Assembly: GCA_902524805.1 (NCBI GenBank)
Contig: CABZES010000001.1
Location: forward strand, 1 to 64,000
Direction of reading: 5' to 3'
Length of the DNA: 64,000 nucleotides
Source of the DNA: an uncultured SAR86 cluster bacterium
GTDB lineage: Bacteria > Pseudomonadota > Gammaproteobacteria > Magnimaribacterales > AG-339-G14
Under the pieces are notes generated by a model. That model was not told the DNA's origin. It searched no databases and saw only the letters and a list, made by a program, of their open reading frames with translations. Positions 1 to 64,000 of the stretch are shown piece after piece (within the stretch, counting starts at the first letter, position 1; each line of letters begins with the position of its first letter). A program made the translations under genes and the position numbers.

Positions 1-1096
1 CCACTGTGATGGCTTCGGATGATGAGGATTCGGCTCCATTCGAACTAGTAGTGTTGAAATCAACTACTGGAGGATTGTCGTTATCAATAATTGTATAAGT
101 ATGAACGCTGTCACTACCCAAGGTTGCATTGGTAGGACTTGATAAAGTGACGATCACCGTTTCATCTAGTTCGTCCAAAGAGTCATTAACAATGCCGGCA
201 ATACTAATGGAACCGCTGGTTAAACCAGCGTTTATAGTTAAGGAACCATTGGCCAGAGTGTAATCGGTACCCGAGCCAGTCGCGGTGCCAGTTAACGTAT
301 AATTAACAGTTACATTTTGAGTTGATGCAAATGATAAATCTACAGTTAAAGCTGCAGAGGAAACCGATTCAGCTCCATTAGAGCTAGTAATATTAAAATC
401 AACCGTCGGATTGGCTGCTCTAGTAATAACTCGAATAAAGTCACCTGGCTTACCGTTTTTCGCACCAAATCTTAACGTTCTTTTATCAGAGCCAATAGAT
501 ACCCAATCACCGGATGTAGTTGAGGATGTTGTGCTGCTGCCATAATGAACGTGGTTTTCTGTCTGCCTCGCACTAAAACCATTATTTCCCGAGTTTGGAT
601 AGACTGCATCTGATTTATCTACTTCTGGAAAGTCCACGGTCATTGAAGGGTCTGTCCAGTAGCCCAATATTTCGTTATCAAATACTATTTGACCAATCTT
701 TGAGGTTCTATCAGTACCGTTGTTGTGATCGTCGTTGATAAAAACTAAGTAAGAATTAGCTGGAGTATTCCCAAAATGAATCGAAGTTAGGCTTCCAGTT
801 GGTACGTAGCCAAGGCCGCTAAAGTTATAGGTAGTGGTGCATTGAGAGACAGTCTGGCCTTGTTGACAAATATTTGTTCTCTCAGGAACGATTATAAAGT
901 CTTCTCCCGAAGATGATCTTTGGCTACCATTCTTATCTTGTTTTCGAGCTTTTAGATTAGTGGCACCAGGAATAAGTTCTACAAAGGAATTAAAACTTGC
1001 TATCCCATCAGCATGAGCTTGCATAGATTGCAAACCGGCTAGTACTAGAAAAATGCTAATACAAAAAGATCTAAACAAATCTAGCCTTATTTTCAT
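1..1096 (-). CDS. Secreted Calx-beta-domain-like repeat protein, N-terminal part (truncated by window edge)
   Basis: Not in ORF track because it runs off the left edge. Reading minus strand from ATG at 1096 gives MKIRLDLFRSFCISIFLVLAGLQSMQAHADGIASF... (signal peptide), then repeats such as NPTVDFNITSSNGAESVSSAALTVDLSFASTQNVTVNYTLTGTATGSGTDYTLANGSLTINAGLTSGSISIAGIVNDSLDELDETVIVTLSSPTNATLG, typical of Calx-beta repeats. Confidence 0.85.
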   Translation of the reverse strand, partial: MKIRLDLFRSFCISIFLVLAGLQSMQAHADGIASFNSFVELIPGATNLKARKQDKNGSQRSSSGEDFIIVPERTNICQQGQTVSQCTTTYNFSGLGYVPTGSLTSIHFGNTPANSYLVFINDDHNNGTDRTSKIGQIVFDNEILGYWTDPSMTVDFPEVDKSDAVYPNSGNNGFSARQTENHVHYGSSTTSSTTSGDWVSIGSDKRTLRFGAKNGKPGDFIRVITRAANPTVDFNITSSNGAESVSSAALTVDLSFASTQNVTVNYTLTGTATGSGTDYTLANGSLTINAGLTSGSISIAGIVNDSLDELDETVIVTLSSPTNATLGSDSVHTYTIIDNDNPPVVDFNTTSSNGAESSSSEAITV

Positions 1097-1186
1097 TATT
1101 TAAGTAACTTTTCCCCCGAGGGATTTCCGAGCTGAATTATATATAAATTATAAAACTTTATATATTTCTCTTCCCATAAATTTATT

Positions 1187-1873
1187 TTATCGTCGCAGTA
1201 ATATAACGATCCAACGACTGAGGTTTAAAATGTCGGCTAGCGCAGCCGATACATAGGTAAGAGCTGCTGCCCTCAGAATTTGACTTACGGCTTTTTCGTT
1301 TGAATGCGATACATAATTCCCTTCCCTCAATATAGGGAGAGCTTTAGAAAAACTTGCATCAAATTCGATTGGCAGAGTCACCGCGTGAATCATCATACGA
1401 GCTATAAAACCGGATAACCCCAGAAAAAGCAATAATGAAAATGGCATTGGATGCCGCGTAATAATGCCGATCACTGGCGATAAAGATATTATGGCAACAC
1501 TCCAACGGGCCACCTTATCAACAATAGGGACCATCTTTGTTCTAGTAGCAAGACGTTTATCGCCTTGCTGATCCTGGATTGCGTGTCCAACCTCATGCGC
1601 TGCAATAGCAATTGCGGTTAATGATTTAGAATCGTAATGTTCTGGCAAGAGCCTAACCTTTTTTTCAATTGGATCATAATGATCTCCTAACTCAGTTACT
1701 TCTACCTTCACATCTTTTAAAGAGAATCGCTCAATTAAGTGCTTCGCAAGCTCTCCACCTGTGCCGGGAATTTCAGGCTGTTGCGATGAATACCTTCTCA
1801 TAACCAACTTCACCCATAAAGAAGGTCCAAATATCAACGCCAAAACTAAGAGCACTCCTGTCGCTAAAACCAT
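1187..1873 (-). CDS. Membrane zinc metallopeptidase, YugP-like (Zn_peptidase_2)
   Basis: HEVGHAIQDQQG zinc motif, hydrophobic segments, overall YugP-like sequence; RBS-like aaggataat upstream. Confidence 0.85.
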   Translation of the reverse strand: MVLATGVLLVLALIFGPSLWVKLVMRRYSSQQPEIPGTGGELAKHLIERFSLKDVKVEVTELGDHYDPIEKKVRLLPEHYDSKSLTAIAIAAHEVGHAIQDQQGDKRLATRTKMVPIVDKVARWSVAIISLSPVIGIITRHPMPFSLLLFLGLSGFIARMMIHAVTLPIEFDASFSKALPILREGNYVSHSNEKAVSQILRAAALTYVSAALADILNLSRWIVILLRR

Positions 1874-1892
1874 ATTTTATTATCCTTGTAAA

Positions 1893-2690
1893 TTAACCGT
1901 GTTTTTTTATTAGGTTTACTGCCCACTTTATTACACTCGGATTTTTCTCAATGTCAAGGATGAACTCTTGTCCAAACCCTTTATAGAAGATTTTAGATTC
2001 TTTTTCATTCTCCCACTTCATTCTGTTTAAGAATAGTCCTTCTGTATTTGAAAAATATTTTTGAGGCAGTTTCCATCTAGATCGTGTTTTATATGCTTCA
2101 GTCAAAATTAAATCATTATGTGTCTTTTTGAATAAACCGTGCCCCTTGTCAAAGATTTTTTTTCCATTTATCTCTAAAATTTTCTTACTTATATAAATGG
2201 TATTATTTGAAAATCTAGAGGTGTCTCCATACCCATGAGGATGGGCAATATTCTTTTTTTTGAGATAAGTGGTTATTGCTTTGGGCCCTTCAATTATTTC
2301 TTTTATCTGCAACCATCCAAAAAGATGATGTAGATCTCTTCCCTTAATTGAAAAGTTCTTAAACCATCCAAAGAATAAAAATAAGTCTCCTGGACTTACA
2401 CCATTATTTTTTAATTCTGTTTGTGAAGAGCCTGCTTGACCGAAAATACCAACTTCTTCATTTAGCAGCGGGTCATAATGACAATAATCTGTAGGTTTAA
2501 CCTTGGCAGATACTTCTTTTAATAGCTCTGTACCCGATGTTCCATAAAGGTCTAAATCTTTATATTTTTTAGGTGAGGGGTGGTTTTGAGGAATCGGTAT
2601 AGAAAAGATCCTTCCATCACTAAATATAGGTGATGCACTTCCACCCGCTTTAGCATCAAATCCTTTTCTGCTAAGTATTATTCTTTTCAA
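1893..2690 (-). CDS. Nmad3-like (nucleotide modification associated domain 3) protein
   Basis: N-terminus MKRIILSRKGFDAKAGGSASPIFSDGRIFSIPIP and later HYDPLL, GDLFLFFGWF resemble the Nmad3 family as remembered; not checked by search. Confidence 0.65.
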   Translation of the reverse strand: MKRIILSRKGFDAKAGGSASPIFSDGRIFSIPIPQNHPSPKKYKDLDLYGTSGTELLKEVSAKVKPTDYCHYDPLLNEEVGIFGQAGSSQTELKNNGVSPGDLFLFFGWFKNFSIKGRDLHHLFGWLQIKEIIEGPKAITTYLKKKNIAHPHGYGDTSRFSNNTIYISKKILEINGKKIFDKGHGLFKKTHNDLILTEAYKTRSRWKLPQKYFSNTEGLFLNRMKWENEKESKIFYKGFGQEFILDIEKNPSVIKWAVNLIKKHG

Positions 2691-2720
2691 CTTTTGTAAA
2701 TAAAAACTCCACCTGAAGAT

Positions 2721-2741
2721 CTACTCCACAGTGACTGACTT
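2721..2741 (-). repeat. glmS 3'-end copy 1 (KSVTVE-stop)
   Basis: Plus strand ctactccacagtgactgactt; reverse complement AAG TCA GTC ACT GTG GAG TAG = K S V T V E stop, the same residues that end glmS at 6850. Confidence 0.85.
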
Positions 2742-2743
2742 GT

Positions 2744-3407
2744 TTTGGGTGTAGGAGTTTAATGTTCATATAACTAAATTAAAACTTGTTTTTTCCAGGT
2801 AATTTACATGTTCCCTTGTGTTCTAAATTTACTTCAAAATCAGGAACCTCTTCATTTGGAAAAATATAAAAAGCGATTTGATTGCTATAAAAACTTCCAG
2901 TTTCTCTATTTATGAATAACTTTTCGGAAACAGAACCCAGATGTACCTCGGAATTAAAATCTTTGCTTAAGAATGAAACATCTTTGTTTCCAAGAGGTTT
3001 GTTAATCCTATTATATTGCCATTCAAAAGAGGCGCTATTTATCTGCATGTCGTCTAGGAGAATCCATTTTGAGGAAAATTTCCTGAAAAAGTATTGATCA
3101 TTAAAAGCAAAATATTGAATCGATTCTCCCCAATCATCTAGTGATTCAAATCCGTTCGGAGAATTGATCTCTTCTGTCTCTGATCCTGTACAAATTAACT
3201 TTATTAAATTTGGTTTTAATTTTTCATAAAGAGAATTTTCTTTTTCAAAAACTGAAATATCTTTATCCGTTATAAGACCAAGAAGATAAAGATCAGGATT
3301 ATCGATAATGTCATTTGTTTGTCCAAAAATATTCATCCCCGTGAGGAAATAAATTATGAGAAAAATGTGAGACAAATTTTTCATTTGGAAAACACCTACA
3401 CCCAAAT
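2744..3407. mobile_element. Putative mini-cassette A bounded by imperfect terminal inverted repeats
   Basis: Left tttgggtgtaggagttt (2744-2760) and right aaacacctacacccaaa (3390-3406) are inverted, 16/17 match; flanked by glmS-tail copies 1 and 2. Confidence 0.7.
2779..3384 (-). CDS. Hypothetical secreted protein (cassette A cargo)
   Basis: ORF track starts at 3456, but that start lies beyond the cassette boundary; internal ATG at 3384 gives MKNLSHIFLIIYFLTGMNIFGQ..., a plausible signal peptide. Confidence 0.6.
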   Translation of the reverse strand: MKNLSHIFLIIYFLTGMNIFGQTNDIIDNPDLYLLGLITDKDISVFEKENSLYEKLKPNLIKLICTGSETEEINSPNGFESLDDWGESIQYFAFNDQYFFRKFSSKWILLDDMQINSASFEWQYNRINKPLGNKDVSFLSKDFNSEVHLGSVSEKLFINRETGSFYSNQIAFYIFPNEEVPDFEVNLEHKGTCKLPGKNKF

Positions 3408-3428
3408 CTACTCCACCGTGACTGATTT
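3408..3428 (-). repeat. glmS 3'-end copy 2 (KSVTVE-stop)
   Basis: Plus strand ctactccaccgtgactgattt; reverse complement AAA TCA GTC ACG GTG GAG TAG. Confidence 0.85.
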
Positions 3429-3429
3429 G

Positions 3430-4628
3430 ATTTGTGTGTGACTGTTTTTTATTCATTTTAAGTTCATGAACCTATTTTTATGATACTCCAAAAAAACTTT
3501 GTCTAATTTGTGCTTTGAGTCTACTGTAAGTTTTTTCCCTTCGAAGTTTTTTAAACCTACTATTTCTAAATTTTCTGGTTCAATATAAAAAGAATAGGCA
3601 TCAAACTGGTCGTGATGATTAGGACATAAACAAAGCATGTTTTCTAGAGTATCGGGTCCATTATGGGGTTTACCTAATCCCTGAATATGTGCGCCGATAG
3701 CAATTCCCATTCCGCCAGGTTTTTCCAAAAAAATTCCGCAAACTTGGCATTTATAATCATAAATATCCTTTATCTTTTCTCTTAAACGAACACTTCGCTG
3801 GACTTTAGTTGTAATTGTCTCTTTTCTTTTTGCAGGCGAATAATCTCTTGGCAGAGTGTCTTGAATATTTTCTTCGATTTCCTGAACAGATTTCTCACTC
3901 TCTAAATGAAATCGACAGATATAGTAACCACTTTTACCCTTTATCCTTTCGTAATCTTTTACGAAAAACAAACCATCATATCTATAACCTTTCTCTGGAC
4001 CGTTTTGAACCTGATATCCTCTTGTTACTCTTACCGGCAAATTATATTCTTTGCTTAAAACCAATCCTTTATTACCTCTTATAAACTCTTGGTCTGATAC
4101 TTGCTTGCCTCCAGGTGAATCCTGACCACCTTGCCCTGTATAAAGAATATAATCGAGTTCATCTACATCATCTTCGTAACCTCCTGATAAGACAATTGAG
4201 CACGCTCCTTCTTTTTCTCTTCCCCAAATTCCATTCATTGGAGGTGTATGAATTCCTGACAAAGAGAGTTCCTCTCTTGATTCAAAGATCTCGCCTTCCT
4301 TTATCCCGGTTATATGACCAAATACAAGGTCAGTATCTTGATTGACCTTCTTAATCATTTTTACTCGGGTTATATCATAGGTTAAGTGATGATGTATCTC
4401 TGAATCGTTCCCTCTATAACCAACTTCATTTGACAATGTGTTTCTATATTCAGAATTTGGTGAATTTATTTCATAAAAAAATTTTCCTTCCTCTCCTATG
4501 AAACTCCATCTTTTTATGTGTTCTTGAGTATGTCTATTTTGATCAATTTCTTTGGAAGTTCTAACAAATTTATCATTATCTTTATATTTCATTTGATTTT
4601 TTAATTCAAAAAACAGTCACACACAAAT
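3430..4628. mobile_element. Putative mini-cassette B bounded by perfect 21-bp terminal inverted repeats
   Basis: atttgtgtgtgactgtttttt (3430-3450) and its exact reverse complement aaaaaacagtcacacacaaat (4608-4628) enclose a single ORF; flanked by glmS-tail copies 2 and 3. Confidence 0.8.
3453..4592 (-). CDS. SRA/YDG-domain HNH endonuclease (type IV-like, modification-dependent restriction candidate)
   Basis: YDG/SRA-like YRYDGLFFVKDYERIKGKSGYYICRFHLE, preceded by GGQDSPGGKQVSDQEFIRGNKGLVLS; C-terminal HNH YDYKCQVCGIFLE...GAHIQGLGKPHNGPDTLENMLCLCPNHHDQFD. Confidence 0.88.
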   Translation of the reverse strand: MKYKDNDKFVRTSKEIDQNRHTQEHIKRWSFIGEEGKFFYEINSPNSEYRNTLSNEVGYRGNDSEIHHHLTYDITRVKMIKKVNQDTDLVFGHITGIKEGEIFESREELSLSGIHTPPMNGIWGREKEGACSIVLSGGYEDDVDELDYILYTGQGGQDSPGGKQVSDQEFIRGNKGLVLSKEYNLPVRVTRGYQVQNGPEKGYRYDGLFFVKDYERIKGKSGYYICRFHLESEKSVQEIEENIQDTLPRDYSPAKRKETITTKVQRSVRLREKIKDIYDYKCQVCGIFLEKPGGMGIAIGAHIQGLGKPHNGPDTLENMLCLCPNHHDQFDAYSFYIEPENLEIVGLKNFEGKKLTVDSKHKLDKVFLEYHKNRFMNLK

Positions 4629-4649
4629 CTATTCCACAGTCACAGACTG
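4629..4649 (-). repeat. glmS 3'-end copy 3 (QSVTVE-stop)
   Basis: Plus strand ctattccacagtcacagactg; reverse complement CAG TCT GTG ACT GTG GAA TAG = Q S V T V E stop. Confidence 0.8.
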
Positions 4650-4676
4650 ATTGAAAGTAGTGATTTAACATGTCAT

Positions 4677-4991
4677 TTATATTTCCTCATCAAGGATATC
4701 TTTAAACTTCTCTCCTGATTCTTTGAAATAATCCCACGATTTTTTATTTGGAAACCTTTCATTATTTTTATAGTACCCTCTACTGAATAATTCTCCATTT
4801 TGATAAAAATATTGCCATGCTCCCTCTTTAAATCCATTAATCCAAGTTCCTACTGCATTCAAAGAACCATTTTTATAATGCTTGTAGTGACCATGCATGA
4901 TTAGTCCGTCTTTTTTTGAATATGCTCTTTCGGGATTGCCTTTCCAAGATATTCCTTCTTCTATAAAGTGTTTCCTTATAAGTTTCTTCAC
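4677..4991 (-). CDS. MORN-variant / YwqK-like repeat protein
   Basis: GLIMHGHYKHYKNGSLNAVGTWINGFKEGAWQYFYQNGELFSRGYYKNN matches the MORN_2/YwqK repeat pattern. Confidence 0.7.
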   Translation of the reverse strand: MKKLIRKHFIEEGISWKGNPERAYSKKDGLIMHGHYKHYKNGSLNAVGTWINGFKEGAWQYFYQNGELFSRGYYKNNERFPNKKSWDYFKESGEKFKDILDEEI

Positions 4992-4994
4992 TAT

Positions 4995-5528
4995 TTAATC
5001 CTTTAAAATGTCGTCTATAATTTTTTTTAAATTTTGGGGGGTTTCTTCAATTTTTTTATCGTGTATTTTTTTCTCTTTTAATGGTTCTGAAGATTCCTTT
5101 TTATCCTCCCAAGGTCTTTCGTATCTGGGATCTTTTGTTGGCGAAAAAACTAACTTGTTATTCCTAAAGTAATCGTCTATGTCATGAAGGAGTTGTATAT
5201 CAATTTTGTTATTACTTCTTGCAACAATTAAAAAAAATAAAATATCTGGGAAGAAAAAAGAACTAATTGCTGGGCAGTGCCCCGAAACAGAATGCATAGA
5301 CCCCATGCCAACCAACTCAAATTCAGTAATTATCTCAGATATGAGTTTAGGGTTAATTTTCCTGAATGTTTCATCATTCCTTAATAAATCACTGAAAGGG
5401 TGATTATTTTGCAAAAAAGAGAAGATTTTTTCGGAAATATTTTTATTATCTGATAGAAGATTTGAATTGTAAGCAGATGTAATATTTTTTATTGCTCTCG
5501 ACTTTTTTATTGAACCCAGAATGCCCAA
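4995..5528 (-). CDS. Hypothetical protein
   Basis: 177-aa ORF co-oriented with neighbours; no recognised domain. Confidence 0.55.
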   Translation of the reverse strand: MGILGSIKKSRAIKNITSAYNSNLLSDNKNISEKIFSFLQNNHPFSDLLRNDETFRKINPKLISEIITEFELVGMGSMHSVSGHCPAISSFFFPDILFFLIVARSNNKIDIQLLHDIDDYFRNNKLVFSPTKDPRYERPWEDKKESSEPLKEKKIHDKKIEETPQNLKKIIDDILKD

Positions 5529-5531
5529 TGT

Positions 5532-5675
5532 TTACAAATAAAAAATTATATAAGGTAATCCGAAAACTAAATACCACACAATTAATTTGGGCATTTCCGA
5601 AGACAAGTCCTGAGATCCTGGGAGAATAAACAGTAATATAGGCAAAATAAGCATAATTACTAAAAAGATTTCCAT
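5532..5675 (-). CDS. Small hydrophobic protein (47 aa), below ORF-track cutoff
   Basis: ATG at 5675 gives MEIFLVIMLILPILLFILPGSQDLSSEMPKLIVWYLVFGLPYIIFYL-stop; two hydrophobic segments, fills the gap between flanking ORFs. Confidence 0.4.
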   Translation of the reverse strand: MEIFLVIMLILPILLFILPGSQDLSSEMPKLIVWYLVFGLPYIIFYL

Positions 5676-5696
5676 TGCGTATATTAACTAAAAAAT

Positions 5697-5990
5697 TTAA
5701 TTACTTTCAATCCTTAATTCAAAATCTTTTATTACGAATCTAGTGGGAATCTCAAAATATTTTGAGAACATGTTCCATGCTTCTTTTTGAGATTTAAATT
5801 TTATTTTGCTGCCCATGCCACCACGAGACCATCCCATCCCAGTTATTTTTGCGCCCTCCTTGTCAGAAAAATCTATAAAAACGTAAGTGTGAACGCTGGT
5901 AGTAAAACAGAAAATTATTTTATCAGGGTCTGGTTCTCCCTTTTCCCAATGAAATTGATTAAAAACATAAAGTTCAGATGGTTTTGACAT
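5697..5990 (-). CDS. Hypothetical protein
   Basis: 97-aa ORF within cassette C; no recognised domain. Confidence 0.5.
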   Translation of the reverse strand: MSKPSELYVFNQFHWEKGEPDPDKIIFCFTTSVHTYVFIDFSDKEGAKITGMGWSRGGMGSKIKFKSQKEAWNMFSKYFEIPTRFVIKDFELRIESN

Positions 5991-6096
5991 GTTGCCTCCA
6001 TTAATTGTTGATTAACCGCATCATTTTTCCACCTTGCCGGAGTGGGCAGGTTGGAGAGGAATTTAATCCTGCTCTTGATACAAAATTTATTATACT

Positions 6097-6453
6097 TTAT
6101 TTTTTTAGAAAATTTGATACAAAATCATCGCAAATTTTTGCTACTGCTTGCGCATCTTCGTCATTAAAACTTTTGTCTGGTCTGTTTTCATAGTTGTTGC
6201 AAAATGTTTCACAAGCGTCGCTAGAACAGAATGCTGTAACGCTAAGATTAAGTAGGCGTAAAATTTCGTTTGAAGGAATTATTTTTTGCTGGTTTAAGAC
6301 CGATCTACAAATAGAATTAATTTCTTCATCTGTGGCAACTCTGCTGTTCTCAGATTCCCATTTTCTAAGGTGATTTCCTGCCTGAAAAACTAAAGCGTAT
6401 TGAAGGACATTATAAGACCCAAACAATTCTTGGACACTTAGTTCTCTACTCAT
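6097..6453 (-). CDS. Hypothetical protein
   Basis: 118-aa ORF within cassette C; no recognised domain. Confidence 0.5.
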   Translation of the reverse strand: MSRELSVQELFGSYNVLQYALVFQAGNHLRKWESENSRVATDEEINSICRSVLNQQKIIPSNEILRLLNLSVTAFCSSDACETFCNNYENRPDKSFNDEDAQAVAKICDDFVSNFLKK

Positions 6454-6511
6454 AACTACTTCGACTTCAAGGAAGTTTTAAAATAATGCATCTTCATATT
6501 TTTATACTACA

Positions 6512-6838
6512 TTATTTAATAATCAATTTGAATTTTCCCAATCTACTACGATATTTCTTATTTCGAATTTGCTGATATCGTTCATCTCGTTCAGAAAATC
6601 TTTTCAAGATTGCATGTACATGATTATTTTTGAAGTCTTTATTTGTATGAGTTTTTATTCCAGAAACATTTAACCAATTTGCAATTCTTCGATAACCCAG
6701 ACCTTCGCGTTTAAGGGTTCTGATTATTTTTAAGAGAATAAATTGTCGTTTTGAAATTTCTTTTTCCCAAGTCAGATTATTGCTTCGACAATAAAGTTTA
6801 AAAACTAGATAGTGATGTTTTTTGAGTGATGTTAAATC
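6512..6838 (-). pseudogene. Recombinase C-terminal-like ORF without a canonical start codon
   Basis: Minus-strand reading gives SLKKHHYLVFKLYCRSNNLTWEKEISKRQFILLKIIRTLKREGLGYRRIANWLNVSGIKTHTNKDFKNNHVHAILKRFSERDERYQQIRNKKYRSRLGKFKLIIK-stop. The G-Y-R-I-A-x-x-L-N-x-x-G-I-x-T pattern resembles serine recombinase C-terminal regions. No ATG/GTG/TTG upstream in frame before an in-frame stop inside glmS. Confidence 0.45.
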
Positions 6839-6849
6839 ACTACTTTCGC

Positions 6850-8676
6850 CTACTCTACCGTAACGGACTTAGCTAAGTTTCTTGGTTGATCGATATCTGT
6901 GCCTCTGATCAGAGCTACCTCGTAAGACAATATTTGCAGCGGGATAGTATAAAGAATTGGCGTTAATAAAAAGTCACATTTTGGCATGGTCATTAACTTG
7001 CCAGAATCGATTTGCATATTGCTAGATGCATCTCCAAAAACGTACAAAGTCCCGCTCCTTGCTTTTACTTCCTCCAAGTTTGAAATAAGTTTTTCGGCCA
7101 ATTCGCTTTCTGGAGCAAGCGCCACGACAGGCATATTCTCATCAATCAATGCTAGTGGTCCGTGTTTTAACTCGCCTGCTGGATAAGCTTCAGCATGAAT
7201 ATAAGAAATTTCTTTTAACTTTAATGCTCCTTCTTTAGCGATTGGATAAAACATACCGCGTCCAAGAAAAAGAGCATTGTCTTTTTCTGCAATTTTGGGC
7301 GAAATCTCTTGAATTTCTTTTTTTAGTTTTAAAGATTCTTCAACAATCTCAGGCAATGCTCTTAAAGCTGTAACAATTCTTGTTCTAAGTTTGGGATTAA
7401 CATTTTTTGCCTTGGCAATCGACATTGCCAACATCATCAATGCGACTAACTGAGTTGTAAAAGCTTTGGTAGAAGCAACACCTATTTCTGGACCAGCATT
7501 AGTGAGTAAGAGAAAATCAGATTCTCTAGCAATGGAGCTGGTTGGTACGTTGCAAATAGTTAAGGAGCCTAAGTAGCTTTGATTTTTTGCATGCCTCAAA
7601 GAAGTCAATGTATCCGCAGTCTCGCCAGATTGAGAAATAGTTACTAGCAAAGTATTTTCATCAATATAAGGATTTTTGTATGTATATTCACTCGCAAAAT
7701 CTATTTGCGTTGGTACTTGAGAAATTGCTGAAAACCAGTTTGCCGCAACTCTGCCTGCATGCAAGCTAGTGCCAGCAGCGACAATTTGGATTCTTTTTAC
7801 TTCCGCTAGCAACTTTGAAGAGCCTTCTCCGAAAATATTCTCTAAAACGTCTTCGCCACCGATTCTTCCATCTAAGGTATTTCTGATGGCTTGAGGTTGT
7901 TCGTAAATCTCCTTTTCCATGAAATGCTTATAATTCCCTTTTGAAGTCGTCTCAGCAGAAATATCAATTTTTGTGACATTTCTTTCAACAGCTTTTTGAT
8001 TTTCATCAAAGATTTCTAAGCCTGATGCCGAGACTGCTGCTGTGTCTCCATCTTCCAAAAAAATAAACTGATTTGTTAATTCGCCAATTGCCAAAGGATC
8101 TGAAGCAGCAAAATACTCATCTTTCCCCAAACCTAAAAGCAAAGGAGATTTGTTTCTGGCTAAATAAAAATAATTTGAGTCTTCCTTATCTATTGCTGCA
8201 ATTGCGTAGGCTCCCTCAAGACTAGTTTTAAGCGCCTGCATGCCTTCAATCATACTTTTGCCATCATTTAGAAAACTATCAATAAGGTGAGCTATCAATT
8301 CTGAATCCGTTTGAGACTGAAATAAATAACCTTTTTTTGATAAAGCAGCTTTCAAAGCTAAATAGTTTTCAATGATGCCGTTGTGCACAATAAACACTCT
8401 ATTTTTTGACGAATGAGGATGGGCATTTGATTCAGAAGGCTCGCCATGAGTTGCCCATCGAGTGTGCGCAATGCCTACTTTGCCTTTCGGCTTTTCTTGT
8501 ATCATTCTTTCTTCGAGCAAATTGACTTTCCCGAGCGTTCTTAAATGTGCAACACCATCCTCTTGGTGCAAAGCAATACCCGCCGAGTCATAACCTCGGT
8601 ACTCCATTTTATGAAGCCCCTGAACTAGAAGTTTTCCGACACTTCTGTCAGTAGCTGCTGCAATTATTCCGCACAT
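6850..8676 (-). CDS. glmS: Glutamine--fructose-6-phosphate aminotransferase (isomerizing)
   Basis: MCGIIAAATDRSVG, SIS domains, C-terminus DQPRNLAKSVTVE. Confidence 0.98.
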   Translation of the reverse strand: MCGIIAAATDRSVGKLLVQGLHKMEYRGYDSAGIALHQEDGVAHLRTLGKVNLLEERMIQEKPKGKVGIAHTRWATHGEPSESNAHPHSSKNRVFIVHNGIIENYLALKAALSKKGYLFQSQTDSELIAHLIDSFLNDGKSMIEGMQALKTSLEGAYAIAAIDKEDSNYFYLARNKSPLLLGLGKDEYFAASDPLAIGELTNQFIFLEDGDTAAVSASGLEIFDENQKAVERNVTKIDISAETTSKGNYKHFMEKEIYEQPQAIRNTLDGRIGGEDVLENIFGEGSSKLLAEVKRIQIVAAGTSLHAGRVAANWFSAISQVPTQIDFASEYTYKNPYIDENTLLVTISQSGETADTLTSLRHAKNQSYLGSLTICNVPTSSIARESDFLLLTNAGPEIGVASTKAFTTQLVALMMLAMSIAKAKNVNPKLRTRIVTALRALPEIVEESLKLKKEIQEISPKIAEKDNALFLGRGMFYPIAKEGALKLKEISYIHAEAYPAGELKHGPLALIDENMPVVALAPESELAEKLISNLEEVKARSGTLYVFGDASSNMQIDSGKLMTMPKCDFLLTPILYTIPLQILSYEVALIRGTDIDQPRNLAKSVTVE

Positions 8677-10037
8677 TATCTTTTCTTAATATTTTTTTGT
8701 TTGCTTCTGCCCAAAGCCAATTTATTTTCTGAAACGTTTTTTGTTATGACTGAACCAGCCCCGATCATGCTGTTTTTACCAATTATCAAAGGGGCAACAA
8801 GAGAGCTATTGGAGCCTATAAAAGCGTTTGATCCAACTTTGGTTTTGTTCTTATTTTTACCGTCGTAATTTACGAAAATTGTTCCAGCACCAACATTTAT
8901 CTCCGCCTCCAATGCGCCATCTCCTATGTAGGCTAAGTGCTTGGCTTTTGTTTTTTTGCCAATCTTGCTTCTTTTAACTTCAACAAAATTTCCTACTTCG
9001 ACGCCTTGTTCTAATTCTGCCCCTGGGCCAACATGGGCAAATGGGCCAATAGATGAATTGTCGCCAATTTGAGAATTTTCTATTACCGAATAAGGTTCTA
9101 CCTTAACTTTTTTATTTAATTTTGAATCTTTAATTACAGCGCCTGCTGAGATGATGCAATCATTTCCTAGTGAAACGTTTCCTTGTAAAACCACATTAAT
9201 ATCAATGAAGACATTTTTACCAATAACTATTTCACCTCTAAAATCTACTCGATTAACATCAGCAAATTTAACGCCCTTTTCTATGAAACTTTTTGCCATT
9301 TCTTTTTGATAGATACGCTCTAAATTTTGCAATTCTTGAGCATCGTTGGCGCCTAACAATTCTTCAGAATTTCCAAGGTTTATTACTGTTATGCTTTTTT
9401 CTTCATTGTGACAACAAGAAACAACATCCGTTAAATAATATTCCTTGGCAGCATTATTATTTTTGAGTTGAGGCAGCCAAACTTTTAAATTTTTAGATGA
9501 AGTGGCCATAATTCCTGAATTAACCTCAGTAATTTTTCTCTCACTAACAGATGCATCTTTTTCTTCAACTATGCCGACTACCTTTGAATTGCTTTGTCTA
9601 ATGATCCTACCTAAACCTTTTGGATTGGACGCTTCAAAAGTTAAAAGAGACAAATTATCTTTAGAAGTTCTTGAAATAAGTTTTTTTAAAGTTTTAATTC
9701 TTACCAAGGGCCCATCGCCGTAAACTACAACTACACAGGAGTTAGGTCTTAAACTCGATAGAGTTTGTTTGACTGCATGGCCCGTTCCAAGTTGCTTTCT
9801 TTGTAGCACCCAATTAGTTGATCTTGGAGCTTTTACAGAAGATTGAATGAGTTTGTTATGACCGCCGACTACTATATGAAGTTTTGACTTATTTATTTGA
9901 GAGCAAGTATCGATTACGTGTTGCAAAAGCGGTTTGTTGCCTAAAGGCTGGAGAACTTTGGGTAAATTAGACTGCATCCTCTTCCCTTCTCCAGCAGCTA
10001 ATATGATTATGTCGACATTCATTTTAAAAGAAGCCAA
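8676..10037 (-). CDS. glmU: Bifunctional N-acetylglucosamine-1-phosphate uridyltransferase/acetyltransferase; ORF-track start may be slightly long
   Basis: IILAAGEGKRMQSNLPKVLQPL and left-handed beta-helix repeats. Confidence 0.97.
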   Translation of the reverse strand: MASFKMNVDIIILAAGEGKRMQSNLPKVLQPLGNKPLLQHVIDTCSQINKSKLHIVVGGHNKLIQSSVKAPRSTNWVLQRKQLGTGHAVKQTLSSLRPNSCVVVVYGDGPLVRIKTLKKLISRTSKDNLSLLTFEASNPKGLGRIIRQSNSKVVGIVEEKDASVSERKITEVNSGIMATSSKNLKVWLPQLKNNNAAKEYYLTDVVSCCHNEEKSITVINLGNSEELLGANDAQELQNLERIYQKEMAKSFIEKGVKFADVNRVDFRGEIVIGKNVFIDINVVLQGNVSLGNDCIISAGAVIKDSKLNKKVKVEPYSVIENSQIGDNSSIGPFAHVGPGAELEQGVEVGNFVEVKRSKIGKKTKAKHLAYIGDGALEAEINVGAGTIFVNYDGKNKNKTKVGSNAFIGSNSSLVAPLIIGKNSMIGAGSVITKNVSENKLALGRSKQKNIKKR

Positions 10038-10049
10038 TAAAATTGGCTT
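10031..10049. terminator. Hairpin between atpC and glmU
   Basis: aagccaataaaattggctt inverted repeat in the intergenic region; no long T run. Confidence 0.35.
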
Positions 10050-10064
10050 ATGTGAGGTATTAAA

Positions 10065-10478
10065 CTACTTCTTGCGTAATTTGCGCAAGGTTTGAAGTCT
10101 TGCAGCGGCTTCAGCCAATTCAGCTCTAGCTCTTGAAAAATCTAAATCGGAGTCTGCATTTTCTTTAATTTTCTCAGCAGCTTCTCTGGCTTTTTCAGCT
10201 TGTTCTTCGTCAATATCTTCAGCTCTAATTGCAACATCGGACAAAAGCGTCACCACATCAGGTTGGACTTCTATGAAACCACCGGATAAAAAGAATACTT
10301 CTTCCTCGCCATTCTCTTTAACTATTTTTACTGGTCCAGGCTTGATGCCGGTTAAAAGTTGCGAGTGTCCTGGCGTGATTCCTAATTCGCCCATTGATCC
10401 TGTTGCAACAACCATGGAAACGCTCTCGGAGAAGATTTCCTTTTCGGCACTTACAATACTGCACTGAATGGTAGCCAT
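10065..10478 (-). CDS. atpC: F1F0 ATP synthase subunit epsilon
   Basis: Sequence and position in atp operon. Confidence 0.97.
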   Translation of the reverse strand: MATIQCSIVSAEKEIFSESVSMVVATGSMGELGITPGHSQLLTGIKPGPVKIVKENGEEEVFFLSGGFIEVQPDVVTLLSDVAIRAEDIDEEQAEKAREAAEKIKENADSDLDFSRARAELAEAAARLQTLRKLRKK

Positions 10479-10481
10479 GCT

Positions 10482-11861
<1,380 letters not shown>

Positions 11862-11874
11862 TTACCTCAAAAAT

Positions 11875-12735
11875 CTATATTGCTTCAGCTCCAGCAACAA
11901 TCTCAGAAAGTTCTTGAGTGATTGCTGCTTGCCTAGCATTGTTGTAAATAAGTTGTAATTCATCAATTATCGTTCCAGCGTTCTCTGTTGCATTTTTCAT
12001 TGCCACCATTTTTGCCGCTTGTTCACAGGCTATGTTTTCAATAACGGCTTGATATACCAGCGACTCGATGTATCTCTGCATCAATCCATCTAATAATTCT
12101 TTTGCGTCTGGTTCATAAATATAATCCCACCTATGTTTTAGTTCTGGCGTGTCCTCGGGCAACAAAGGGAGCAGTTGCCTAATTTCTGGCTGCTGGGTCA
12201 TTGTGTTTTCAAACCTGTTGCTGGCTAAGTAAACTTTATCTATCTCTCCTTGTTCAAATTTATCCAATAAAACTTTAATAGAGCCAATTAGATCTTCCAG
12301 AGAAGGAATATCACCTAACTTTTCAGAAGCAGCCACCACGTCTCCTCCAAAGGAATTAAAGAAAACTTTTGCTTTGGTGCCGATTGGGCAAAACATTTGT
12401 CTTATTCCGCTGTCAGTTTGTTCTTTTAGAAAAGGCAGCAAAGTTCTAAAGAGATTTATATTCAAACCACCACAAAGACCTTTATCAGACCCAATTACTA
12501 TAACTCCAGTACCTTTAACTTCTCTTTCCGACATATAAACTGGTTTATATTCTGGATTTGAATTAGCTAAGTGACCAATTACAGAAAGCATTCTATCGGC
12601 ATATGGTCTACCCATTTCCATTCTGTCTTGGGTTTTTCTCATTTTACTTGACGCAACCATTTCCATTGCGCTAGTTATCTTCTGCGTATTTGTAATACTT
12701 GAAATTTGTTTTCTTATTTCTTTAGTATTAGCCAT
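11875..12735 (-). CDS. atpG: F1F0 ATP synthase subunit gamma
   Basis: [24 protein letters not shown]. Confidence 0.98.
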
Positions 12736-12738
12736 AGA

Positions 12739-14283
12739 TTACCAAGTTTGCGTTGATTTAAATTTGTCGATGGCATCGGCAAAAGTTTTAATCACTTCAT
12801 CAGAGTACTCTCCCGAAACAGCCAAAGCGTCCATAAAGTCTTTGTGTTCGGTTGCCATATAAGAAAGGAGAGCAGATTCGAAGTCAGCAATTTTTGTTAA
12901 CTCCACGTCTTTTAAATGTCCTTTTTCAACTGCAAATAATACGAGTCCCATTTCCGAAACTGACATTGGTGAATACTGCTTTTGTTTCATCAGCTCAGTT
13001 ACTTTTTGACCAAGCTCAAGTTGCTCTCTTGAGGCATCATCTAAATCCGAGGCGAACTGAGCAAAAGCTTCTAACTCTCTAAATTGTGCCAAGGCAATCC
13101 TAACTCCACCTCCAAGTTTTTTGATAAGCGGCGTTTGAGCTGCTCCACCGACCCTGGAGACTGATATTCCAGGATTCATTGCTGGCAAAAGCCCTTTGTT
13201 AAAGTAGGAAGTTTCTAAGAATATTTGTCCATCAGTAATTGAAATAACGTTGGTTGGCACAAAAGCAGATACATCGCCTGCTTGCGTTTCAATAATTGGT
13301 AAAGCAGTTAAGGAGCCTGTTTGTTCTTTTACTTTTCCATCGGTTTCTTCAGAGACGTATTCCTCATTAACCCGGCAGGCTCTTTCTAAAAGTCTTGAAT
13401 GCAAATAAAAAATGTCTCCTGGATATGCCTCTCGTCCTGGCGGTCTCCTCAACAAAAGAGAAATTTGACGATAAGCGACTGCTTGCTTAGACAGATCATC
13501 ATAAATAATTAAAGCATCCTCACCTTTATCTCTAAAGTATTCTCCCATTGAGCAGCCAGAATATGGTGCTAAAAATTGCATTGGTGCAGGATCAGCCGCA
13601 CCTGCAGCAACGACAATGGTGTGCTCCATTGCGCCGAATTCTTCTAGTTTTCTAACTACTGCTGCAATAGAAGATTGTTTTTGTCCCACTGCAACATAGA
13701 CACAGGTTACGCCTGTGCCCTTCTGATTAATGATCGCATCTAAAGCGATCGCTGTTTTTCCAGTTTGCCTGTCTCCGATAATAAGCTCTCTCTGACCTCT
13801 GCCAATGGGCACCATGCTGTCAACAGCTTTTAAGCCAATTTGAACTGGTTCATCTACGGGTTTTCTAGTCATGACCCCGGGCGCCACTTTTTCCACCGGC
13901 GAAGTAAGCTTGCTGTCAATTGGGCCTTTGCCGTCAATTGGATTTCCAAGGGCATCGACTACCCTGCCTACTAGTTCCGGCCCTACTGGAACCTCTAAAA
14001 TCTTCCCAGTACATTTTGCTGTATCGCCTTCTGCTAGCTGTTTGTAATCACCAAATATGACGACGCCAACTGAATCTCTTTCTAAATTAAGGGCCATACC
14101 AAAAATGCCGCCTTGAAACTCAATCAATTCCCCATACATGGCTTCGCTTAAGCCATGCACTCTTGCGATTCCATCGGAAAGGAATACAATTGTTCCTTCG
14201 TTAGATTCGTCTGAGGACACCTCTAAATTATTTATTCTATCTTTAATAATTTTGCTTATTTCTGATGGGTTTAAGTTATCCAT
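12739..14283 (-). CDS. atpA: F1F0 ATP synthase subunit alpha
   Basis: [19 protein letters not shown]. Confidence 0.99.
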
Positions 14284-14293
14284 TTCGTACCTA

Positions 14294-14830
14294 CTAGTTT
14301 CTAAGTTCTGCCTTTAAGGCCTCAAGTTTGTTTTTTAATGACAAATCAATTACTTGATCGTCATATGAAATTTTTATCCCGCCTATCAAAGATTTATCTA
14401 TATCTGTTGAGGCGTTAATTATTGATCCCGTTCTTTTTTGCATTGCTTTTTTAATTTTTTCGACTTGTTCAGAATCCAAGGCATAAGAAGACGATATGAC
14501 TATATTTTTTTCATTTTTCTCTAAAGCAACCAAATTTTTAAAATTATCAAGTACACTTTTCAAAAGTTTTAGTCTATTAGCCTGCCCCAGAACTAATACA
14601 AAATTGAGCACTTTATTCGATATTTCTCCTTCAAAGAGTTTTGCAAAAGTTTCAGCTTTTATTTTTTGAGAAATGTCCGGAGAATCAATCAAGCGTTTGA
14701 CTTCGACTTCAAGCATGGAGATAGCTACAAGGGTTAAATCAGAAACCCAAAGGTCCAGAGCATTTTCTTCTTTTGCAATTTCAAAAATTGCTTCAGCATA
14801 AGGCCTTGATTGAGTGAGTAATTCCGACAT
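14294..14830 (-). CDS. atpH: F1F0 ATP synthase subunit delta
   Basis: [13 protein letters not shown]...; operon position. Confidence 0.95.
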
Positions 14831-14834
14831 GCTT

Positions 14835-15305
14835 TTATAAATCTTTAATTAACGAATCGACGATATCTTTGTTTGAAGATTCATCGACTTCTTTGTTTAA
14901 TATTTGTTCAGCTCCTGCGATGACCAATGCAGCAACTTCTTCTCTAAGGCCTTCTTTAGCTTTTGTTATATTTTGTTCTATGTCAGCTTCAGCGCTATCT
15001 TTTATTTTCTTTTGTTCTTCAATAGCTTGATTTTTAGCTTCATCGACAATTTGATCTCCTCTAGAGCCAGCCTGCGCAATAAGCATAGAGGCTTCAGACT
15101 TTGCGTCTTCTACTAGCTTTCTCGATTCTTCATTAGCCTCTTCAAGCTTTCTTTGTGACTGACTAGCAGCCTCTAAACCCTCAGAAATTTCTTCTTGTCT
15201 AGCTTCTAGAATGTTTGAAAAACTTGGCCAAAGATATCTGTAAGTGATAAAAATAAAAATGCAAAAAGCTATTAGCTCCGCAAAAAAAGTAGCATTAACG
15301 TTCAT
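14835..15305 (-). CDS. atpF: F1F0 ATP synthase subunit b
   Basis: N-terminal TM plus charged coiled coil; operon position. Confidence 0.95.
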   Translation of the reverse strand: MNVNATFFAELIAFCIFIFITYRYLWPSFSNILEARQEEISEGLEAASQSQRKLEEANEESRKLVEDAKSEASMLIAQAGSRGDQIVDEAKNQAIEEQKKIKDSAEADIEQNITKAKEGLREEVAALVIAGAEQILNKEVDESSNKDIVDSLIKDL

Positions 15306-15318
15306 TTATTATTTTCTT

Positions 15319-15540
15319 TTACGTGAATAAAAACAATAATCCAACGGCCAACGAAATTACAGGCAATGCATCGATCAAACCCATAGCAATTAGAAGTTGA
15401 CCAAATAAAAGTCCTTGTAATTCTGGCTGTCTAGCCAAAGCTTCTATGTATTTTGAAGTTAAAGTACCAATCCCGATTCCGGCTCCAAGCGCACCGAGTC
15501 CGGTGAGCAAAGCTCCTGCAACCAATCTTAACTCTTCCAT
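15319..15540 (-). CDS. atpE: F1F0 ATP synthase subunit c
   Basis: GLGALGAGIGIG...ARQPELQ...MGLIDALP. Confidence 0.97.
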   Translation of the reverse strand: MEELRLVAGALLTGLGALGAGIGIGTLTSKYIEALARQPELQGLLFGQLLIAMGLIDALPVISLAVGLLFLFT

Positions 15541-15562
15541 TTTTTTCTCCTTTTATTTTGGG

Positions 15563-16495
15563 CTAGTGTTTCGCACAAGCCAAGTTAATGTAAGCAATGG
15601 TCAGCATCATAAAGATATATGCCTGCAAAGCAATTATAAGTATGTGGAAAAGAGCCCACACCAAATTCATCATAAGCCCTGGTATAAACCACAGCGTTTG
15701 TCCAAATGACAATAGAAACTGTCCGAACATAATTCCTATTAAGATGAAAATCATTTCTCCGGCGAAAAGATTTCCATAAAGTCTTAAAGCAAGAGCCACA
15801 TGTTTTGAGAAGTAGCCTACCAATTCTATGGGGTTTATGAATTCTTTCAAAAACCCGCCGAGGCCGTGATTGGCTATTGTGTAATAAGTTACGAAAAACA
15901 TCACAACTAAGGCTAATGCTAACGGAGCATTTACATCTGCTGTTGGCAAAACCTTAAAATATCCTACGTAACTAGTCCCCTCAGAATTAACCAAGTTAGC
16001 TCCGAAAAAGTTTGTCATCTCTACAGGAAGCAAGTCCATTAAGTTCCAAGACAAAATCCAAACACATGATGCAAAAGCGAGCGGTCCAATGATTTTTGAA
16101 GTGCCATGAAAATTACTTTTCACCGCCCCGCTTATAAACTCAAAAACGAATTCAGCGAAGTTTTGAACTTTTCCTGGGACGCCCTTTTTGGCGCCCATCA
16201 ATACCAGACCAAAAAAACCAAAAAAAATTAAACCCAGAAAAGTGGACATAAAAATTGTATCAAGGTGGAAAGACCAAAAACCCATCTCTGAAACCTTGCA
16301 TGAAGTTTCTTTAAAAATATTTTGCTGATGATTTGCAAAACCCCAGCTTTGGGATTTTTCGCACCAACCATAAGTTAAATTGGTCAAATGGTGACTAATA
16401 TAATCAGCCGTTGATGTTAGATTTTCTGTAAGATTTTTCTCTGCCATAAGTAGCTCGGGCAAAGCATTATAGTTAGGTCTGTGCTCTCTATTCAA
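15563..16495 (-). CDS. atpB: F1F0 ATP synthase subunit a
   Basis: ALALRLYGNLFAGEMI signature. Confidence 0.97.
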   Translation of the reverse strand: MNREHRPNYNALPELLMAEKNLTENLTSTADYISHHLTNLTYGWCEKSQSWGFANHQQNIFKETSCKVSEMGFWSFHLDTIFMSTFLGLIFFGFFGLVLMGAKKGVPGKVQNFAEFVFEFISGAVKSNFHGTSKIIGPLAFASCVWILSWNLMDLLPVEMTNFFGANLVNSEGTSYVGYFKVLPTADVNAPLALALVVMFFVTYYTIANHGLGGFLKEFINPIELVGYFSKHVALALRLYGNLFAGEMIFILIGIMFGQFLLSFGQTLWFIPGLMMNLVWALFHILIIALQAYIFMMLTIAYINLACAKH

Positions 16496-16519
16496 GAGCT
16501 TAATAGATTTTTTTTTAGC

Positions 16520-17377
16520 TTATTCTTTTTTTCTAAGCGGCTTTATTATTTGATCCAATTGTTCCAAATTCTTGTAAGAAAAAGTTATTTTTCCAGAGCC
16601 CTTTTTTTGGTGAGAAATAATTACTTTGGCTCCTAAAGTATCGCCCAATTCCGTCTCTAAGTTAGTTAAATTTGGATCTTTTGGTGACTGCGGCTTCGCC
16701 CCTTTTTCTTGCTGATAAGATTTAGCTAAATTCTCCGCTTGTCTTGTAGAAAGGCCTGACTTGACTATCTTATTGGCAAATTTTTCTTGTATAGCTTCAG
16801 GCAAAGTTAGCAACGGTCTGGCGTGTCCCATGCTTAAGCTACCTTCTTCAAGCATTGCCTGAACTGGCATAGCCAGTTGAAGCAGCCTTAAAGAATTCGT
16901 AATGGCCGTTCTTGATTTACCTAAAGATAGGCCAAGGTCTTCTTGGGTGACGTTAAATTCTTTTTGCAGCCTTTGAATCCCTTTTGCTTCATCAAGGGGG
17001 TTTAAGTCTTCTCTTTGTAGATTTTCTATCAGCCCCATCTTTATTATTTCTTCGTCACTTAGATCTTTTACTACAATGGGGACCTCAGAAAGGCCTGCCC
17101 TTTTTGATGCTCTCAATCTTCTTTCTCCTGCAACCAGTTCAAAATTTCCTACCGAAGTTTTTCTTACTATTAGAGGCTGTATTACTCCTTGAGATTTTAT
17201 GGAAGCCGTTAAATCCTCAAGGCTTTCTTCTGATATATCTGTTCTAGCTTGAAATCTGCTAGGCGAGATATTGTCTATGCTCGCCATGGATGAATCTGTA
17301 TTCTTAATTGAAGAAATTTCTTCTCCAAGCAATGCGCCTAAACCTTTTTTTAGAGTTTTCTTTTTGTCGTCAGTCAT
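16520..17377 (-). CDS. parB: Chromosome partitioning protein ParB
   Basis: GLGALLGE, SPSRFQAR, LVAGERRLRASKRAGLSEVPIVV. Confidence 0.97.
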   Translation of the reverse strand: MTDDKKKTLKKGLGALLGEEISSIKNTDSSMASIDNISPSRFQARTDISEESLEDLTASIKSQGVIQPLIVRKTSVGNFELVAGERRLRASKRAGLSEVPIVVKDLSDEEIIKMGLIENLQREDLNPLDEAKGIQRLQKEFNVTQEDLGLSLGKSRTAITNSLRLLQLAMPVQAMLEEGSLSMGHARPLLTLPEAIQEKFANKIVKSGLSTRQAENLAKSYQQEKGAKPQSPKDPNLTNLETELGDTLGAKVIISHQKKGSGKITFSYKNLEQLDQIIKPLRKKE

Positions 17378-18161
17378 TTATAAGGCTTGCTGAATTGGTT
17401 TCGTATTTGTTTATTATTTCTCCTGCTAATGCTAAATACGCCAGTGTTCCCTTTGCCTCTGGCTCATAATAGAGAGCAGGCATGCCAAAACTTGGGGCTT
17501 CTGCTAATTTAACATTTCTAGGAATTACTGTGTCGCATAGCTGTTCAGAAAAGTGTTCTTCGAGCTCTTGGGAAACCTCTCTTGAAAGTCTTATCCTTGA
17601 GTCGTACATTGTTCTTAATATACCGTTTATTTCAATCTTTTCTCCTGTAGCATCATTTATTTCATTTATTGTTTTATTCATTGAAGCCAGCCCTTCTAGA
17701 GAATAGTATTCGCACTGGAGTGGAATTAAAACTTTTGACGCCGCTCTCAATGCGCTGACAGAAAGCATCCCAAGTGACGGAGGGCAATCAATCACTGTGT
17801 AGTCGTAATCTTCACCTAAATCTTTAAGTTTTTCTTTAAGGATAGCAGTAGGGCTCGGCAAAGGACTTAGCTCTATTTCAGCAGATATCAAATCGGTACT
17901 GGCTGGAATAAGGTCGAATTTATATCTCGTTTCTTCAATGACTTTCTCAAGAGAGCTGTCATTGTCAACCAAGACATCAATAAGAGAAATTTTTTTTTGC
18001 TTTTTTTCTTCGCCTGTCCCTGTTGTCGAGTTGGCTTGGGCGTCTAGATCTATTAATAGAACTTTCCGAGAAGCTGCCGAAAGTGAAGCCGCAAGATTTA
18101 AGGCGGTTGTGGTTTTGCCCACACCTCCTTTTTGATTTGCAACAACTAGAGTAATCAACAA
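17370..18161 (-). CDS. parA: Chromosome partitioning ATPase ParA (Soj)
   Basis: VVANQKGGVGKTTTALNLAASL. Confidence 0.97.
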   Translation of the reverse strand: MLITLVVANQKGGVGKTTTALNLAASLSAASRKVLLIDLDAQANSTTGTGEEKKQKKISLIDVLVDNDSSLEKVIEETRYKFDLIPASTDLISAEIELSPLPSPTAILKEKLKDLGEDYDYTVIDCPPSLGMLSVSALRAASKVLIPLQCEYYSLEGLASMNKTINEINDATGEKIEINGILRTMYDSRIRLSREVSQELEEHFSEQLCDTVIPRNVKLAEAPSFGMPALYYEPEAKGTLAYLALAGEIINKYETNSASLIND

Positions 18162-18171
18162 AATTACTATA

Positions 18172-18774
18172 TCAGTTTTTGTTGTTGGTAATATTTAAAA
18201 ATCCGCGTTTTTTTTGAAGCAGGTTTTGGGCCTCTGATTCAAAATACCTAACTTTCCAATCAGGGCCAAGATCTGATTTTGGTTCAGAAACCATCATAAT
18301 TATTTTAAATTCCTTTTTGCTCGACTTTGGAAGTGAAGCTAAAAATTTTTTAGGTTCCATTACGGCTCTAGTCATTATTATTTTATCTTTTATTTTTTTT
18401 AAGTTTTCGACCCTTCCCTTTTCGATTTTTAAGTTTGATAGGCCAAGTTCTGCCTGAACATGCATCAAAAAAGAAACTTTTTTTTGATTTGGCTCCAACA
18501 AAGTTACCTTTTTTTTGCTCTCTAAAATGCTTACTACTATTCCTGGCAGTCCTGCTCCCGTTCCTACATCTAATATTTCATTTTCATCTAAAAGTGGGGT
18601 TATACAAGCACAGTCAAATATATGTTCGTTAATTTGCTCTTTGTTGGTGTTTCTTGATACCAAATTTCTCGTAGAGTTCCACTTTAAGACTAGCTCAGCA
18701 TATTGCTCTAAAATATTAATTTCCCTAAAGTTTATTTTTAAGTTTGTTTTTTCAAACAGAGCTGCTAGAGACAT
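18172..18774 (-). CDS. rsmG: 16S rRNA (guanine527-N7)-methyltransferase
   Basis: [17 protein letters not shown]; adjacent to mnmG. Confidence 0.94.
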
Positions 18775-20638
18775 CCACTTTTTTCCAATTCTCTGTTTTC
18801 TTTAAATGAACCAACAATAAAGAAATGGTTGCAGGTGTTATCCCTGGAATTCTCTGAGCGTGAGCAATTGTTCTTGGCCTCACGTCTAAAAGTTTTTGTT
18901 TTGATTCGTTAGACAAGCCTTTTATTTTTTCATATGACATTTTTTCTGGAATCAAAGCATTTTCATTATTTAGTATTTTTTTTATTTCTTTCTTTTGGCG
19001 AGCGATATACCCTGCGTATTTTTCTTCTGTTACAACATCAAGAAAGATTTCTTCAGAAGCTTTCTTAATTTTTAATTTTTCGCAAAGTTCAACATAATTT
19101 ACTTCGGGTCGCTTGAGAGCCTCCAATGCTGTTATCTTTTGCTGGCTTTTCTGGCTGTTTGAGTTGGATTGCTTTGGAAGATCTTCTCTTTTTATCTTTA
19201 AAGAAGCTAACCTTTGTTTTTCTTTAGCAATTAGGTTCATTTTATTTTGGAATTTTTTCCATCTTTCGTCATTAATTAAACCCATTTTTTGAGCAATTGG
19301 AGTTAGCCGCTGATCTGCATTGTCTTCTCTTAGCAGTAATCGATGTTCTGCCCTGCTTGTAAACATTCTGTATGGCTCCTTAGTGCCTAATGTAACTAAA
19401 TCATCTATTAGAACGCCTATGTAGCTCTCGTCTCTTGGAGATACCCAGGGTTCCTGATCATCTATAGAGAGACATGCGTTTATTCCAGCAACTATTCCTT
19501 GCGCTGCTGCTTCTTCATATCCTGTTGTGCCATTTATTTGGCCTGCAAAATAGAGGTTTTTTATTTTTTTTGTTTCTAAAGAATGTTTAAGCTCTCTTGG
19601 ATCAAAAAAATCGTATTCTACTGCGTAGCCATATTGCTCTATTTTTGCTTTTTCAAATCCGGGAATTGAGAATATCATTTGTTCTTGAATTTCTGCAGGC
19701 ATGCTTGTTGAAATACCATTTGGATAAACTAAATCCGAATTTAAGCCTTCAGGCTCTATAAAAATTTGATGTGAAACTTTATCGGCAAACCTATAAATCT
19801 TATCTTCTATGGAAGGACAGTAACGAGGACCAACTCCTTCTATTTTTCCTGAGAACATTGGCGATTTATCTATACCTTTTTTTATAAATTCATGAGTTTT
19901 CTCGGTTGTTCTGGTTAAGAAGCAGCTTATTTGTTTGGGGTGAATTTTGGGTGTGTTTAAAAATGACATTGTTGGTCTAGGATTGTCTCCCGGTTGCTCT
20001 ATTGTTTTACTCCAGTCTATTGAATTGATATTCAGTCTAGGAGGTGTTCCTGTTTTTAATCTACCGGTTTTTAGATCTAAATCTGACAAAAAATTAGCCA
20101 AGTTTTTTGAAGAATGTTCTCCTACTCTCCCGCCTTCTAAAGACTCATCTCCAGTAAATAACTTACCGTTAAGAAAAGTTCCAGCAGTCAGAATTACTTT
20201 ATTGGAATAGACTTTTTTATCGTTTTCCAAAACAACTCCAGAAACTTCAGAGTCCTTGATTAAAAGCTCTTTAACTTCTGATTCTACTACAGTTAGTAAG
20301 TGTTCACTATTTATTATACTCTTTACTGAATAGGAATAAAGTTCTCTATCTGATTGTGATCTTGTAGCTCTAACCGCTGGACCTTTTGAAGAATTCAATA
20401 CTCTGAAATGAATTCCTGCCTTGTCTGCGCTCATGGCCATCAAACCGCCCATGGCATCAATCTCTCTTACGAGATGACTCTTACCAATGCCTCCTATCGC
20501 CGGGTTGCAGGACATCTTACCAATTGCCTTTTCAGACTGAGTAATAAGGCAAGTCTTCTTTCCATATCTTGCGCACACAAAAGCCGCTTCTGCGCCTGCA
20601 TGCCCTCCACCTATAACTATGATTTCAAAGTTACTCAT
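18752..20638 (-). CDS. mnmG: tRNA U34 carboxymethylaminomethyl enzyme MnmG (GidA)
   Basis: [13 protein letters not shown]...[24 protein letters not shown]. Confidence 0.98.
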
Positions 20639-20882
20639 TACTTTATAAATTATATTGTTTATATATTTATATATATATTCATATTGTTGTTGTTATTGTT
20701 GGCATTAAGGTTTTCTGTTGATAACTCTTAAAACGCAACTATAAAACAGATCCGGGGATTTAAAAACCTTGTTTATAAAAAGATACTTTGTTTGTGGAAA
20801 AATTGTAAATTTGTGTTAGTAAAATAGAGAGGCAGATTTTGAAAAAAACCAACCAACAACTAACTAACAAATATTCAACAAT

Positions 20883-22193
20883 TTATTTGCCAATACAAAA
20901 ACTGGAAAAGATTTCCCCTAGCAGGTCGTCCGAAGAATAAGGGTTTTGAATTTGACCTAAAAGATCGCTTGCCATTTTTAAATGTTCTGCACATAGCTCT
21001 ATAGAGCTCTCATCACACATGCTCTCAGCTACAAGAGACTCTTTCAAAGAAAGGGTTAATAGTTTTGAATGCCTAGATCTTGCTGAAAACCCATTTAAAG
21101 CTTTATTCTTATTAAAGAAGACAGCGCTTATTAAAACTTCTTCGAGCTCTTGTATATTTTCTTCAAACTTAGCCGAAATATAAAGCTGATTTTCTAACCT
21201 CTCTTTCGATAAGTCGCTTTTATTAATAACTTTTATGACCTTCAGTTCTTTTGGATAGGACATCTCATACTCTAAATTTTTAGGATCCCTAAGCTCGATT
21301 ACAAGATTTGCTTCTTTTAAAGCCTCCTTGGCTCTATCAGCTCCAATTTTTTCGAGTGTGCCTTGCTGTTTTGTGCTAAAGCCCGCAGAATCTATAAATT
21401 CGAATTTTATTCCTTGAATTTTAACAGATTTAGAGACCAGATCTCTGGTAGTTCCAGGTATTTCAGAGACGATAGATGTATTATTTTTAGTTAATATATT
21501 CATTAATGTAGATTTTCCCGCATTTTCTGGACCAGTAATGATGGTCTTAACCCCCTCACCTACAAGTATTGCGTCTTCTATCTTACTGTTAAATTCTGCT
21601 AAAGTGCTGTTAAAAGCTTTGATTTTAGTCTTAAGTCTCGATAAATCAATATTTGTTTCTTGATCATTGAAATCTATTTCTCCCTCAGTTTCTGCTCTTA
21701 GTTTCTTCAAACCTAAAATTATTTTATTTATTTCTTTTTGAAACTCACCTTTAAGAGATTTATTCACCATTTTTATTTCTTCCAGGGATTCGGAAGAAAT
21801 AAGATCAGAAATTGCTTCTGCTTCAATAAGGCTAATTTTTTCATTCAAATAGGCGCGCATAGTAAATTCGCCTGGTTCTGCATATCTGCACCCCAAATCA
21901 TTTAAGAAAGACAAAACAAGCTCTACAATTATGGGATTACCATGACAAGAAATCTCAATAGTGTCTTCGCCAGTATAAGAATTAGGAAAAAGATAAGAAG
22001 TAAGCACACACTTTTCTTTAATTCCCTTCTTTAATGGAATTTCAGCAATAATGACTTTTTTGTGTTTTATCTCCTTTTTGGTTATTTTTTTAAATATTTT
22101 GGGACAATCTTTGCCGGAAACTCTAATACAGGAGATGGCACCAGACCCCAGGGGGGAGGAGCACGCAATTATTGTGTCTTCGAAATTTATCAA
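20883..22193 (-). CDS. mnmE: tRNA modification GTPase MnmE (TrmE)
   Basis: GPENAGKSTLMN, PGTTRD, C-terminal FCIGK. Confidence 0.97.
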   Translation of the reverse strand: MINFEDTIIACSSPLGSGAISCIRVSGKDCPKIFKKITKKEIKHKKVIIAEIPLKKGIKEKCVLTSYLFPNSYTGEDTIEISCHGNPIIVELVLSFLNDLGCRYAEPGEFTMRAYLNEKISLIEAEAISDLISSESLEEIKMVNKSLKGEFQKEINKIILGLKKLRAETEGEIDFNDQETNIDLSRLKTKIKAFNSTLAEFNSKIEDAILVGEGVKTIITGPENAGKSTLMNILTKNNTSIVSEIPGTTRDLVSKSVKIQGIKFEFIDSAGFSTKQQGTLEKIGADRAKEALKEANLVIELRDPKNLEYEMSYPKELKVIKVINKSDLSKERLENQLYISAKFEENIQELEEVLISAVFFNKNKALNGFSARSRHSKLLTLSLKESLVAESMCDESSIELCAEHLKMASDLLGQIQNPYSSDDLLGEIFSSFCIGK

Positions 22194-22196
22194 TTA

Positions 22197-23846
22197 CTAA
22201 GCGCTGGCTTTTTCTTTTCTGGGGCCATGCATAACCATTTGCACAGCAGAAACTAGGGAATTTAAAAACCAATAGAGCACTAATCCAGCAGGAAACAAGG
22301 CGAACAAAACACCAAATATAAGCGGCATATATTTAAACACATTAGCCTGAATTGGGTCTGCACCAACCGGTTGAGGCTGAAGTTGCTGCATTCCCCACAT
22401 GGCTGCCATATTAAGAATTGGCAAGATAAAAAAAGGATCTCGGGCGGATAAGTCTGTGATCCAAAACAAAAAAGGCGCATATCTAAGCTCTACTGTCTCT
22501 ATTAACACCCAATAAAAAGCCAGAAAAAAGGGCATTTGCATAAGCATTGGTAGACAGCCGAGGGCCGGATTTACTTTTTCTTTTTTATAAAGCTCCATCA
22601 TTGCCTTCGATAGGGCTTGCCTGTCATCAGCATGTCTTTCTTGAATTTCTTGCATCTTCGGCTGAACAGCTCTCATTTTTCCCATGTTTCGGTATGAAAC
22701 CATCGAAAGAGGCCATAGTAGAAGCTTGATAAGAATGGTGACTAAAACTATTGACCAGCCCCAATTTCCAGTCAAATCAAAGAAAACCGTCATCGCAGAG
22801 TACATTGGCTGACCAATCCACCACAACCAACCATAATCAACCGCTAAATCCAGCTCCGGATGAGCTTTTTGAAGTTCTTTTTTTATCTTAGGGCCAAAAT
22901 ATACTTTCTGATTAAAAGAAACCTCATTATTTGGTGAAATAGAACTTGTCTCTCCTACTAAACCGACAGAGTAAATATCAGATTTAGAACTTTTTCTTGC
23001 TTGAAATATTAAGTTCGTTCCTTCTTCAGGAATAATAGAGCTAATAAAATAATGCTCAAGCATAGAAACCCAACCTTTAGTAGATAGCTCTCTATATGAA
23101 TCTTCATTTAAATTTGAAAAAGATATTTTGTTGTAGTTATCTGAAGAGGTTTGAAAAGCAGGGCCCAAATACGCAAAACTTGCTGGATTAAAAATAGAAC
23201 TTTCATCAGCATATAAATCGACACTTGATCTGTCTATTTTTGAGAAGGGCGCAAATGTAACTTCAGTATTTGAAAGATTTAAAATGCTGTCTGTTACTGA
23301 AACAAAATAATCGTCATTTTTAAAACTAAAAGTTTTTTTAAAAATTAAATCTTTTTCTCTTTTTTCTAATACAACAAAAGTTTTATTATTAGAGTTGTAT
23401 TTTTCTTTGACAGAAAAGAGATTATCTTTTGGATTTAATTCTTTATTTAAAAATTCAAAACCACTTAATTGTGAATATTTTTCAGCGCCGCACTTATTGA
23501 ATAAAACTTTTTTTTCTGAAGAATTAATTTCAGTAGGGTAGTTATCTAATGTGGCTTTAACTATTTCGCCTTTGTTAAGATCTATATCTAAAGACCAATA
23601 GGGAGTCCTTAAAGTTTCTATATTTTCTAATGAGCAAATTTCGGTTAAGGGCTCTTTATACGAAAGATCTTCATTAAACGGAGTTGACTCTTGGTAATCG
23701 TTTGAAGGCCCTGTAAGTGAGCGCCCACTATCACTGTATGTATCATCTATGCTGCTATTATCTGAAGGCGGATCCCATCTTATAAGCAAAAAATAAGAGA
23801 AAATCAAAATCGAAAACATTAAAAAATATCTTTGAAAATTCTCCAT
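22197..23846 (-). CDS. yidC: Membrane protein insertase YidC
   Basis: N-terminal periplasmic domain and 60KD_IMP core (NWGWSIVLVTILIKLLLWPLS). Confidence 0.97.
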   Translation of the reverse strand: MENFQRYFLMFSILIFSYFLLIRWDPPSDNSSIDDTYSDSGRSLTGPSNDYQESTPFNEDLSYKEPLTEICSLENIETLRTPYWSLDIDLNKGEIVKATLDNYPTEINSSEKKVLFNKCGAEKYSQLSGFEFLNKELNPKDNLFSVKEKYNSNNKTFVVLEKREKDLIFKKTFSFKNDDYFVSVTDSILNLSNTEVTFAPFSKIDRSSVDLYADESSIFNPASFAYLGPAFQTSSDNYNKISFSNLNEDSYRELSTKGWVSMLEHYFISSIIPEEGTNLIFQARKSSKSDIYSVGLVGETSSISPNNEVSFNQKVYFGPKIKKELQKAHPELDLAVDYGWLWWIGQPMYSAMTVFFDLTGNWGWSIVLVTILIKLLLWPLSMVSYRNMGKMRAVQPKMQEIQERHADDRQALSKAMMELYKKEKVNPALGCLPMLMQMPFFLAFYWVLIETVELRYAPFLFWITDLSARDPFFILPILNMAAMWGMQQLQPQPVGADPIQANVFKYMPLIFGVLFALFPAGLVLYWFLNSLVSAVQMVMHGPRKEKASA

Positions 23847-23849
23847 TAT

Positions 23850-24107
23850 TTATTCCTTCTCAGGCACATTATCTATGCCTTTGCCGCCCCAAGGGTGACA
23901 CTTTGATATTCTTTTTATTCCTAAAATTAAGCCCTTTTTTAGTCCATGAACTTTTAAGCTTTCAATAAAATAGGCGCTGCAAGTTGGGTGATATCGGCAG
24001 TTGTTTCCAATTAGAGGACTTATAAAAATTTGATAAAATCTAATTACAAGAATTAGTGTTTTAGAACAAAGCAGACTAATTATATTATTCATTATTTGCA
24101 AACGCAC
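23850..24107 (-). CDS. yidD: Membrane protein insertion efficiency factor YidD; ORF-track start may be long
   Basis: [33 protein letters not shown]...CHPWGGKG. Confidence 0.95.
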
Positions 24108-24533
24108 TTAAGTAGAGAATTCTATCTTTCTTTTTAGTTCAGCGAAATTTTTTTTTATACTGGCTTTTTCAAAAGCGTCTATTTTTAAACCAACTAAAAA
24201 AATAATCTTAAATCCTTTTTTCGATTTAATTGTCTTGAGCATTTCTTTAGCCGCTCTTTTAGCATAATTTCTATCTACTGCTAGCTTGATATATTTTTTC
24301 GGATATATGAAACCATAATTGATCTCCTTAATAGATTGGAATAATACATAAGCTTTAAAAAAATCTGAGGAAATGACTAAATCCTTTTCTTTAAAAATTA
24401 AGTCAAAATCTGACTTGCTTTTCAATGAAACCAATTTCAAAGGACTAAACAGTAAGGGATTTGCGGCCTTTGGTTCTTCTATTTTTAAGAACTGATTGTC
24501 CGCCAAGAGTTGAGGATCTTTTTCTAAATCCAT
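24108..24533 (-). CDS. rnpA: Ribonuclease P protein component; true start uncertain (possibly TTG near 24440)
   Basis: [30 protein letters not shown]-terminal extension overlaps rpmH out of frame. Confidence 0.9.
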
Positions 24534-24579
24534 GAGTCCTTTTTCTTTTAAGTTTGCTTGGTTGATAAGTTCTTTTCAT
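24445..24579 (-). CDS. rpmH: 50S ribosomal protein L34 (absent from ORF track)
   Basis: Minus-strand translation from ATG at 24579: [44 protein letters not shown]-stop. Confidence 0.97.
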
Positions 24580-24599
24580 GATTAAAATATTTAAGAATC

Positions 24600-24812
24600 G
24601 CAGATAATATATAATTTTTTAAAAAAATCAATTAAAATAACTTATCTACAAGTTATCCACAATTTGTATAATTGATACTCTATAGTTTTTTAGAAAATTA
24701 AATTAAAATAACTTATCTACAAGTTATCCACAATTTATTTAATGGATACCCTGTGGATAAGTTGATATAAAAGTAATACTATCTTAACAAATGTCTTTTT
24801 AGGAGAAAGATT
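24600..24812. other. oriC: Candidate oriC between rpmH and dnaA
   Basis: TTATCTACA (24642-24650, 24713-24721), TTATCCACA (24653-24661, 24724-24732), inverted TGTGGATAA (24752-24760); AT-rich flanks; gene direction diverges here. Confidence 0.8.
24630..24736. repeat. Two exact 36-bp direct repeats of a DnaA-box module (24630-24665 and 24701-24736)
   Basis: aattaaaataacttatctacaagttatccacaattt occurs twice, 71 bp apart. Confidence 0.95.
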
Positions 24813-26144
24813 TTGCAAATTTGGAACAAATGTAAAAAAAGCTTTGAAAGCAGCTTGCCAATAGAACAATATGCTACTTGGATAAACCCCTTAGAATTTG
24901 CTGAGTCAGAAAAGGTAAATGGCTTGCGCTCTTTTTATATTTTAGCCCCAAATGATTTTATTAAAGAATATATAAGGACAAATTTAGATCAAGATTTTAG
25001 AAAACAAATCGAAAAAGCTTCAGGATTAAAGAACTTTTCTTTGTCATATGAGCTTGCAAATACTTATAACTTATTGAATTTAAAGGAGAAAAAAAATAAT
25101 AAAACTTCATTATTCTCTAATAAAGAAAATTCCTTAATTTCTAATTTTACCTTTGAAGCTTTTGTAGAGGGAAAATCTAACAATGTTGCTCTTGCAGCTG
25201 CTAAACAAATCGCTGAAATGCCAGATGGTGCTTATAATCCATTATTCATATACGGTGGAGTTGGACTTGGAAAAACTCATTTAATGCACGCCGTTGGAAA
25301 TAAACTAAAGGAAAAAGACCCTTCAAAAAAAATTGTATACGTTCATTCTGAAAGATTTGTAGGGGACATGGTTAAATCTCTTCAACTTGGAGCAATAAAT
25401 GAGTTTAAAAACTTCTACAGAACAGTAGATGCTCTGCTGATTGACGATATTCAGTTTTTTGCGGGAAAAGAACAATCTCAAGAGGAGCTCTTTCATACTT
25501 TTAATGCCTTGCTAGAAGGCGGGCAGCAAATGATCTTAACTTGTGATAGATATCCAAAAGAAATTTCAGGATTAGAAGAAAGATTGAAATCAAGGTTGGG
25601 ATGGGGGCTGCCAGTAGTTATTGAGCCGCCTGAATTGGAGACAAGAGTTGCTATTCTTTTGAGTAAATCTGAAGAAATGGGCATTGAATTACCACAAGAT
25701 AGCGCTTTTTACATTGCTCAAAAAGTAAGATCGAATGTTAGAGAATTAGAAGGGTCGTTAAAGAGGGTAGGAGCTAATTCAAAATTTACTAACAGGCCGA
25801 TTGATGTAAACCTAATTAAAGAATCTCTTAAAGATTTGTTAGCAATTCAAGCTCGACAGGTTAGCATTGATAATATACAAAAGACGGTTTCAGATTACTA
25901 TAACATTAAGCTTTCAGACCTTCTTTCTAGTAAAAGAAACAGATCTTTAGCAAGGCCTAGACAACTGTCAATGAGCCTAGCAAAAGAATTAACAAATCAT
26001 AGCTTACCAGAAATTGGCGAATCTTTCGGTGGCAGAGATCATACAACGGTTCTTCATGCTTGCAGAAGAATATTAGCTCTTAGAGAAGAAGATACTGGCA
26101 TAGAAGAAGATTATAAAAAGTTAGTAAGAGCTCTAACTGCGTGA
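24813..26144 (+). CDS. dnaA: Chromosomal replication initiator DnaA (TTG start)
   Basis: [42 protein letters not shown]; aggaga RBS before TTG. Confidence 0.98.
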
Positions 26145-26147
26145 AAA

Positions 26148-27248
26148 ATGAAATTTACTGTTGAAAAAAAAAATATATCTGAAGCTTTGAGCCTTGTTGC
26201 GTCTGTTGCAGAAAAACGCCAATCTATTCCAGTACTTTCTAATATTTTATTAAAAGCTGAAATAGATGGATTAACTCTCATAGCAACAGATCTTGAAATA
26301 GAGCTTACTTTTAAAATTTCTAAAATTGAGCTTATTGATAAAGGAGAAACTACGGTTTCAGCAAGAAAACTAGCAGATCTTATTAGGTCCGTGCCTGAAG
26401 AAACTGTATTGACTTTTGAATTAATTGAAAACCAGTTAGAAATAAGTGCGTTAAAATTTCAGGCAGACTTTTCAACTTTACCTGTTGGAGATTTTCCAGT
26501 TACAGAAATTCAAGAATTTGAAAGAGAAGTCGCCCTACCTGGAAAAGAATTATCAGATTTAATTGAAAAAACGTCTTTTGCTATGGCTTCACAAGATGTC
26601 AGATATTATTTAAATGGAATTCTACTAGAAGTATCACCTTCTCAAATAAACGTTGTAGCGACAGATGGGCATAGATTGGCATGGTCTTCTTGTAAAATAA
26701 AGACAGATTTTACTGATGAAAAAATTATAATTCCAAGAAAATCAGCTCTAGAATTACAAAAATTACTTAATCTCTATCCTGATAATGTGAATATAGCTTT
26801 CAATTCGAATCAACTAAAAATTTTTTCAGATGAATATACTTTTATTTCAAAACTTATAGAAGGGTCTTATCCAGACTATGAAAAAGTCTTTCCAAAAGGG
26901 GCAGAACAAAAATTAAAAGCAAATAAGTCCTTAATTCAAACAGCTCTTAACAGGGCTGCAGTGTTATCTAATGAAAAGTACAGAGGGGTAAAATTTATCT
27001 TAGAAAAAGATAATTTAAAAATTTGTGCTAATAACCCAAGCAAAGAAAGCGCTGAGGAAGAGGTTTTAGTTGAATATTCTGGAGATTCTTTTGAAATAGG
27101 CTTTAATATTTCATATGTTCAGGAATCGCTATCCGTTATTTCAAATAATGAAGTTGAATTTATTTTTTTCGGTTCAGAAAATTCTTGTTTAGTAAAAAAT
27201 ATAGATGACGAAAGCTTGATACACGTAATCATGCCAATGAGATTATGA
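26148..27248 (+). CDS. dnaN: DNA polymerase III beta clamp
   Basis: Sliding clamp sequence ending HVIMPMRL. Confidence 0.97.
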   Translation: MKFTVEKKNISEALSLVASVAEKRQSIPVLSNILLKAEIDGLTLIATDLEIELTFKISKIELIDKGETTVSARKLADLIRSVPEETVLTFELIENQLEISALKFQADFSTLPVGDFPVTEIQEFEREVALPGKELSDLIEKTSFAMASQDVRYYLNGILLEVSPSQINVVATDGHRLAWSSCKIKTDFTDEKIIIPRKSALELQKLLNLYPDNVNIAFNSNQLKIFSDEYTFISKLIEGSYPDYEKVFPKGAEQKLKANKSLIQTALNRAAVLSNEKYRGVKFILEKDNLKICANNPSKESAEEEVLVEYSGDSFEIGFNISYVQESLSVISNNEVEFIFFGSENSCLVKNIDDESLIHVIMPMRL

Positions 27249-27251
27249 TAA

Positions 27252-28277
27252 ATGCATCTTTCAAGAATTCATTTAATTAACTTTAGGCTTTTCTCTAACT
27301 CTGTTTTTGATTTAGAAGAAACCTCCCTTATAACCGGGAAAAATGGTTCGGGTAAAACTTCTTTATTAGAGGCTGTTCACGTTTTACTTAAATCTAGATC
27401 TTTTAGAACTTCATCTATGAACAGTTTAATCAATCATAAGCAAGACAATTTTATTTTAAATGCAAAACTTGAAGGAAAACTTTTAACTTTTGAAAAAAAA
27501 AGAAGAAATACTGCAAAAAATAATGGATATAAAACTGAAGAATACAAATACAGAAATTTTCCAATATTAATTAATAACTTTAGTTTGGCCTTTCTTGAGG
27601 CAGATAAAGAAATAAGAAGAAGATTCTTAGATTATTTCATGTTTCACGTGAAACATGACTATATAAATAGCCAAAGAAAGTTTAAAAAGATTCTTGCAAC
27701 TAGGAATAGGGCGCTGAAAAAAAATAATGAAGAAGAAATAAATATATGGACAAAGCTATTGGTCGATGAAGCAGAAAAGATAACCAAAAATAGAGAGGAA
27801 ATTTTTAACAAAGTTATAGCAAAAGTGCCTGAGTTCTTTAACAAATTACCTTTGGATGAAAGATGGAAAAAAATAGCAAGTCAGCTTAGTTTTAAATTCT
27901 TTAAAGGATGGGACCAGGAAGAGTTAATTGAGGTCCTTAGATCAAATTTTCAAGACGATATGAAAAGGGGCTTTACCAAATTCGGTCCACAAAGATTTGA
28001 CCTCGAGATAAATATCTTAAAAAATAAAGCAGGAGACGTGCTGTCAAGAGGAGAGCAAAAGCTATTGATTTTATTGATTTTTTTATGTTTTGGAGAATTT
28101 ATTTCAGAACATACTGAAAAAAATGTTTTTTATTTAATTGATGATGCCTCCGCTGAGTTTGACGAAGAAAACTTAATTTTAGCATTAACTTCATTAGAAA
28201 AAGTTAAAGGTCAAAAGATTATTTCTTCGATAAAAAAACCAGAAAACATTAAATTAAAAAGCGTTATTGATTTATAA
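27252..28277 (+). CDS. recF: DNA replication/repair protein RecF
   Basis: LINFRLFSN, TGKNGSGKTSLLEAVHVL, LSRGEQKLL. Confidence 0.95.
   Translation: MHLSRIHLINFRLFSNSVFDLEETSLITGKNGSGKTSLLEAVHVLLKSRSFRTSSMNSLINHKQDNFILNAKLEGKLLTFEKKRRNTAKNNGYKTEEYKYRNFPILINNFSLAFLEADKEIRRRFLDYFMFHVKHDYINSQRKFKKILATRNRALKKNNEEEINIWTKLLVDEAEKITKNREEIFNKVIAKVPEFFNKLPLDERWKKIASQLSFKFFKGWDQEELIEVLRSNFQDDMKRGFTKFGPQRFDLEINILKNKAGDVLSRGEQKLLILLIFLCFGEFISEHTEKNVFYLIDDASAEFDEENLILALTSLEKVKGQKIISSIKKPENIKLKSVIDL
27640..27655. promoter_or_regulatory. parS: parS centromere-like site inside recF
   Basis: Perfect TGTTTCACGTGAAACA, the canonical ParB-binding 16-mer; palindrome extends to tcatgtttcacgtgaaacatga. Confidence 0.93.
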
Positions 28278-31239
<2,962 letters not shown>

Positions 31240-31240
<1 letters not shown>

Positions 31241-32589
31241 TAACCTGAGATTTTCTTTTTAAAAAAAGAAGAAACTTTTTCAATTTCCACTATTTCTTGG
31301 CTCATGTTATCTCGGTCTCTTATTGTGACTTTATTTTTTTCCAATGAGTCGAAATCTACTGTTATACAAATTGGTGTACCAATCTCATCATGTTTTCTGT
31401 AACTTTTGCCGATATTCCCAGTGTTTTCAACAACTACCCTTCCTAACTTCATGCTTTGCAGCTCATTCTTTAATTTATAGGCCAAATCAACCAAATCTTT
31501 GTTATTTTTTTTAAGAGGAATAACAGCTGCCTTGATAGGTGCCAAATGAGGTTTTAAAGACAACAAAACTCTTGTTTTTCCATCTGCTAGCTCTTCAACT
31601 TGATACGCTTCGTTCAAAATAGCTAAAAAGGCTCTTTCAACGCCTGCTGAGGGCTCAATAACGAAAGGAACCAGCCATTTGTTAGTATTTTGCTCTTGAA
31701 TAGCTAATTTTGAGTTAGAAGAAGCATTTTTAATGACTTTTGCTTCAATATTAAGCTCATCTTGATTTTTACTGTGAGAACCCAGGTCAAAATCAGTTCT
31801 ATTTGCAATTCCCTCTAATTCTTCAGTTCCGTGCGGAAATTTATACATCAAGTCGACAGTTTTTTTGGAGTAATGTGCTAATTCATCTCCTTCAACATAT
31901 AAAAGCTCTATGGCTTCTTTAGGAACGCCCTGTTCTTCCCACCAATTTAGTCTCAACTCAACCCATTTATTATGCCATTCATCATCGGATCCAGGATTCA
32001 CAAAAAACTCAAGTTCCATTTGTTCAAACTCTCTTACTCGAAATATAAAATTTCTCGGGGTTATTTCATTTCTAAAAGCTTTTCCTATTTGGGCAATACC
32101 AAACGGCAATGTTCTAGATGTCGAGTCAACTACATTCTTAAAATTAGTAAAAATCTGTTGAGCCGTTTCAGGTCTTAGGTACGCAAAACTTGAGCCATCA
32201 TCAACGGGTCCAACATTTGTTTTAAACATCAAATTAAATTGACGTGGCTCTGTTAAATCTTCTTCTTTACAATAATCTGGAACTTGATCTGCCCTGAATC
32301 TTTCGCCACAAGATTTACAATCAACCATAGGGTCTGTAAAAGTATCTTCGTGTCCAGAATATTTTAGAACCTCCTGATGAGTCAAAATAGAAGCGTCCAA
32401 ACCTTCAATGTCATCTCTGTCATAAACCATAGATGCCCACCAAGTTTGTTTAATATTATTCTTTAATTCAACGCCTAAAGGGCCATAATCGTATAAGCCC
32501 TGAAGGCCCCCATAAATTTCGTTCGATTGAAATATAAAACCTCTTCTTTTACAAAGCGCAACAAGTTCTTCCATTGTTTTAGCAGTCAA
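31240..32589 (-). CDS. glyQS: Glycyl-tRNA synthetase, single-chain (alpha2) type
   Basis: [33 protein letters not shown]; class II motifs; C-terminal anticodon-binding domain. Confidence 0.93.
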
Positions 32590-32642
32590 TTCTGTTTCCT
32601 CATTTACTTCAATGTATGTTTTTTATTAGTAGTAAGCACTTA

Positions 32643-34094
32643 CTATGATCTCCAAAAGAAAGATGTAAATAATACTAATAACGTATAGATTTCTAGCCTA
32701 CCTAAGATCATAGCAAATGACAAAAATAGTTTGCTGATATCATTTAAAGAGCTATAACTAAATGCTGCATCTCCCAGTGCTGGACCCAAGTTATTTAAAC
32801 AAGAAAAAACAGCTGAAAAAGACGTTTCAAAAGATAATCCTGAGCCTACTAAAAGGATCGTTCCCACCAAAAGCGTCATAAAATAAACAGCAAGAAAACC
32901 CCAAACAGAGTCTTTGATTTCCTGGCTAATAATTTTATTTCCAATTTTGAGGGGCAAAACAGAATTAGGATGAACAAGTTTTTTTATTTCTTTAATACCC
33001 TGTTTAACAAATATTAAGATTCGGATGGCTTTTATTCCTCCTCCGGTAGAACCTGCGCAAGCTCCCATTCCAGCTAATCCTATTAAAAAATAAGGCAAGT
33101 AAGAGGGCATTGAACTGTGATCTTCTGAAGTAAAACCTGTCGTTGTTAAAAAAGAAATAGTTTGGAATAGCGACTTAAGTAATAAAGACAAGTCATTGCT
33201 ACTTGAATAATTAATGGTCGAAATGAAAACAAACAAAAATGATAAAAAAGCAACGCTCGAAAAAAATTTCAGTTCAGGATCTAGAAAGTATGCATTTAAC
33301 CTTCTCTTTTTTAAAGCTATGAAGTGCAAAGAAAAGCTCAACGCTGATAAAAACATAAAAATTGAGCCAAATAAATAAATAAAATTATTATCAAAATAGG
33401 CAAAGCTTTGGTCATAATTAGAAAAACCGCCTATTGCTACTGTTGTAAAAGAATGCGTAATAGCATCAAATAAACTCATACCAGAAAAGAAGTAACAAAA
33501 GCAACAGGTTAAGGTCAATATTAAGTATACAAGCCAAAGCGATTTGCCAGTTTCAGCCATTTTTGGTCTTAATTTAGTTCCAGATACAGATCCTTGCGTT
33601 TCTCCTCTGTAAAGCTGCATTCCTCCAACTCCTAGCAAAGGGAATAAGGCCAAAGCTAAAACTATAATACCCAAGCCACCAAGCCATTGAAGTAAAGCTC
33701 TATAAAAAAGGATAGATTTAAGTTCAGTATCCAAACTGGCCAAAATTGAGGCTCCAGTCGTTGTTAAACCTGAAACAGCCTCAAAGTAAGCATTTACTAT
33801 CGACAAATTACTTGAGTTTCCTATTATAAAAGGCAGACTTGCAAAGACTGAGTAAGTAAACCAGAGCAAAACAGTCAATAAAAAACCATCTCTGATTCTT
33901 AAATCTTCATAATTTTTATTAAAATTTACAGCTATCAAGAAAAGTCCTGCAGCTAATGTGATTAAAAAGGAATAGATAAATGAAAAATACGATTCTTCTT
34001 GATAAATTAAAGCTAATAGAACAGGAAGAAGTTGGAAAAGAGAAAAAATCACCAAACCAATACCTAAAATCTGTGAAATTAGTCTATATTTCAT
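32643..34094 (-). CDS. trkH: Trk potassium uptake membrane subunit TrkH
   Basis: Hydrophobic, TTTGAS and GSTGGGIKAIRI filter motifs. Confidence 0.95.
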   Translation of the reverse strand: MKYRLISQILGIGLVIFSLFQLLPVLLALIYQEESYFSFIYSFLITLAAGLFLIAVNFNKNYEDLRIRDGFLLTVLLWFTYSVFASLPFIIGNSSNLSIVNAYFEAVSGLTTTGASILASLDTELKSILFYRALLQWLGGLGIIVLALALFPLLGVGGMQLYRGETQGSVSGTKLRPKMAETGKSLWLVYLILTLTCCFCYFFSGMSLFDAITHSFTTVAIGGFSNYDQSFAYFDNNFIYLFGSIFMFLSALSFSLHFIALKKRRLNAYFLDPELKFFSSVAFLSFLFVFISTINYSSSNDLSLLLKSLFQTISFLTTTGFTSEDHSSMPSYLPYFLIGLAGMGACAGSTGGGIKAIRILIFVKQGIKEIKKLVHPNSVLPLKIGNKIISQEIKDSVWGFLAVYFMTLLVGTILLVGSGLSFETSFSAVFSCLNNLGPALGDAAFSYSSLNDISKLFLSFAMILGRLEIYTLLVLFTSFFWRS

Positions 34095-34117
34095 TATATT
34101 CTTTTAAATTTAGCTAA

Positions 34118-35473
34118 TTAAGCCAAAGATCTTTCAAGTTGTTCAAAATTATTTTTATCCGCTAAAAAAATCACTAAATGATCGTTCTCTTCTATTTTCA
34201 AGTCGTGATGAGCAATTTTTACGTCCTTATCTCTCAAAAGAGCTCCAATCATGCAGCCTTCAGGCACATTTATTTCATCTATTTCTTTGCCAATAAGGCC
34301 CTTGTTCTTCTCTACATCTACTATCACTTCCAAAGCTTCAGCTTTTCCTCCTTTAAAAGAATACGCATTAGCAAGTCTTGAACTAACAACGTTTTGGAGA
34401 ACTACGCCGATAGTTATAAGAGTAGGAGCTATGGAAACCTCTAAATCCTCGTTTTTGATGAGTTCAATATAGTTTTTCTTGTTTACCAAAGTTAAAACAT
34501 TCTTAGCGCCTTGTTTTTTTGCTAACAATGACGACATGACGTTTGCTTCGTCATTATTCGTAACAGCACAAAAAACATCTATTTGATCAATGCCCTCTTC
34601 ATCTAATAATTCAGAGTCGGAAGTATCGCCATGGAGAACTAAACTGCTAGAAAGTTTTTCTGATAAATACACACATCTTTCTTTATCGGTTTCAATAATC
34701 TTAACTCTAAAATTTCTTTCTAAAGCTTTAGCAATTCTTCTTCCGATTCTGCCTCCTCCAGCAATCATTATATTTTTGTATCTTGCATCTTCTTCTCTAA
34801 TTTCTGACATTACTTTTCTTAGATTTGATCTTGCAGTTATAAAAAATACTTCATCTTTTTCTTCTATAAAATCATCTCCTGTTGGAATTATTAATTGATT
34901 GTTTCTATAAATAGCAGCTACTCTTGTATCAGCGCTCGGAATATGATCTTTCAATTCAGAAATTTTGTGACCGGTAATAGGGGCTCCTTTCGTGGCTTTA
35001 ACCTGAACCATTGATGCCATTGCATTTCCAAAATCTAGAACTTGCATAGCCCCAGGAAGTTCTATTAATTTAGTTATGTAATTAGTTATTAAATTTTCAG
35101 GGCTAATAATTACATCAATGGAATAATCCCCTGCTTCAAAAATTTCTCTCCCTTTTCCGGCTAAATATTGAGTGGCACGAATCCTTGCCATGGTTTTTGT
35201 TTTTTTATTAATATGCTTGATCATTTGGCAAGCGACCATATTTACTTCGTCCCATTGAGTCATTGCAACTGCCAAATCTGCTGAAGCTATATCTGCTGAT
35301 TCCAAAGTCCTTGGGAAACAACAATTACCACAAATAGTTCTTAAATCATTATGATCAGAAATTTTTTGCAGTTTTTCTTCATTAATGTCGATGAGGGTTA
35401 CATCATGTTCTTCTGCCAGAATTTGAGATAATTCTGATCCGACTTGTCCTGCACCAAGGATTACAATATTCAA
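34118..35473 (-). CDS. trkA: Trk potassium transporter regulatory subunit TrkA
   Basis: Two RCK/NAD-binding halves (MNIVILGAGQVGSELS; IMIAGGGRIGRRIAKAL). Confidence 0.96.
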   Translation of the reverse strand: MNIVILGAGQVGSELSQILAEEHDVTLIDINEEKLQKISDHNDLRTICGNCCFPRTLESADIASADLAVAMTQWDEVNMVACQMIKHINKKTKTMARIRATQYLAGKGREIFEAGDYSIDVIISPENLITNYITKLIELPGAMQVLDFGNAMASMVQVKATKGAPITGHKISELKDHIPSADTRVAAIYRNNQLIIPTGDDFIEEKDEVFFITARSNLRKVMSEIREEDARYKNIMIAGGGRIGRRIAKALERNFRVKIIETDKERCVYLSEKLSSSLVLHGDTSDSELLDEEGIDQIDVFCAVTNNDEANVMSSLLAKKQGAKNVLTLVNKKNYIELIKNEDLEVSIAPTLITIGVVLQNVVSSRLANAYSFKGGKAEALEVIVDVEKNKGLIGKEIDEINVPEGCMIGALLRDKDVKIAHHDLKIEENDHLVIFLADKNNFEQLERSLA

Positions 35474-35520
35474 GTTTTTTACCTATAAAAATTATACTCT
35501 TACTTAAATTTTTGTGAACT

Positions 35521-36453
35521 TTAAGTGAGAAAATTTCCTATTTCAAAAAATTTTCTAGAACCATTGTAAAAATCTGCCACAGGCATCTTTCTTTTGCCTG
35601 GCCTAGACAGTTCTAATATTTCTACTGATAAATCTTTTGCGCCTATTAAAAGTTTCTCTCCTGAAAATTCCAATATCTTTCCTGGCCCTTTGCTTTTAGT
35701 AAAGCAAAGCCTAGCTTTATGAACATTTATTCTCTCTTTTTTATAAGTAGAATAAGCGCATGGGTTAGGGCTAAAACCATTAATCATATTTTTGATAATC
35801 TCAGCTTTGTTATCCCAATTAATACATGATTCGCTCTTCAGTAACTTATCTGCATAAGATGCTTTAGAATGGTCTTGCTCAGTATATTTAATATTATTTA
35901 ATTCAATATTTTCAATAGTTTGCAATATTTCTCTAGAAGAAGCTTTAGCCATTTTTTCCGCTAAACTTCCTGAGGTTTCTTCTTCCTCTATAGCTACTTT
36001 AAAAGTCTCAATGATAGGTCCTTCGTCTAACCCTTCTGAAAGTTTCATAAAAGTAATACCAGTAAATTTTTCTCCATTTATTATTGCTCTTTGAATAGGG
36101 GCAGCGCCTCGATAGTTTGGGAGAATAGAAGTATGAACATTGATTGATCCATAAGTTGGAAGTTCAAAAATATCTTTAGGAATAATTTTTCCGTAAGCGA
36201 ACACAATGAGTAAATCTGATTCTACCCCTTTAAAAATATTTTTAACCTCAATACTTTTTAAATTTTTAGGCTGTATAAAAGGTAGATTATTTTCCAGACA
36301 AAACTTTTTGATTGGACCAGGAAGCAATTTTTTCCCTCTCCCGGTAGGCTTATCCGGCATAGTTAAAATTAAACCTATTTCATGAGATGAATTCAATATC
36401 TCTTCTAAACAAGAAATAGAAATATCAGGCGTTGCTGCAAAAATAATTTTCAT
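35521..36453 (-). CDS. fmt: Methionyl-tRNA formyltransferase
   Basis: MPDKPTGRGKKLLPGPIK, HTSILPNYRGAAPIQRAI. Confidence 0.97.
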   Translation of the reverse strand: MKIIFAATPDISISCLEEILNSSHEIGLILTMPDKPTGRGKKLLPGPIKKFCLENNLPFIQPKNLKSIEVKNIFKGVESDLLIVFAYGKIIPKDIFELPTYGSINVHTSILPNYRGAAPIQRAIINGEKFTGITFMKLSEGLDEGPIIETFKVAIEEEETSGSLAEKMAKASSREILQTIENIELNNIKYTEQDHSKASYADKLLKSESCINWDNKAEIIKNMINGFSPNPCAYSTYKKERINVHKARLCFTKSKGPGKILEFSGEKLLIGAKDLSVEILELSRPGKRKMPVADFYNGSRKFFEIGNFLT

Positions 36454-36462
36454 ATTTAGAAG

Positions 36463-36972
36463 TTATTTTTTTTGTTTTTTTAATTTTAATAACTTTGATC
36501 TAATTCTTTCTCTTTTAGTTGAAGAAATATAATCCACCATAAGTTTTCCATCTAAGTGATCAGTTTCGTGTTGAATGACAACGCTTAACAATCCAGCTGG
36601 TTTGATTTTTTTTTCTTTTCCATTTAAATCGTTATATGAAATTTCAACATTAACAGGACGAATTACCTCTTCATAAAAACTTGGCACAGAAAGACAGCCT
36701 TCTTCATATCCGGCCTTTTCTTCTTCTTCCAAAACTTTTATCTTGGGATTAATAAAGACTTGTGGCTCGTCTTTTTCTTCGCTTATGTCTATGACAATAA
36801 TTCTCTTTGGCACACCTATTTGTGTAGCAGCCAATCCAATACCTTTGAACTCATACATTGTTTCCAACAAATCTTCCGATAAAGATTTTAACTTTTCATC
36901 AAAAATTTTTACTTCTTGCGCAACTTCTCTCAATCTTGGATCTGGAAAAACTAAAATATTTCTTATTGTCAT
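36463..36972 (-). CDS. def: Peptide deformylase
   Basis: GIGLAATQIG, EEGCLSVP, QHETDHLDG. Confidence 0.97.
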   Translation of the reverse strand: MTIRNILVFPDPRLREVAQEVKIFDEKLKSLSEDLLETMYEFKGIGLAATQIGVPKRIIVIDISEEKDEPQVFINPKIKVLEEEEKAGYEEGCLSVPSFYEEVIRPVNVEISYNDLNGKEKKIKPAGLLSVVIQHETDHLDGKLMVDYISSTKRERIRSKLLKLKKQKK

Positions 36973-37038
36973 TTAATTAATTACGATAAACATTTATTAT
37001 AGTTTATAAATTTTAATAAGCATTTAATGGAGTAGTTT

Positions 37039-37527
37039 TTGAAAGTTTCAATAGTAATAGGATCTAAAACAGATCTAGATTTGGCTAAAGCTTCTGCGGA
37101 AGTTTTAGATGGTTTTGGGGTGGAAAATTCTACCAATGTTCTAAGTGCCCATAGAATGCCGGAAGTACTTCAAGAACATATCCAAGCTGAACTTTCTTCG
37201 GGCACTAAAGTTTTTATTGGGATCGCTGGCATGGCGGCTCATCTTTCTGGAAATATTGCAGCACACACTTCGGTGCCAGTCATTGGCGTGCCCGGCGATG
37301 GTGGGCCACTTAATGGTTTCGACGCTTTATTGTCGACTGTTCAAATGCCAAAAGGAGTTCCAGTTGCCACAGTGGCTATTGGCAAAGCTGGGGCAATCAA
37401 TGCAGGGCATTTAGCTGCTCAAATGCTGGCGATCAGCGATGAAAAGCTTGAAAATGCCATAAAAGAGGCAAGAATCCAACAAAAACAACAATTAAAGAAG
37501 GAAAATGACGAACTTCAGGCCAGCTAA
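37039..37527 (+). CDS. purE: 5-(carboxyamino)imidazole ribonucleotide mutase
   Basis: IGSKTDLDLAK, SAHRMPE, GMAAHLSGNIAAHT; TTG start. Confidence 0.96.
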   Translation: MKVSIVIGSKTDLDLAKASAEVLDGFGVENSTNVLSAHRMPEVLQEHIQAELSSGTKVFIGIAGMAAHLSGNIAAHTSVPVIGVPGDGGPLNGFDALLSTVQMPKGVPVATVAIGKAGAINAGHLAAQMLAISDEKLENAIKEARIQQKQQLKKENDELQAS

Positions 37528-38063
37528 TGCCTGATTTAAAGAATTCTTTTCTAAAAGACCAGATTTTTGCTTATCCAACTGAAGGAGTTTGGGGCCTTGG
37601 ATGTAATCCTTTTTCAGAAAAGGCGGTAAAAAAATTAATTGCTCTTAAAAAAAGGCCTGAAAACAAAGGAATAATAATTTTAGGCGGATCTATTGAGCAA
37701 TTGATACCATTTACAGAACATCTAGATGAAAAACTTAAGAATAGAATGTATTCAAAATGGCCGGGTCCTCATACATGGCTTGTTTCATCTTCGACCAGGA
37801 CTCCAAAATGGCTTTTGGGCCCAACTGGATTGATTGCATTGAGATTGAGCAATCATAAAACTGTCGTAAAATTAACAGAGACACTTGGAATGCCAATATG
37901 TTCTACCTCAGCTAATCTTAGTGGGAACGAGCCTGCAAAAGATTCAAACGAAATAAGAACTTTTTTCAAAGATAAGGTTCTTATTATCGAGGGGAAATTA
38001 GGTGATTTAAAAAGACCTACACCAGTACAAGATTTGGAAAGCGAAGAATGGTTAAGAAAATAA
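37527..38063 (+). CDS. tsaC: L-threonylcarbamoyladenylate synthase (Sua5/YciO/YrdC)
   Basis: AYPTEGVWGLGCNPF, KWPGPHTWLV, CSTSANLSG. Confidence 0.92.
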   Translation: MPDLKNSFLKDQIFAYPTEGVWGLGCNPFSEKAVKKLIALKKRPENKGIIILGGSIEQLIPFTEHLDEKLKNRMYSKWPGPHTWLVSSSTRTPKWLLGPTGLIALRLSNHKTVVKLTETLGMPICSTSANLSGNEPAKDSNEIRTFFKDKVLIIEGKLGDLKRPTPVQDLESEEWLRK

Positions 38064-38896
38064 AACTAGCAGTAATAGGATCTCCAATATCTCATAGCCG
38101 TTCGCCTGAAATCCATCAAGAGTTTGCTGATCAAGCTGGAATAGATATTGAATTTAGTAAAGTTGAATTGAGCAAATCCAATCTAGACGATTGGGTGCAT
38201 TCATTTTTTCTTGATGGAGGCAAAGGCTTGAGTGTCACTCTTCCCTTTAAAGAAGATTGCCTAAGCTTAGCGGACGAAATCTCGGATAGAGCGGAAATAA
38301 CAAAGGCTATAAATGTTCTATTCAACAGCAAAGGCAAAATTTTGGGTGATTGTACGGATGGGGTCGGACTGGTAAAAGATTTAACTATAAATAAAAATCA
38401 AAGCATCAAAGAAAAATCTATTTTGGTAATAGGCGCTGGAGGAGCATCTCGAGGGATTTTGCCGTCTCTGTTAGAAGAGGCGCCAAAGTCAGTTGTAGTC
38501 GCTAATAGGACAGTAGAAAAAGCGGAGAGAATTGCTAAGGAATTCAGCTCTAAAGCCTCTCAGACAAGCAAAAGTTCTAATCTTATAGCGTCTAGTTTAA
38601 GCTTCGAAGCGTTGAAAGATTTTGAATTTGATGTAGTAATCAACGCTACTTCAGTATCGACAAATCCGAGCCAAAATCTAAATTTAGACGAATCTGTTTT
38701 TAGAAATACCTCTCTAGCCCTTGATTTATACTACTCTCAGGCTTTTACGCCTTTTATGGATTTAGCTGACAGAGCTAAAGTGCCCACAGTAATAGATGGC
38801 TGGGGCATGCTAGTGGAACAAGCTGCAGAGTCTTTTCTCCTTTGGACCGGCTTTAAACCTGATACTGCAGAGCTCATCGCCAAGCATGGAGAGTAA
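38048..38896 (+). CDS. aroE: Shikimate dehydrogenase
   Basis: AVIGSPISHSRSPEIHQEF, VTLPFKE, VIGAGGASRGI. Confidence 0.96.
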   Translation: MVKKIKLAVIGSPISHSRSPEIHQEFADQAGIDIEFSKVELSKSNLDDWVHSFFLDGGKGLSVTLPFKEDCLSLADEISDRAEITKAINVLFNSKGKILGDCTDGVGLVKDLTINKNQSIKEKSILVIGAGGASRGILPSLLEEAPKSVVVANRTVEKAERIAKEFSSKASQTSKSSNLIASSLSFEALKDFEFDVVINATSVSTNPSQNLNLDESVFRNTSLALDLYYSQAFTPFMDLADRAKVPTVIDGWGMLVEQAAESFLLWTGFKPDTAELIAKHGE

Positions 38897-38933
38897 CAGC
38901 CTAATAAGCTAAAATTATGCTCAATCACAATTA

Positions 38934-40076
38934 TTGTTTATGTTTAGAGCTATAAAATATTCATTAAGCCTTGCGGCAGCGCTGACTGCAAATTTTTCAT
39001 TTGCGGCCTGGGATGACTTGAATATGAGCCCTGGAGCTACTCAATTGAGCCAGGAAATATTTGGCCTTCACATGACAGTCTTTTACGTCTGCCTTGCTAT
39101 TGGTATTGCTGTGTTGTTAGCAATGGCCTTCATCCTTTTTAAGTACAGAAAAAAAGAGGGCGTAAAACCAGCTGATTTTGATGATAGCACCGCTTTAGAA
39201 ATCACTTGGACAGTATTATTTGCGTTGATATTAATTGTGCTTGCAGTTCCAGCGACCTCAGTAATGATCAAAGCTTACGATGATCAAGAAGGAGATATAA
39301 ACATATTAATCACAGGTCACCAGTGGAAATGGCAATACGAGTACATCGAAGACGAGGTTGGGTTTTTCAGCAATCTTTCAACTTCCTTAGACAAAAGAAA
39401 TAATTTGGCCCCTAAAGATGAAAACTATCTTTTGGAAGTAGATGAGCCTTTGGTAATACCAACTAACACAAGAGTTAGATTTTTAATTACTGCAAACGAT
39501 GTCATTCATTCTTGGTGGGTGCCAGATTTTGCTATTAAGCAAGATGCCATTCCAGGATTTGTTAATACGGGATGGACTTATGTCAATGAGCCTGGAGTTT
39601 TCAGAGGGCAATGTACGGAGTTGTGCGGACAATATCACGGCTATATGCCGATCGTGGTCAAAGCAGTGTCACCAGAAGAATATTCAACTTTTATTAGAGA
39701 CAAGAAAGAGGCAAAAATCCAACAAGCTCTTTTAACAGAGAAACTATGGAGCACTAGCGAGCTCATGGAAATTGGAGAAGGCATTTATCAAAAAAATTGT
39801 GTTGCTTGTCATCAAATTGGCGGTAGAGGAATACCGCCTGTTTTTCCTTCACTTGTTGGAAGTGAAATAGTCATGAGAAACAAAGCAAGACACATAGAAA
39901 TTCTCATGGAAGGAGTGCAAGGAGCTGCAATGGCATCGTACGCAGAGCAACTTTCTGAAGTTGAGATAGCAGCTGTTATAACCTACACAAGACAGGCTTG
40001 GGGTAATGCAGAAACTGGCGATGGCAAAATAGTCATCCCAAAAGAGATTTTAGATTATAAAACTAATAAACTATAA
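38934..40076 (+). CDS. coxB: Cytochrome c oxidase subunit II with C-terminal cytochrome c domain
   Basis: CuA region GQCTELCGQYHGYMPI; heme c motif NCVACHQIGGRGIPPVFPSLVGS. Confidence 0.96.
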   Translation: MFMFRAIKYSLSLAAALTANFSFAAWDDLNMSPGATQLSQEIFGLHMTVFYVCLAIGIAVLLAMAFILFKYRKKEGVKPADFDDSTALEITWTVLFALILIVLAVPATSVMIKAYDDQEGDINILITGHQWKWQYEYIEDEVGFFSNLSTSLDKRNNLAPKDENYLLEVDEPLVIPTNTRVRFLITANDVIHSWWVPDFAIKQDAIPGFVNTGWTYVNEPGVFRGQCTELCGQYHGYMPIVVKAVSPEEYSTFIRDKKEAKIQQALLTEKLWSTSELMEIGEGIYQKNCVACHQIGGRGIPPVFPSLVGSEIVMRNKARHIEILMEGVQGAAMASYAEQLSEVEIAAVITYTRQAWGNAETGDGKIVIPKEILDYKTNKL

Positions 40077-40091
40077 AATAAGGAATAAATT

Positions 40092-41699
40092 ATGAGTGCA
40101 GTTATAGATTCACATCACGACGATCACCACCACGGACCAGCGAAAGGCTTTTCAAGGTGGCTTTACACTACAAACCACAAAGACATTGGTTCGATGTATC
40201 TTTGGTTTAGTTTGGTAATGTTATTTATTGGTGGAGCAATGGCCATGGTAATTAGAGCTGAGCTGTTTGAACCGGGAAGCCAGATCGTATCCCCTGAATT
40301 CTATAATCAAATGGTAACCAATCATGGGTTGATTATGGTGTTTGGTGTGATCATGCCCGCTTTTGTAGGCTTTGCCAATTGGATGATACCAATGCAAATT
40401 GGGGCGCCTGATATGGCCTTGCCAAGGTTAAACAATTTAAGTTTTTGGATACTACCTGTAGCCTTTGGAATACTTTTAAGCACCTTCTTTATGGAAGGCG
40501 GAGCGCCGAATTTCGGATGGACATTCTATGCTCCTTTATCTACTGAGTATGCGCCACCAACCGTTACATTCTTTATTTTTTCAGTGCACATCATGGGAGC
40601 TTCTTCCATTATGGGCTCGATAAATATCATTACCACAATTTTAAATATGAGAGCTCCAGGAATGACGCTCATGAAGATGCCTTTATTTGTTTGGTCTTGG
40701 TTTATAACAGCTTACCTATTAATTGCAGTAATGCCGGTTTTAGCTGGAGCAGTAACCATGATGCTAATGGACATACATGCTGGAACTAGTTTTTTCAAAG
40801 CCGGTGGAGGAGGAGACCCAGTTCTTTTCCAACACATTTTTTGGTTTTTTGGGCACCCCGAAGTTTATATTATGATTTTGCCAGCCTTTGGAATTGTCTC
40901 GCATATTATTGAGACCTTTTCAAGGAAGCCTATTTTTGGATATTCATCTATGGTTTATGCCATTGCATCAATTGCACTTTTGTCTTTCGTTGTTTGGGCT
41001 CACCATATGTTTACGGTTGGTATGCCAATTGCCGGAGAATTATTTTTTATGTATTCAACGATGTTGATTGCAATACCCACAGGAGTAAAAGTTTTTAATT
41101 GGCTTTCAACAATGTTCAAAGGATCACTGACTTTTGAAACACCCATGCTTTTTGCTATTGCTTTTGTAGCTCTATTTACAATTGGAGGTCTATCAGGAAT
41201 CATGCTTGCCATTGCACCCGCTGATTTTCAATATCACGATACTTATTTTGTTGTCGCGCATTTTCATTATGTCCTTGTCCCTGGAGCTCTTTTTTCATTG
41301 TTAGCAGCAGCGTATTATTGGATTCCAAAGTGGACTGGCAAAATGTATGATGAAACTCTAGGAAAAGTTCACTTCTGGATGTCATTTATTTCGGTTAACT
41401 TAACATTCTTCCCCATGCATTTTGTTGGACTTGCCGGGATGCCCAGAAGAATTCCTGATTACGCAATGCAATTCGCGGATTGGAACATGATGGTAAGTGT
41501 TGGAGCATTTTTATTCGGAATTTCACAACTGTTGTTTTTATTCATAGTGCTGAAATGTATATATAATGGGAAAGCAGCAACAACTGAAGTATGGGAAGGA
41601 GCAAAAGATAAAGGGTTCGAGTGGACTGTAGATTCACCCGCTCCTTATCACACCTTTAGTTCTCCACCTTCAATGGAAAGTTTAAAGTCTAGCTCTTAA
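40092..41699 (+). CDS. coxA: Cytochrome c oxidase subunit I
   Basis: WFFGHPEVYIMILPAFGI, HDTYFVVAHFHYVL. Confidence 0.98.
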   Translation: MSAVIDSHHDDHHHGPAKGFSRWLYTTNHKDIGSMYLWFSLVMLFIGGAMAMVIRAELFEPGSQIVSPEFYNQMVTNHGLIMVFGVIMPAFVGFANWMIPMQIGAPDMALPRLNNLSFWILPVAFGILLSTFFMEGGAPNFGWTFYAPLSTEYAPPTVTFFIFSVHIMGASSIMGSINIITTILNMRAPGMTLMKMPLFVWSWFITAYLLIAVMPVLAGAVTMMLMDIHAGTSFFKAGGGGDPVLFQHIFWFFGHPEVYIMILPAFGIVSHIIETFSRKPIFGYSSMVYAIASIALLSFVVWAHHMFTVGMPIAGELFFMYSTMLIAIPTGVKVFNWLSTMFKGSLTFETPMLFAIAFVALFTIGGLSGIMLAIAPADFQYHDTYFVVAHFHYVLVPGALFSLLAAAYYWIPKWTGKMYDETLGKVHFWMSFISVNLTFFPMHFVGLAGMPRRIPDYAMQFADWNMMVSVGAFLFGISQLLFLFIVLKCIYNGKAATTEVWEGAKDKGFEWTVDSPAPYHTFSSPPSMESLKSSS

Positions 41700-41705
41700 T
41701 AAGAT

Positions 41706-42242
41706 ATGAAAGCTCAAAAAAGCACTTTGAAATTAATCCTTTTTACTTTCGGAATGTTTGGATTTGGATTCGCATTGGTGCCACTGTATGATGTCTTTTG
41801 CGACATTACAGGATTAAACGGGAAAGTCACTGGACCAACTATCACTTCATATGATCAAGAGCTTTCTACTAGAGAAGTAAAAATTACTTTTATTACTTCA
41901 AATAACAAACAAATGCCCTGGTCTTTTAAATCCAGTTCGCCACAAATGAAGGTTGAAACAGGACAGGATTATTTGATGGATTTTACTTTTACAAATACAA
42001 CAAATAAACCCATGATTGCCCAAGCCGTTCCAAGCGTATCTCCAGGAAGAGGAGCTAAATATTTCCATAAGACAGAATGTTTTTGTTTTGAGCAGCAGTT
42101 TTTAGAAGCAGGGGAGTCTATTACAATTCCGGTTAAATTTATTATTGATCCGGAACTACCCGAGGATATTCCTTCTTTAGCTTTGGGATATACTTTATTT
42201 GATGTAACTGAGGAGTTCGCTAATCTGCAAGCAATAAATTAA
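41706..42242 (+). CDS. ctaG: Cytochrome c oxidase assembly protein CtaG/Cox11
   Basis: LVPLYDVFCDITGLNGK, ECFCFEQQ. Confidence 0.96.
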   Translation: MKAQKSTLKLILFTFGMFGFGFALVPLYDVFCDITGLNGKVTGPTITSYDQELSTREVKITFITSNNKQMPWSFKSSSPQMKVETGQDYLMDFTFTNTTNKPMIAQAVPSVSPGRGAKYFHKTECFCFEQQFLEAGESITIPVKFIIDPELPEDIPSLALGYTLFDVTEEFANLQAIN

Positions 42243-43144
42243 TGAGTTCTGATTCTTCATACTATGTACCAGCAAGCAGCAGGATGCCAATTTTTATGGC
42301 TTTCGGGCTCTTGCTTTTTGTTTTAGGAGCCTCTTTTACAATGAATAATTGGGGTGAGGAAGGCTCAAATGCTCACTGGATTTTGATTGCTTCTTTTGCA
42401 GTTATCTGGGGCACAATGTTTTTTTGGTTTGGTAGTGTCATCAAGGAAAACGATTCCGGTATGTATAGCGGACAACTCAATCAATCTTTCGTTTGGGGTA
42501 TGGCTTGGTTTATTTTTTCCGAAGTCATGTTTTTTTTCGCTTTCTTTTTAGCTCTTGGCTATGTGAGGCTATTTGCAGTTCCTTGGTTGGGCGGAGAAGG
42601 GGAAAAAGCAATAACCAATATTTTATGGCCGGGATTTGAAGCCGCTTGGCCACTTTTAGTTACGCCAGACAATGAGCAATTTCCTGGAGCTCATCATAGT
42701 ATGTCTATTCCAGAATTATCAAAATTACACACTTGGCTCCCATTTTGGAACACGCTCTGCTTGGTTACTTCTAGTGGAACAATAGCTTTGGCTGAAGCAG
42801 GACTTAGAAAAGGCAACAGAACTGCTTTTAAATTATGGATGGTAGCAACTTTAAGTCTCGGATATATATTTGTTTTTCTCCAAGGATTGGAATATTACGA
42901 AGCCTATTCGCATATGGGTTTAACGCTTGGGGCAGGAATATATGGAACTACCTTCTTTTTATTAACTGGTTTTCACGGATTTCATGTTTGCCTTGGAGCA
43001 ATTATTCTTACAATTATGACAATAAGGGGTTTTGGTGGAGCTTTCAACGACCATGACCACTTTGGATTAGCAGCAGGCTCTTGGTATTGGCATTTTGTGG
43101 ATGTGGTTTGGATCTTTCTAGTGCTGGTAGTTTATATTTTTTAG
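42242..43144 (+). CDS. coxC: Cytochrome c oxidase subunit III
   Basis: TGFHGFHVCLGAI, SWYWHFVDVVWIFLV. Confidence 0.97.
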   Translation: MSSDSSYYVPASSRMPIFMAFGLLLFVLGASFTMNNWGEEGSNAHWILIASFAVIWGTMFFWFGSVIKENDSGMYSGQLNQSFVWGMAWFIFSEVMFFFAFFLALGYVRLFAVPWLGGEGEKAITNILWPGFEAAWPLLVTPDNEQFPGAHHSMSIPELSKLHTWLPFWNTLCLVTSSGTIALAEAGLRKGNRTAFKLWMVATLSLGYIFVFLQGLEYYEAYSHMGLTLGAGIYGTTFFLLTGFHGFHVCLGAIILTIMTIRGFGGAFNDHDHFGLAAGSWYWHFVDVVWIFLVLVVYIF

Positions 43145-43350
43145 CCAAAAGGAATATTTACTCCAAGTTGCCCGGTATATATGCCAATCGCCACAGTAGC
43201 TAAAATTAGAAGAGCGAGAGTCACTCTAATTCTTAAAGTATTTTGTGCTCTTTTAGTATTTCCTTTATCTTTAACAAGAAAAAAAGCACTTGAGAAAAGG
43301 CTGATTAACATTGCAGCTGCTAGTAAAACTATGATTATTTTGAAGATCAT
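43141..43350 (-). CDS. Twin-TM small protein, DUF2909-like
   Basis: 69 aa with two TMs, between coxC and surf1 on the opposite strand; typical DUF2909 context. Confidence 0.7.
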   Translation of the reverse strand: MIFKIIIVLLAAAMLISLFSSAFFLVKDKGNTKRAQNTLRIRVTLALLILATVAIGIYTGQLGVNIPFG

Positions 43351-43364
43351 TTTTAGATTATAGA

Positions 43365-44072
43365 ATGAACAAGTTGAAAAGTAATTGGAAAGCCTCCTTA
43401 ACTTTTTTTTGTTTACTCTTATTAGTATTATCTCTCGGAGTATGGCAAATAGACAGAGGCTATAAGAAAAAGGAATTAGAAAATACTTTTTTAGAACGTC
43501 AATCTCAACCAGTCAAAGAGATCAAATATAATACATTTGAAAATTCTGACCTATATAGAAATGTTGTATTGGAAGGAAAATATTTAGATCAGATTTTTTT
43601 GCTTGATAACAAAATTCATAACGGAAAACCTGGGTTAAAAGTTTTTTCTCCTTTTGAATCGATTAACGAAAGTTTGGTTCTAGTTTCTAGGGGCTGGATA
43701 GAATTCGAAGATAGATCTAATCTACCAATGATAAAAACAGAAAGGAATGCTTTAAAAATACAGGGTATTTTGAGATATGAATCGAAAGATTTTATTTTAG
43801 AAAACGATAATATGAAAAAAAATACTAATCCAATATTGGTTCAAACTATTAACTTAGACGAATTATCTAATTATTTAGGAAAGCCTTTGTCGCCTTATAT
43901 ACTTGAATTATCTGAGCTTTCAAAATCAGCCTTTGTAAAAACTTGGCAGCCTATAAATTTAAGCTCCTTTCGGCATTTTGGGTATGCAGTTCAGTGGTTT
44001 GGGCTAGGGTTGGTTTTGATTATTGGTTATTTATTTTTCTTAAGAAAAGAGGGAACTAAAGAGAATGAATAA
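43365..44072 (+). CDS. surf1: SURF1 family cytochrome oxidase biogenesis protein
   Basis: LGVWQIDRGYKKKELE...VSRGWI...; C-terminal TM. Confidence 0.88.
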   Translation: MNKLKSNWKASLTFFCLLLLVLSLGVWQIDRGYKKKELENTFLERQSQPVKEIKYNTFENSDLYRNVVLEGKYLDQIFLLDNKIHNGKPGLKVFSPFESINESLVLVSRGWIEFEDRSNLPMIKTERNALKIQGILRYESKDFILENDNMKKNTNPILVQTINLDELSNYLGKPLSPYILELSELSKSAFVKTWQPINLSSFRHFGYAVQWFGLGLVLIIGYLFFLRKEGTKENE

Positions 44073-44643
44073 AGGATTCATTACAGCCTTGCTGATTTTT
44101 TTGACACCTATTATTGTTATTACAGTTAGCACCGTTTGGTACTATTCTGGATATGGTCCCGAAGAAAAAGTTAATTACGGACGCCTTCTTTCTGACCCAA
44201 TAGATGTTGGAACCCTCGAATTAGAGTTGGATTATCAGAATTTAAACGTAGACAGCATGGAAAGAAAATGGATGTTGGTCCATTTTATAAATGATGCATG
44301 TTTAGAAAGTTGTGCTGATTTAATTTATGTCGCAAGGCAAGTGAACGTTTTATTGGCAAGACAACAAACAAGAGTAAAAAGATATATAGCTGCTCCCATA
44401 GAAGTTAAGCCAAAATTAGAAAATTTTTTTACTACCTATCAAGATTTAAATTTCATTGAAGTTAAAGATCAATCTACTACTATTCAAGAGTTTAAAAAGA
44501 ATGGAATTGATCCATTTGCTCAACCAAATATGTTTGTGATTGACCCAATTGGAAATATTATCTTGCATTACTCTGGAGAAGTGGATGGTAAGAAACTACT
44601 GGCAGATCTAAAAAAGTTACTAGGAGCTTCAAAAATTGGTTAA
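44065..44643 (+). CDS. Membrane-anchored thioredoxin-like protein in cytochrome oxidase operon
   Basis: N-terminal TM, WMLVHFINDACLESCADLIY; common position in gammaproteobacterial cox operons. Confidence 0.65.
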   Translation: MNKGFITALLIFLTPIIVITVSTVWYYSGYGPEEKVNYGRLLSDPIDVGTLELELDYQNLNVDSMERKWMLVHFINDACLESCADLIYVARQVNVLLARQQTRVKRYIAAPIEVKPKLENFFTTYQDLNFIEVKDQSTTIQEFKKNGIDPFAQPNMFVIDPIGNIILHYSGEVDGKKLLADLKKLLGASKIG

Positions 44644-45631
44644 CTTAAATAAACTCAAGATTATTTCCTTAATTGGAGTATTTTTAGCTTTTTCCGTAGT
44701 TGCATTAGGAGCTTGGACGAGGCTAGTTGACGCTGGCCTAGGTTGTCCGGATTGGCCAGGGTGTTATGGGTTCGTTTGGATGCCGACCACTGAATCTGAA
44801 ATAAGTCAGGCAAATGCTTTGTATCCAGAAAGAGAATTTGAAGTTGAGAAAGCAATTCCTGAAGTAGTGCATAGATATTTTGCAGGAAGTCTAGGCCTCT
44901 TAATTATCGCAATTTTTGCTATGTCATTTTTTCTAAAACCCAGAAATAATCTAGTCACAAAGCTTTCTGGAGCGCTTACTTTATTAGTGCTTTTTCAATC
45001 TACTTTTGGTTATCTAACCGTTAGTTTGAAATTATGGCCACAAATTGTATCAATTCATTTGCTGGGAGGTTTTGCTACTACTACTCTTCTTTTTTTAATA
45101 TATGTCAAATTGAAAGAATTAAATGATGGCAGTAAAAATTTATATCAAATGTCTAGTTCTTCAAAAATATTTTTAAACTGGGCTTTCCCGATATTAATAA
45201 TTCAGATTATTTTGGGCGTCTGGTTGAGCTCAAATTATGCTTCTTTGGCCTGTCCAGATTTTCCCCTTTGCCAAGGTAAAATTATTCCTAATGCAGATTT
45301 CAAAATGGGCTTCAATTTTTTACAAAGTATTGGCCCAGATTATTTAGGTGGTCAACTCGATCATGAGGCAAGGCTAGCAATCCACATTGTCCATAGATTT
45401 GGCGCTTACTTTGTAACAGCCTATTTCCTTTTTCTTGCTTTTATTTTTGTAAGAGAGAATCAATATAGGTTTGCTAAAATTTTAACTTCTTTTTTGTTTT
45501 TACAAGTAATTTTAGGAGTTTCTAACATTATATATTCTCTTCCTTTATATGTAGCTATAGCCCATAATCTCGGTGCTTTGTTATTGTTAATTTCAATTTC
45601 GTATTTCAGGTTAAAAGTAAGTGATAGCTAA
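44636..45631 (+). CDS. ctaA: Heme A synthase
   Basis: GAWTRLVDAGLGCPDWPGCYG, PEVVHRYFAG, ACPDFPLCQG. Confidence 0.95.
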   Translation: MVNLNKLKIISLIGVFLAFSVVALGAWTRLVDAGLGCPDWPGCYGFVWMPTTESEISQANALYPEREFEVEKAIPEVVHRYFAGSLGLLIIAIFAMSFFLKPRNNLVTKLSGALTLLVLFQSTFGYLTVSLKLWPQIVSIHLLGGFATTTLLFLIYVKLKELNDGSKNLYQMSSSSKIFLNWAFPILIIQIILGVWLSSNYASLACPDFPLCQGKIIPNADFKMGFNFLQSIGPDYLGGQLDHEARLAIHIVHRFGAYFVTAYFLFLAFIFVRENQYRFAKILTSFLFLQVILGVSNIIYSLPLYVAIAHNLGALLLLISISYFRLKVSDS

Positions 45632-46508
45632 CGTAGAAAAAACAAATAACTTTTTGAATTTGGGCGCTTATATCCAACTTACCAAGCCTTCCATTATTTA
45701 CTTGCTGGTTTTAACTGCAGCCACAGCTATGTTTCTTGTCGATGGCCTTGAAACAAATATCTACAAAGCTTTAACTGGGATTTCTGGCATTGGTCTTATC
45801 GCTGCTTCAAGTGCCGCGATCAATCAGATTTTAGATTTAGAAATAGATGGAAAAATGAAGCGAACAGACAAAAGGCCTTTGGTTTCAGGGAAAATTCCTG
45901 TGATAAACGCCATTACTTTTGCAGCAATTCTTTTCATAATTGGATCTTTCCTTCTTTTATCATTTAATAACTTTCTTTCTTGGGCTCTTACCGTTGCAAC
46001 CTGGGTGTTCTATGCTTTTTTATATACAAGAATTTTAAAATTTGCTGGTCCTCAAAATATTGTTATTGGTGGGCTTGCTGGCGCAATGCCTCCAGTTTTA
46101 GGATGGGTTGCTCTAACCGGATCTATCTCTCCCTTGCCATTGTTGTTAGTTGCCATTATTTTTGTATGGACACCTCCTCATTTTTGGGCTTTGGCTATAG
46201 ATAGAATAGACGATTATAAGAATGCAAACGTTCCCATGATGCCGGTAGTTAAAGGGATTGAATATACAAAAATCCAAATACTACTCTACTCATTTCTACT
46301 TTTGGCCTGTTCGCTTTTGCCTTTTGCGATAGGTAGCCTGGGAATATTTTATTTTGTGTCAGCCAGTTCTTTAGGTTTGATTTTTATTTTTTTAGCAGCT
46401 AGGTTAATGCAAGATAAAAAAAATAGCGGGGCTATTCCATTTTTTCTATATTCCATAATTTATTTAACTATACTATTTGTTTCGATGATCTTAGACAGAT
46501 TAATATAA
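45621..46508 (+). CDS. ctaB: Protoheme IX farnesyltransferase
   Basis: NQILDLEIDGKMKRTDKRPLVSG, WTPPHFWALAI. Confidence 0.96.
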   Translation: MIANVEKTNNFLNLGAYIQLTKPSIIYLLVLTAATAMFLVDGLETNIYKALTGISGIGLIAASSAAINQILDLEIDGKMKRTDKRPLVSGKIPVINAITFAAILFIIGSFLLLSFNNFLSWALTVATWVFYAFLYTRILKFAGPQNIVIGGLAGAMPPVLGWVALTGSISPLPLLLVAIIFVWTPPHFWALAIDRIDDYKNANVPMMPVVKGIEYTKIQILLYSFLLLACSLLPFAIGSLGIFYFVSASSLGLIFIFLAARLMQDKKNSGAIPFFLYSIIYLTILFVSMILDRLI

Positions 46509-46512
46509 TTTT

Positions 46513-47160
46513 ATGACGGAAAATAAAGGCATCACTTATACAGTTATTTCATGTTTGGCTATTGTCTCAATGGTTATTGGCCTGTTTGTTTATAGTACTG
46601 TTGCCGAAAAAGAGCTGACAAACGATCAGTATAAACTTCTTAAATTTTATCAGCTTAATACCAAAAGGGATTTAAATGCTTTCTCTCTCTCAAAAAATGG
46701 AGAGGTTTTTTCGGAGGCAGATTTTATAGGCAAATGGGATTTGGTCTTTTTAGGATTCGCATCTTGCCCTGACATGTGTCCAATGACAATGCAAAAATTA
46801 GCCAAAACATTTGAGCTTCTTGCTCAAAAAGACGGACTGATCGAAAAAATAAATTTCGTGATGATTTCAATTGATCCGGATAGGGATACACCTGAGAGAA
46901 TGCATCAATACGCTTCAGCATTTAACGATGACTTCATAGGAGTTTCGGGAAATATAAAGGACACGTATCAACTTTCTCTCAATTTAACTTTACCCTTTAC
47001 TCCAATTATTAACTCTGAAAATAAAGACTATGACATGGATCATAGTATGAATTTAGCTTTAATTGATCCCAGCGGAAAATATCATGGGTTTTTTAAAACT
47101 CCTTACACACCTGAAATGATGTCAGAAGCTTTAGAAAGTATTATAAGGTTTTCAAATTAG
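46513..47160 (+). CDS. SCO1/SenC copper chaperone family protein
   Basis: FLGFASCPDMCPMTM, SIDPDRDTPERM, DMDHSMNLALIDPSG. Confidence 0.93.
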   Translation: MTENKGITYTVISCLAIVSMVIGLFVYSTVAEKELTNDQYKLLKFYQLNTKRDLNAFSLSKNGEVFSEADFIGKWDLVFLGFASCPDMCPMTMQKLAKTFELLAQKDGLIEKINFVMISIDPDRDTPERMHQYASAFNDDFIGVSGNIKDTYQLSLNLTLPFTPIINSENKDYDMDHSMNLALIDPSGKYHGFFKTPYTPEMMSEALESIIRFSN

Positions 47161-47259
47161 CCGCTTCTCTGTCGTATAAATTTAATAACGACCCTCTTTT
47201 CTCTGCTATAGTTTTATTGAGAATTAATCTCATTAGTAACATATTAGGGAGGAGAGAAT

Positions 47260-47670
47260 ATGGAACCAATAGAACTGGCTTTAACAGCCTTTCAAAATGG
47301 CCGAATAATAGATGCTTTATCTTTTATTGGCGTCATAATAGCCATTTGGCTAGCTTTAAGAGTTGCGAACATGACTGGAGAAAATCCAGATAGCAACATA
47401 GCAACTAAAATAGTTTCAACGGCTTTTGGCCTAACTATCGTAGCAGGTACTTGGCAATCATTTACTTTTGCCACAACTACTTGGACAAATTTTGCTAGAA
47501 GATTAACTGATATGGGGTCTGAAAATTGGGGAGATCCAGTTGGAGCTCAAGCTTTAATAGATTATGTAGGTACAACTGAAAATGTTGGCATGCCTACTCC
47601 TTTAGGAATAACGTTTTGTGTAATCGTAGCAATAATGATTATTTCTTTAATTTGGGTGCCGAGAAAATAA
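47260..47670 (+). CDS. Small membrane protein, paralogous trio member 1
   Basis: 136 aa, hydrophobic segments at both ends; gggaggagag RBS. Confidence 0.7.
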   Translation: MEPIELALTAFQNGRIIDALSFIGVIIAIWLALRVANMTGENPDSNIATKIVSTAFGLTIVAGTWQSFTFATTTWTNFARRLTDMGSENWGDPVGAQALIDYVGTTENVGMPTPLGITFCVIVAIMIISLIWVPRK

Positions 47671-47682
47671 ATAGGAGGAAAT

Positions 47683-48120
47683 ATGGAAGAAATTACTATA
47701 ACAGGAATCATGGATGCAAATATTGGCTTGCTTCAAGCTAACGCAATTTTTGCTGCAGGAAATATAATTTTACTTTGGATGGTATTTAGAGGAGTTACAA
47801 ACGCAAATTTATACGGTGCAAATCTTTTTTCAAAGGTTATCCACACTGTAATGTCTTTGTGTATTGTATTATTTAATACAGCTACTCTGGGAAATATTAG
47901 TTCTCTGGTAAACAACTGGGCAATGGCTTTGTCTGAATTTGAAGGAGAATTGCCTGGTGGGTTAGCTCAATTTGTTGAAAGAATGGGCGCAACGGAATAT
48001 ACAAATCCAGGTTTAATACCTGAAAATCCAGTTGCTTTAATTTTCTGGATTGCAGTTGTAATAGGCCTTGTTGGTGGAATGTGGACTGCTCCAGAACCAA
48101 AAGAACAAGCAGGAGGATAA
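47683..48120 (+). CDS. Small membrane protein, paralogous trio member 2
   Basis: 145 aa; LLWMVFRGV...GANLFSKVIHTVMSLCIVLFN similar to members 1 and 3; aggagg RBS. Confidence 0.7.
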   Translation: MEEITITGIMDANIGLLQANAIFAAGNIILLWMVFRGVTNANLYGANLFSKVIHTVMSLCIVLFNTATLGNISSLVNNWAMALSEFEGELPGGLAQFVERMGATEYTNPGLIPENPVALIFWIAVVIGLVGGMWTAPEPKEQAGG

Positions 48121-48124
48121 GAAT

Positions 48125-48535
48125 ATGTCAGAACTAGAAATATTAACTCTTATGAATGCTCAATTTACTACAAATGGAGTATTTCTATTCGTGGGAGCAT
48201 TCCTACTATGGGTCGCTTTTAGAGGTGTAATAAGAATTCAGGATCAAGGGGCAAACTTGATACAGAAAATTTTATCTACTTTGTTTTCTTTAGGTATTGT
48301 TTATTTTAATTTGCTGCAGGTAAATTTTATTGGACAAAACTTTGGTAATAGTGCCGGAGCTTTATGTGAATTAGATAGCGTGTCTTCTGGATCGCAAGGT
48401 CTAATTGATTTAATAGGCTGTGATGGAGTAAGTAATTCATTAATTCCTTATGATCCAATTTTTGCTGTTTGGTGGTTAGTTATAACTATCATGCTAATGG
48501 CAGGCATCTGGATGAAAAAGGAAGACCTTTCATAA
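48125..48535 (+). CDS. Small membrane protein, paralogous trio member 3
   Basis: Start moved from 48068 to ATG 48125 with aggaggataag RBS; LLWVAFRGV...GANLIQKILSTLFSLGIVYFN. Confidence 0.7.
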   Translation: MSELEILTLMNAQFTTNGVFLFVGAFLLWVAFRGVIRIQDQGANLIQKILSTLFSLGIVYFNLLQVNFIGQNFGNSAGALCELDSVSSGSQGLIDLIGCDGVSNSLIPYDPIFAVWWLVITIMLMAGIWMKKEDLS

Positions 48536-48545
48536 AAGTCGAAAT

Positions 48546-48575
48546 AAAAAAGGGGGGTTTTTGCCCTCCTTTTTT
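48546..48575. terminator. Rho-independent terminator after the trio, probably bidirectional
   Basis: aaaaaaggggggtttttgccctcctttttt GC-rich stem (one mismatch) with A/T tracts. Confidence 0.8.
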
Positions 48576-49548
48576 ACATTTCTATTACAACTTTTCCAGT
48601 AGCTTTTCTATTTTCTAAGGACGATATCGCTTCCGCCGCATCATCTAAAGAATAGCTTTTAGTAATTTGTGGTTTGAGCTTGCCTTCAGCATGAAGGGCA
48701 AATAACTCATCAAAGTTCTTTGAATTCTCTTCAGGCTCTGCGCCTGTAAATCTTCCCCAAAAAACACCCACGATAGAACATCCTTTCAATAATGCTAAAT
48801 TTGTTGGTACCTCAGGGATAGGCCCACTTGCAAAACCGATCACTAGAACTCTTCCTTTCCAATTTACACATCTCATGCATTGTAAAAAAATGTCACCGCC
48901 GATTGGGTCATAAATAACATCTGCTCCTAAGCCATCGGTTAAAGCTTTTACTTTTTCTTTCAATTCGCCATCGCTGTAATTTATAACTTCGTCAGCACCA
49001 AGATTTTTTGCAATTTCTAATTTCTCATCAGTGCTTGCTGCTGCGATAACTTTTGCACCCATAGCTTTGCCAATTTCAATTGCTGTTGTGCCAACTCCTC
49101 CTCCAGCTCCAGTAACCAACAAGGTTTCACCAGCCTGAAGTTGACCCCTCTGTTTTAAAGCATGATAAGTAGTTCCATAATTAAGAGGAAAAGCCGCTCC
49201 ATCTCTAAAATCCATAGTCTCTGGTAAAGGCATTAAGGTCATTTCGAAGGCAACGACTTTCTCAGCAATTCCGCCGTTACCAGTCATAGCAATCACTCGA
49301 TCTCCTATTTTCCAGTCAACAACGCCTTCGCCAACTTCACTGATAACACCTGCTATTTCTCCGCCGGGAGAAAAAGGAAAAGGAGGCTGAAATTGGTATT
49401 TACCTTGAACAATTAAAACATCTGGAAAACTCACTCCTGCAGCCTTTACATCGACAACTACTTGTCCTGCTTCAGCTCTAGGATCTTCTATTTCTTCAAC
49501 CTTATGAGATTCAACTGGTCCAAATTCTTTACATACATATGCTTTCAT
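48574..49548 (-). CDS. NADPH:quinone oxidoreductase family protein (zinc-less MDR)
   Basis: VTGAGGGVGTTAIEIGKAMGAKVIAAAS. Confidence 0.9.
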   Translation of the reverse strand: MKAYVCKEFGPVESHKVEEIEDPRAEAGQVVVDVKAAGVSFPDVLIVQGKYQFQPPFPFSPGGEIAGVISEVGEGVVDWKIGDRVIAMTGNGGIAEKVVAFEMTLMPLPETMDFRDGAAFPLNYGTTYHALKQRGQLQAGETLLVTGAGGGVGTTAIEIGKAMGAKVIAAASTDEKLEIAKNLGADEVINYSDGELKEKVKALTDGLGADVIYDPIGGDIFLQCMRCVNWKGRVLVIGFASGPIPEVPTNLALLKGCSIVGVFWGRFTGAEPEENSKNFDELFALHAEGKLKPQITKSYSLDDAAEAISSLENRKATGKVVIEM

Positions 49549-49558
49549 TCGTATCTCC

Positions 49559-51109
49559 TTAAATAGCGTTTAAATAATCCTTTAAAAAAGTATCAAAATC
49601 AACTTCTTTCGAAGATTCAAGATTTTGGAACTCTTTAAGAGAAGCTTCAGCGGAAATTTTTATATTCGTAGTGTCTTTTTTCAAGACTTCATAGTATTTA
49701 TTATTTATTTTTACTCTGTTGTTACAAAACTCATTCCAAGAGATATTTTTTTCTTCCATTTCTTTCAAAATCATCCCAGAAGGAGTTAAGTCAGAATTTC
49801 GTAGTTTAGCTTTTTGAATATTCAAAGATCTTAGAATTTTCTTTTTGAGATCATCTGCTTCAATGGGAAGGGCATATGCATAATCGTAAATTTTACTAAA
49901 CACCTCTTCAGCAGCATCCTTAACTGAAATAGTTTTGCCGTCTCTTTTTAATAAGAGATTTGGATCTCTGCCATTCCTTACAGTATTTTGCCAATTTTCT
50001 TGTATTTCTTTGATTCTATTTGCATCAAAGGGATAATTTTCATCAATTAAGGAAACTATTAAATATGCTTCTATAAAATAAGCAGTATGCTTATCTATAC
50101 TACCTTTCAGAAAGGGATTGTTGTCTAGACACCGAACCTCTACATATTCTATACCTTCATTTTTTAAAACATTGATTGGCCTTTGCCCGCTTTGAACAAC
50201 TCTTTTTGGCCTAATTGAGCTGTAGTATTCATTTTCTATTTGAATTATTGAATCGTTTATTTGGATGTGTTTATCTCCTCTCTTTAAACCTATTTTTTCA
50301 TAGGGTTCATATTTCTTTGTGAGAGCATGCTTCAAATCAGAAATATATTCATCCAGATCGTTATATGCGATATTTAAGTCATCTTGGGCTTCAGACATAT
50401 AACCTAGCTCACTCATTCTTAAACAAGTCGCATTTTCTAAATAAAGATCTTCATTGTTTAGAGGCTTTAAAAAATTATTTCTGTTTGTGAGAAAAGTCTT
50501 CGGTACCACAGGACTTGCTCCAAACAAATAAAGAAGCAACCATGCATTTTTACGAAAATTTCTAATTAAGTTTAGGTATTTTTTATCTTGAAATGGTCGG
50601 AAATCCGAAGGTGAGCCTTGCCATTTTTTAAAGAAATCTTCATTTAATGAGAAATTATAATGAATTCCAGATACACATTGCATCATACTTCCATACCTAT
50701 AGCTTAGTCCTATTCGATAAAGTTCTTTAAGTCTTCCTGAATTGCTGTTTCCATAGTGTGCAATTCTAATATCTGACTCTTCTTTAATAGCGCACGGTAT
50801 GCTTCCTGGCCATACTATGTCGTCAATGCTTTGATGGGTGTAAGCTAAAATAATTTTTAAATCAGATAAAGCTTTTTCTACGGAAGAAGCCTTGGCCGTA
50901 ATTAGCTCTAATAACGCTTCAGAAAAATCCGTCGTAATATAAGGATTAGTCAATGCTGCTCCCAAAATTTCTGGGTGATCTGAAGTAGATATGTTTGAAT
51001 TGTTAACTCTTAGGGACTCTTTCTCGATTCCTCTTTGAGAAAATTTAGAAAAATCAACCAAATTAAGATCGCTCATTTTTTTAAGCGAATCTTTAAAAAA
51101 GTTTGACAT
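49559..51109 (-). CDS. gshA: Glutamate--cysteine ligase
   Basis: RGIEKESLRVN, YEPYEKIGLKRGDKHIQINDS, EYVEVRCLDNNPF. Confidence 0.95.
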   Translation of the reverse strand: MSNFFKDSLKKMSDLNLVDFSKFSQRGIEKESLRVNNSNISTSDHPEILGAALTNPYITTDFSEALLELITAKASSVEKALSDLKIILAYTHQSIDDIVWPGSIPCAIKEESDIRIAHYGNSNSGRLKELYRIGLSYRYGSMMQCVSGIHYNFSLNEDFFKKWQGSPSDFRPFQDKKYLNLIRNFRKNAWLLLYLFGASPVVPKTFLTNRNNFLKPLNNEDLYLENATCLRMSELGYMSEAQDDLNIAYNDLDEYISDLKHALTKKYEPYEKIGLKRGDKHIQINDSIIQIENEYYSSIRPKRVVQSGQRPINVLKNEGIEYVEVRCLDNNPFLKGSIDKHTAYFIEAYLIVSLIDENYPFDANRIKEIQENWQNTVRNGRDPNLLLKRDGKTISVKDAAEEVFSKIYDYAYALPIEADDLKKKILRSLNIQKAKLRNSDLTPSGMILKEMEEKNISWNEFCNNRVKINNKYYEVLKKDTTNIKISAEASLKEFQNLESSKEVDFDTFLKDYLNAI

Positions 51110-51170
51110 GATTTTTATAAAGTATTTTTAAGACCTATTTTTAAAACCAATTAAAATATCTTAGTTTTAT

Positions 51171-52694
51171 TTAGGTAGATGGGCCAGAGGCAAGAATTTC
51201 ATCAGTCACGTCAAATTTTGACATGTTTTCATTAAATTTGATTGCTAAGTCTTCTGCAGCTTTTTTATATTGACCTTGATCAGACCAAGTTTCTTCGGGG
51301 TTAAGTATTTTTGTTTCAACGCCCTCCAATTCAGTAGGAATTTCTACATTCATTATCTCGAGTGTAGATTTAGGGCTTTCTTCAATAGAACCTGATTGAA
51401 TGGCTTTTATTATATTTCTCGTAGTGGGAATATTGAACCTTTCTCCGACGCCATAAGACCCGCCCGTCCATCCTGAATTCACTATGTATACTTTGCTACC
51501 AAATCCTTCAATTCTCTTCATAAGAAGATCAGCATAAACTTGAGCTTTTCTTGGAAAGAATGGAGCACCGAAACAATTTGAAAAAGTAGAAGATATTTCT
51601 TCTGTCGAGCCCAATTCAGTTGAGCCGACTTTCGCGGTATAACCACTTAAAAAATGATACGCAGCTTGCTCCTTAGATAAAATTGAAACTGGAGGCATTA
51701 CGCCAGATAAATCACAGGTTAGAAAAATGATATTTTGTGGCTCTCCACCATAATTTTTTTCAAGATGTTGATCAACATGACTTAATGGGTAACAAGCTCT
51801 AGTATTTTCAGTCAATGTTTGGTCTGCGTAGTCAACTTCCAAGCTAGAAGGATCGAAGATTACATTCTCTAAAATTGCACCATTTTTAATTGCGTTCCAG
51901 ATTACTGGCTCATTTTTTTGGGACAGATCGACAGTTTTTGCATAACATCCACCTTCGATATTAAATACTATTCCATCTCCCCATCCATGTTCATCGTCAC
52001 CAATAAGCCATCTATTAGGATCAGCTGAAAGAGTAGTTTTACCAGTTCCTGATAATCCAAAAAATAAAGATACATCGCCATCATTTCCAGCATTTGCTGC
52101 GCAGTGCATAGACAAGACATCTTCTTCTGGAAGAATAAAATTCATAATACCGAACATTGATTTTTTCATTTCACCTGCATAACCAATGCCAAGAATAAGT
52201 ATTTGTTTAGTTGAGAAATTAATCATTACAGTACCGTCCGAATTAGTTCCATGACGACTAGGATCACACTTAAAACCTGGAGCTGATCTTAATTGCCAGA
52301 CATCTTTTGCTTTATGATTAAAAGATTCAGGCTGAATAAAGAGGCTTTGGCAGAACATATTGTGCCAAGCAAATTCATTTTCAATCCTAACAGGCTGATA
52401 ATGTTCAGAACTTGCGCCAACATGCAAATCAGCAGTGAATTTTTCTTTATCCTTAAGATATTCTTCTGATTCATCCCAAAGATTGAGAAATTTTTTAGCT
52501 TCAATTGGTTGATTATTTTCGCCCCAGTCTACAACATCATGAGTTAAAGCATCATCAACGAGAAATCTATCAGCTGGACTTCTTCCGGTTCTTGTTCCCG
52601 TTGTAACAACAAAGGCACCATTATTAACTTGAAAACCTTCGCCTTTCTTTAATGCGATATCTAATAAATTAGGTATTGGTATGTTATGGTTCAA
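51171..52694 (-). CDS. pckA: Phosphoenolpyruvate carboxykinase (ATP)
   Basis: [42 protein letters not shown]. Confidence 0.97.
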
Positions 52695-52822
52695 TATTCT
52701 TCTCTCAAATTTCCTTTTCTAAAAAGATACTGGATTCAGTAAAAGGAAAGCTATTATGCCAAATTTTATTGATATATCATATCTAAAATATAATAAATTC
52801 TTTCGCAAACTATTAGACAATT

Positions 52823-53761
52823 ATGAACGAAGATCTAACCTTCAAAAAAGGAGAATTTGGTTTTGTTAAGTACAAATCAAAAAATCCATTTGAATTCTTT
52901 CACATCATTAACGAACTAGACGAATCTCCCGAACAAGACTTAGAAGGTTGGTTGCTTTTCCCTGAAGAGGGTAAAAAACCTTATTCATGTATGGTTTGTG
53001 TTCATCACAGCGGCGGATGGGGCGCCGCGCAATACGAGATGATTCGAGATATATTAGAATCAGGAATAGCCGTATTTCAAGTAAATAGTTTTGAAGCTAG
53101 AGGAGTTACTTCAACAACAGAAGAACAAATGGCGGTCACTACAGCTATGATTATGACTGATGCATTTGAGCCTTTAAAATTTCTTTCAAAACATCCAGAT
53201 ATCGATAAAACAAGAATCGGAATTTGTGGTTGGAGTCTTGGAGCAGGTTCCTCTTTATATGCAGGATGGCTTCCTTTGGCAGAAAAACTTGCGCCTGAAG
53301 GAGAAAGATTTGCTTTGCATTTAAATTATTATCCTTTGGCTTCCTATTGGCCAGATGAGATGAGATGGACAAATGCCCCAATTTTGAATCTTATCGGAGA
53401 TCAAGATGATTACACTCCATTTGAACTTGCTCAAAAATTAACAATTGGCATTAATGAATCTGGTGCAAACTGCAAAGACATTCTTTATGCTGGCGGACTG
53501 CATGGTTTTGATTCGATGTATCCTAAAACTTTTTGGCCAGATTCGATAGCTCCTAAAGTTTCTAGATTTGCAAAGATTGATTCTAAAGGAGACATGACTT
53601 ATGAAACAGATGATGGAAAAGTCTTAGCTTTAAATAGCCCTGAAGATCGTTTAAAACTATTTGAAGAAGTCGCAAAGTTTGGCGCTTGGACAGGTGGAAC
53701 TTGGCAATTAAGGAGGGATTGCAAAAAAGACGCTTTAAACTTTTTAAAGGAAAATCTTTAA
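52823..53761 (+). CDS. Dienelactone hydrolase family alpha/beta hydrolase
   Basis: VCVHHSGGWG, IGICGWSLGAGSSLYA, GGLHGFDSM. Confidence 0.85.
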   Translation: MNEDLTFKKGEFGFVKYKSKNPFEFFHIINELDESPEQDLEGWLLFPEEGKKPYSCMVCVHHSGGWGAAQYEMIRDILESGIAVFQVNSFEARGVTSTTEEQMAVTTAMIMTDAFEPLKFLSKHPDIDKTRIGICGWSLGAGSSLYAGWLPLAEKLAPEGERFALHLNYYPLASYWPDEMRWTNAPILNLIGDQDDYTPFELAQKLTIGINESGANCKDILYAGGLHGFDSMYPKTFWPDSIAPKVSRFAKIDSKGDMTYETDDGKVLALNSPEDRLKLFEEVAKFGAWTGGTWQLRRDCKKDALNFLKENL

Positions 53762-54138
53762 AATATGAAATCTCTCTTAGAGTATCTCCAAAAACATATT
53801 CCAAAAACAATAATTTCATTTAAGAAGATATAAAAAGTTGTAGTATTTAAACTGTCATCTAGAAAGAAACTTATAATTCTTCCTGCAACAAAGCTTCCTA
53901 GGAATATTGCATAGGTTAAATAGACTTTTTTTCTTAAATTTATTCTATACATGCCGATAAAAGACATTAGTCCTACAAAAGTAAAAAACGCATATAGCGC
54001 TCTAGTCTCGTTTAAAAAAACTATGGAGTAATCATAAACTCCTAGCAAGCCAATGATGATTTCCGGAAAGAAAAGGCCCAGAATTCCGAAGCCGAACCAC
54101 TCAAGTCCAAATAGAAATAAAAAAACTTTGTCTAACAT
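53758..54138 (-). CDS. Small multi-TM protein (DUF4345-like)
   Basis: Four predicted hydrophobic segments; family by recollection only. Confidence 0.55.
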   Translation of the reverse strand: MLDKVFLFLFGLEWFGFGILGLFFPEIIIGLLGVYDYSIVFLNETRALYAFFTFVGLMSFIGMYRINLRKKVYLTYAIFLGSFVAGRIISFFLDDSLNTTTFYIFLNEIIVFGICFWRYSKRDFIF

Positions 54139-54204
54139 TTATCTATAATTGATATCTTTAATCTAAACTATAGTATATAAACATTAGTTGCAACTAGTTC
54201 AAAA

Positions 54205-55062
54205 ATGACACAACCAAAACTTATGCTTTATCATGCCAATTGGTCTCTATGCAGCCAGATGGTAAGAGTTGCGCTATATGAAAAAGGCCTTGAATTTGAT
54301 CACGTGCCCATTAAGTTATGTGACCATTACGAGGAAGCAGAAAATATTTCCAAAGATTTTCTTAAAAATATTAATCCTACTGGAGTTGTTCCGGTTTTAA
54401 AAATTAACGACGAAATAGTTAGAGATAGTGCTTACATTATTGAAAGATTAGATGAGCTGCAAGGAACAAATAATATAAATCTTTGGCCAAATGAAGAAAG
54501 CGAGCGAGAGCGTTTAAGGAATTGGGTTTATGACACAACTATCACTGAGGGAGTTCCTATGGGAAAAACTTTAGGTATGACTATTCCTCTTTTTTCTTTG
54601 GGATTGATAGAAAATTTAATAAAGAGTCTCAGCTTTAAAGCCATTTGGAATATAATTTTAAGGCACCCCCGAAGGGAAAGAAAAATTGGTTTTGTAACTA
54701 TGTACTTTACGTCCCTTAAAGACAGGATTGGACCTCTTGCCTATAAGGGCTTTGTTGAAGGGATATTAGAACTAGAAAAAAACTTGTCGAGTGATGAATA
54801 TCTTTTCGGAGATTTTAGCCATGCAGATATAAATTTAATGTGTTGTTTTTATAGGCTGCAAGATTTAAGACTAGATCCTATATTAGAAATGCCTGAACTT
54901 CCCAGAATTAATTCATATTGGCAAAAACTAAAAAATAGAGAAAGTTACACAAAAGGCATCTTAGAATTTAAAGATCATGAAGAGAAACTTGATGAAATTT
55001 TCTTCAATGGAATAAATCCTCATACCAAAAATTTAAAAGAAAAAATTAAACAGAATATTTAG
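54205..55062 (+). CDS. Glutathione S-transferase family protein
   Basis: LYHANWSLCSQMVRVALYEKGLEFDHVPIK...NPTGVVPVLKIND. Confidence 0.9.
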   Translation: MTQPKLMLYHANWSLCSQMVRVALYEKGLEFDHVPIKLCDHYEEAENISKDFLKNINPTGVVPVLKINDEIVRDSAYIIERLDELQGTNNINLWPNEESERERLRNWVYDTTITEGVPMGKTLGMTIPLFSLGLIENLIKSLSFKAIWNIILRHPRRERKIGFVTMYFTSLKDRIGPLAYKGFVEGILELEKNLSSDEYLFGDFSHADINLMCCFYRLQDLRLDPILEMPELPRINSYWQKLKNRESYTKGILEFKDHEEKLDEIFFNGINPHTKNLKEKIKQNI

Positions 55063-55127
55063 GTTTGAAGAAAGTTTTAAAATCTACTAACCTTAACTCT
55101 CTTATAAATTTTTCAAAGGAGAGAAAA

Positions 55128-55925
55128 ATGAAAATAAAATATCAAATAGCAACGCTTTTTGCTTTGCTTGGAGTAATAACTGCTTGCAGCAGTGAATCTA
55201 CTCCAACTTATTCCGATTTAGGATCGGATACTTATCCCCAAAAATTTTACGTGGAGTATGTTCCCTGTACTGGCGGCCCTGATTATTCACCAGAGGCATT
55301 TGCAGAAACAATGCTGCCTGTTTGGCAAGAAATTCAAGTAGAAATTGATTCAACTATGTTTCAATCTTTCGGGATAGCTTATGAAGAGCCAAGAGAAGAA
55401 GATATGGAAGGAGGTTTTTGGCAATTAGTCTGGAATTCAAAAGAAGATTCTCAAACAACTTGGGAAAATTGGAACAATTATGAAAGAGCTCAAAATTTTC
55501 TTACCGATAATGAAAATATTCTTAAATGTGAACCAGAAAGAACTTTTTCTTTTGATGCTTATATGCCAAGAGATCCATATGCAATGGGTGATTGGGATCT
55601 GACTAATTTTTCATCAGAATATCAACTATGTACTTACAATGAGGGAAAAGGAGTTGATGATCTAAGGGCAGCAATAGATAAATTTGAGGATTGGTTAAAT
55701 TCGGGTTTGGAATATGATGAGCCTTACAATTACATGATTCTTGCGCCTGATTATGAAGCAGAGTTTGATTACGCGTGGGGTAATTTTCATCAGACTATTG
55801 AAGGAAGAAAAGAGGGCGATGCAGAATTTCAAGCAACGGCTTCTTCTTTAAACCAGGAGTTTCAAGATATTGCGTCTTGTGATGACATAAGAGCTTATGG
55901 CAGTGGAGAAATTCCTCTAATTTAA
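55128..55925 (+). CDS. Hypothetical lipoprotein
   Basis: Start moved from 55065 to ATG 55128 with aaaggaga RBS; MKIKYQIATLFALLGVITAC lipobox. Confidence 0.75.
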   Translation: MKIKYQIATLFALLGVITACSSESTPTYSDLGSDTYPQKFYVEYVPCTGGPDYSPEAFAETMLPVWQEIQVEIDSTMFQSFGIAYEEPREEDMEGGFWQLVWNSKEDSQTTWENWNNYERAQNFLTDNENILKCEPERTFSFDAYMPRDPYAMGDWDLTNFSSEYQLCTYNEGKGVDDLRAAIDKFEDWLNSGLEYDEPYNYMILAPDYEAEFDYAWGNFHQTIEGRKEGDAEFQATASSLNQEFQDIASCDDIRAYGSGEIPLI

Positions 55926-55932
55926 TTTATTT

Positions 55933-55964
55933 TAAAAAAGGCTGTTTAAAACAGCCTTTTTTAA
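55933..55964. terminator. Rho-independent bidirectional terminator
   Basis: aaaaaaggctgtttaaaacagcctttttt between convergent genes. Confidence 0.88.
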
Positions 55965-56914
55965 ATCACAATGCCGATTACTCTTTCGATCAACCAATAA
56001 CTCCCTAAACCACCTAAAAGAAAAGAAGCGCCTTGATAAGAAATTTTTTCCAACTTTACTTTCGAGAGGACATATATTCCCGAAAGAAAAATTGGAATCA
56101 TAATTAGTTGACCTATTTCAATTCCTACATTGAAAAAAAGCAAAGATAATAAAAGCTGGTCGTTAGATATTCCAATTTCTGAAAGGGCGCCTGCAAAACC
56201 AAAGCCATGAAGCAAGCCAAAGCCAAAAGCCATTAACCATGGAGTTTTATTTAGCTTTTCCTTTGAATTAATTTCTAAAGCTAGATAGATAATTGTTAAA
56301 GCTATCAAGGCCTCTATGCTTCCTGACGGTAGTTGGACAATGCCTAAAACCGAAAGTGCTAATGTAATGCTGTGAGCTAAAGTAAACGCAGTAATTGTTT
56401 TTAATAAATTTTTCCAACCAAAAACTATAAACAATAGGCCCATAACAAATAAAAGATGATCTGGACCACCTAACAAATGCTCTACGCCGAGAATAAAATA
56501 AGCAGTAGGAAAAGTTTGCTCTATCTCTGGAATTTTAATTACAGAGTTTTTTAGATTCATTAACCCTTCAAACCTTTTTTTATCTAAAAAGTTTATTGTG
56601 ACTAAGGCGTCATTTAAGACGCTAAGCCCAACCACTTTAATTTCGGCTCCTCTAATTGTCGTTTCGCAATCAAGATTTATTTTTTCAATGGAATATTTTC
56701 CTTGTTTGTATGGCGGTTGAGTTAAAGCGATACAGTTCTCAGGAAACATCAAAGATGCTCTCGCTCCAATTGATCTAATTGGATACATCCAAGTTGCTTC
56801 GTAATTAGTTTCCATTTTCTCATCCATGATTAGATGAGCTGGACTAAATTCATGGCTAGATAAAGTTACGCTGGCTGAAATAAAAAGGAAAAGTAAGGTC
56901 TTTTTCAAAAACAT
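55961..56914 (-). CDS. HupE/UreJ-like membrane protein
   Basis: HLLGGPDHLLFVMGLLF, FTLAHSITLALSVLG, FGFGLLHGFGFAGAL. Confidence 0.88.
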   Translation of the reverse strand: MFLKKTLLFLFISASVTLSSHEFSPAHLIMDEKMETNYEATWMYPIRSIGARASLMFPENCIALTQPPYKQGKYSIEKINLDCETTIRGAEIKVVGLSVLNDALVTINFLDKKRFEGLMNLKNSVIKIPEIEQTFPTAYFILGVEHLLGGPDHLLFVMGLLFIVFGWKNLLKTITAFTLAHSITLALSVLGIVQLPSGSIEALIALTIIYLALEINSKEKLNKTPWLMAFGFGLLHGFGFAGALSEIGISNDQLLLSLLFFNVGIEIGQLIMIPIFLSGIYVLSKVKLEKISYQGASFLLGGLGSYWLIERVIGIVI

Positions 56915-57714
56915 TACTGGGTGAAACTTGGGCTAATTATCACTTGATAATCTATTTTTAATTCATCAACAAATTCTTTAATCTGTTTGTCTCTTTGCTT
57001 CAGTAAAAAATCTACTTTGACTCGAGAAATCACTTCTTCAAAAGTTGGCATATATTCTTCCCTTATGTCCAGAATTTTAATGAGATGACTCCCATATGTA
57101 GATTTGATTGGCCCTTCCCAATTATCGATTGATAAATCTAAAAAGGCTGTGGCAAAAGCTTCTCCAAAATCTCTTTCGATATCCAACAAACTCCGGTTAG
57201 AGAAATTTTTTCCCAATAAAAAAGGATCGGCATTTGAAACAGATTTATTATCTTTGAGATCAAGTTTTGCCTGTTTAGCTTTTAAGTCTCCATCTTTATT
57301 TTCTGCAAAATAAATATGAGTAAAACTAAAACTTTTAGGAAGTAAATATGAGTCCTTAGTTTTTTCATAAAATTCTTCAAGTTCCTTAATTTCTGGTTCA
57401 GTCGAAATCGTTTCTTGTTTCAGAAAGGTTATCTTTTGAGCAAGTCTTCTTTTAATTATTCTATCTTCGCTATCAAGTCCAAGTCTCAAAGCTTCCCTAT
57501 AAAGAATTTCCTCTTCAACCAAACTATCTATTATCGATCTAATTTCATCATTGTTAGGTTCCCTAGCCATTTGAAGACTCCAAGTATTGATTAGAGCAAT
57601 CACCTCTTCATTGGAAATATAAATAGTCTTTTCTTCGTTAGGAGGATTAAGAAAGAGATCTACCAAAAAAATTGATAAACCTATTCCTAAAAATAAGATT
57701 AGTTTTCTAGACAC
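56914..57714 (-). CDS. Parvulin-type peptidyl-prolyl isomerase-like membrane protein
   Basis: N-terminal TM, SFTHIYFAE...GPIKSTYGSHLIKILD. Confidence 0.8.
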   Translation of the reverse strand: MSRKLILFLGIGLSIFLVDLFLNPPNEEKTIYISNEEVIALINTWSLQMAREPNNDEIRSIIDSLVEEEILYREALRLGLDSEDRIIKRRLAQKITFLKQETISTEPEIKELEEFYEKTKDSYLLPKSFSFTHIYFAENKDGDLKAKQAKLDLKDNKSVSNADPFLLGKNFSNRSLLDIERDFGEAFATAFLDLSIDNWEGPIKSTYGSHLIKILDIREEYMPTFEEVISRVKVDFLLKQRDKQIKEFVDELKIDYQVIISPSFTQ

Positions 57715-57722
57715 TAAGCTAA

Positions 57723-59786
57723 TTATTCAACGTACTCAGCCAAATCGGATTGCATTGATTGAGCTGGAGCAAGATTATTAGATCCTGTCGGCACAAACCA
57801 AATCGGGGAAGACCAAGCTCTTTCCTGAATTGTGTCATGAATATCTGGTCTTGGAGCAAGACCTCTTCGGATGGCATCCCAAGTAGACCAACGGCAAGTC
57901 GGGTTTTCAAGAACTCTTACGTAATAAAAAGCTCTATCATTTGGATTGAAATCTGGATCTGTCCAAGTTGCTTTTAATTCAGCAGAACCAACATCCTTTG
58001 AGAAGGCGCAGGTTTCTATATCGACTCTGGCGCCATTGTCTGGACATCTATTTGTAAGTGGGTCTACCTGCAAGCCATTGGAACATGCAACATCATAGAT
58101 AACTTCTGTTGGAGATGAATCAAATTGATCAATGGAACCTTTGATGATTTGAACTCTTTGCAATGGTGCACCATTTTTGTCTCTTTGCGCCCAAACCAGG
58201 AAGCTAGGTACTTTATCACCATCAGCTAAAATTTCTCCACCCATTGTTGAACTGTTTGCATATGCTGCTTTAACAAGATTTTCATCATCTAGGTCGAGTT
58301 GATTTGTTTCGAAGCCTCCAAAAAATCTTACTTTCATTCTGTTTCCAGTGGTGGCAAAAGTTTCTTTTCTTCGCATGGCAGAAAAAAGAGAATCTCTAGT
58401 ATTTTCTTCTGCCCATACACCAGCAAGACCAGATGCTCCCCAAGTTTCAAAACCAGTGTTCGCATAAGTTCCCTGGTCAGTTTTAGTTAAACTGACACCA
58501 GCTCCTCCTTGAGGTAATTGCGATGCTTGGAGCTCGCTTAGAGGAACACTTCCTCTTCCTTCAGGAGTCCCATCAATAATTCCTATTTTCGACCAGTAAT
58601 CATTCTCACTATATGCACCGGCGCCGGTATGAGAATCACTAGCCCCAATTAGACCAAATTTAAAAGGGTTTCCTTGAGCGCTATATTCTAGAACCATTCC
58701 TCTTAAGAAGGCTTCTCTAACGTAACCACCTGAAGGAAAACTATAGGTTCTCGGAAAAGAACCAATTCTTGAATCGTAAATTCCAAAATCTGCAAATTCA
58801 TCATTTGGAGATAGAAGAGGGTGTGTATCAGAAGTTCCCTTAACTTGTGTCATCTCTACTAAAGGCTCATTTCTCATTCGCATTTCAGCATAATCTTGTG
58901 TGATAGGCTTTCCTTTAAAGGTTCGCATATCAAACATAGCTCCATTCGAGCCATTTGAATTGTGAGGAATAGCTATTGAATCAACTCCCATTTCTCTTAA
59001 GCCATCCATCCATTTCCATAAATTCTCAGGATTTATAGAATCAATCCTTGAGTGTGGTCTCACAGGTATTTGATCATCTTTAAAAATTACATTTCTATGT
59101 AAATTTCCATTTCCTACATCCGTTGAAGTTGTAAATTCATAAGCCGTAAAAGTAGTAAATTTTCCAGGATTATTAGCCTCTTCTGCGGCTCTGACAATAT
59201 CTGCCCAAGCAGAAATGTGAGTATCATGATCGAAAACTTTAGAACCAAGCTGTAAGTGAGGAATCAATATTGCTCGCCACAATGTTGGATCCCACCAGGG
59301 ACGAACGTCCGCAAGAATATTTCTTACTTGATTACCAAATAAATTAAATCTATCCACAATTGAGTCAACGCCTCTATTTCCATCGCGATTCAAATTATGA
59401 AAAGCCTCTACCCCTGGTAAAGTTGAGGCATAAGATGAAGTATCAGACCAAGCACTAATCATACCTAAGAAGAACGCATGATCTGTTACAGCATAAAAAT
59501 CCAATGGTTCATTTATCTTCATGTCAAAACCTAATGGATGTTGAATTGTTTCACCTTGAGCAAATCTGTAAGCATCATCTGGGGTAGCGGTAGTACCAAA
59601 TATATAAGCGTCAAACGAATATTTTGTGTGAATGTGAGTATCGCCAAAGTAGGCATTTCGGTCTTCGTTGTAGTCTGGTGTATTACTTACTGCGGAGACA
59701 ACTCCAGAATAGTCAACCAATTCATAACGTGTATCAGTACAACTAATAAAAGTTAAAATTAAAACAGTTATAAATAAATTTCTCAT
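57723..59786 (-). CDS. DUF3604 family secreted protein
   Basis: RNAYFGDTHIHTKYSFDAYIFGT, HNSNGSNGAMF, GASDSHTGAGAYSE. Confidence 0.9.
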   Translation of the reverse strand: MRNLFITVLILTFISCTDTRYELVDYSGVVSAVSNTPDYNEDRNAYFGDTHIHTKYSFDAYIFGTTATPDDAYRFAQGETIQHPLGFDMKINEPLDFYAVTDHAFFLGMISAWSDTSSYASTLPGVEAFHNLNRDGNRGVDSIVDRFNLFGNQVRNILADVRPWWDPTLWRAILIPHLQLGSKVFDHDTHISAWADIVRAAEEANNPGKFTTFTAYEFTTSTDVGNGNLHRNVIFKDDQIPVRPHSRIDSINPENLWKWMDGLREMGVDSIAIPHNSNGSNGAMFDMRTFKGKPITQDYAEMRMRNEPLVEMTQVKGTSDTHPLLSPNDEFADFGIYDSRIGSFPRTYSFPSGGYVREAFLRGMVLEYSAQGNPFKFGLIGASDSHTGAGAYSENDYWSKIGIIDGTPEGRGSVPLSELQASQLPQGGAGVSLTKTDQGTYANTGFETWGASGLAGVWAEENTRDSLFSAMRRKETFATTGNRMKVRFFGGFETNQLDLDDENLVKAAYANSSTMGGEILADGDKVPSFLVWAQRDKNGAPLQRVQIIKGSIDQFDSSPTEVIYDVACSNGLQVDPLTNRCPDNGARVDIETCAFSKDVGSAELKATWTDPDFNPNDRAFYYVRVLENPTCRWSTWDAIRRGLAPRPDIHDTIQERAWSSPIWFVPTGSNNLAPAQSMQSDLAEYVE

Positions 59787-59862
59787 AATTCCCCACTAAG
59801 ATATAAATCCTTTCTCTAGGATTCTAAATTAAAACTCATTCGTCATACAAATGTCTTAAATT

Positions 59863-61542
59863 TTAAGCCCACTCTCTCGCGATCATGTCCGAAGCTTTTT
59901 CTCCAATCATAATAGTCGGAGCATTAGTGTTGCCCCCAATTAAAGTTGGCATAATAGACGCATCTGCAACTCTCACATTTGCAAGTGCATGCACTTTTAA
60001 TTCTTGATTCACTACACTCATATCATCCGAACCCATTTTACAAGTTCCTACAGGATGATAAACGGTATCGGCTTCCTCTCTTATAGCTTCTTCAATTTTC
60101 TCGTCACTGCTAAGATCAACAGGCCTAAGATTATTCATTGTATGTGCTTTTAGAGGTTCGGTGTTCATGATTTCCATCATTTTTTTATAACCCTCTATAA
60201 GTAAATCGACGTCTTCTCGAGCGCTTAAATAGTTAGGATCAATTTTAGGCGAATCTTTTGGATCACTGGAATTAAGCGTCACCTCACCAACAGATTTAGG
60301 CCTAAGCAAACACACGTGACAACTGAGACCATTACCGAACATAAATTCTCTGCCATGATCTTTTACTGGACCAATGACAAAATGCAATTGCAGATCTGGA
60401 ATTTCCTTTTCAGGAGAAGATTTTATGAAGCCTGCTCCCTGAGCAATATTTGAGGTAAAGAGACCTTTTCTCGTTAGAAAATATTTTATAATTTCTAAAG
60501 GATATTTAATAAATATAGATTTAAAAGAAAATCCAAATAAATCAATACTTTTATTCATGTGGACCGTGACGTAATCAATGTGATCTTGTAAATTTTTACC
60601 TACCCCAGGAATATTAAACAAAGTATCAATCCCATGTTTTTTTAACTCTTCTGTTGGACCTATTCCCGAGCGCATCAATATTTGTGGAGAACCAAAAGCA
60701 CCAGAAGATAATACAACCTCTTTCTTTACGCCGATTTGAAATGAGTTATTTTTCTTATCTAAGCACTCAACTAAAGTGGCCTTGTTTCCATCAAAAATAA
60801 TTCTATCTATTATTGTGTCAGTCAAGATCGTTAAATTTGGCCTATCTTTAATAGGATGAAGATAAGCATTTGCTGCGCTGCACCTTTTACCATTTTTTTG
60901 AGTTGTTTGATAAACGCCTATCCCTTCTTGATCTTTACCATTGTAATCATCATTAATTTTATAAAACTTAGAAGCTGCTTCGATGAAGTAATCAATAAAT
61001 TTATTTTTATATGGAGTATTTGTAACGTTTAGAGGCCCATTTTGCCCATGGTATTCATTATCAATCATTTCGTTGTGTTCCGCTTTTTTAAAATAAGGTA
61101 GGACCTCCTCATAGGACCAGCCTTTATTTCCAAGACTTGCCCAATGGTCGTAATCCCATTTATTACCGCGAACATAAGCCATTGCGTTTATAGAGCTAGA
61201 ACCGCCTAAAGTTTTGCCTCTTGGTTGGTATCCTTTTCGATGCTCTTCAATTTCCTCTTTAAGTTTATGAGTTTGCCCAGTGGTATCAACCACAGCAACT
61301 TCGTGCTCAAGAGTTTTTTCCTTTGCAAAAGCTTTTTGAGGTTCAGTTAAAAAAGCCCAATTAAATTTACTTTTATCTCCCATGAAAGCAAAAAAAGCTG
61401 GCGTACTTATTAGCACGCTTTTGTCTTTAGATCCGGCTTCAATTAGACAAACAGAATGATTTGGATTGGCGCTTAACCTATTTGCTAGAACGCAACCTGC
61501 AGAACCACCGCCCAGAACGACAAAATCAAAACTTTTCATCAA
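59863..61542 (-). CDS. GMC family oxidoreductase (choline dehydrogenase-like)
   Basis: FVVLGGGSAGCVLANRLS, GGSSSINAMAYVRG, VYHPVGTCKMG. Confidence 0.95.
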   Translation of the reverse strand: MMKSFDFVVLGGGSAGCVLANRLSANPNHSVCLIEAGSKDKSVLISTPAFFAFMGDKSKFNWAFLTEPQKAFAKEKTLEHEVAVVDTTGQTHKLKEEIEEHRKGYQPRGKTLGGSSSINAMAYVRGNKWDYDHWASLGNKGWSYEEVLPYFKKAEHNEMIDNEYHGQNGPLNVTNTPYKNKFIDYFIEAASKFYKINDDYNGKDQEGIGVYQTTQKNGKRCSAANAYLHPIKDRPNLTILTDTIIDRIIFDGNKATLVECLDKKNNSFQIGVKKEVVLSSGAFGSPQILMRSGIGPTEELKKHGIDTLFNIPGVGKNLQDHIDYVTVHMNKSIDLFGFSFKSIFIKYPLEIIKYFLTRKGLFTSNIAQGAGFIKSSPEKEIPDLQLHFVIGPVKDHGREFMFGNGLSCHVCLLRPKSVGEVTLNSSDPKDSPKIDPNYLSAREDVDLLIEGYKKMMEIMNTEPLKAHTMNNLRPVDLSSDEKIEEAIREEADTVYHPVGTCKMGSDDMSVVNQELKVHALANVRVADASIMPTLIGGNTNAPTIMIGEKASDMIAREWA

Positions 61543-62549
61543 CTCTCCATAGTTATAGATATTTTACCAAAGTGTTTATTATCAATTTGATGTTGAAACG
61601 CTTTTGATAGGTCAGCCAAATCAAAAGTGTCACTAATTATAGGCTTGATATTATTCTTTTCAATAAACTTAATCATAGCTAATTGTGATTGTTGATTAGC
61701 CATAGCGATCCCACTTAAACGAACTTGTTTAAGAAAAATTCTTGGCAGAATAATTTCGCTAACTGCCGGGCCGCTTAAAACTCCTATCAAAGCTATATGC
61801 CCTCCAAGCTTTGCCGCTCGAACTGATTCACCGAAAGTTCCGCCACCACCTACTTCAATGACGTGATCGACTCCTTCGTTGTTTGTGAGTTTTAAGACCT
61901 CTTTTCCCCATTCCGGATTTTCCTTGTAGTTTATTAATTCGTCAGCACCCAAATCTTTAAGTTTAGATAATTTTTCCTCAGACGATGAAGTTGCAATAAC
62001 TTTAGCACCCATACATTTGGCTAACTGAAGTGCAAAAATTGAAACGCCACCAGTGCCTTGAACTAAAACTGTTTCGTTTGCTTTGAGATTACCCTCGTCT
62101 ACTAAAGCTCTCCAAGCAGTTAAACCTGCACAAGGCAAAGTCGCTGCCTCAGCAAAATTTAAATTTTCAGGTATTTTTGTTATTGCCGACTCTTTAATGG
62201 CTATAACTTCGGTTGCATAGCCATCTTCATTATCACCGATGAAACTTAATAATTCGAATTTTGGAGGGCCATCAATCCAATTAGGAAAACACACGCTCAT
62301 AACTTTGTCGCTAACCTTCCAATTTGTAACCTCGTCACCAACTTCAATAATTTCTCCTGCTCCATCTGAGAGCGGTATTCTTTTATCTTCAGTAGGAATT
62401 AAACCCAAGGCCACCATTAAGTCGTGATAATTTAGGCTACTTGCAGAGATCTTCATTAAAACTTCATTGCTTTGCAAATCAGGAGAATCGACATTTTCTA
62501 GTTTTAGATTTTCTAAGCCACCTGGTTTTTGAATTTGAATCTGCCTCAT
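61539..62549 (-). CDS. Zinc-type/MDR NAD(P)-dependent alcohol dehydrogenase
   Basis: GDEVTNWKVSDKVM, VLVQGTGGVSIFALQLAKCMGAKVIATSSS. Confidence 0.9.
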   Translation of the reverse strand: MRQIQIQKPGGLENLKLENVDSPDLQSNEVLMKISASSLNYHDLMVALGLIPTEDKRIPLSDGAGEIIEVGDEVTNWKVSDKVMSVCFPNWIDGPPKFELLSFIGDNEDGYATEVIAIKESAITKIPENLNFAEAATLPCAGLTAWRALVDEGNLKANETVLVQGTGGVSIFALQLAKCMGAKVIATSSSEEKLSKLKDLGADELINYKENPEWGKEVLKLTNNEGVDHVIEVGGGGTFGESVRAAKLGGHIALIGVLSGPAVSEIILPRIFLKQVRLSGIAMANQQSQLAMIKFIEKNNIKPIISDTFDLADLSKAFQHQIDNKHFGKISITMES

Positions 62550-62913
62550 TTTGTTTCTCCTTATTAATTGGGTGAACTATTTTAGATCATATCAATCTTA
62601 AAAAAATAGTATTAAAAAAATACTTTTTAAAAAAAAATTGAAAAATTGCATAAAAAAGTGTCTTTTTAATAACTTTTTGTAAAAACTTTATAACAATAGT
62701 GAGAAAAAAGGTAAAAATGAGGTTTCTTCTATAGCTTTAAATGCTTATTTGACTATACTTTGAGCCTTGTTGGTCCAAATAAGTAATAAAAAAGCTTATT
62801 TTGATAACATAAAGTGCAAATTTCAATCTTTTGTCCAATTTGTTTACAAATAATGCCTTTTTCTTATGGTCTATCATATGTTTCAACAATTCATGATTAA
62901 ACGGAGTTACAAA

Positions 62914-63015
62914 ATGAATGTTTACAGAGCGGTAATAGGCACAGTGGGTTATGTGGTTTGCTTCTCTACCCTACTTTACATAGGTAGTTTAGGAATATTA
63001 ACTTTCGGTGCGTAA
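62914..63015 (+). CDS. Small membrane protein (33 aa), below ORF-track cutoff
   Basis: acggagttacaaa then ATG: MNVYRAVIGTVGYVVCFSTLLYIGSLGILTFGA-stop; followed by a strong terminator. Confidence 0.55.
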   Translation: MNVYRAVIGTVGYVVCFSTLLYIGSLGILTFGA

Positions 63016-63066
63016 ATCGAAGTTAGAAACGAATAAAGTTTTTTAAAAGTTTCTTCTCCCCCCCTT

Positions 63067-63096
63067 GAACCCCTGAGACTTCGGTCTTGGGGGTTC
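63067..63096 (+). terminator. Rho-independent terminator with UUCG tetraloop
   Basis: gaacccctgagacttcggtcttgggggttc pairs along its full length with two G-T wobbles, then tactttttag. Confidence 0.88.
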
Positions 63097-63141
63097 TACT
63101 TTTTAGTCTCTTTATTTTTGAAAAGCGCTTTTTGGCAAAGT

Positions 63142-64000
63142 TTAAGAAGAGCAAGATATTTCTAAAGATTTTCCCCATTCAGGAGATGGCTCTGAGTAAC
63201 CTTCATATTTTGGTTGTTCATCAAATGGGTTATTTAAAATATTAGCCAAAAGCTCTACCTCGGAAAAATCTCCACTTTCAGCTTTTTTGATCGCTTGATG
63301 AGCAAGGTAATTTCTTAATATAAATTTTGGATTATTTGTTAACATTTTTTCTTGAGATATTTCTTTGGAAATTTTTTCCTCTTTAAATCGTTCTAGAAAC
63401 TTCTCTAGCCAAGCCTTGCCCTTTTCATCTTGAAATAGATTATTTTTCGTTTCATGTACTTTGTGAAGATTTCTAAAAAAGTTAGTGTAATCGGTTTTTG
63501 AGTCTTGCAAATAGGAGAGCAAAGATTCAATAAGTTTAATATCACTCTCTCTTTTTTCTTCAAGGCCCAATTTATTTCGATAAAGATCAGTTAAAAAGCT
63601 ATAAAAATAATTTTGATAATTCTTTAGAGATTTTACAAGTTTATCTTCCTCAATTATCTCATCTAGGGCAGCTGCTAAAGCCTGACAATTCCATAATCCA
63701 ATAGCAGGTTGATTATTAAAAGCATACCTGCCACTGTTATCTGAATGGTTGCAGATAAAATCTGGATTATAAGATTCCATAAAACCAAAAGGACCAAAAT
63801 CGAAAGTTTCACCAAGCAAAGACATGTTATCCGTATTCATAACTCCGTGAGCAAATCCGACCGCTTGCCAATTGGCAATCATTTCTGCTGTCGATCTAAC
63901 CGTTAGATCAAAAAAAATCTCATACTTATCTTTTTTTTCAACCAAGTCAGGAAAATATTCATCTAAAACATGGTCAAGCAACTCTGTAATATATTCTTTT
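63142..64000 (-). CDS. selO: Protein adenylyltransferase SelO (YdiU), C-terminal part (5' end beyond window)
   Basis: GFAHGVMNTDNMSLLGETFDFGPFGFMESYNPDFICNHSDNSGRYAFNNQPAIGLWNCQALAAAL. Confidence 0.94.
   Translation of the reverse strand, partial: KEYITELLDHVLDEYFPDLVEKKDKYEIFFDLTVRSTAEMIANWQAVGFAHGVMNTDNMSLLGETFDFGPFGFMESYNPDFICNHSDNSGRYAFNNQPAIGLWNCQALAAALDEIIEEDKLVKSLKNYQNYFYSFLTDLYRNKLGLEEKRESDIKLIESLLSYLQDSKTDYTNFFRNLHKVHETKNNLFQDEKGKAWLEKFLERFKEEKISKEISQEKMLTNNPKFILRNYLAHQAIKKAESGDFSEVELLANILNNPFDEQPKYEGYSEPSPEWGKSLEISCSS

Follow-up and report, generated by a model that had tools for sequence, protein, structure and literature searches.

A tandem cassette array behind glmS

Within the window (the whole 64,000-nucleotide stretch of DNA that was analyzed), three tandem cassettes, here called A, B, and C, lie between glmS (6850-8676, reverse strand; an ORF with a 100% self match and a tail sequence conserved across glmS loci) and a conserved metallopeptidase gene, Zn_peptidase_2 (1187-1873, reverse strand), which forms the far flank of the array and is conserved backbone in relatives. 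Between neighboring cassettes stands a repeat of the final codons of glmS (core ANTCNGTNACNGTNGARTR), which always points the same way as glmS, and these codons (KSVTVE*) are the integration target. This 19-nt core, the flanking glmS tail of the preliminary description, occurs four times, each time on the reverse strand—core 1 (AGTCCGTTACGGTAGAGTA, 6851-6869) is the coding end of glmS and the left boundary of cassette C, core 2 (AGTCTGTGACTGTGGAATA, 4630-4648) parts C from B, core 3 (AATCAGTCACGGTGGAGTA, 3409-3427) parts B from A, and core 4 (AGTCAGTCACTGTGGAGTA, 2722-2740) is the last recognizable copy. A search of the organism's own genome assembly, which is 80% complete, found no fifth core beyond these four.

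Measured between the central AC dinucleotides of successive cores, and all on the reverse strand, cassette C spans 2221 bp (4640-6860), cassette B 1221 bp (3419-4639), and cassette A 687 bp (2732-3418). Each has its own arms: GAAAGTAGTGATTTAAC in C (4653-4669, inverted at 6831-6847), ATTTGTGTGTGACTGTTTTTT in B, and the TTTTGGGTGTAGG type in A (inverted repeat 2737-2760/3390-3413). Cassette A holds a single ORF (2779-3384) to which no function could be assigned, and cassette C carries an ORF with a helix-turn-helix (HTH) resembling a recombinase domain, three ORFs without a Pfam match, and a MORN_2-like ORF. Beyond core 4, an Nmad3 gene (1893-2690, reverse strand) is preceded by a left arm, TCTTCAGGTGGAGTTTTT, with no recognizable right core; because it also adjoins the Zn-peptidase gene in the further members of its genus that were examined, it is probably an older or fixed resident. 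At the edge of the window (1-1098, reverse strand), a large repetitive adhesin-like ORF, called by eye and open at the window edge, adjoins the array.

A restriction-like gene as a minimal cassette

Cassette B is nearly all gene. Its 379-aa ORF (3453-4592, reverse strand) combines an SRA domain and an HNH nuclease domain (Pfam SAD_SRA, E 2.8e-44; HNH_2, 1.6e-10), and it sits 2 bp and 15 bp inside two arms (ATTTGTGTGTGACTG) that form a perfect 21-bp inverted repeat, with the glmS-distal arm ATTTGTGTGTGACTGTTTTTT at 3430-3450 on the forward strand and the glmS-proximal arm, its exact reverse complement, at 4608-4628 on the reverse strand. At up to three mismatches, the arm has only these two matches in the window, where 100 shuffles gave an expectation of 0. 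The preliminary description was thus accurate about the repeat, the spacing, and the SRA-HNH identity, and its picture of a separate unit that has ends, consists almost entirely of one gene, and lacks a mobility gene is supported. The boundaries it gave, 3430-4628, are correct for the repeats and slightly short for the unit, which apparently runs from the central AC at 3418/3419 to that of the next core at 4639/4640.

The protein aligns over residues 90-378 with TagI (PDB 6ghs; E 6.7e-54), in which the SRA domain likewise precedes the HNH domain, and from this alignment a type IV restriction enzyme of the TagI type, with modified DNA as its substrate, is the most likely assignment; the protein differs from TagI in an additional N-terminal segment of about 85 residues and in being carried as a glmS cassette. 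Among named genomes, the sole match was a 39% identical protein from Streptomyces, and no close relative was found. The preliminary description named homologues at unrelated loci, without conserved ends, as the pattern that would speak against it; instead, the order has three homologues (58-65% identity), each inside a cassette bounded by cores; those of G054 and G080 trace directly to glmS, the third (G133) is on a contig that breaks before glmS, and the arms of all three are unlike those of cassette B. The search for the 21-bp end in other genomes that it had proposed returned one 20/21 match, in another genus and beside a different cassette. As a separate observation, the N-terminal part of the protein (4335-4592, reverse strand; about 80 residues) matches parts of some eleven otherwise different proteins in the order.

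Cassette arrays across the order

We took the regions that follow glmS in about 70 related genomes and limited the count to the 67 loci longer than 3 kb; these genomes are largely draft assemblies, in which contig breaks hide parts of arrays. All 126 additional cores were on the glmS strand, with none on the opposite one, and all but one (125/126) lay within 8 kb of glmS; by comparison, one shuffled copy of all loci yielded one match. At least one additional core was present in 53 of the 67 loci, and some loci had five. Outside the order, core arrays were not seen in 369 genomes of the class, which showed just the glmS tail or isolated copies. The cassette array is a property of the order, and cassette B, presented in the preliminary description as a stand-alone mini-element with fixed ends, is instead one cassette in a tandem array, in which the ends are specific to the cassette and the glmS-tail core is what stays invariant. 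The host is probably SAR86-like, judging by a genome of 1.0-1.4 Mb, a GC content of 35%, and a gammaproteobacterial arrangement of genes. A search of the open-access literature found no report of such arrays at glmS or in SAR86.

The organization of these arrays is integron-like, as the cassettes are co-directional, mostly single-gene, and diverse: 182 ORFs in cassette intervals run with glmS and 39 against it, and the median interval is 626 bp. This bias (182/221), together with the gap of only 15 bp between arm and start in cassette B, makes read-through expression likely, so cassette genes are probably read from upstream transcription. Cargo is highly varied, with 93 Pfam families among 108 ORFs across the order, and elsewhere includes restriction-modification genes, HNH nucleases, methionine sulfoxide reductases, an ion channel, a desaturase, small membrane proteins, and many unknowns. 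Given this diversity, the label of "defense cassette" that the SRA-HNH unit had received fits cassette B and not the system to which it belongs.

An attachment site with symmetric arms

Across 155 intervals, the two arms of a cassette show complementarity about a single axis, which falls between the A and the C of the central AC; this complementarity is confined to 11-29 bp on each side of this center, and shifting the axis by half a base abolishes the signal. At least 13 of 19 arm positions were complementary in 69 of the 155 intervals, as against 4% of mismatched-pair controls, and none of 1000 permutations reached the observed mean. Clearly matching arms survive in under half of the intervals, and in many intervals the arms have decayed. 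Arms that meet at one junction, by contrast, are complementary in just 6 of 154 cases, which distinguishes these junctions from integron attC sites.

In a circularized cassette, the two arms flank a single core and form a site of about 58 bp that is symmetric about the invariant AC. This size, together with dyad symmetry and a central dinucleotide that is invariant and not a palindrome, is typical of large serine recombinase sites. The att sites of the ECC elements, at about 50 bp, likewise have inverted repeats in the circular form (PMC6222049).

Movement of whole cassettes between genomes

Cassettes shared by different genomes are 92.8-98.4% identical from AC to AC, with 150-bp flanks that are mostly unrelated. 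For example, a 511-bp cassette found in two families of the order is 98.2% identical from AC to AC between G010 and G043, with no relation between the flanking 150 bp at either end. Another cassette, of 538 bp, was present in 21 of 204 genomes, either entire or as its gene body; in copies that retain the left arm, the constant sequence begins right after the AC in varied contexts, including directly behind glmS. At 26 shared left boundaries with different neighbors, variable positions to the left of the AC match in 15-23% of pairs, and at 30 shared right boundaries those to the right match in 33-63%, although the pairs are not independent; agreement beyond the AC is thus lost on the left side and largely lost on the right. 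One genus offers an empty site (G024) beside a filled one (G021), and there the cores are chimeric, a host half joining a cassette half at the AC.

Because sequence linkage switches at the central AC, these comparisons indicate that cassettes move by conservative site-specific recombination and not by transposition. The exchange region could be somewhat wider than 2 bp, since positions 2-5 bp from the AC sometimes differ between otherwise near-identical copies.

These boundaries bear directly on targeted transposition. Tn7 classically targets the 3' end of glmS, and a Tn7-like transposon drawn there by glmS would leave tails as target-site duplications and inverted repeats, such as those bounding cassette B, as transposon ends. 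What the cassettes share with Tn7 is the landing place; the recombination mechanism, the ends, and the insertion point differ. Where such a transposon should show unchanging terminal repeats and a short duplicated target, the ends vary from cassette to cassette inside one array, the cores are half host and half cassette and are not duplicated (including in the empty and filled pair), and insertion takes place inside the final codons of glmS, not past its stop. No tnsABCD gene was noticed among the cassettes of the window. We regard this explanation as highly improbable.

The same data speak to the age of the system. Were the array an old, immobile relic of a long-ago acquisition, with the repeats as remnants, one would understand the decayed arms in many intervals, the absence of near-identical copies of cassettes A, B, and C from the other arrays examined, and the state of Nmad3, short of its right core and found beside the Zn-peptidase gene in the further members of its genus that were examined. 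Against this stand whole cassettes 96-99% identical between families among unrelated neighbors, and the arms of cassette B, which still form a perfect 21-bp repeat, so that we think a relic very unlikely and read the array as mobile.

One observation goes beyond a simple cassette model: the gene body of a 128-aa membrane protein recurs with at least three left ends and at least three right ends, as if arms could be swapped around a fixed gene body. Such exchanged ends on one gene body are unexplained by that model.

A recombinase with the same site design

Cassettes A-C contain no catalytic recombinase gene, and the organism's own genome (assembly 80% complete) showed no large serine recombinase gene. 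Serine recombinases were found in seven of 204 genomes of the order, one of these below the family cut-off, and only one, in genome G171, is linked to glmS. There, a 6.05-kb element lies right behind glmS with a core at both ends and symmetric arms (AGTTTAGTCGGTCTTTC / GAAAGACCGATTAAACT), and it carries the gene for a 551-aa protein that combines Resolvase, Recombinase, and Zn-ribbon domains, as well as a gene for an HUH Rep-like protein and a small HTH ORF. Arms of the G171 type also occur without a recombinase—both of them on a 1.3-kb cassette in another genome of the same genus (G167), which carries one HNH-nuclease-like gene (called by eye), both in G047, and the left one in G090, which belongs to another family. 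The strongest argument for mobilization in trans of minimal, single-gene cassettes comes from these recombinase-free examples. The proposal that the SRA-HNH unit is itself trans-mobilized is accordingly probable, with the enzyme acting on cassette B presumed to be of this kind; a recombinase with the arms of cassette B was not found among the 204 genomes.

The HUH Rep-like protein of the G171 element (REP_ORF2-G2P; reverse complement of 6347-6808 in its locus) suggests a replicative or phage- or plasmid-like circular stage. In cassette C, the HTH frame (6511-6850, reverse strand) resembles the "Recombinase" domain (PF07508) on its own, without a catalytic domain; it is open through the arm and the core and has no ATG, GTG, or TTG start upstream of the HTH. 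No homology was found between this ORF and the G171 recombinase, and its type is at most weakly similar to the small HTH protein that the G171 element encodes (E 0.008, tested with a relative from another locus, L106). Similar HTH ORFs open the first cassette in seven loci of other genomes.

Other recombinases were considered and set aside. The large serine recombinases of G047 and G050 lie away from any core, and tRNA targets are suggested by their C-termini. In L117 (9636-11213) and L118 (322-1881), a related pair of such enzymes has C-termini like translated tRNA ends and probably belongs to tRNA-targeting elements unrelated to glmS. Additional tyrosine recombinases (PF00589) in 15 genomes are not at glmS, and exploitation of Xer was rejected as the preferred explanation on the grounds that the core is unlike dif (by eye) and the arms vary.

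The most substantial competing explanation accepts site-specific recombination at the core and assigns it to a tyrosine recombinase, either Xer or an integrase like those of integrons or of the strand-biased circularizing integrative elements (SEs) of Vibrio. XerC/XerD-type genes occur in 100 of 101 genomes, while serine recombinases are rare, and the variation 2-5 bp from the AC is compatible with an exchanged region of 6-8 bp. The Vibrio SEs, which are marine and site-selective, have inverted end repeats of about 19 bp and an attB target without inverted repeats (PMC9345347), but they use tyrosine recombinases, measure 7-41 kb, and have a 6-bp crossover region. The window cores (GTTACGGT, GTGACTGT, GTCACGGT, GTCACTGT) differ within the 8 bp around the AC, so that one array offers no fully matched overlap, and a symmetric site of about 58 bp is large for a tyrosine core site. 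PF00589 gives about two matches per genome, none of them near glmS among the matches listed, and the sole recombinase-bearing element found at the site encodes a serine recombinase. A tyrosine enzyme is on balance unlikely, though less so than transposition or a relic, and we favor a serine recombinase.

Integron-like organization with probable SCC-like chemistry

The nearest precedents for such a recombinase are the staphylococcal and enterococcal cassette chromosomes (the SCCmec/ECC elements), in which a large serine recombinase acts at the 3' end of a conserved gene on att sites of about 50 bp with a conserved center, inverted repeats give the circular att site its dyad symmetry, and composite islands carry more than one att site (PMC6222049). 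The glmS cassettes share with them direct-repeat att cores and dyad-symmetric arms in the circular site. They differ in target (the 3' end of glmS rather than of rlmH), in size (mostly single genes of 0.2-2 kb, as against tens of kb), in the stacking of up to five or more units whose neighbors have different arms, and in the recombinase gene, which lies inside the element in SCC/ECC and is almost always absent from glmS cassettes, the G171 element being an exception.

In layout, the arrays recall integron cassettes and CALINs, which are tandem, co-directional, mostly single-gene, and diverse, and whose recombinase-free arrays depend on an enzyme acting in trans (reviewed in PMC11389934). In contrast to integrons, the glmS cassette junction is not palindromic and shows no attC by arm comparison, with symmetry arising in the circle only; no integron integrase was found at the locus, and the anchor is the end of a housekeeping gene rather than an attI. 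Lacking defining features of both integron and SCC, the array should not be filed as either, and the sequences point to a system that is integron-like in organization and SCC/ECC-like in recombination chemistry.

We therefore propose, with a probability of roughly 80%, that this is an integron-like cassette array at the 3' end of glmS that is mobilized in trans by an SCC-like serine recombinase. A cassette would travel as a circle with one attachment site of about 58 bp, the core lying between its own inverted arms, and a large serine recombinase, coming from a related element or a helper, would join this site to the glmS core or to any core of the array. Crossover at the central AC would keep the coding end of glmS intact, and, as AC is not palindromic, every cassette would be inserted in the direction of glmS. 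Repeated insertions would stack cassettes and displace older ones, and upstream transcription would probably read the newly placed gene. With clearly less assurance, judging it only slightly better than an even bet, we extend this proposal to an order-wide integron-like system built on large serine recombinases with a glmS anchor, in which a family of recombinases would have arm specificities for each class of cassette, and recombinase-free cassettes, restriction enzymes included, would be traded between families.

The textbook example of a platform on which single-gene cassettes are stacked is the integron. If our reading is true, the glmS arrays are a second platform with the same logic, another recombinase chemistry, and a housekeeping anchor, and cassette arrays evolved more than once; they would also explain where some streamlined, small-genome bacteria hold and trade accessory genes. 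Restriction enzymes carried as 1.2-kb cassettes would offer a concrete route for the spread of defense genes in genomes with few other mobile elements, and the short, coding-compatible glmS core with its modular arms would amount to a ready-made family of serine-recombinase sites.

A final observation concerns the native sequence past the glmS stop in five loci (around position 300), where AAGAAAGATTTCTCGGTTGGTC is an inverted copy, with a one-base offset, of the glmS coding DNA just upstream of the core; this inverted copy is possibly the original attB arm.
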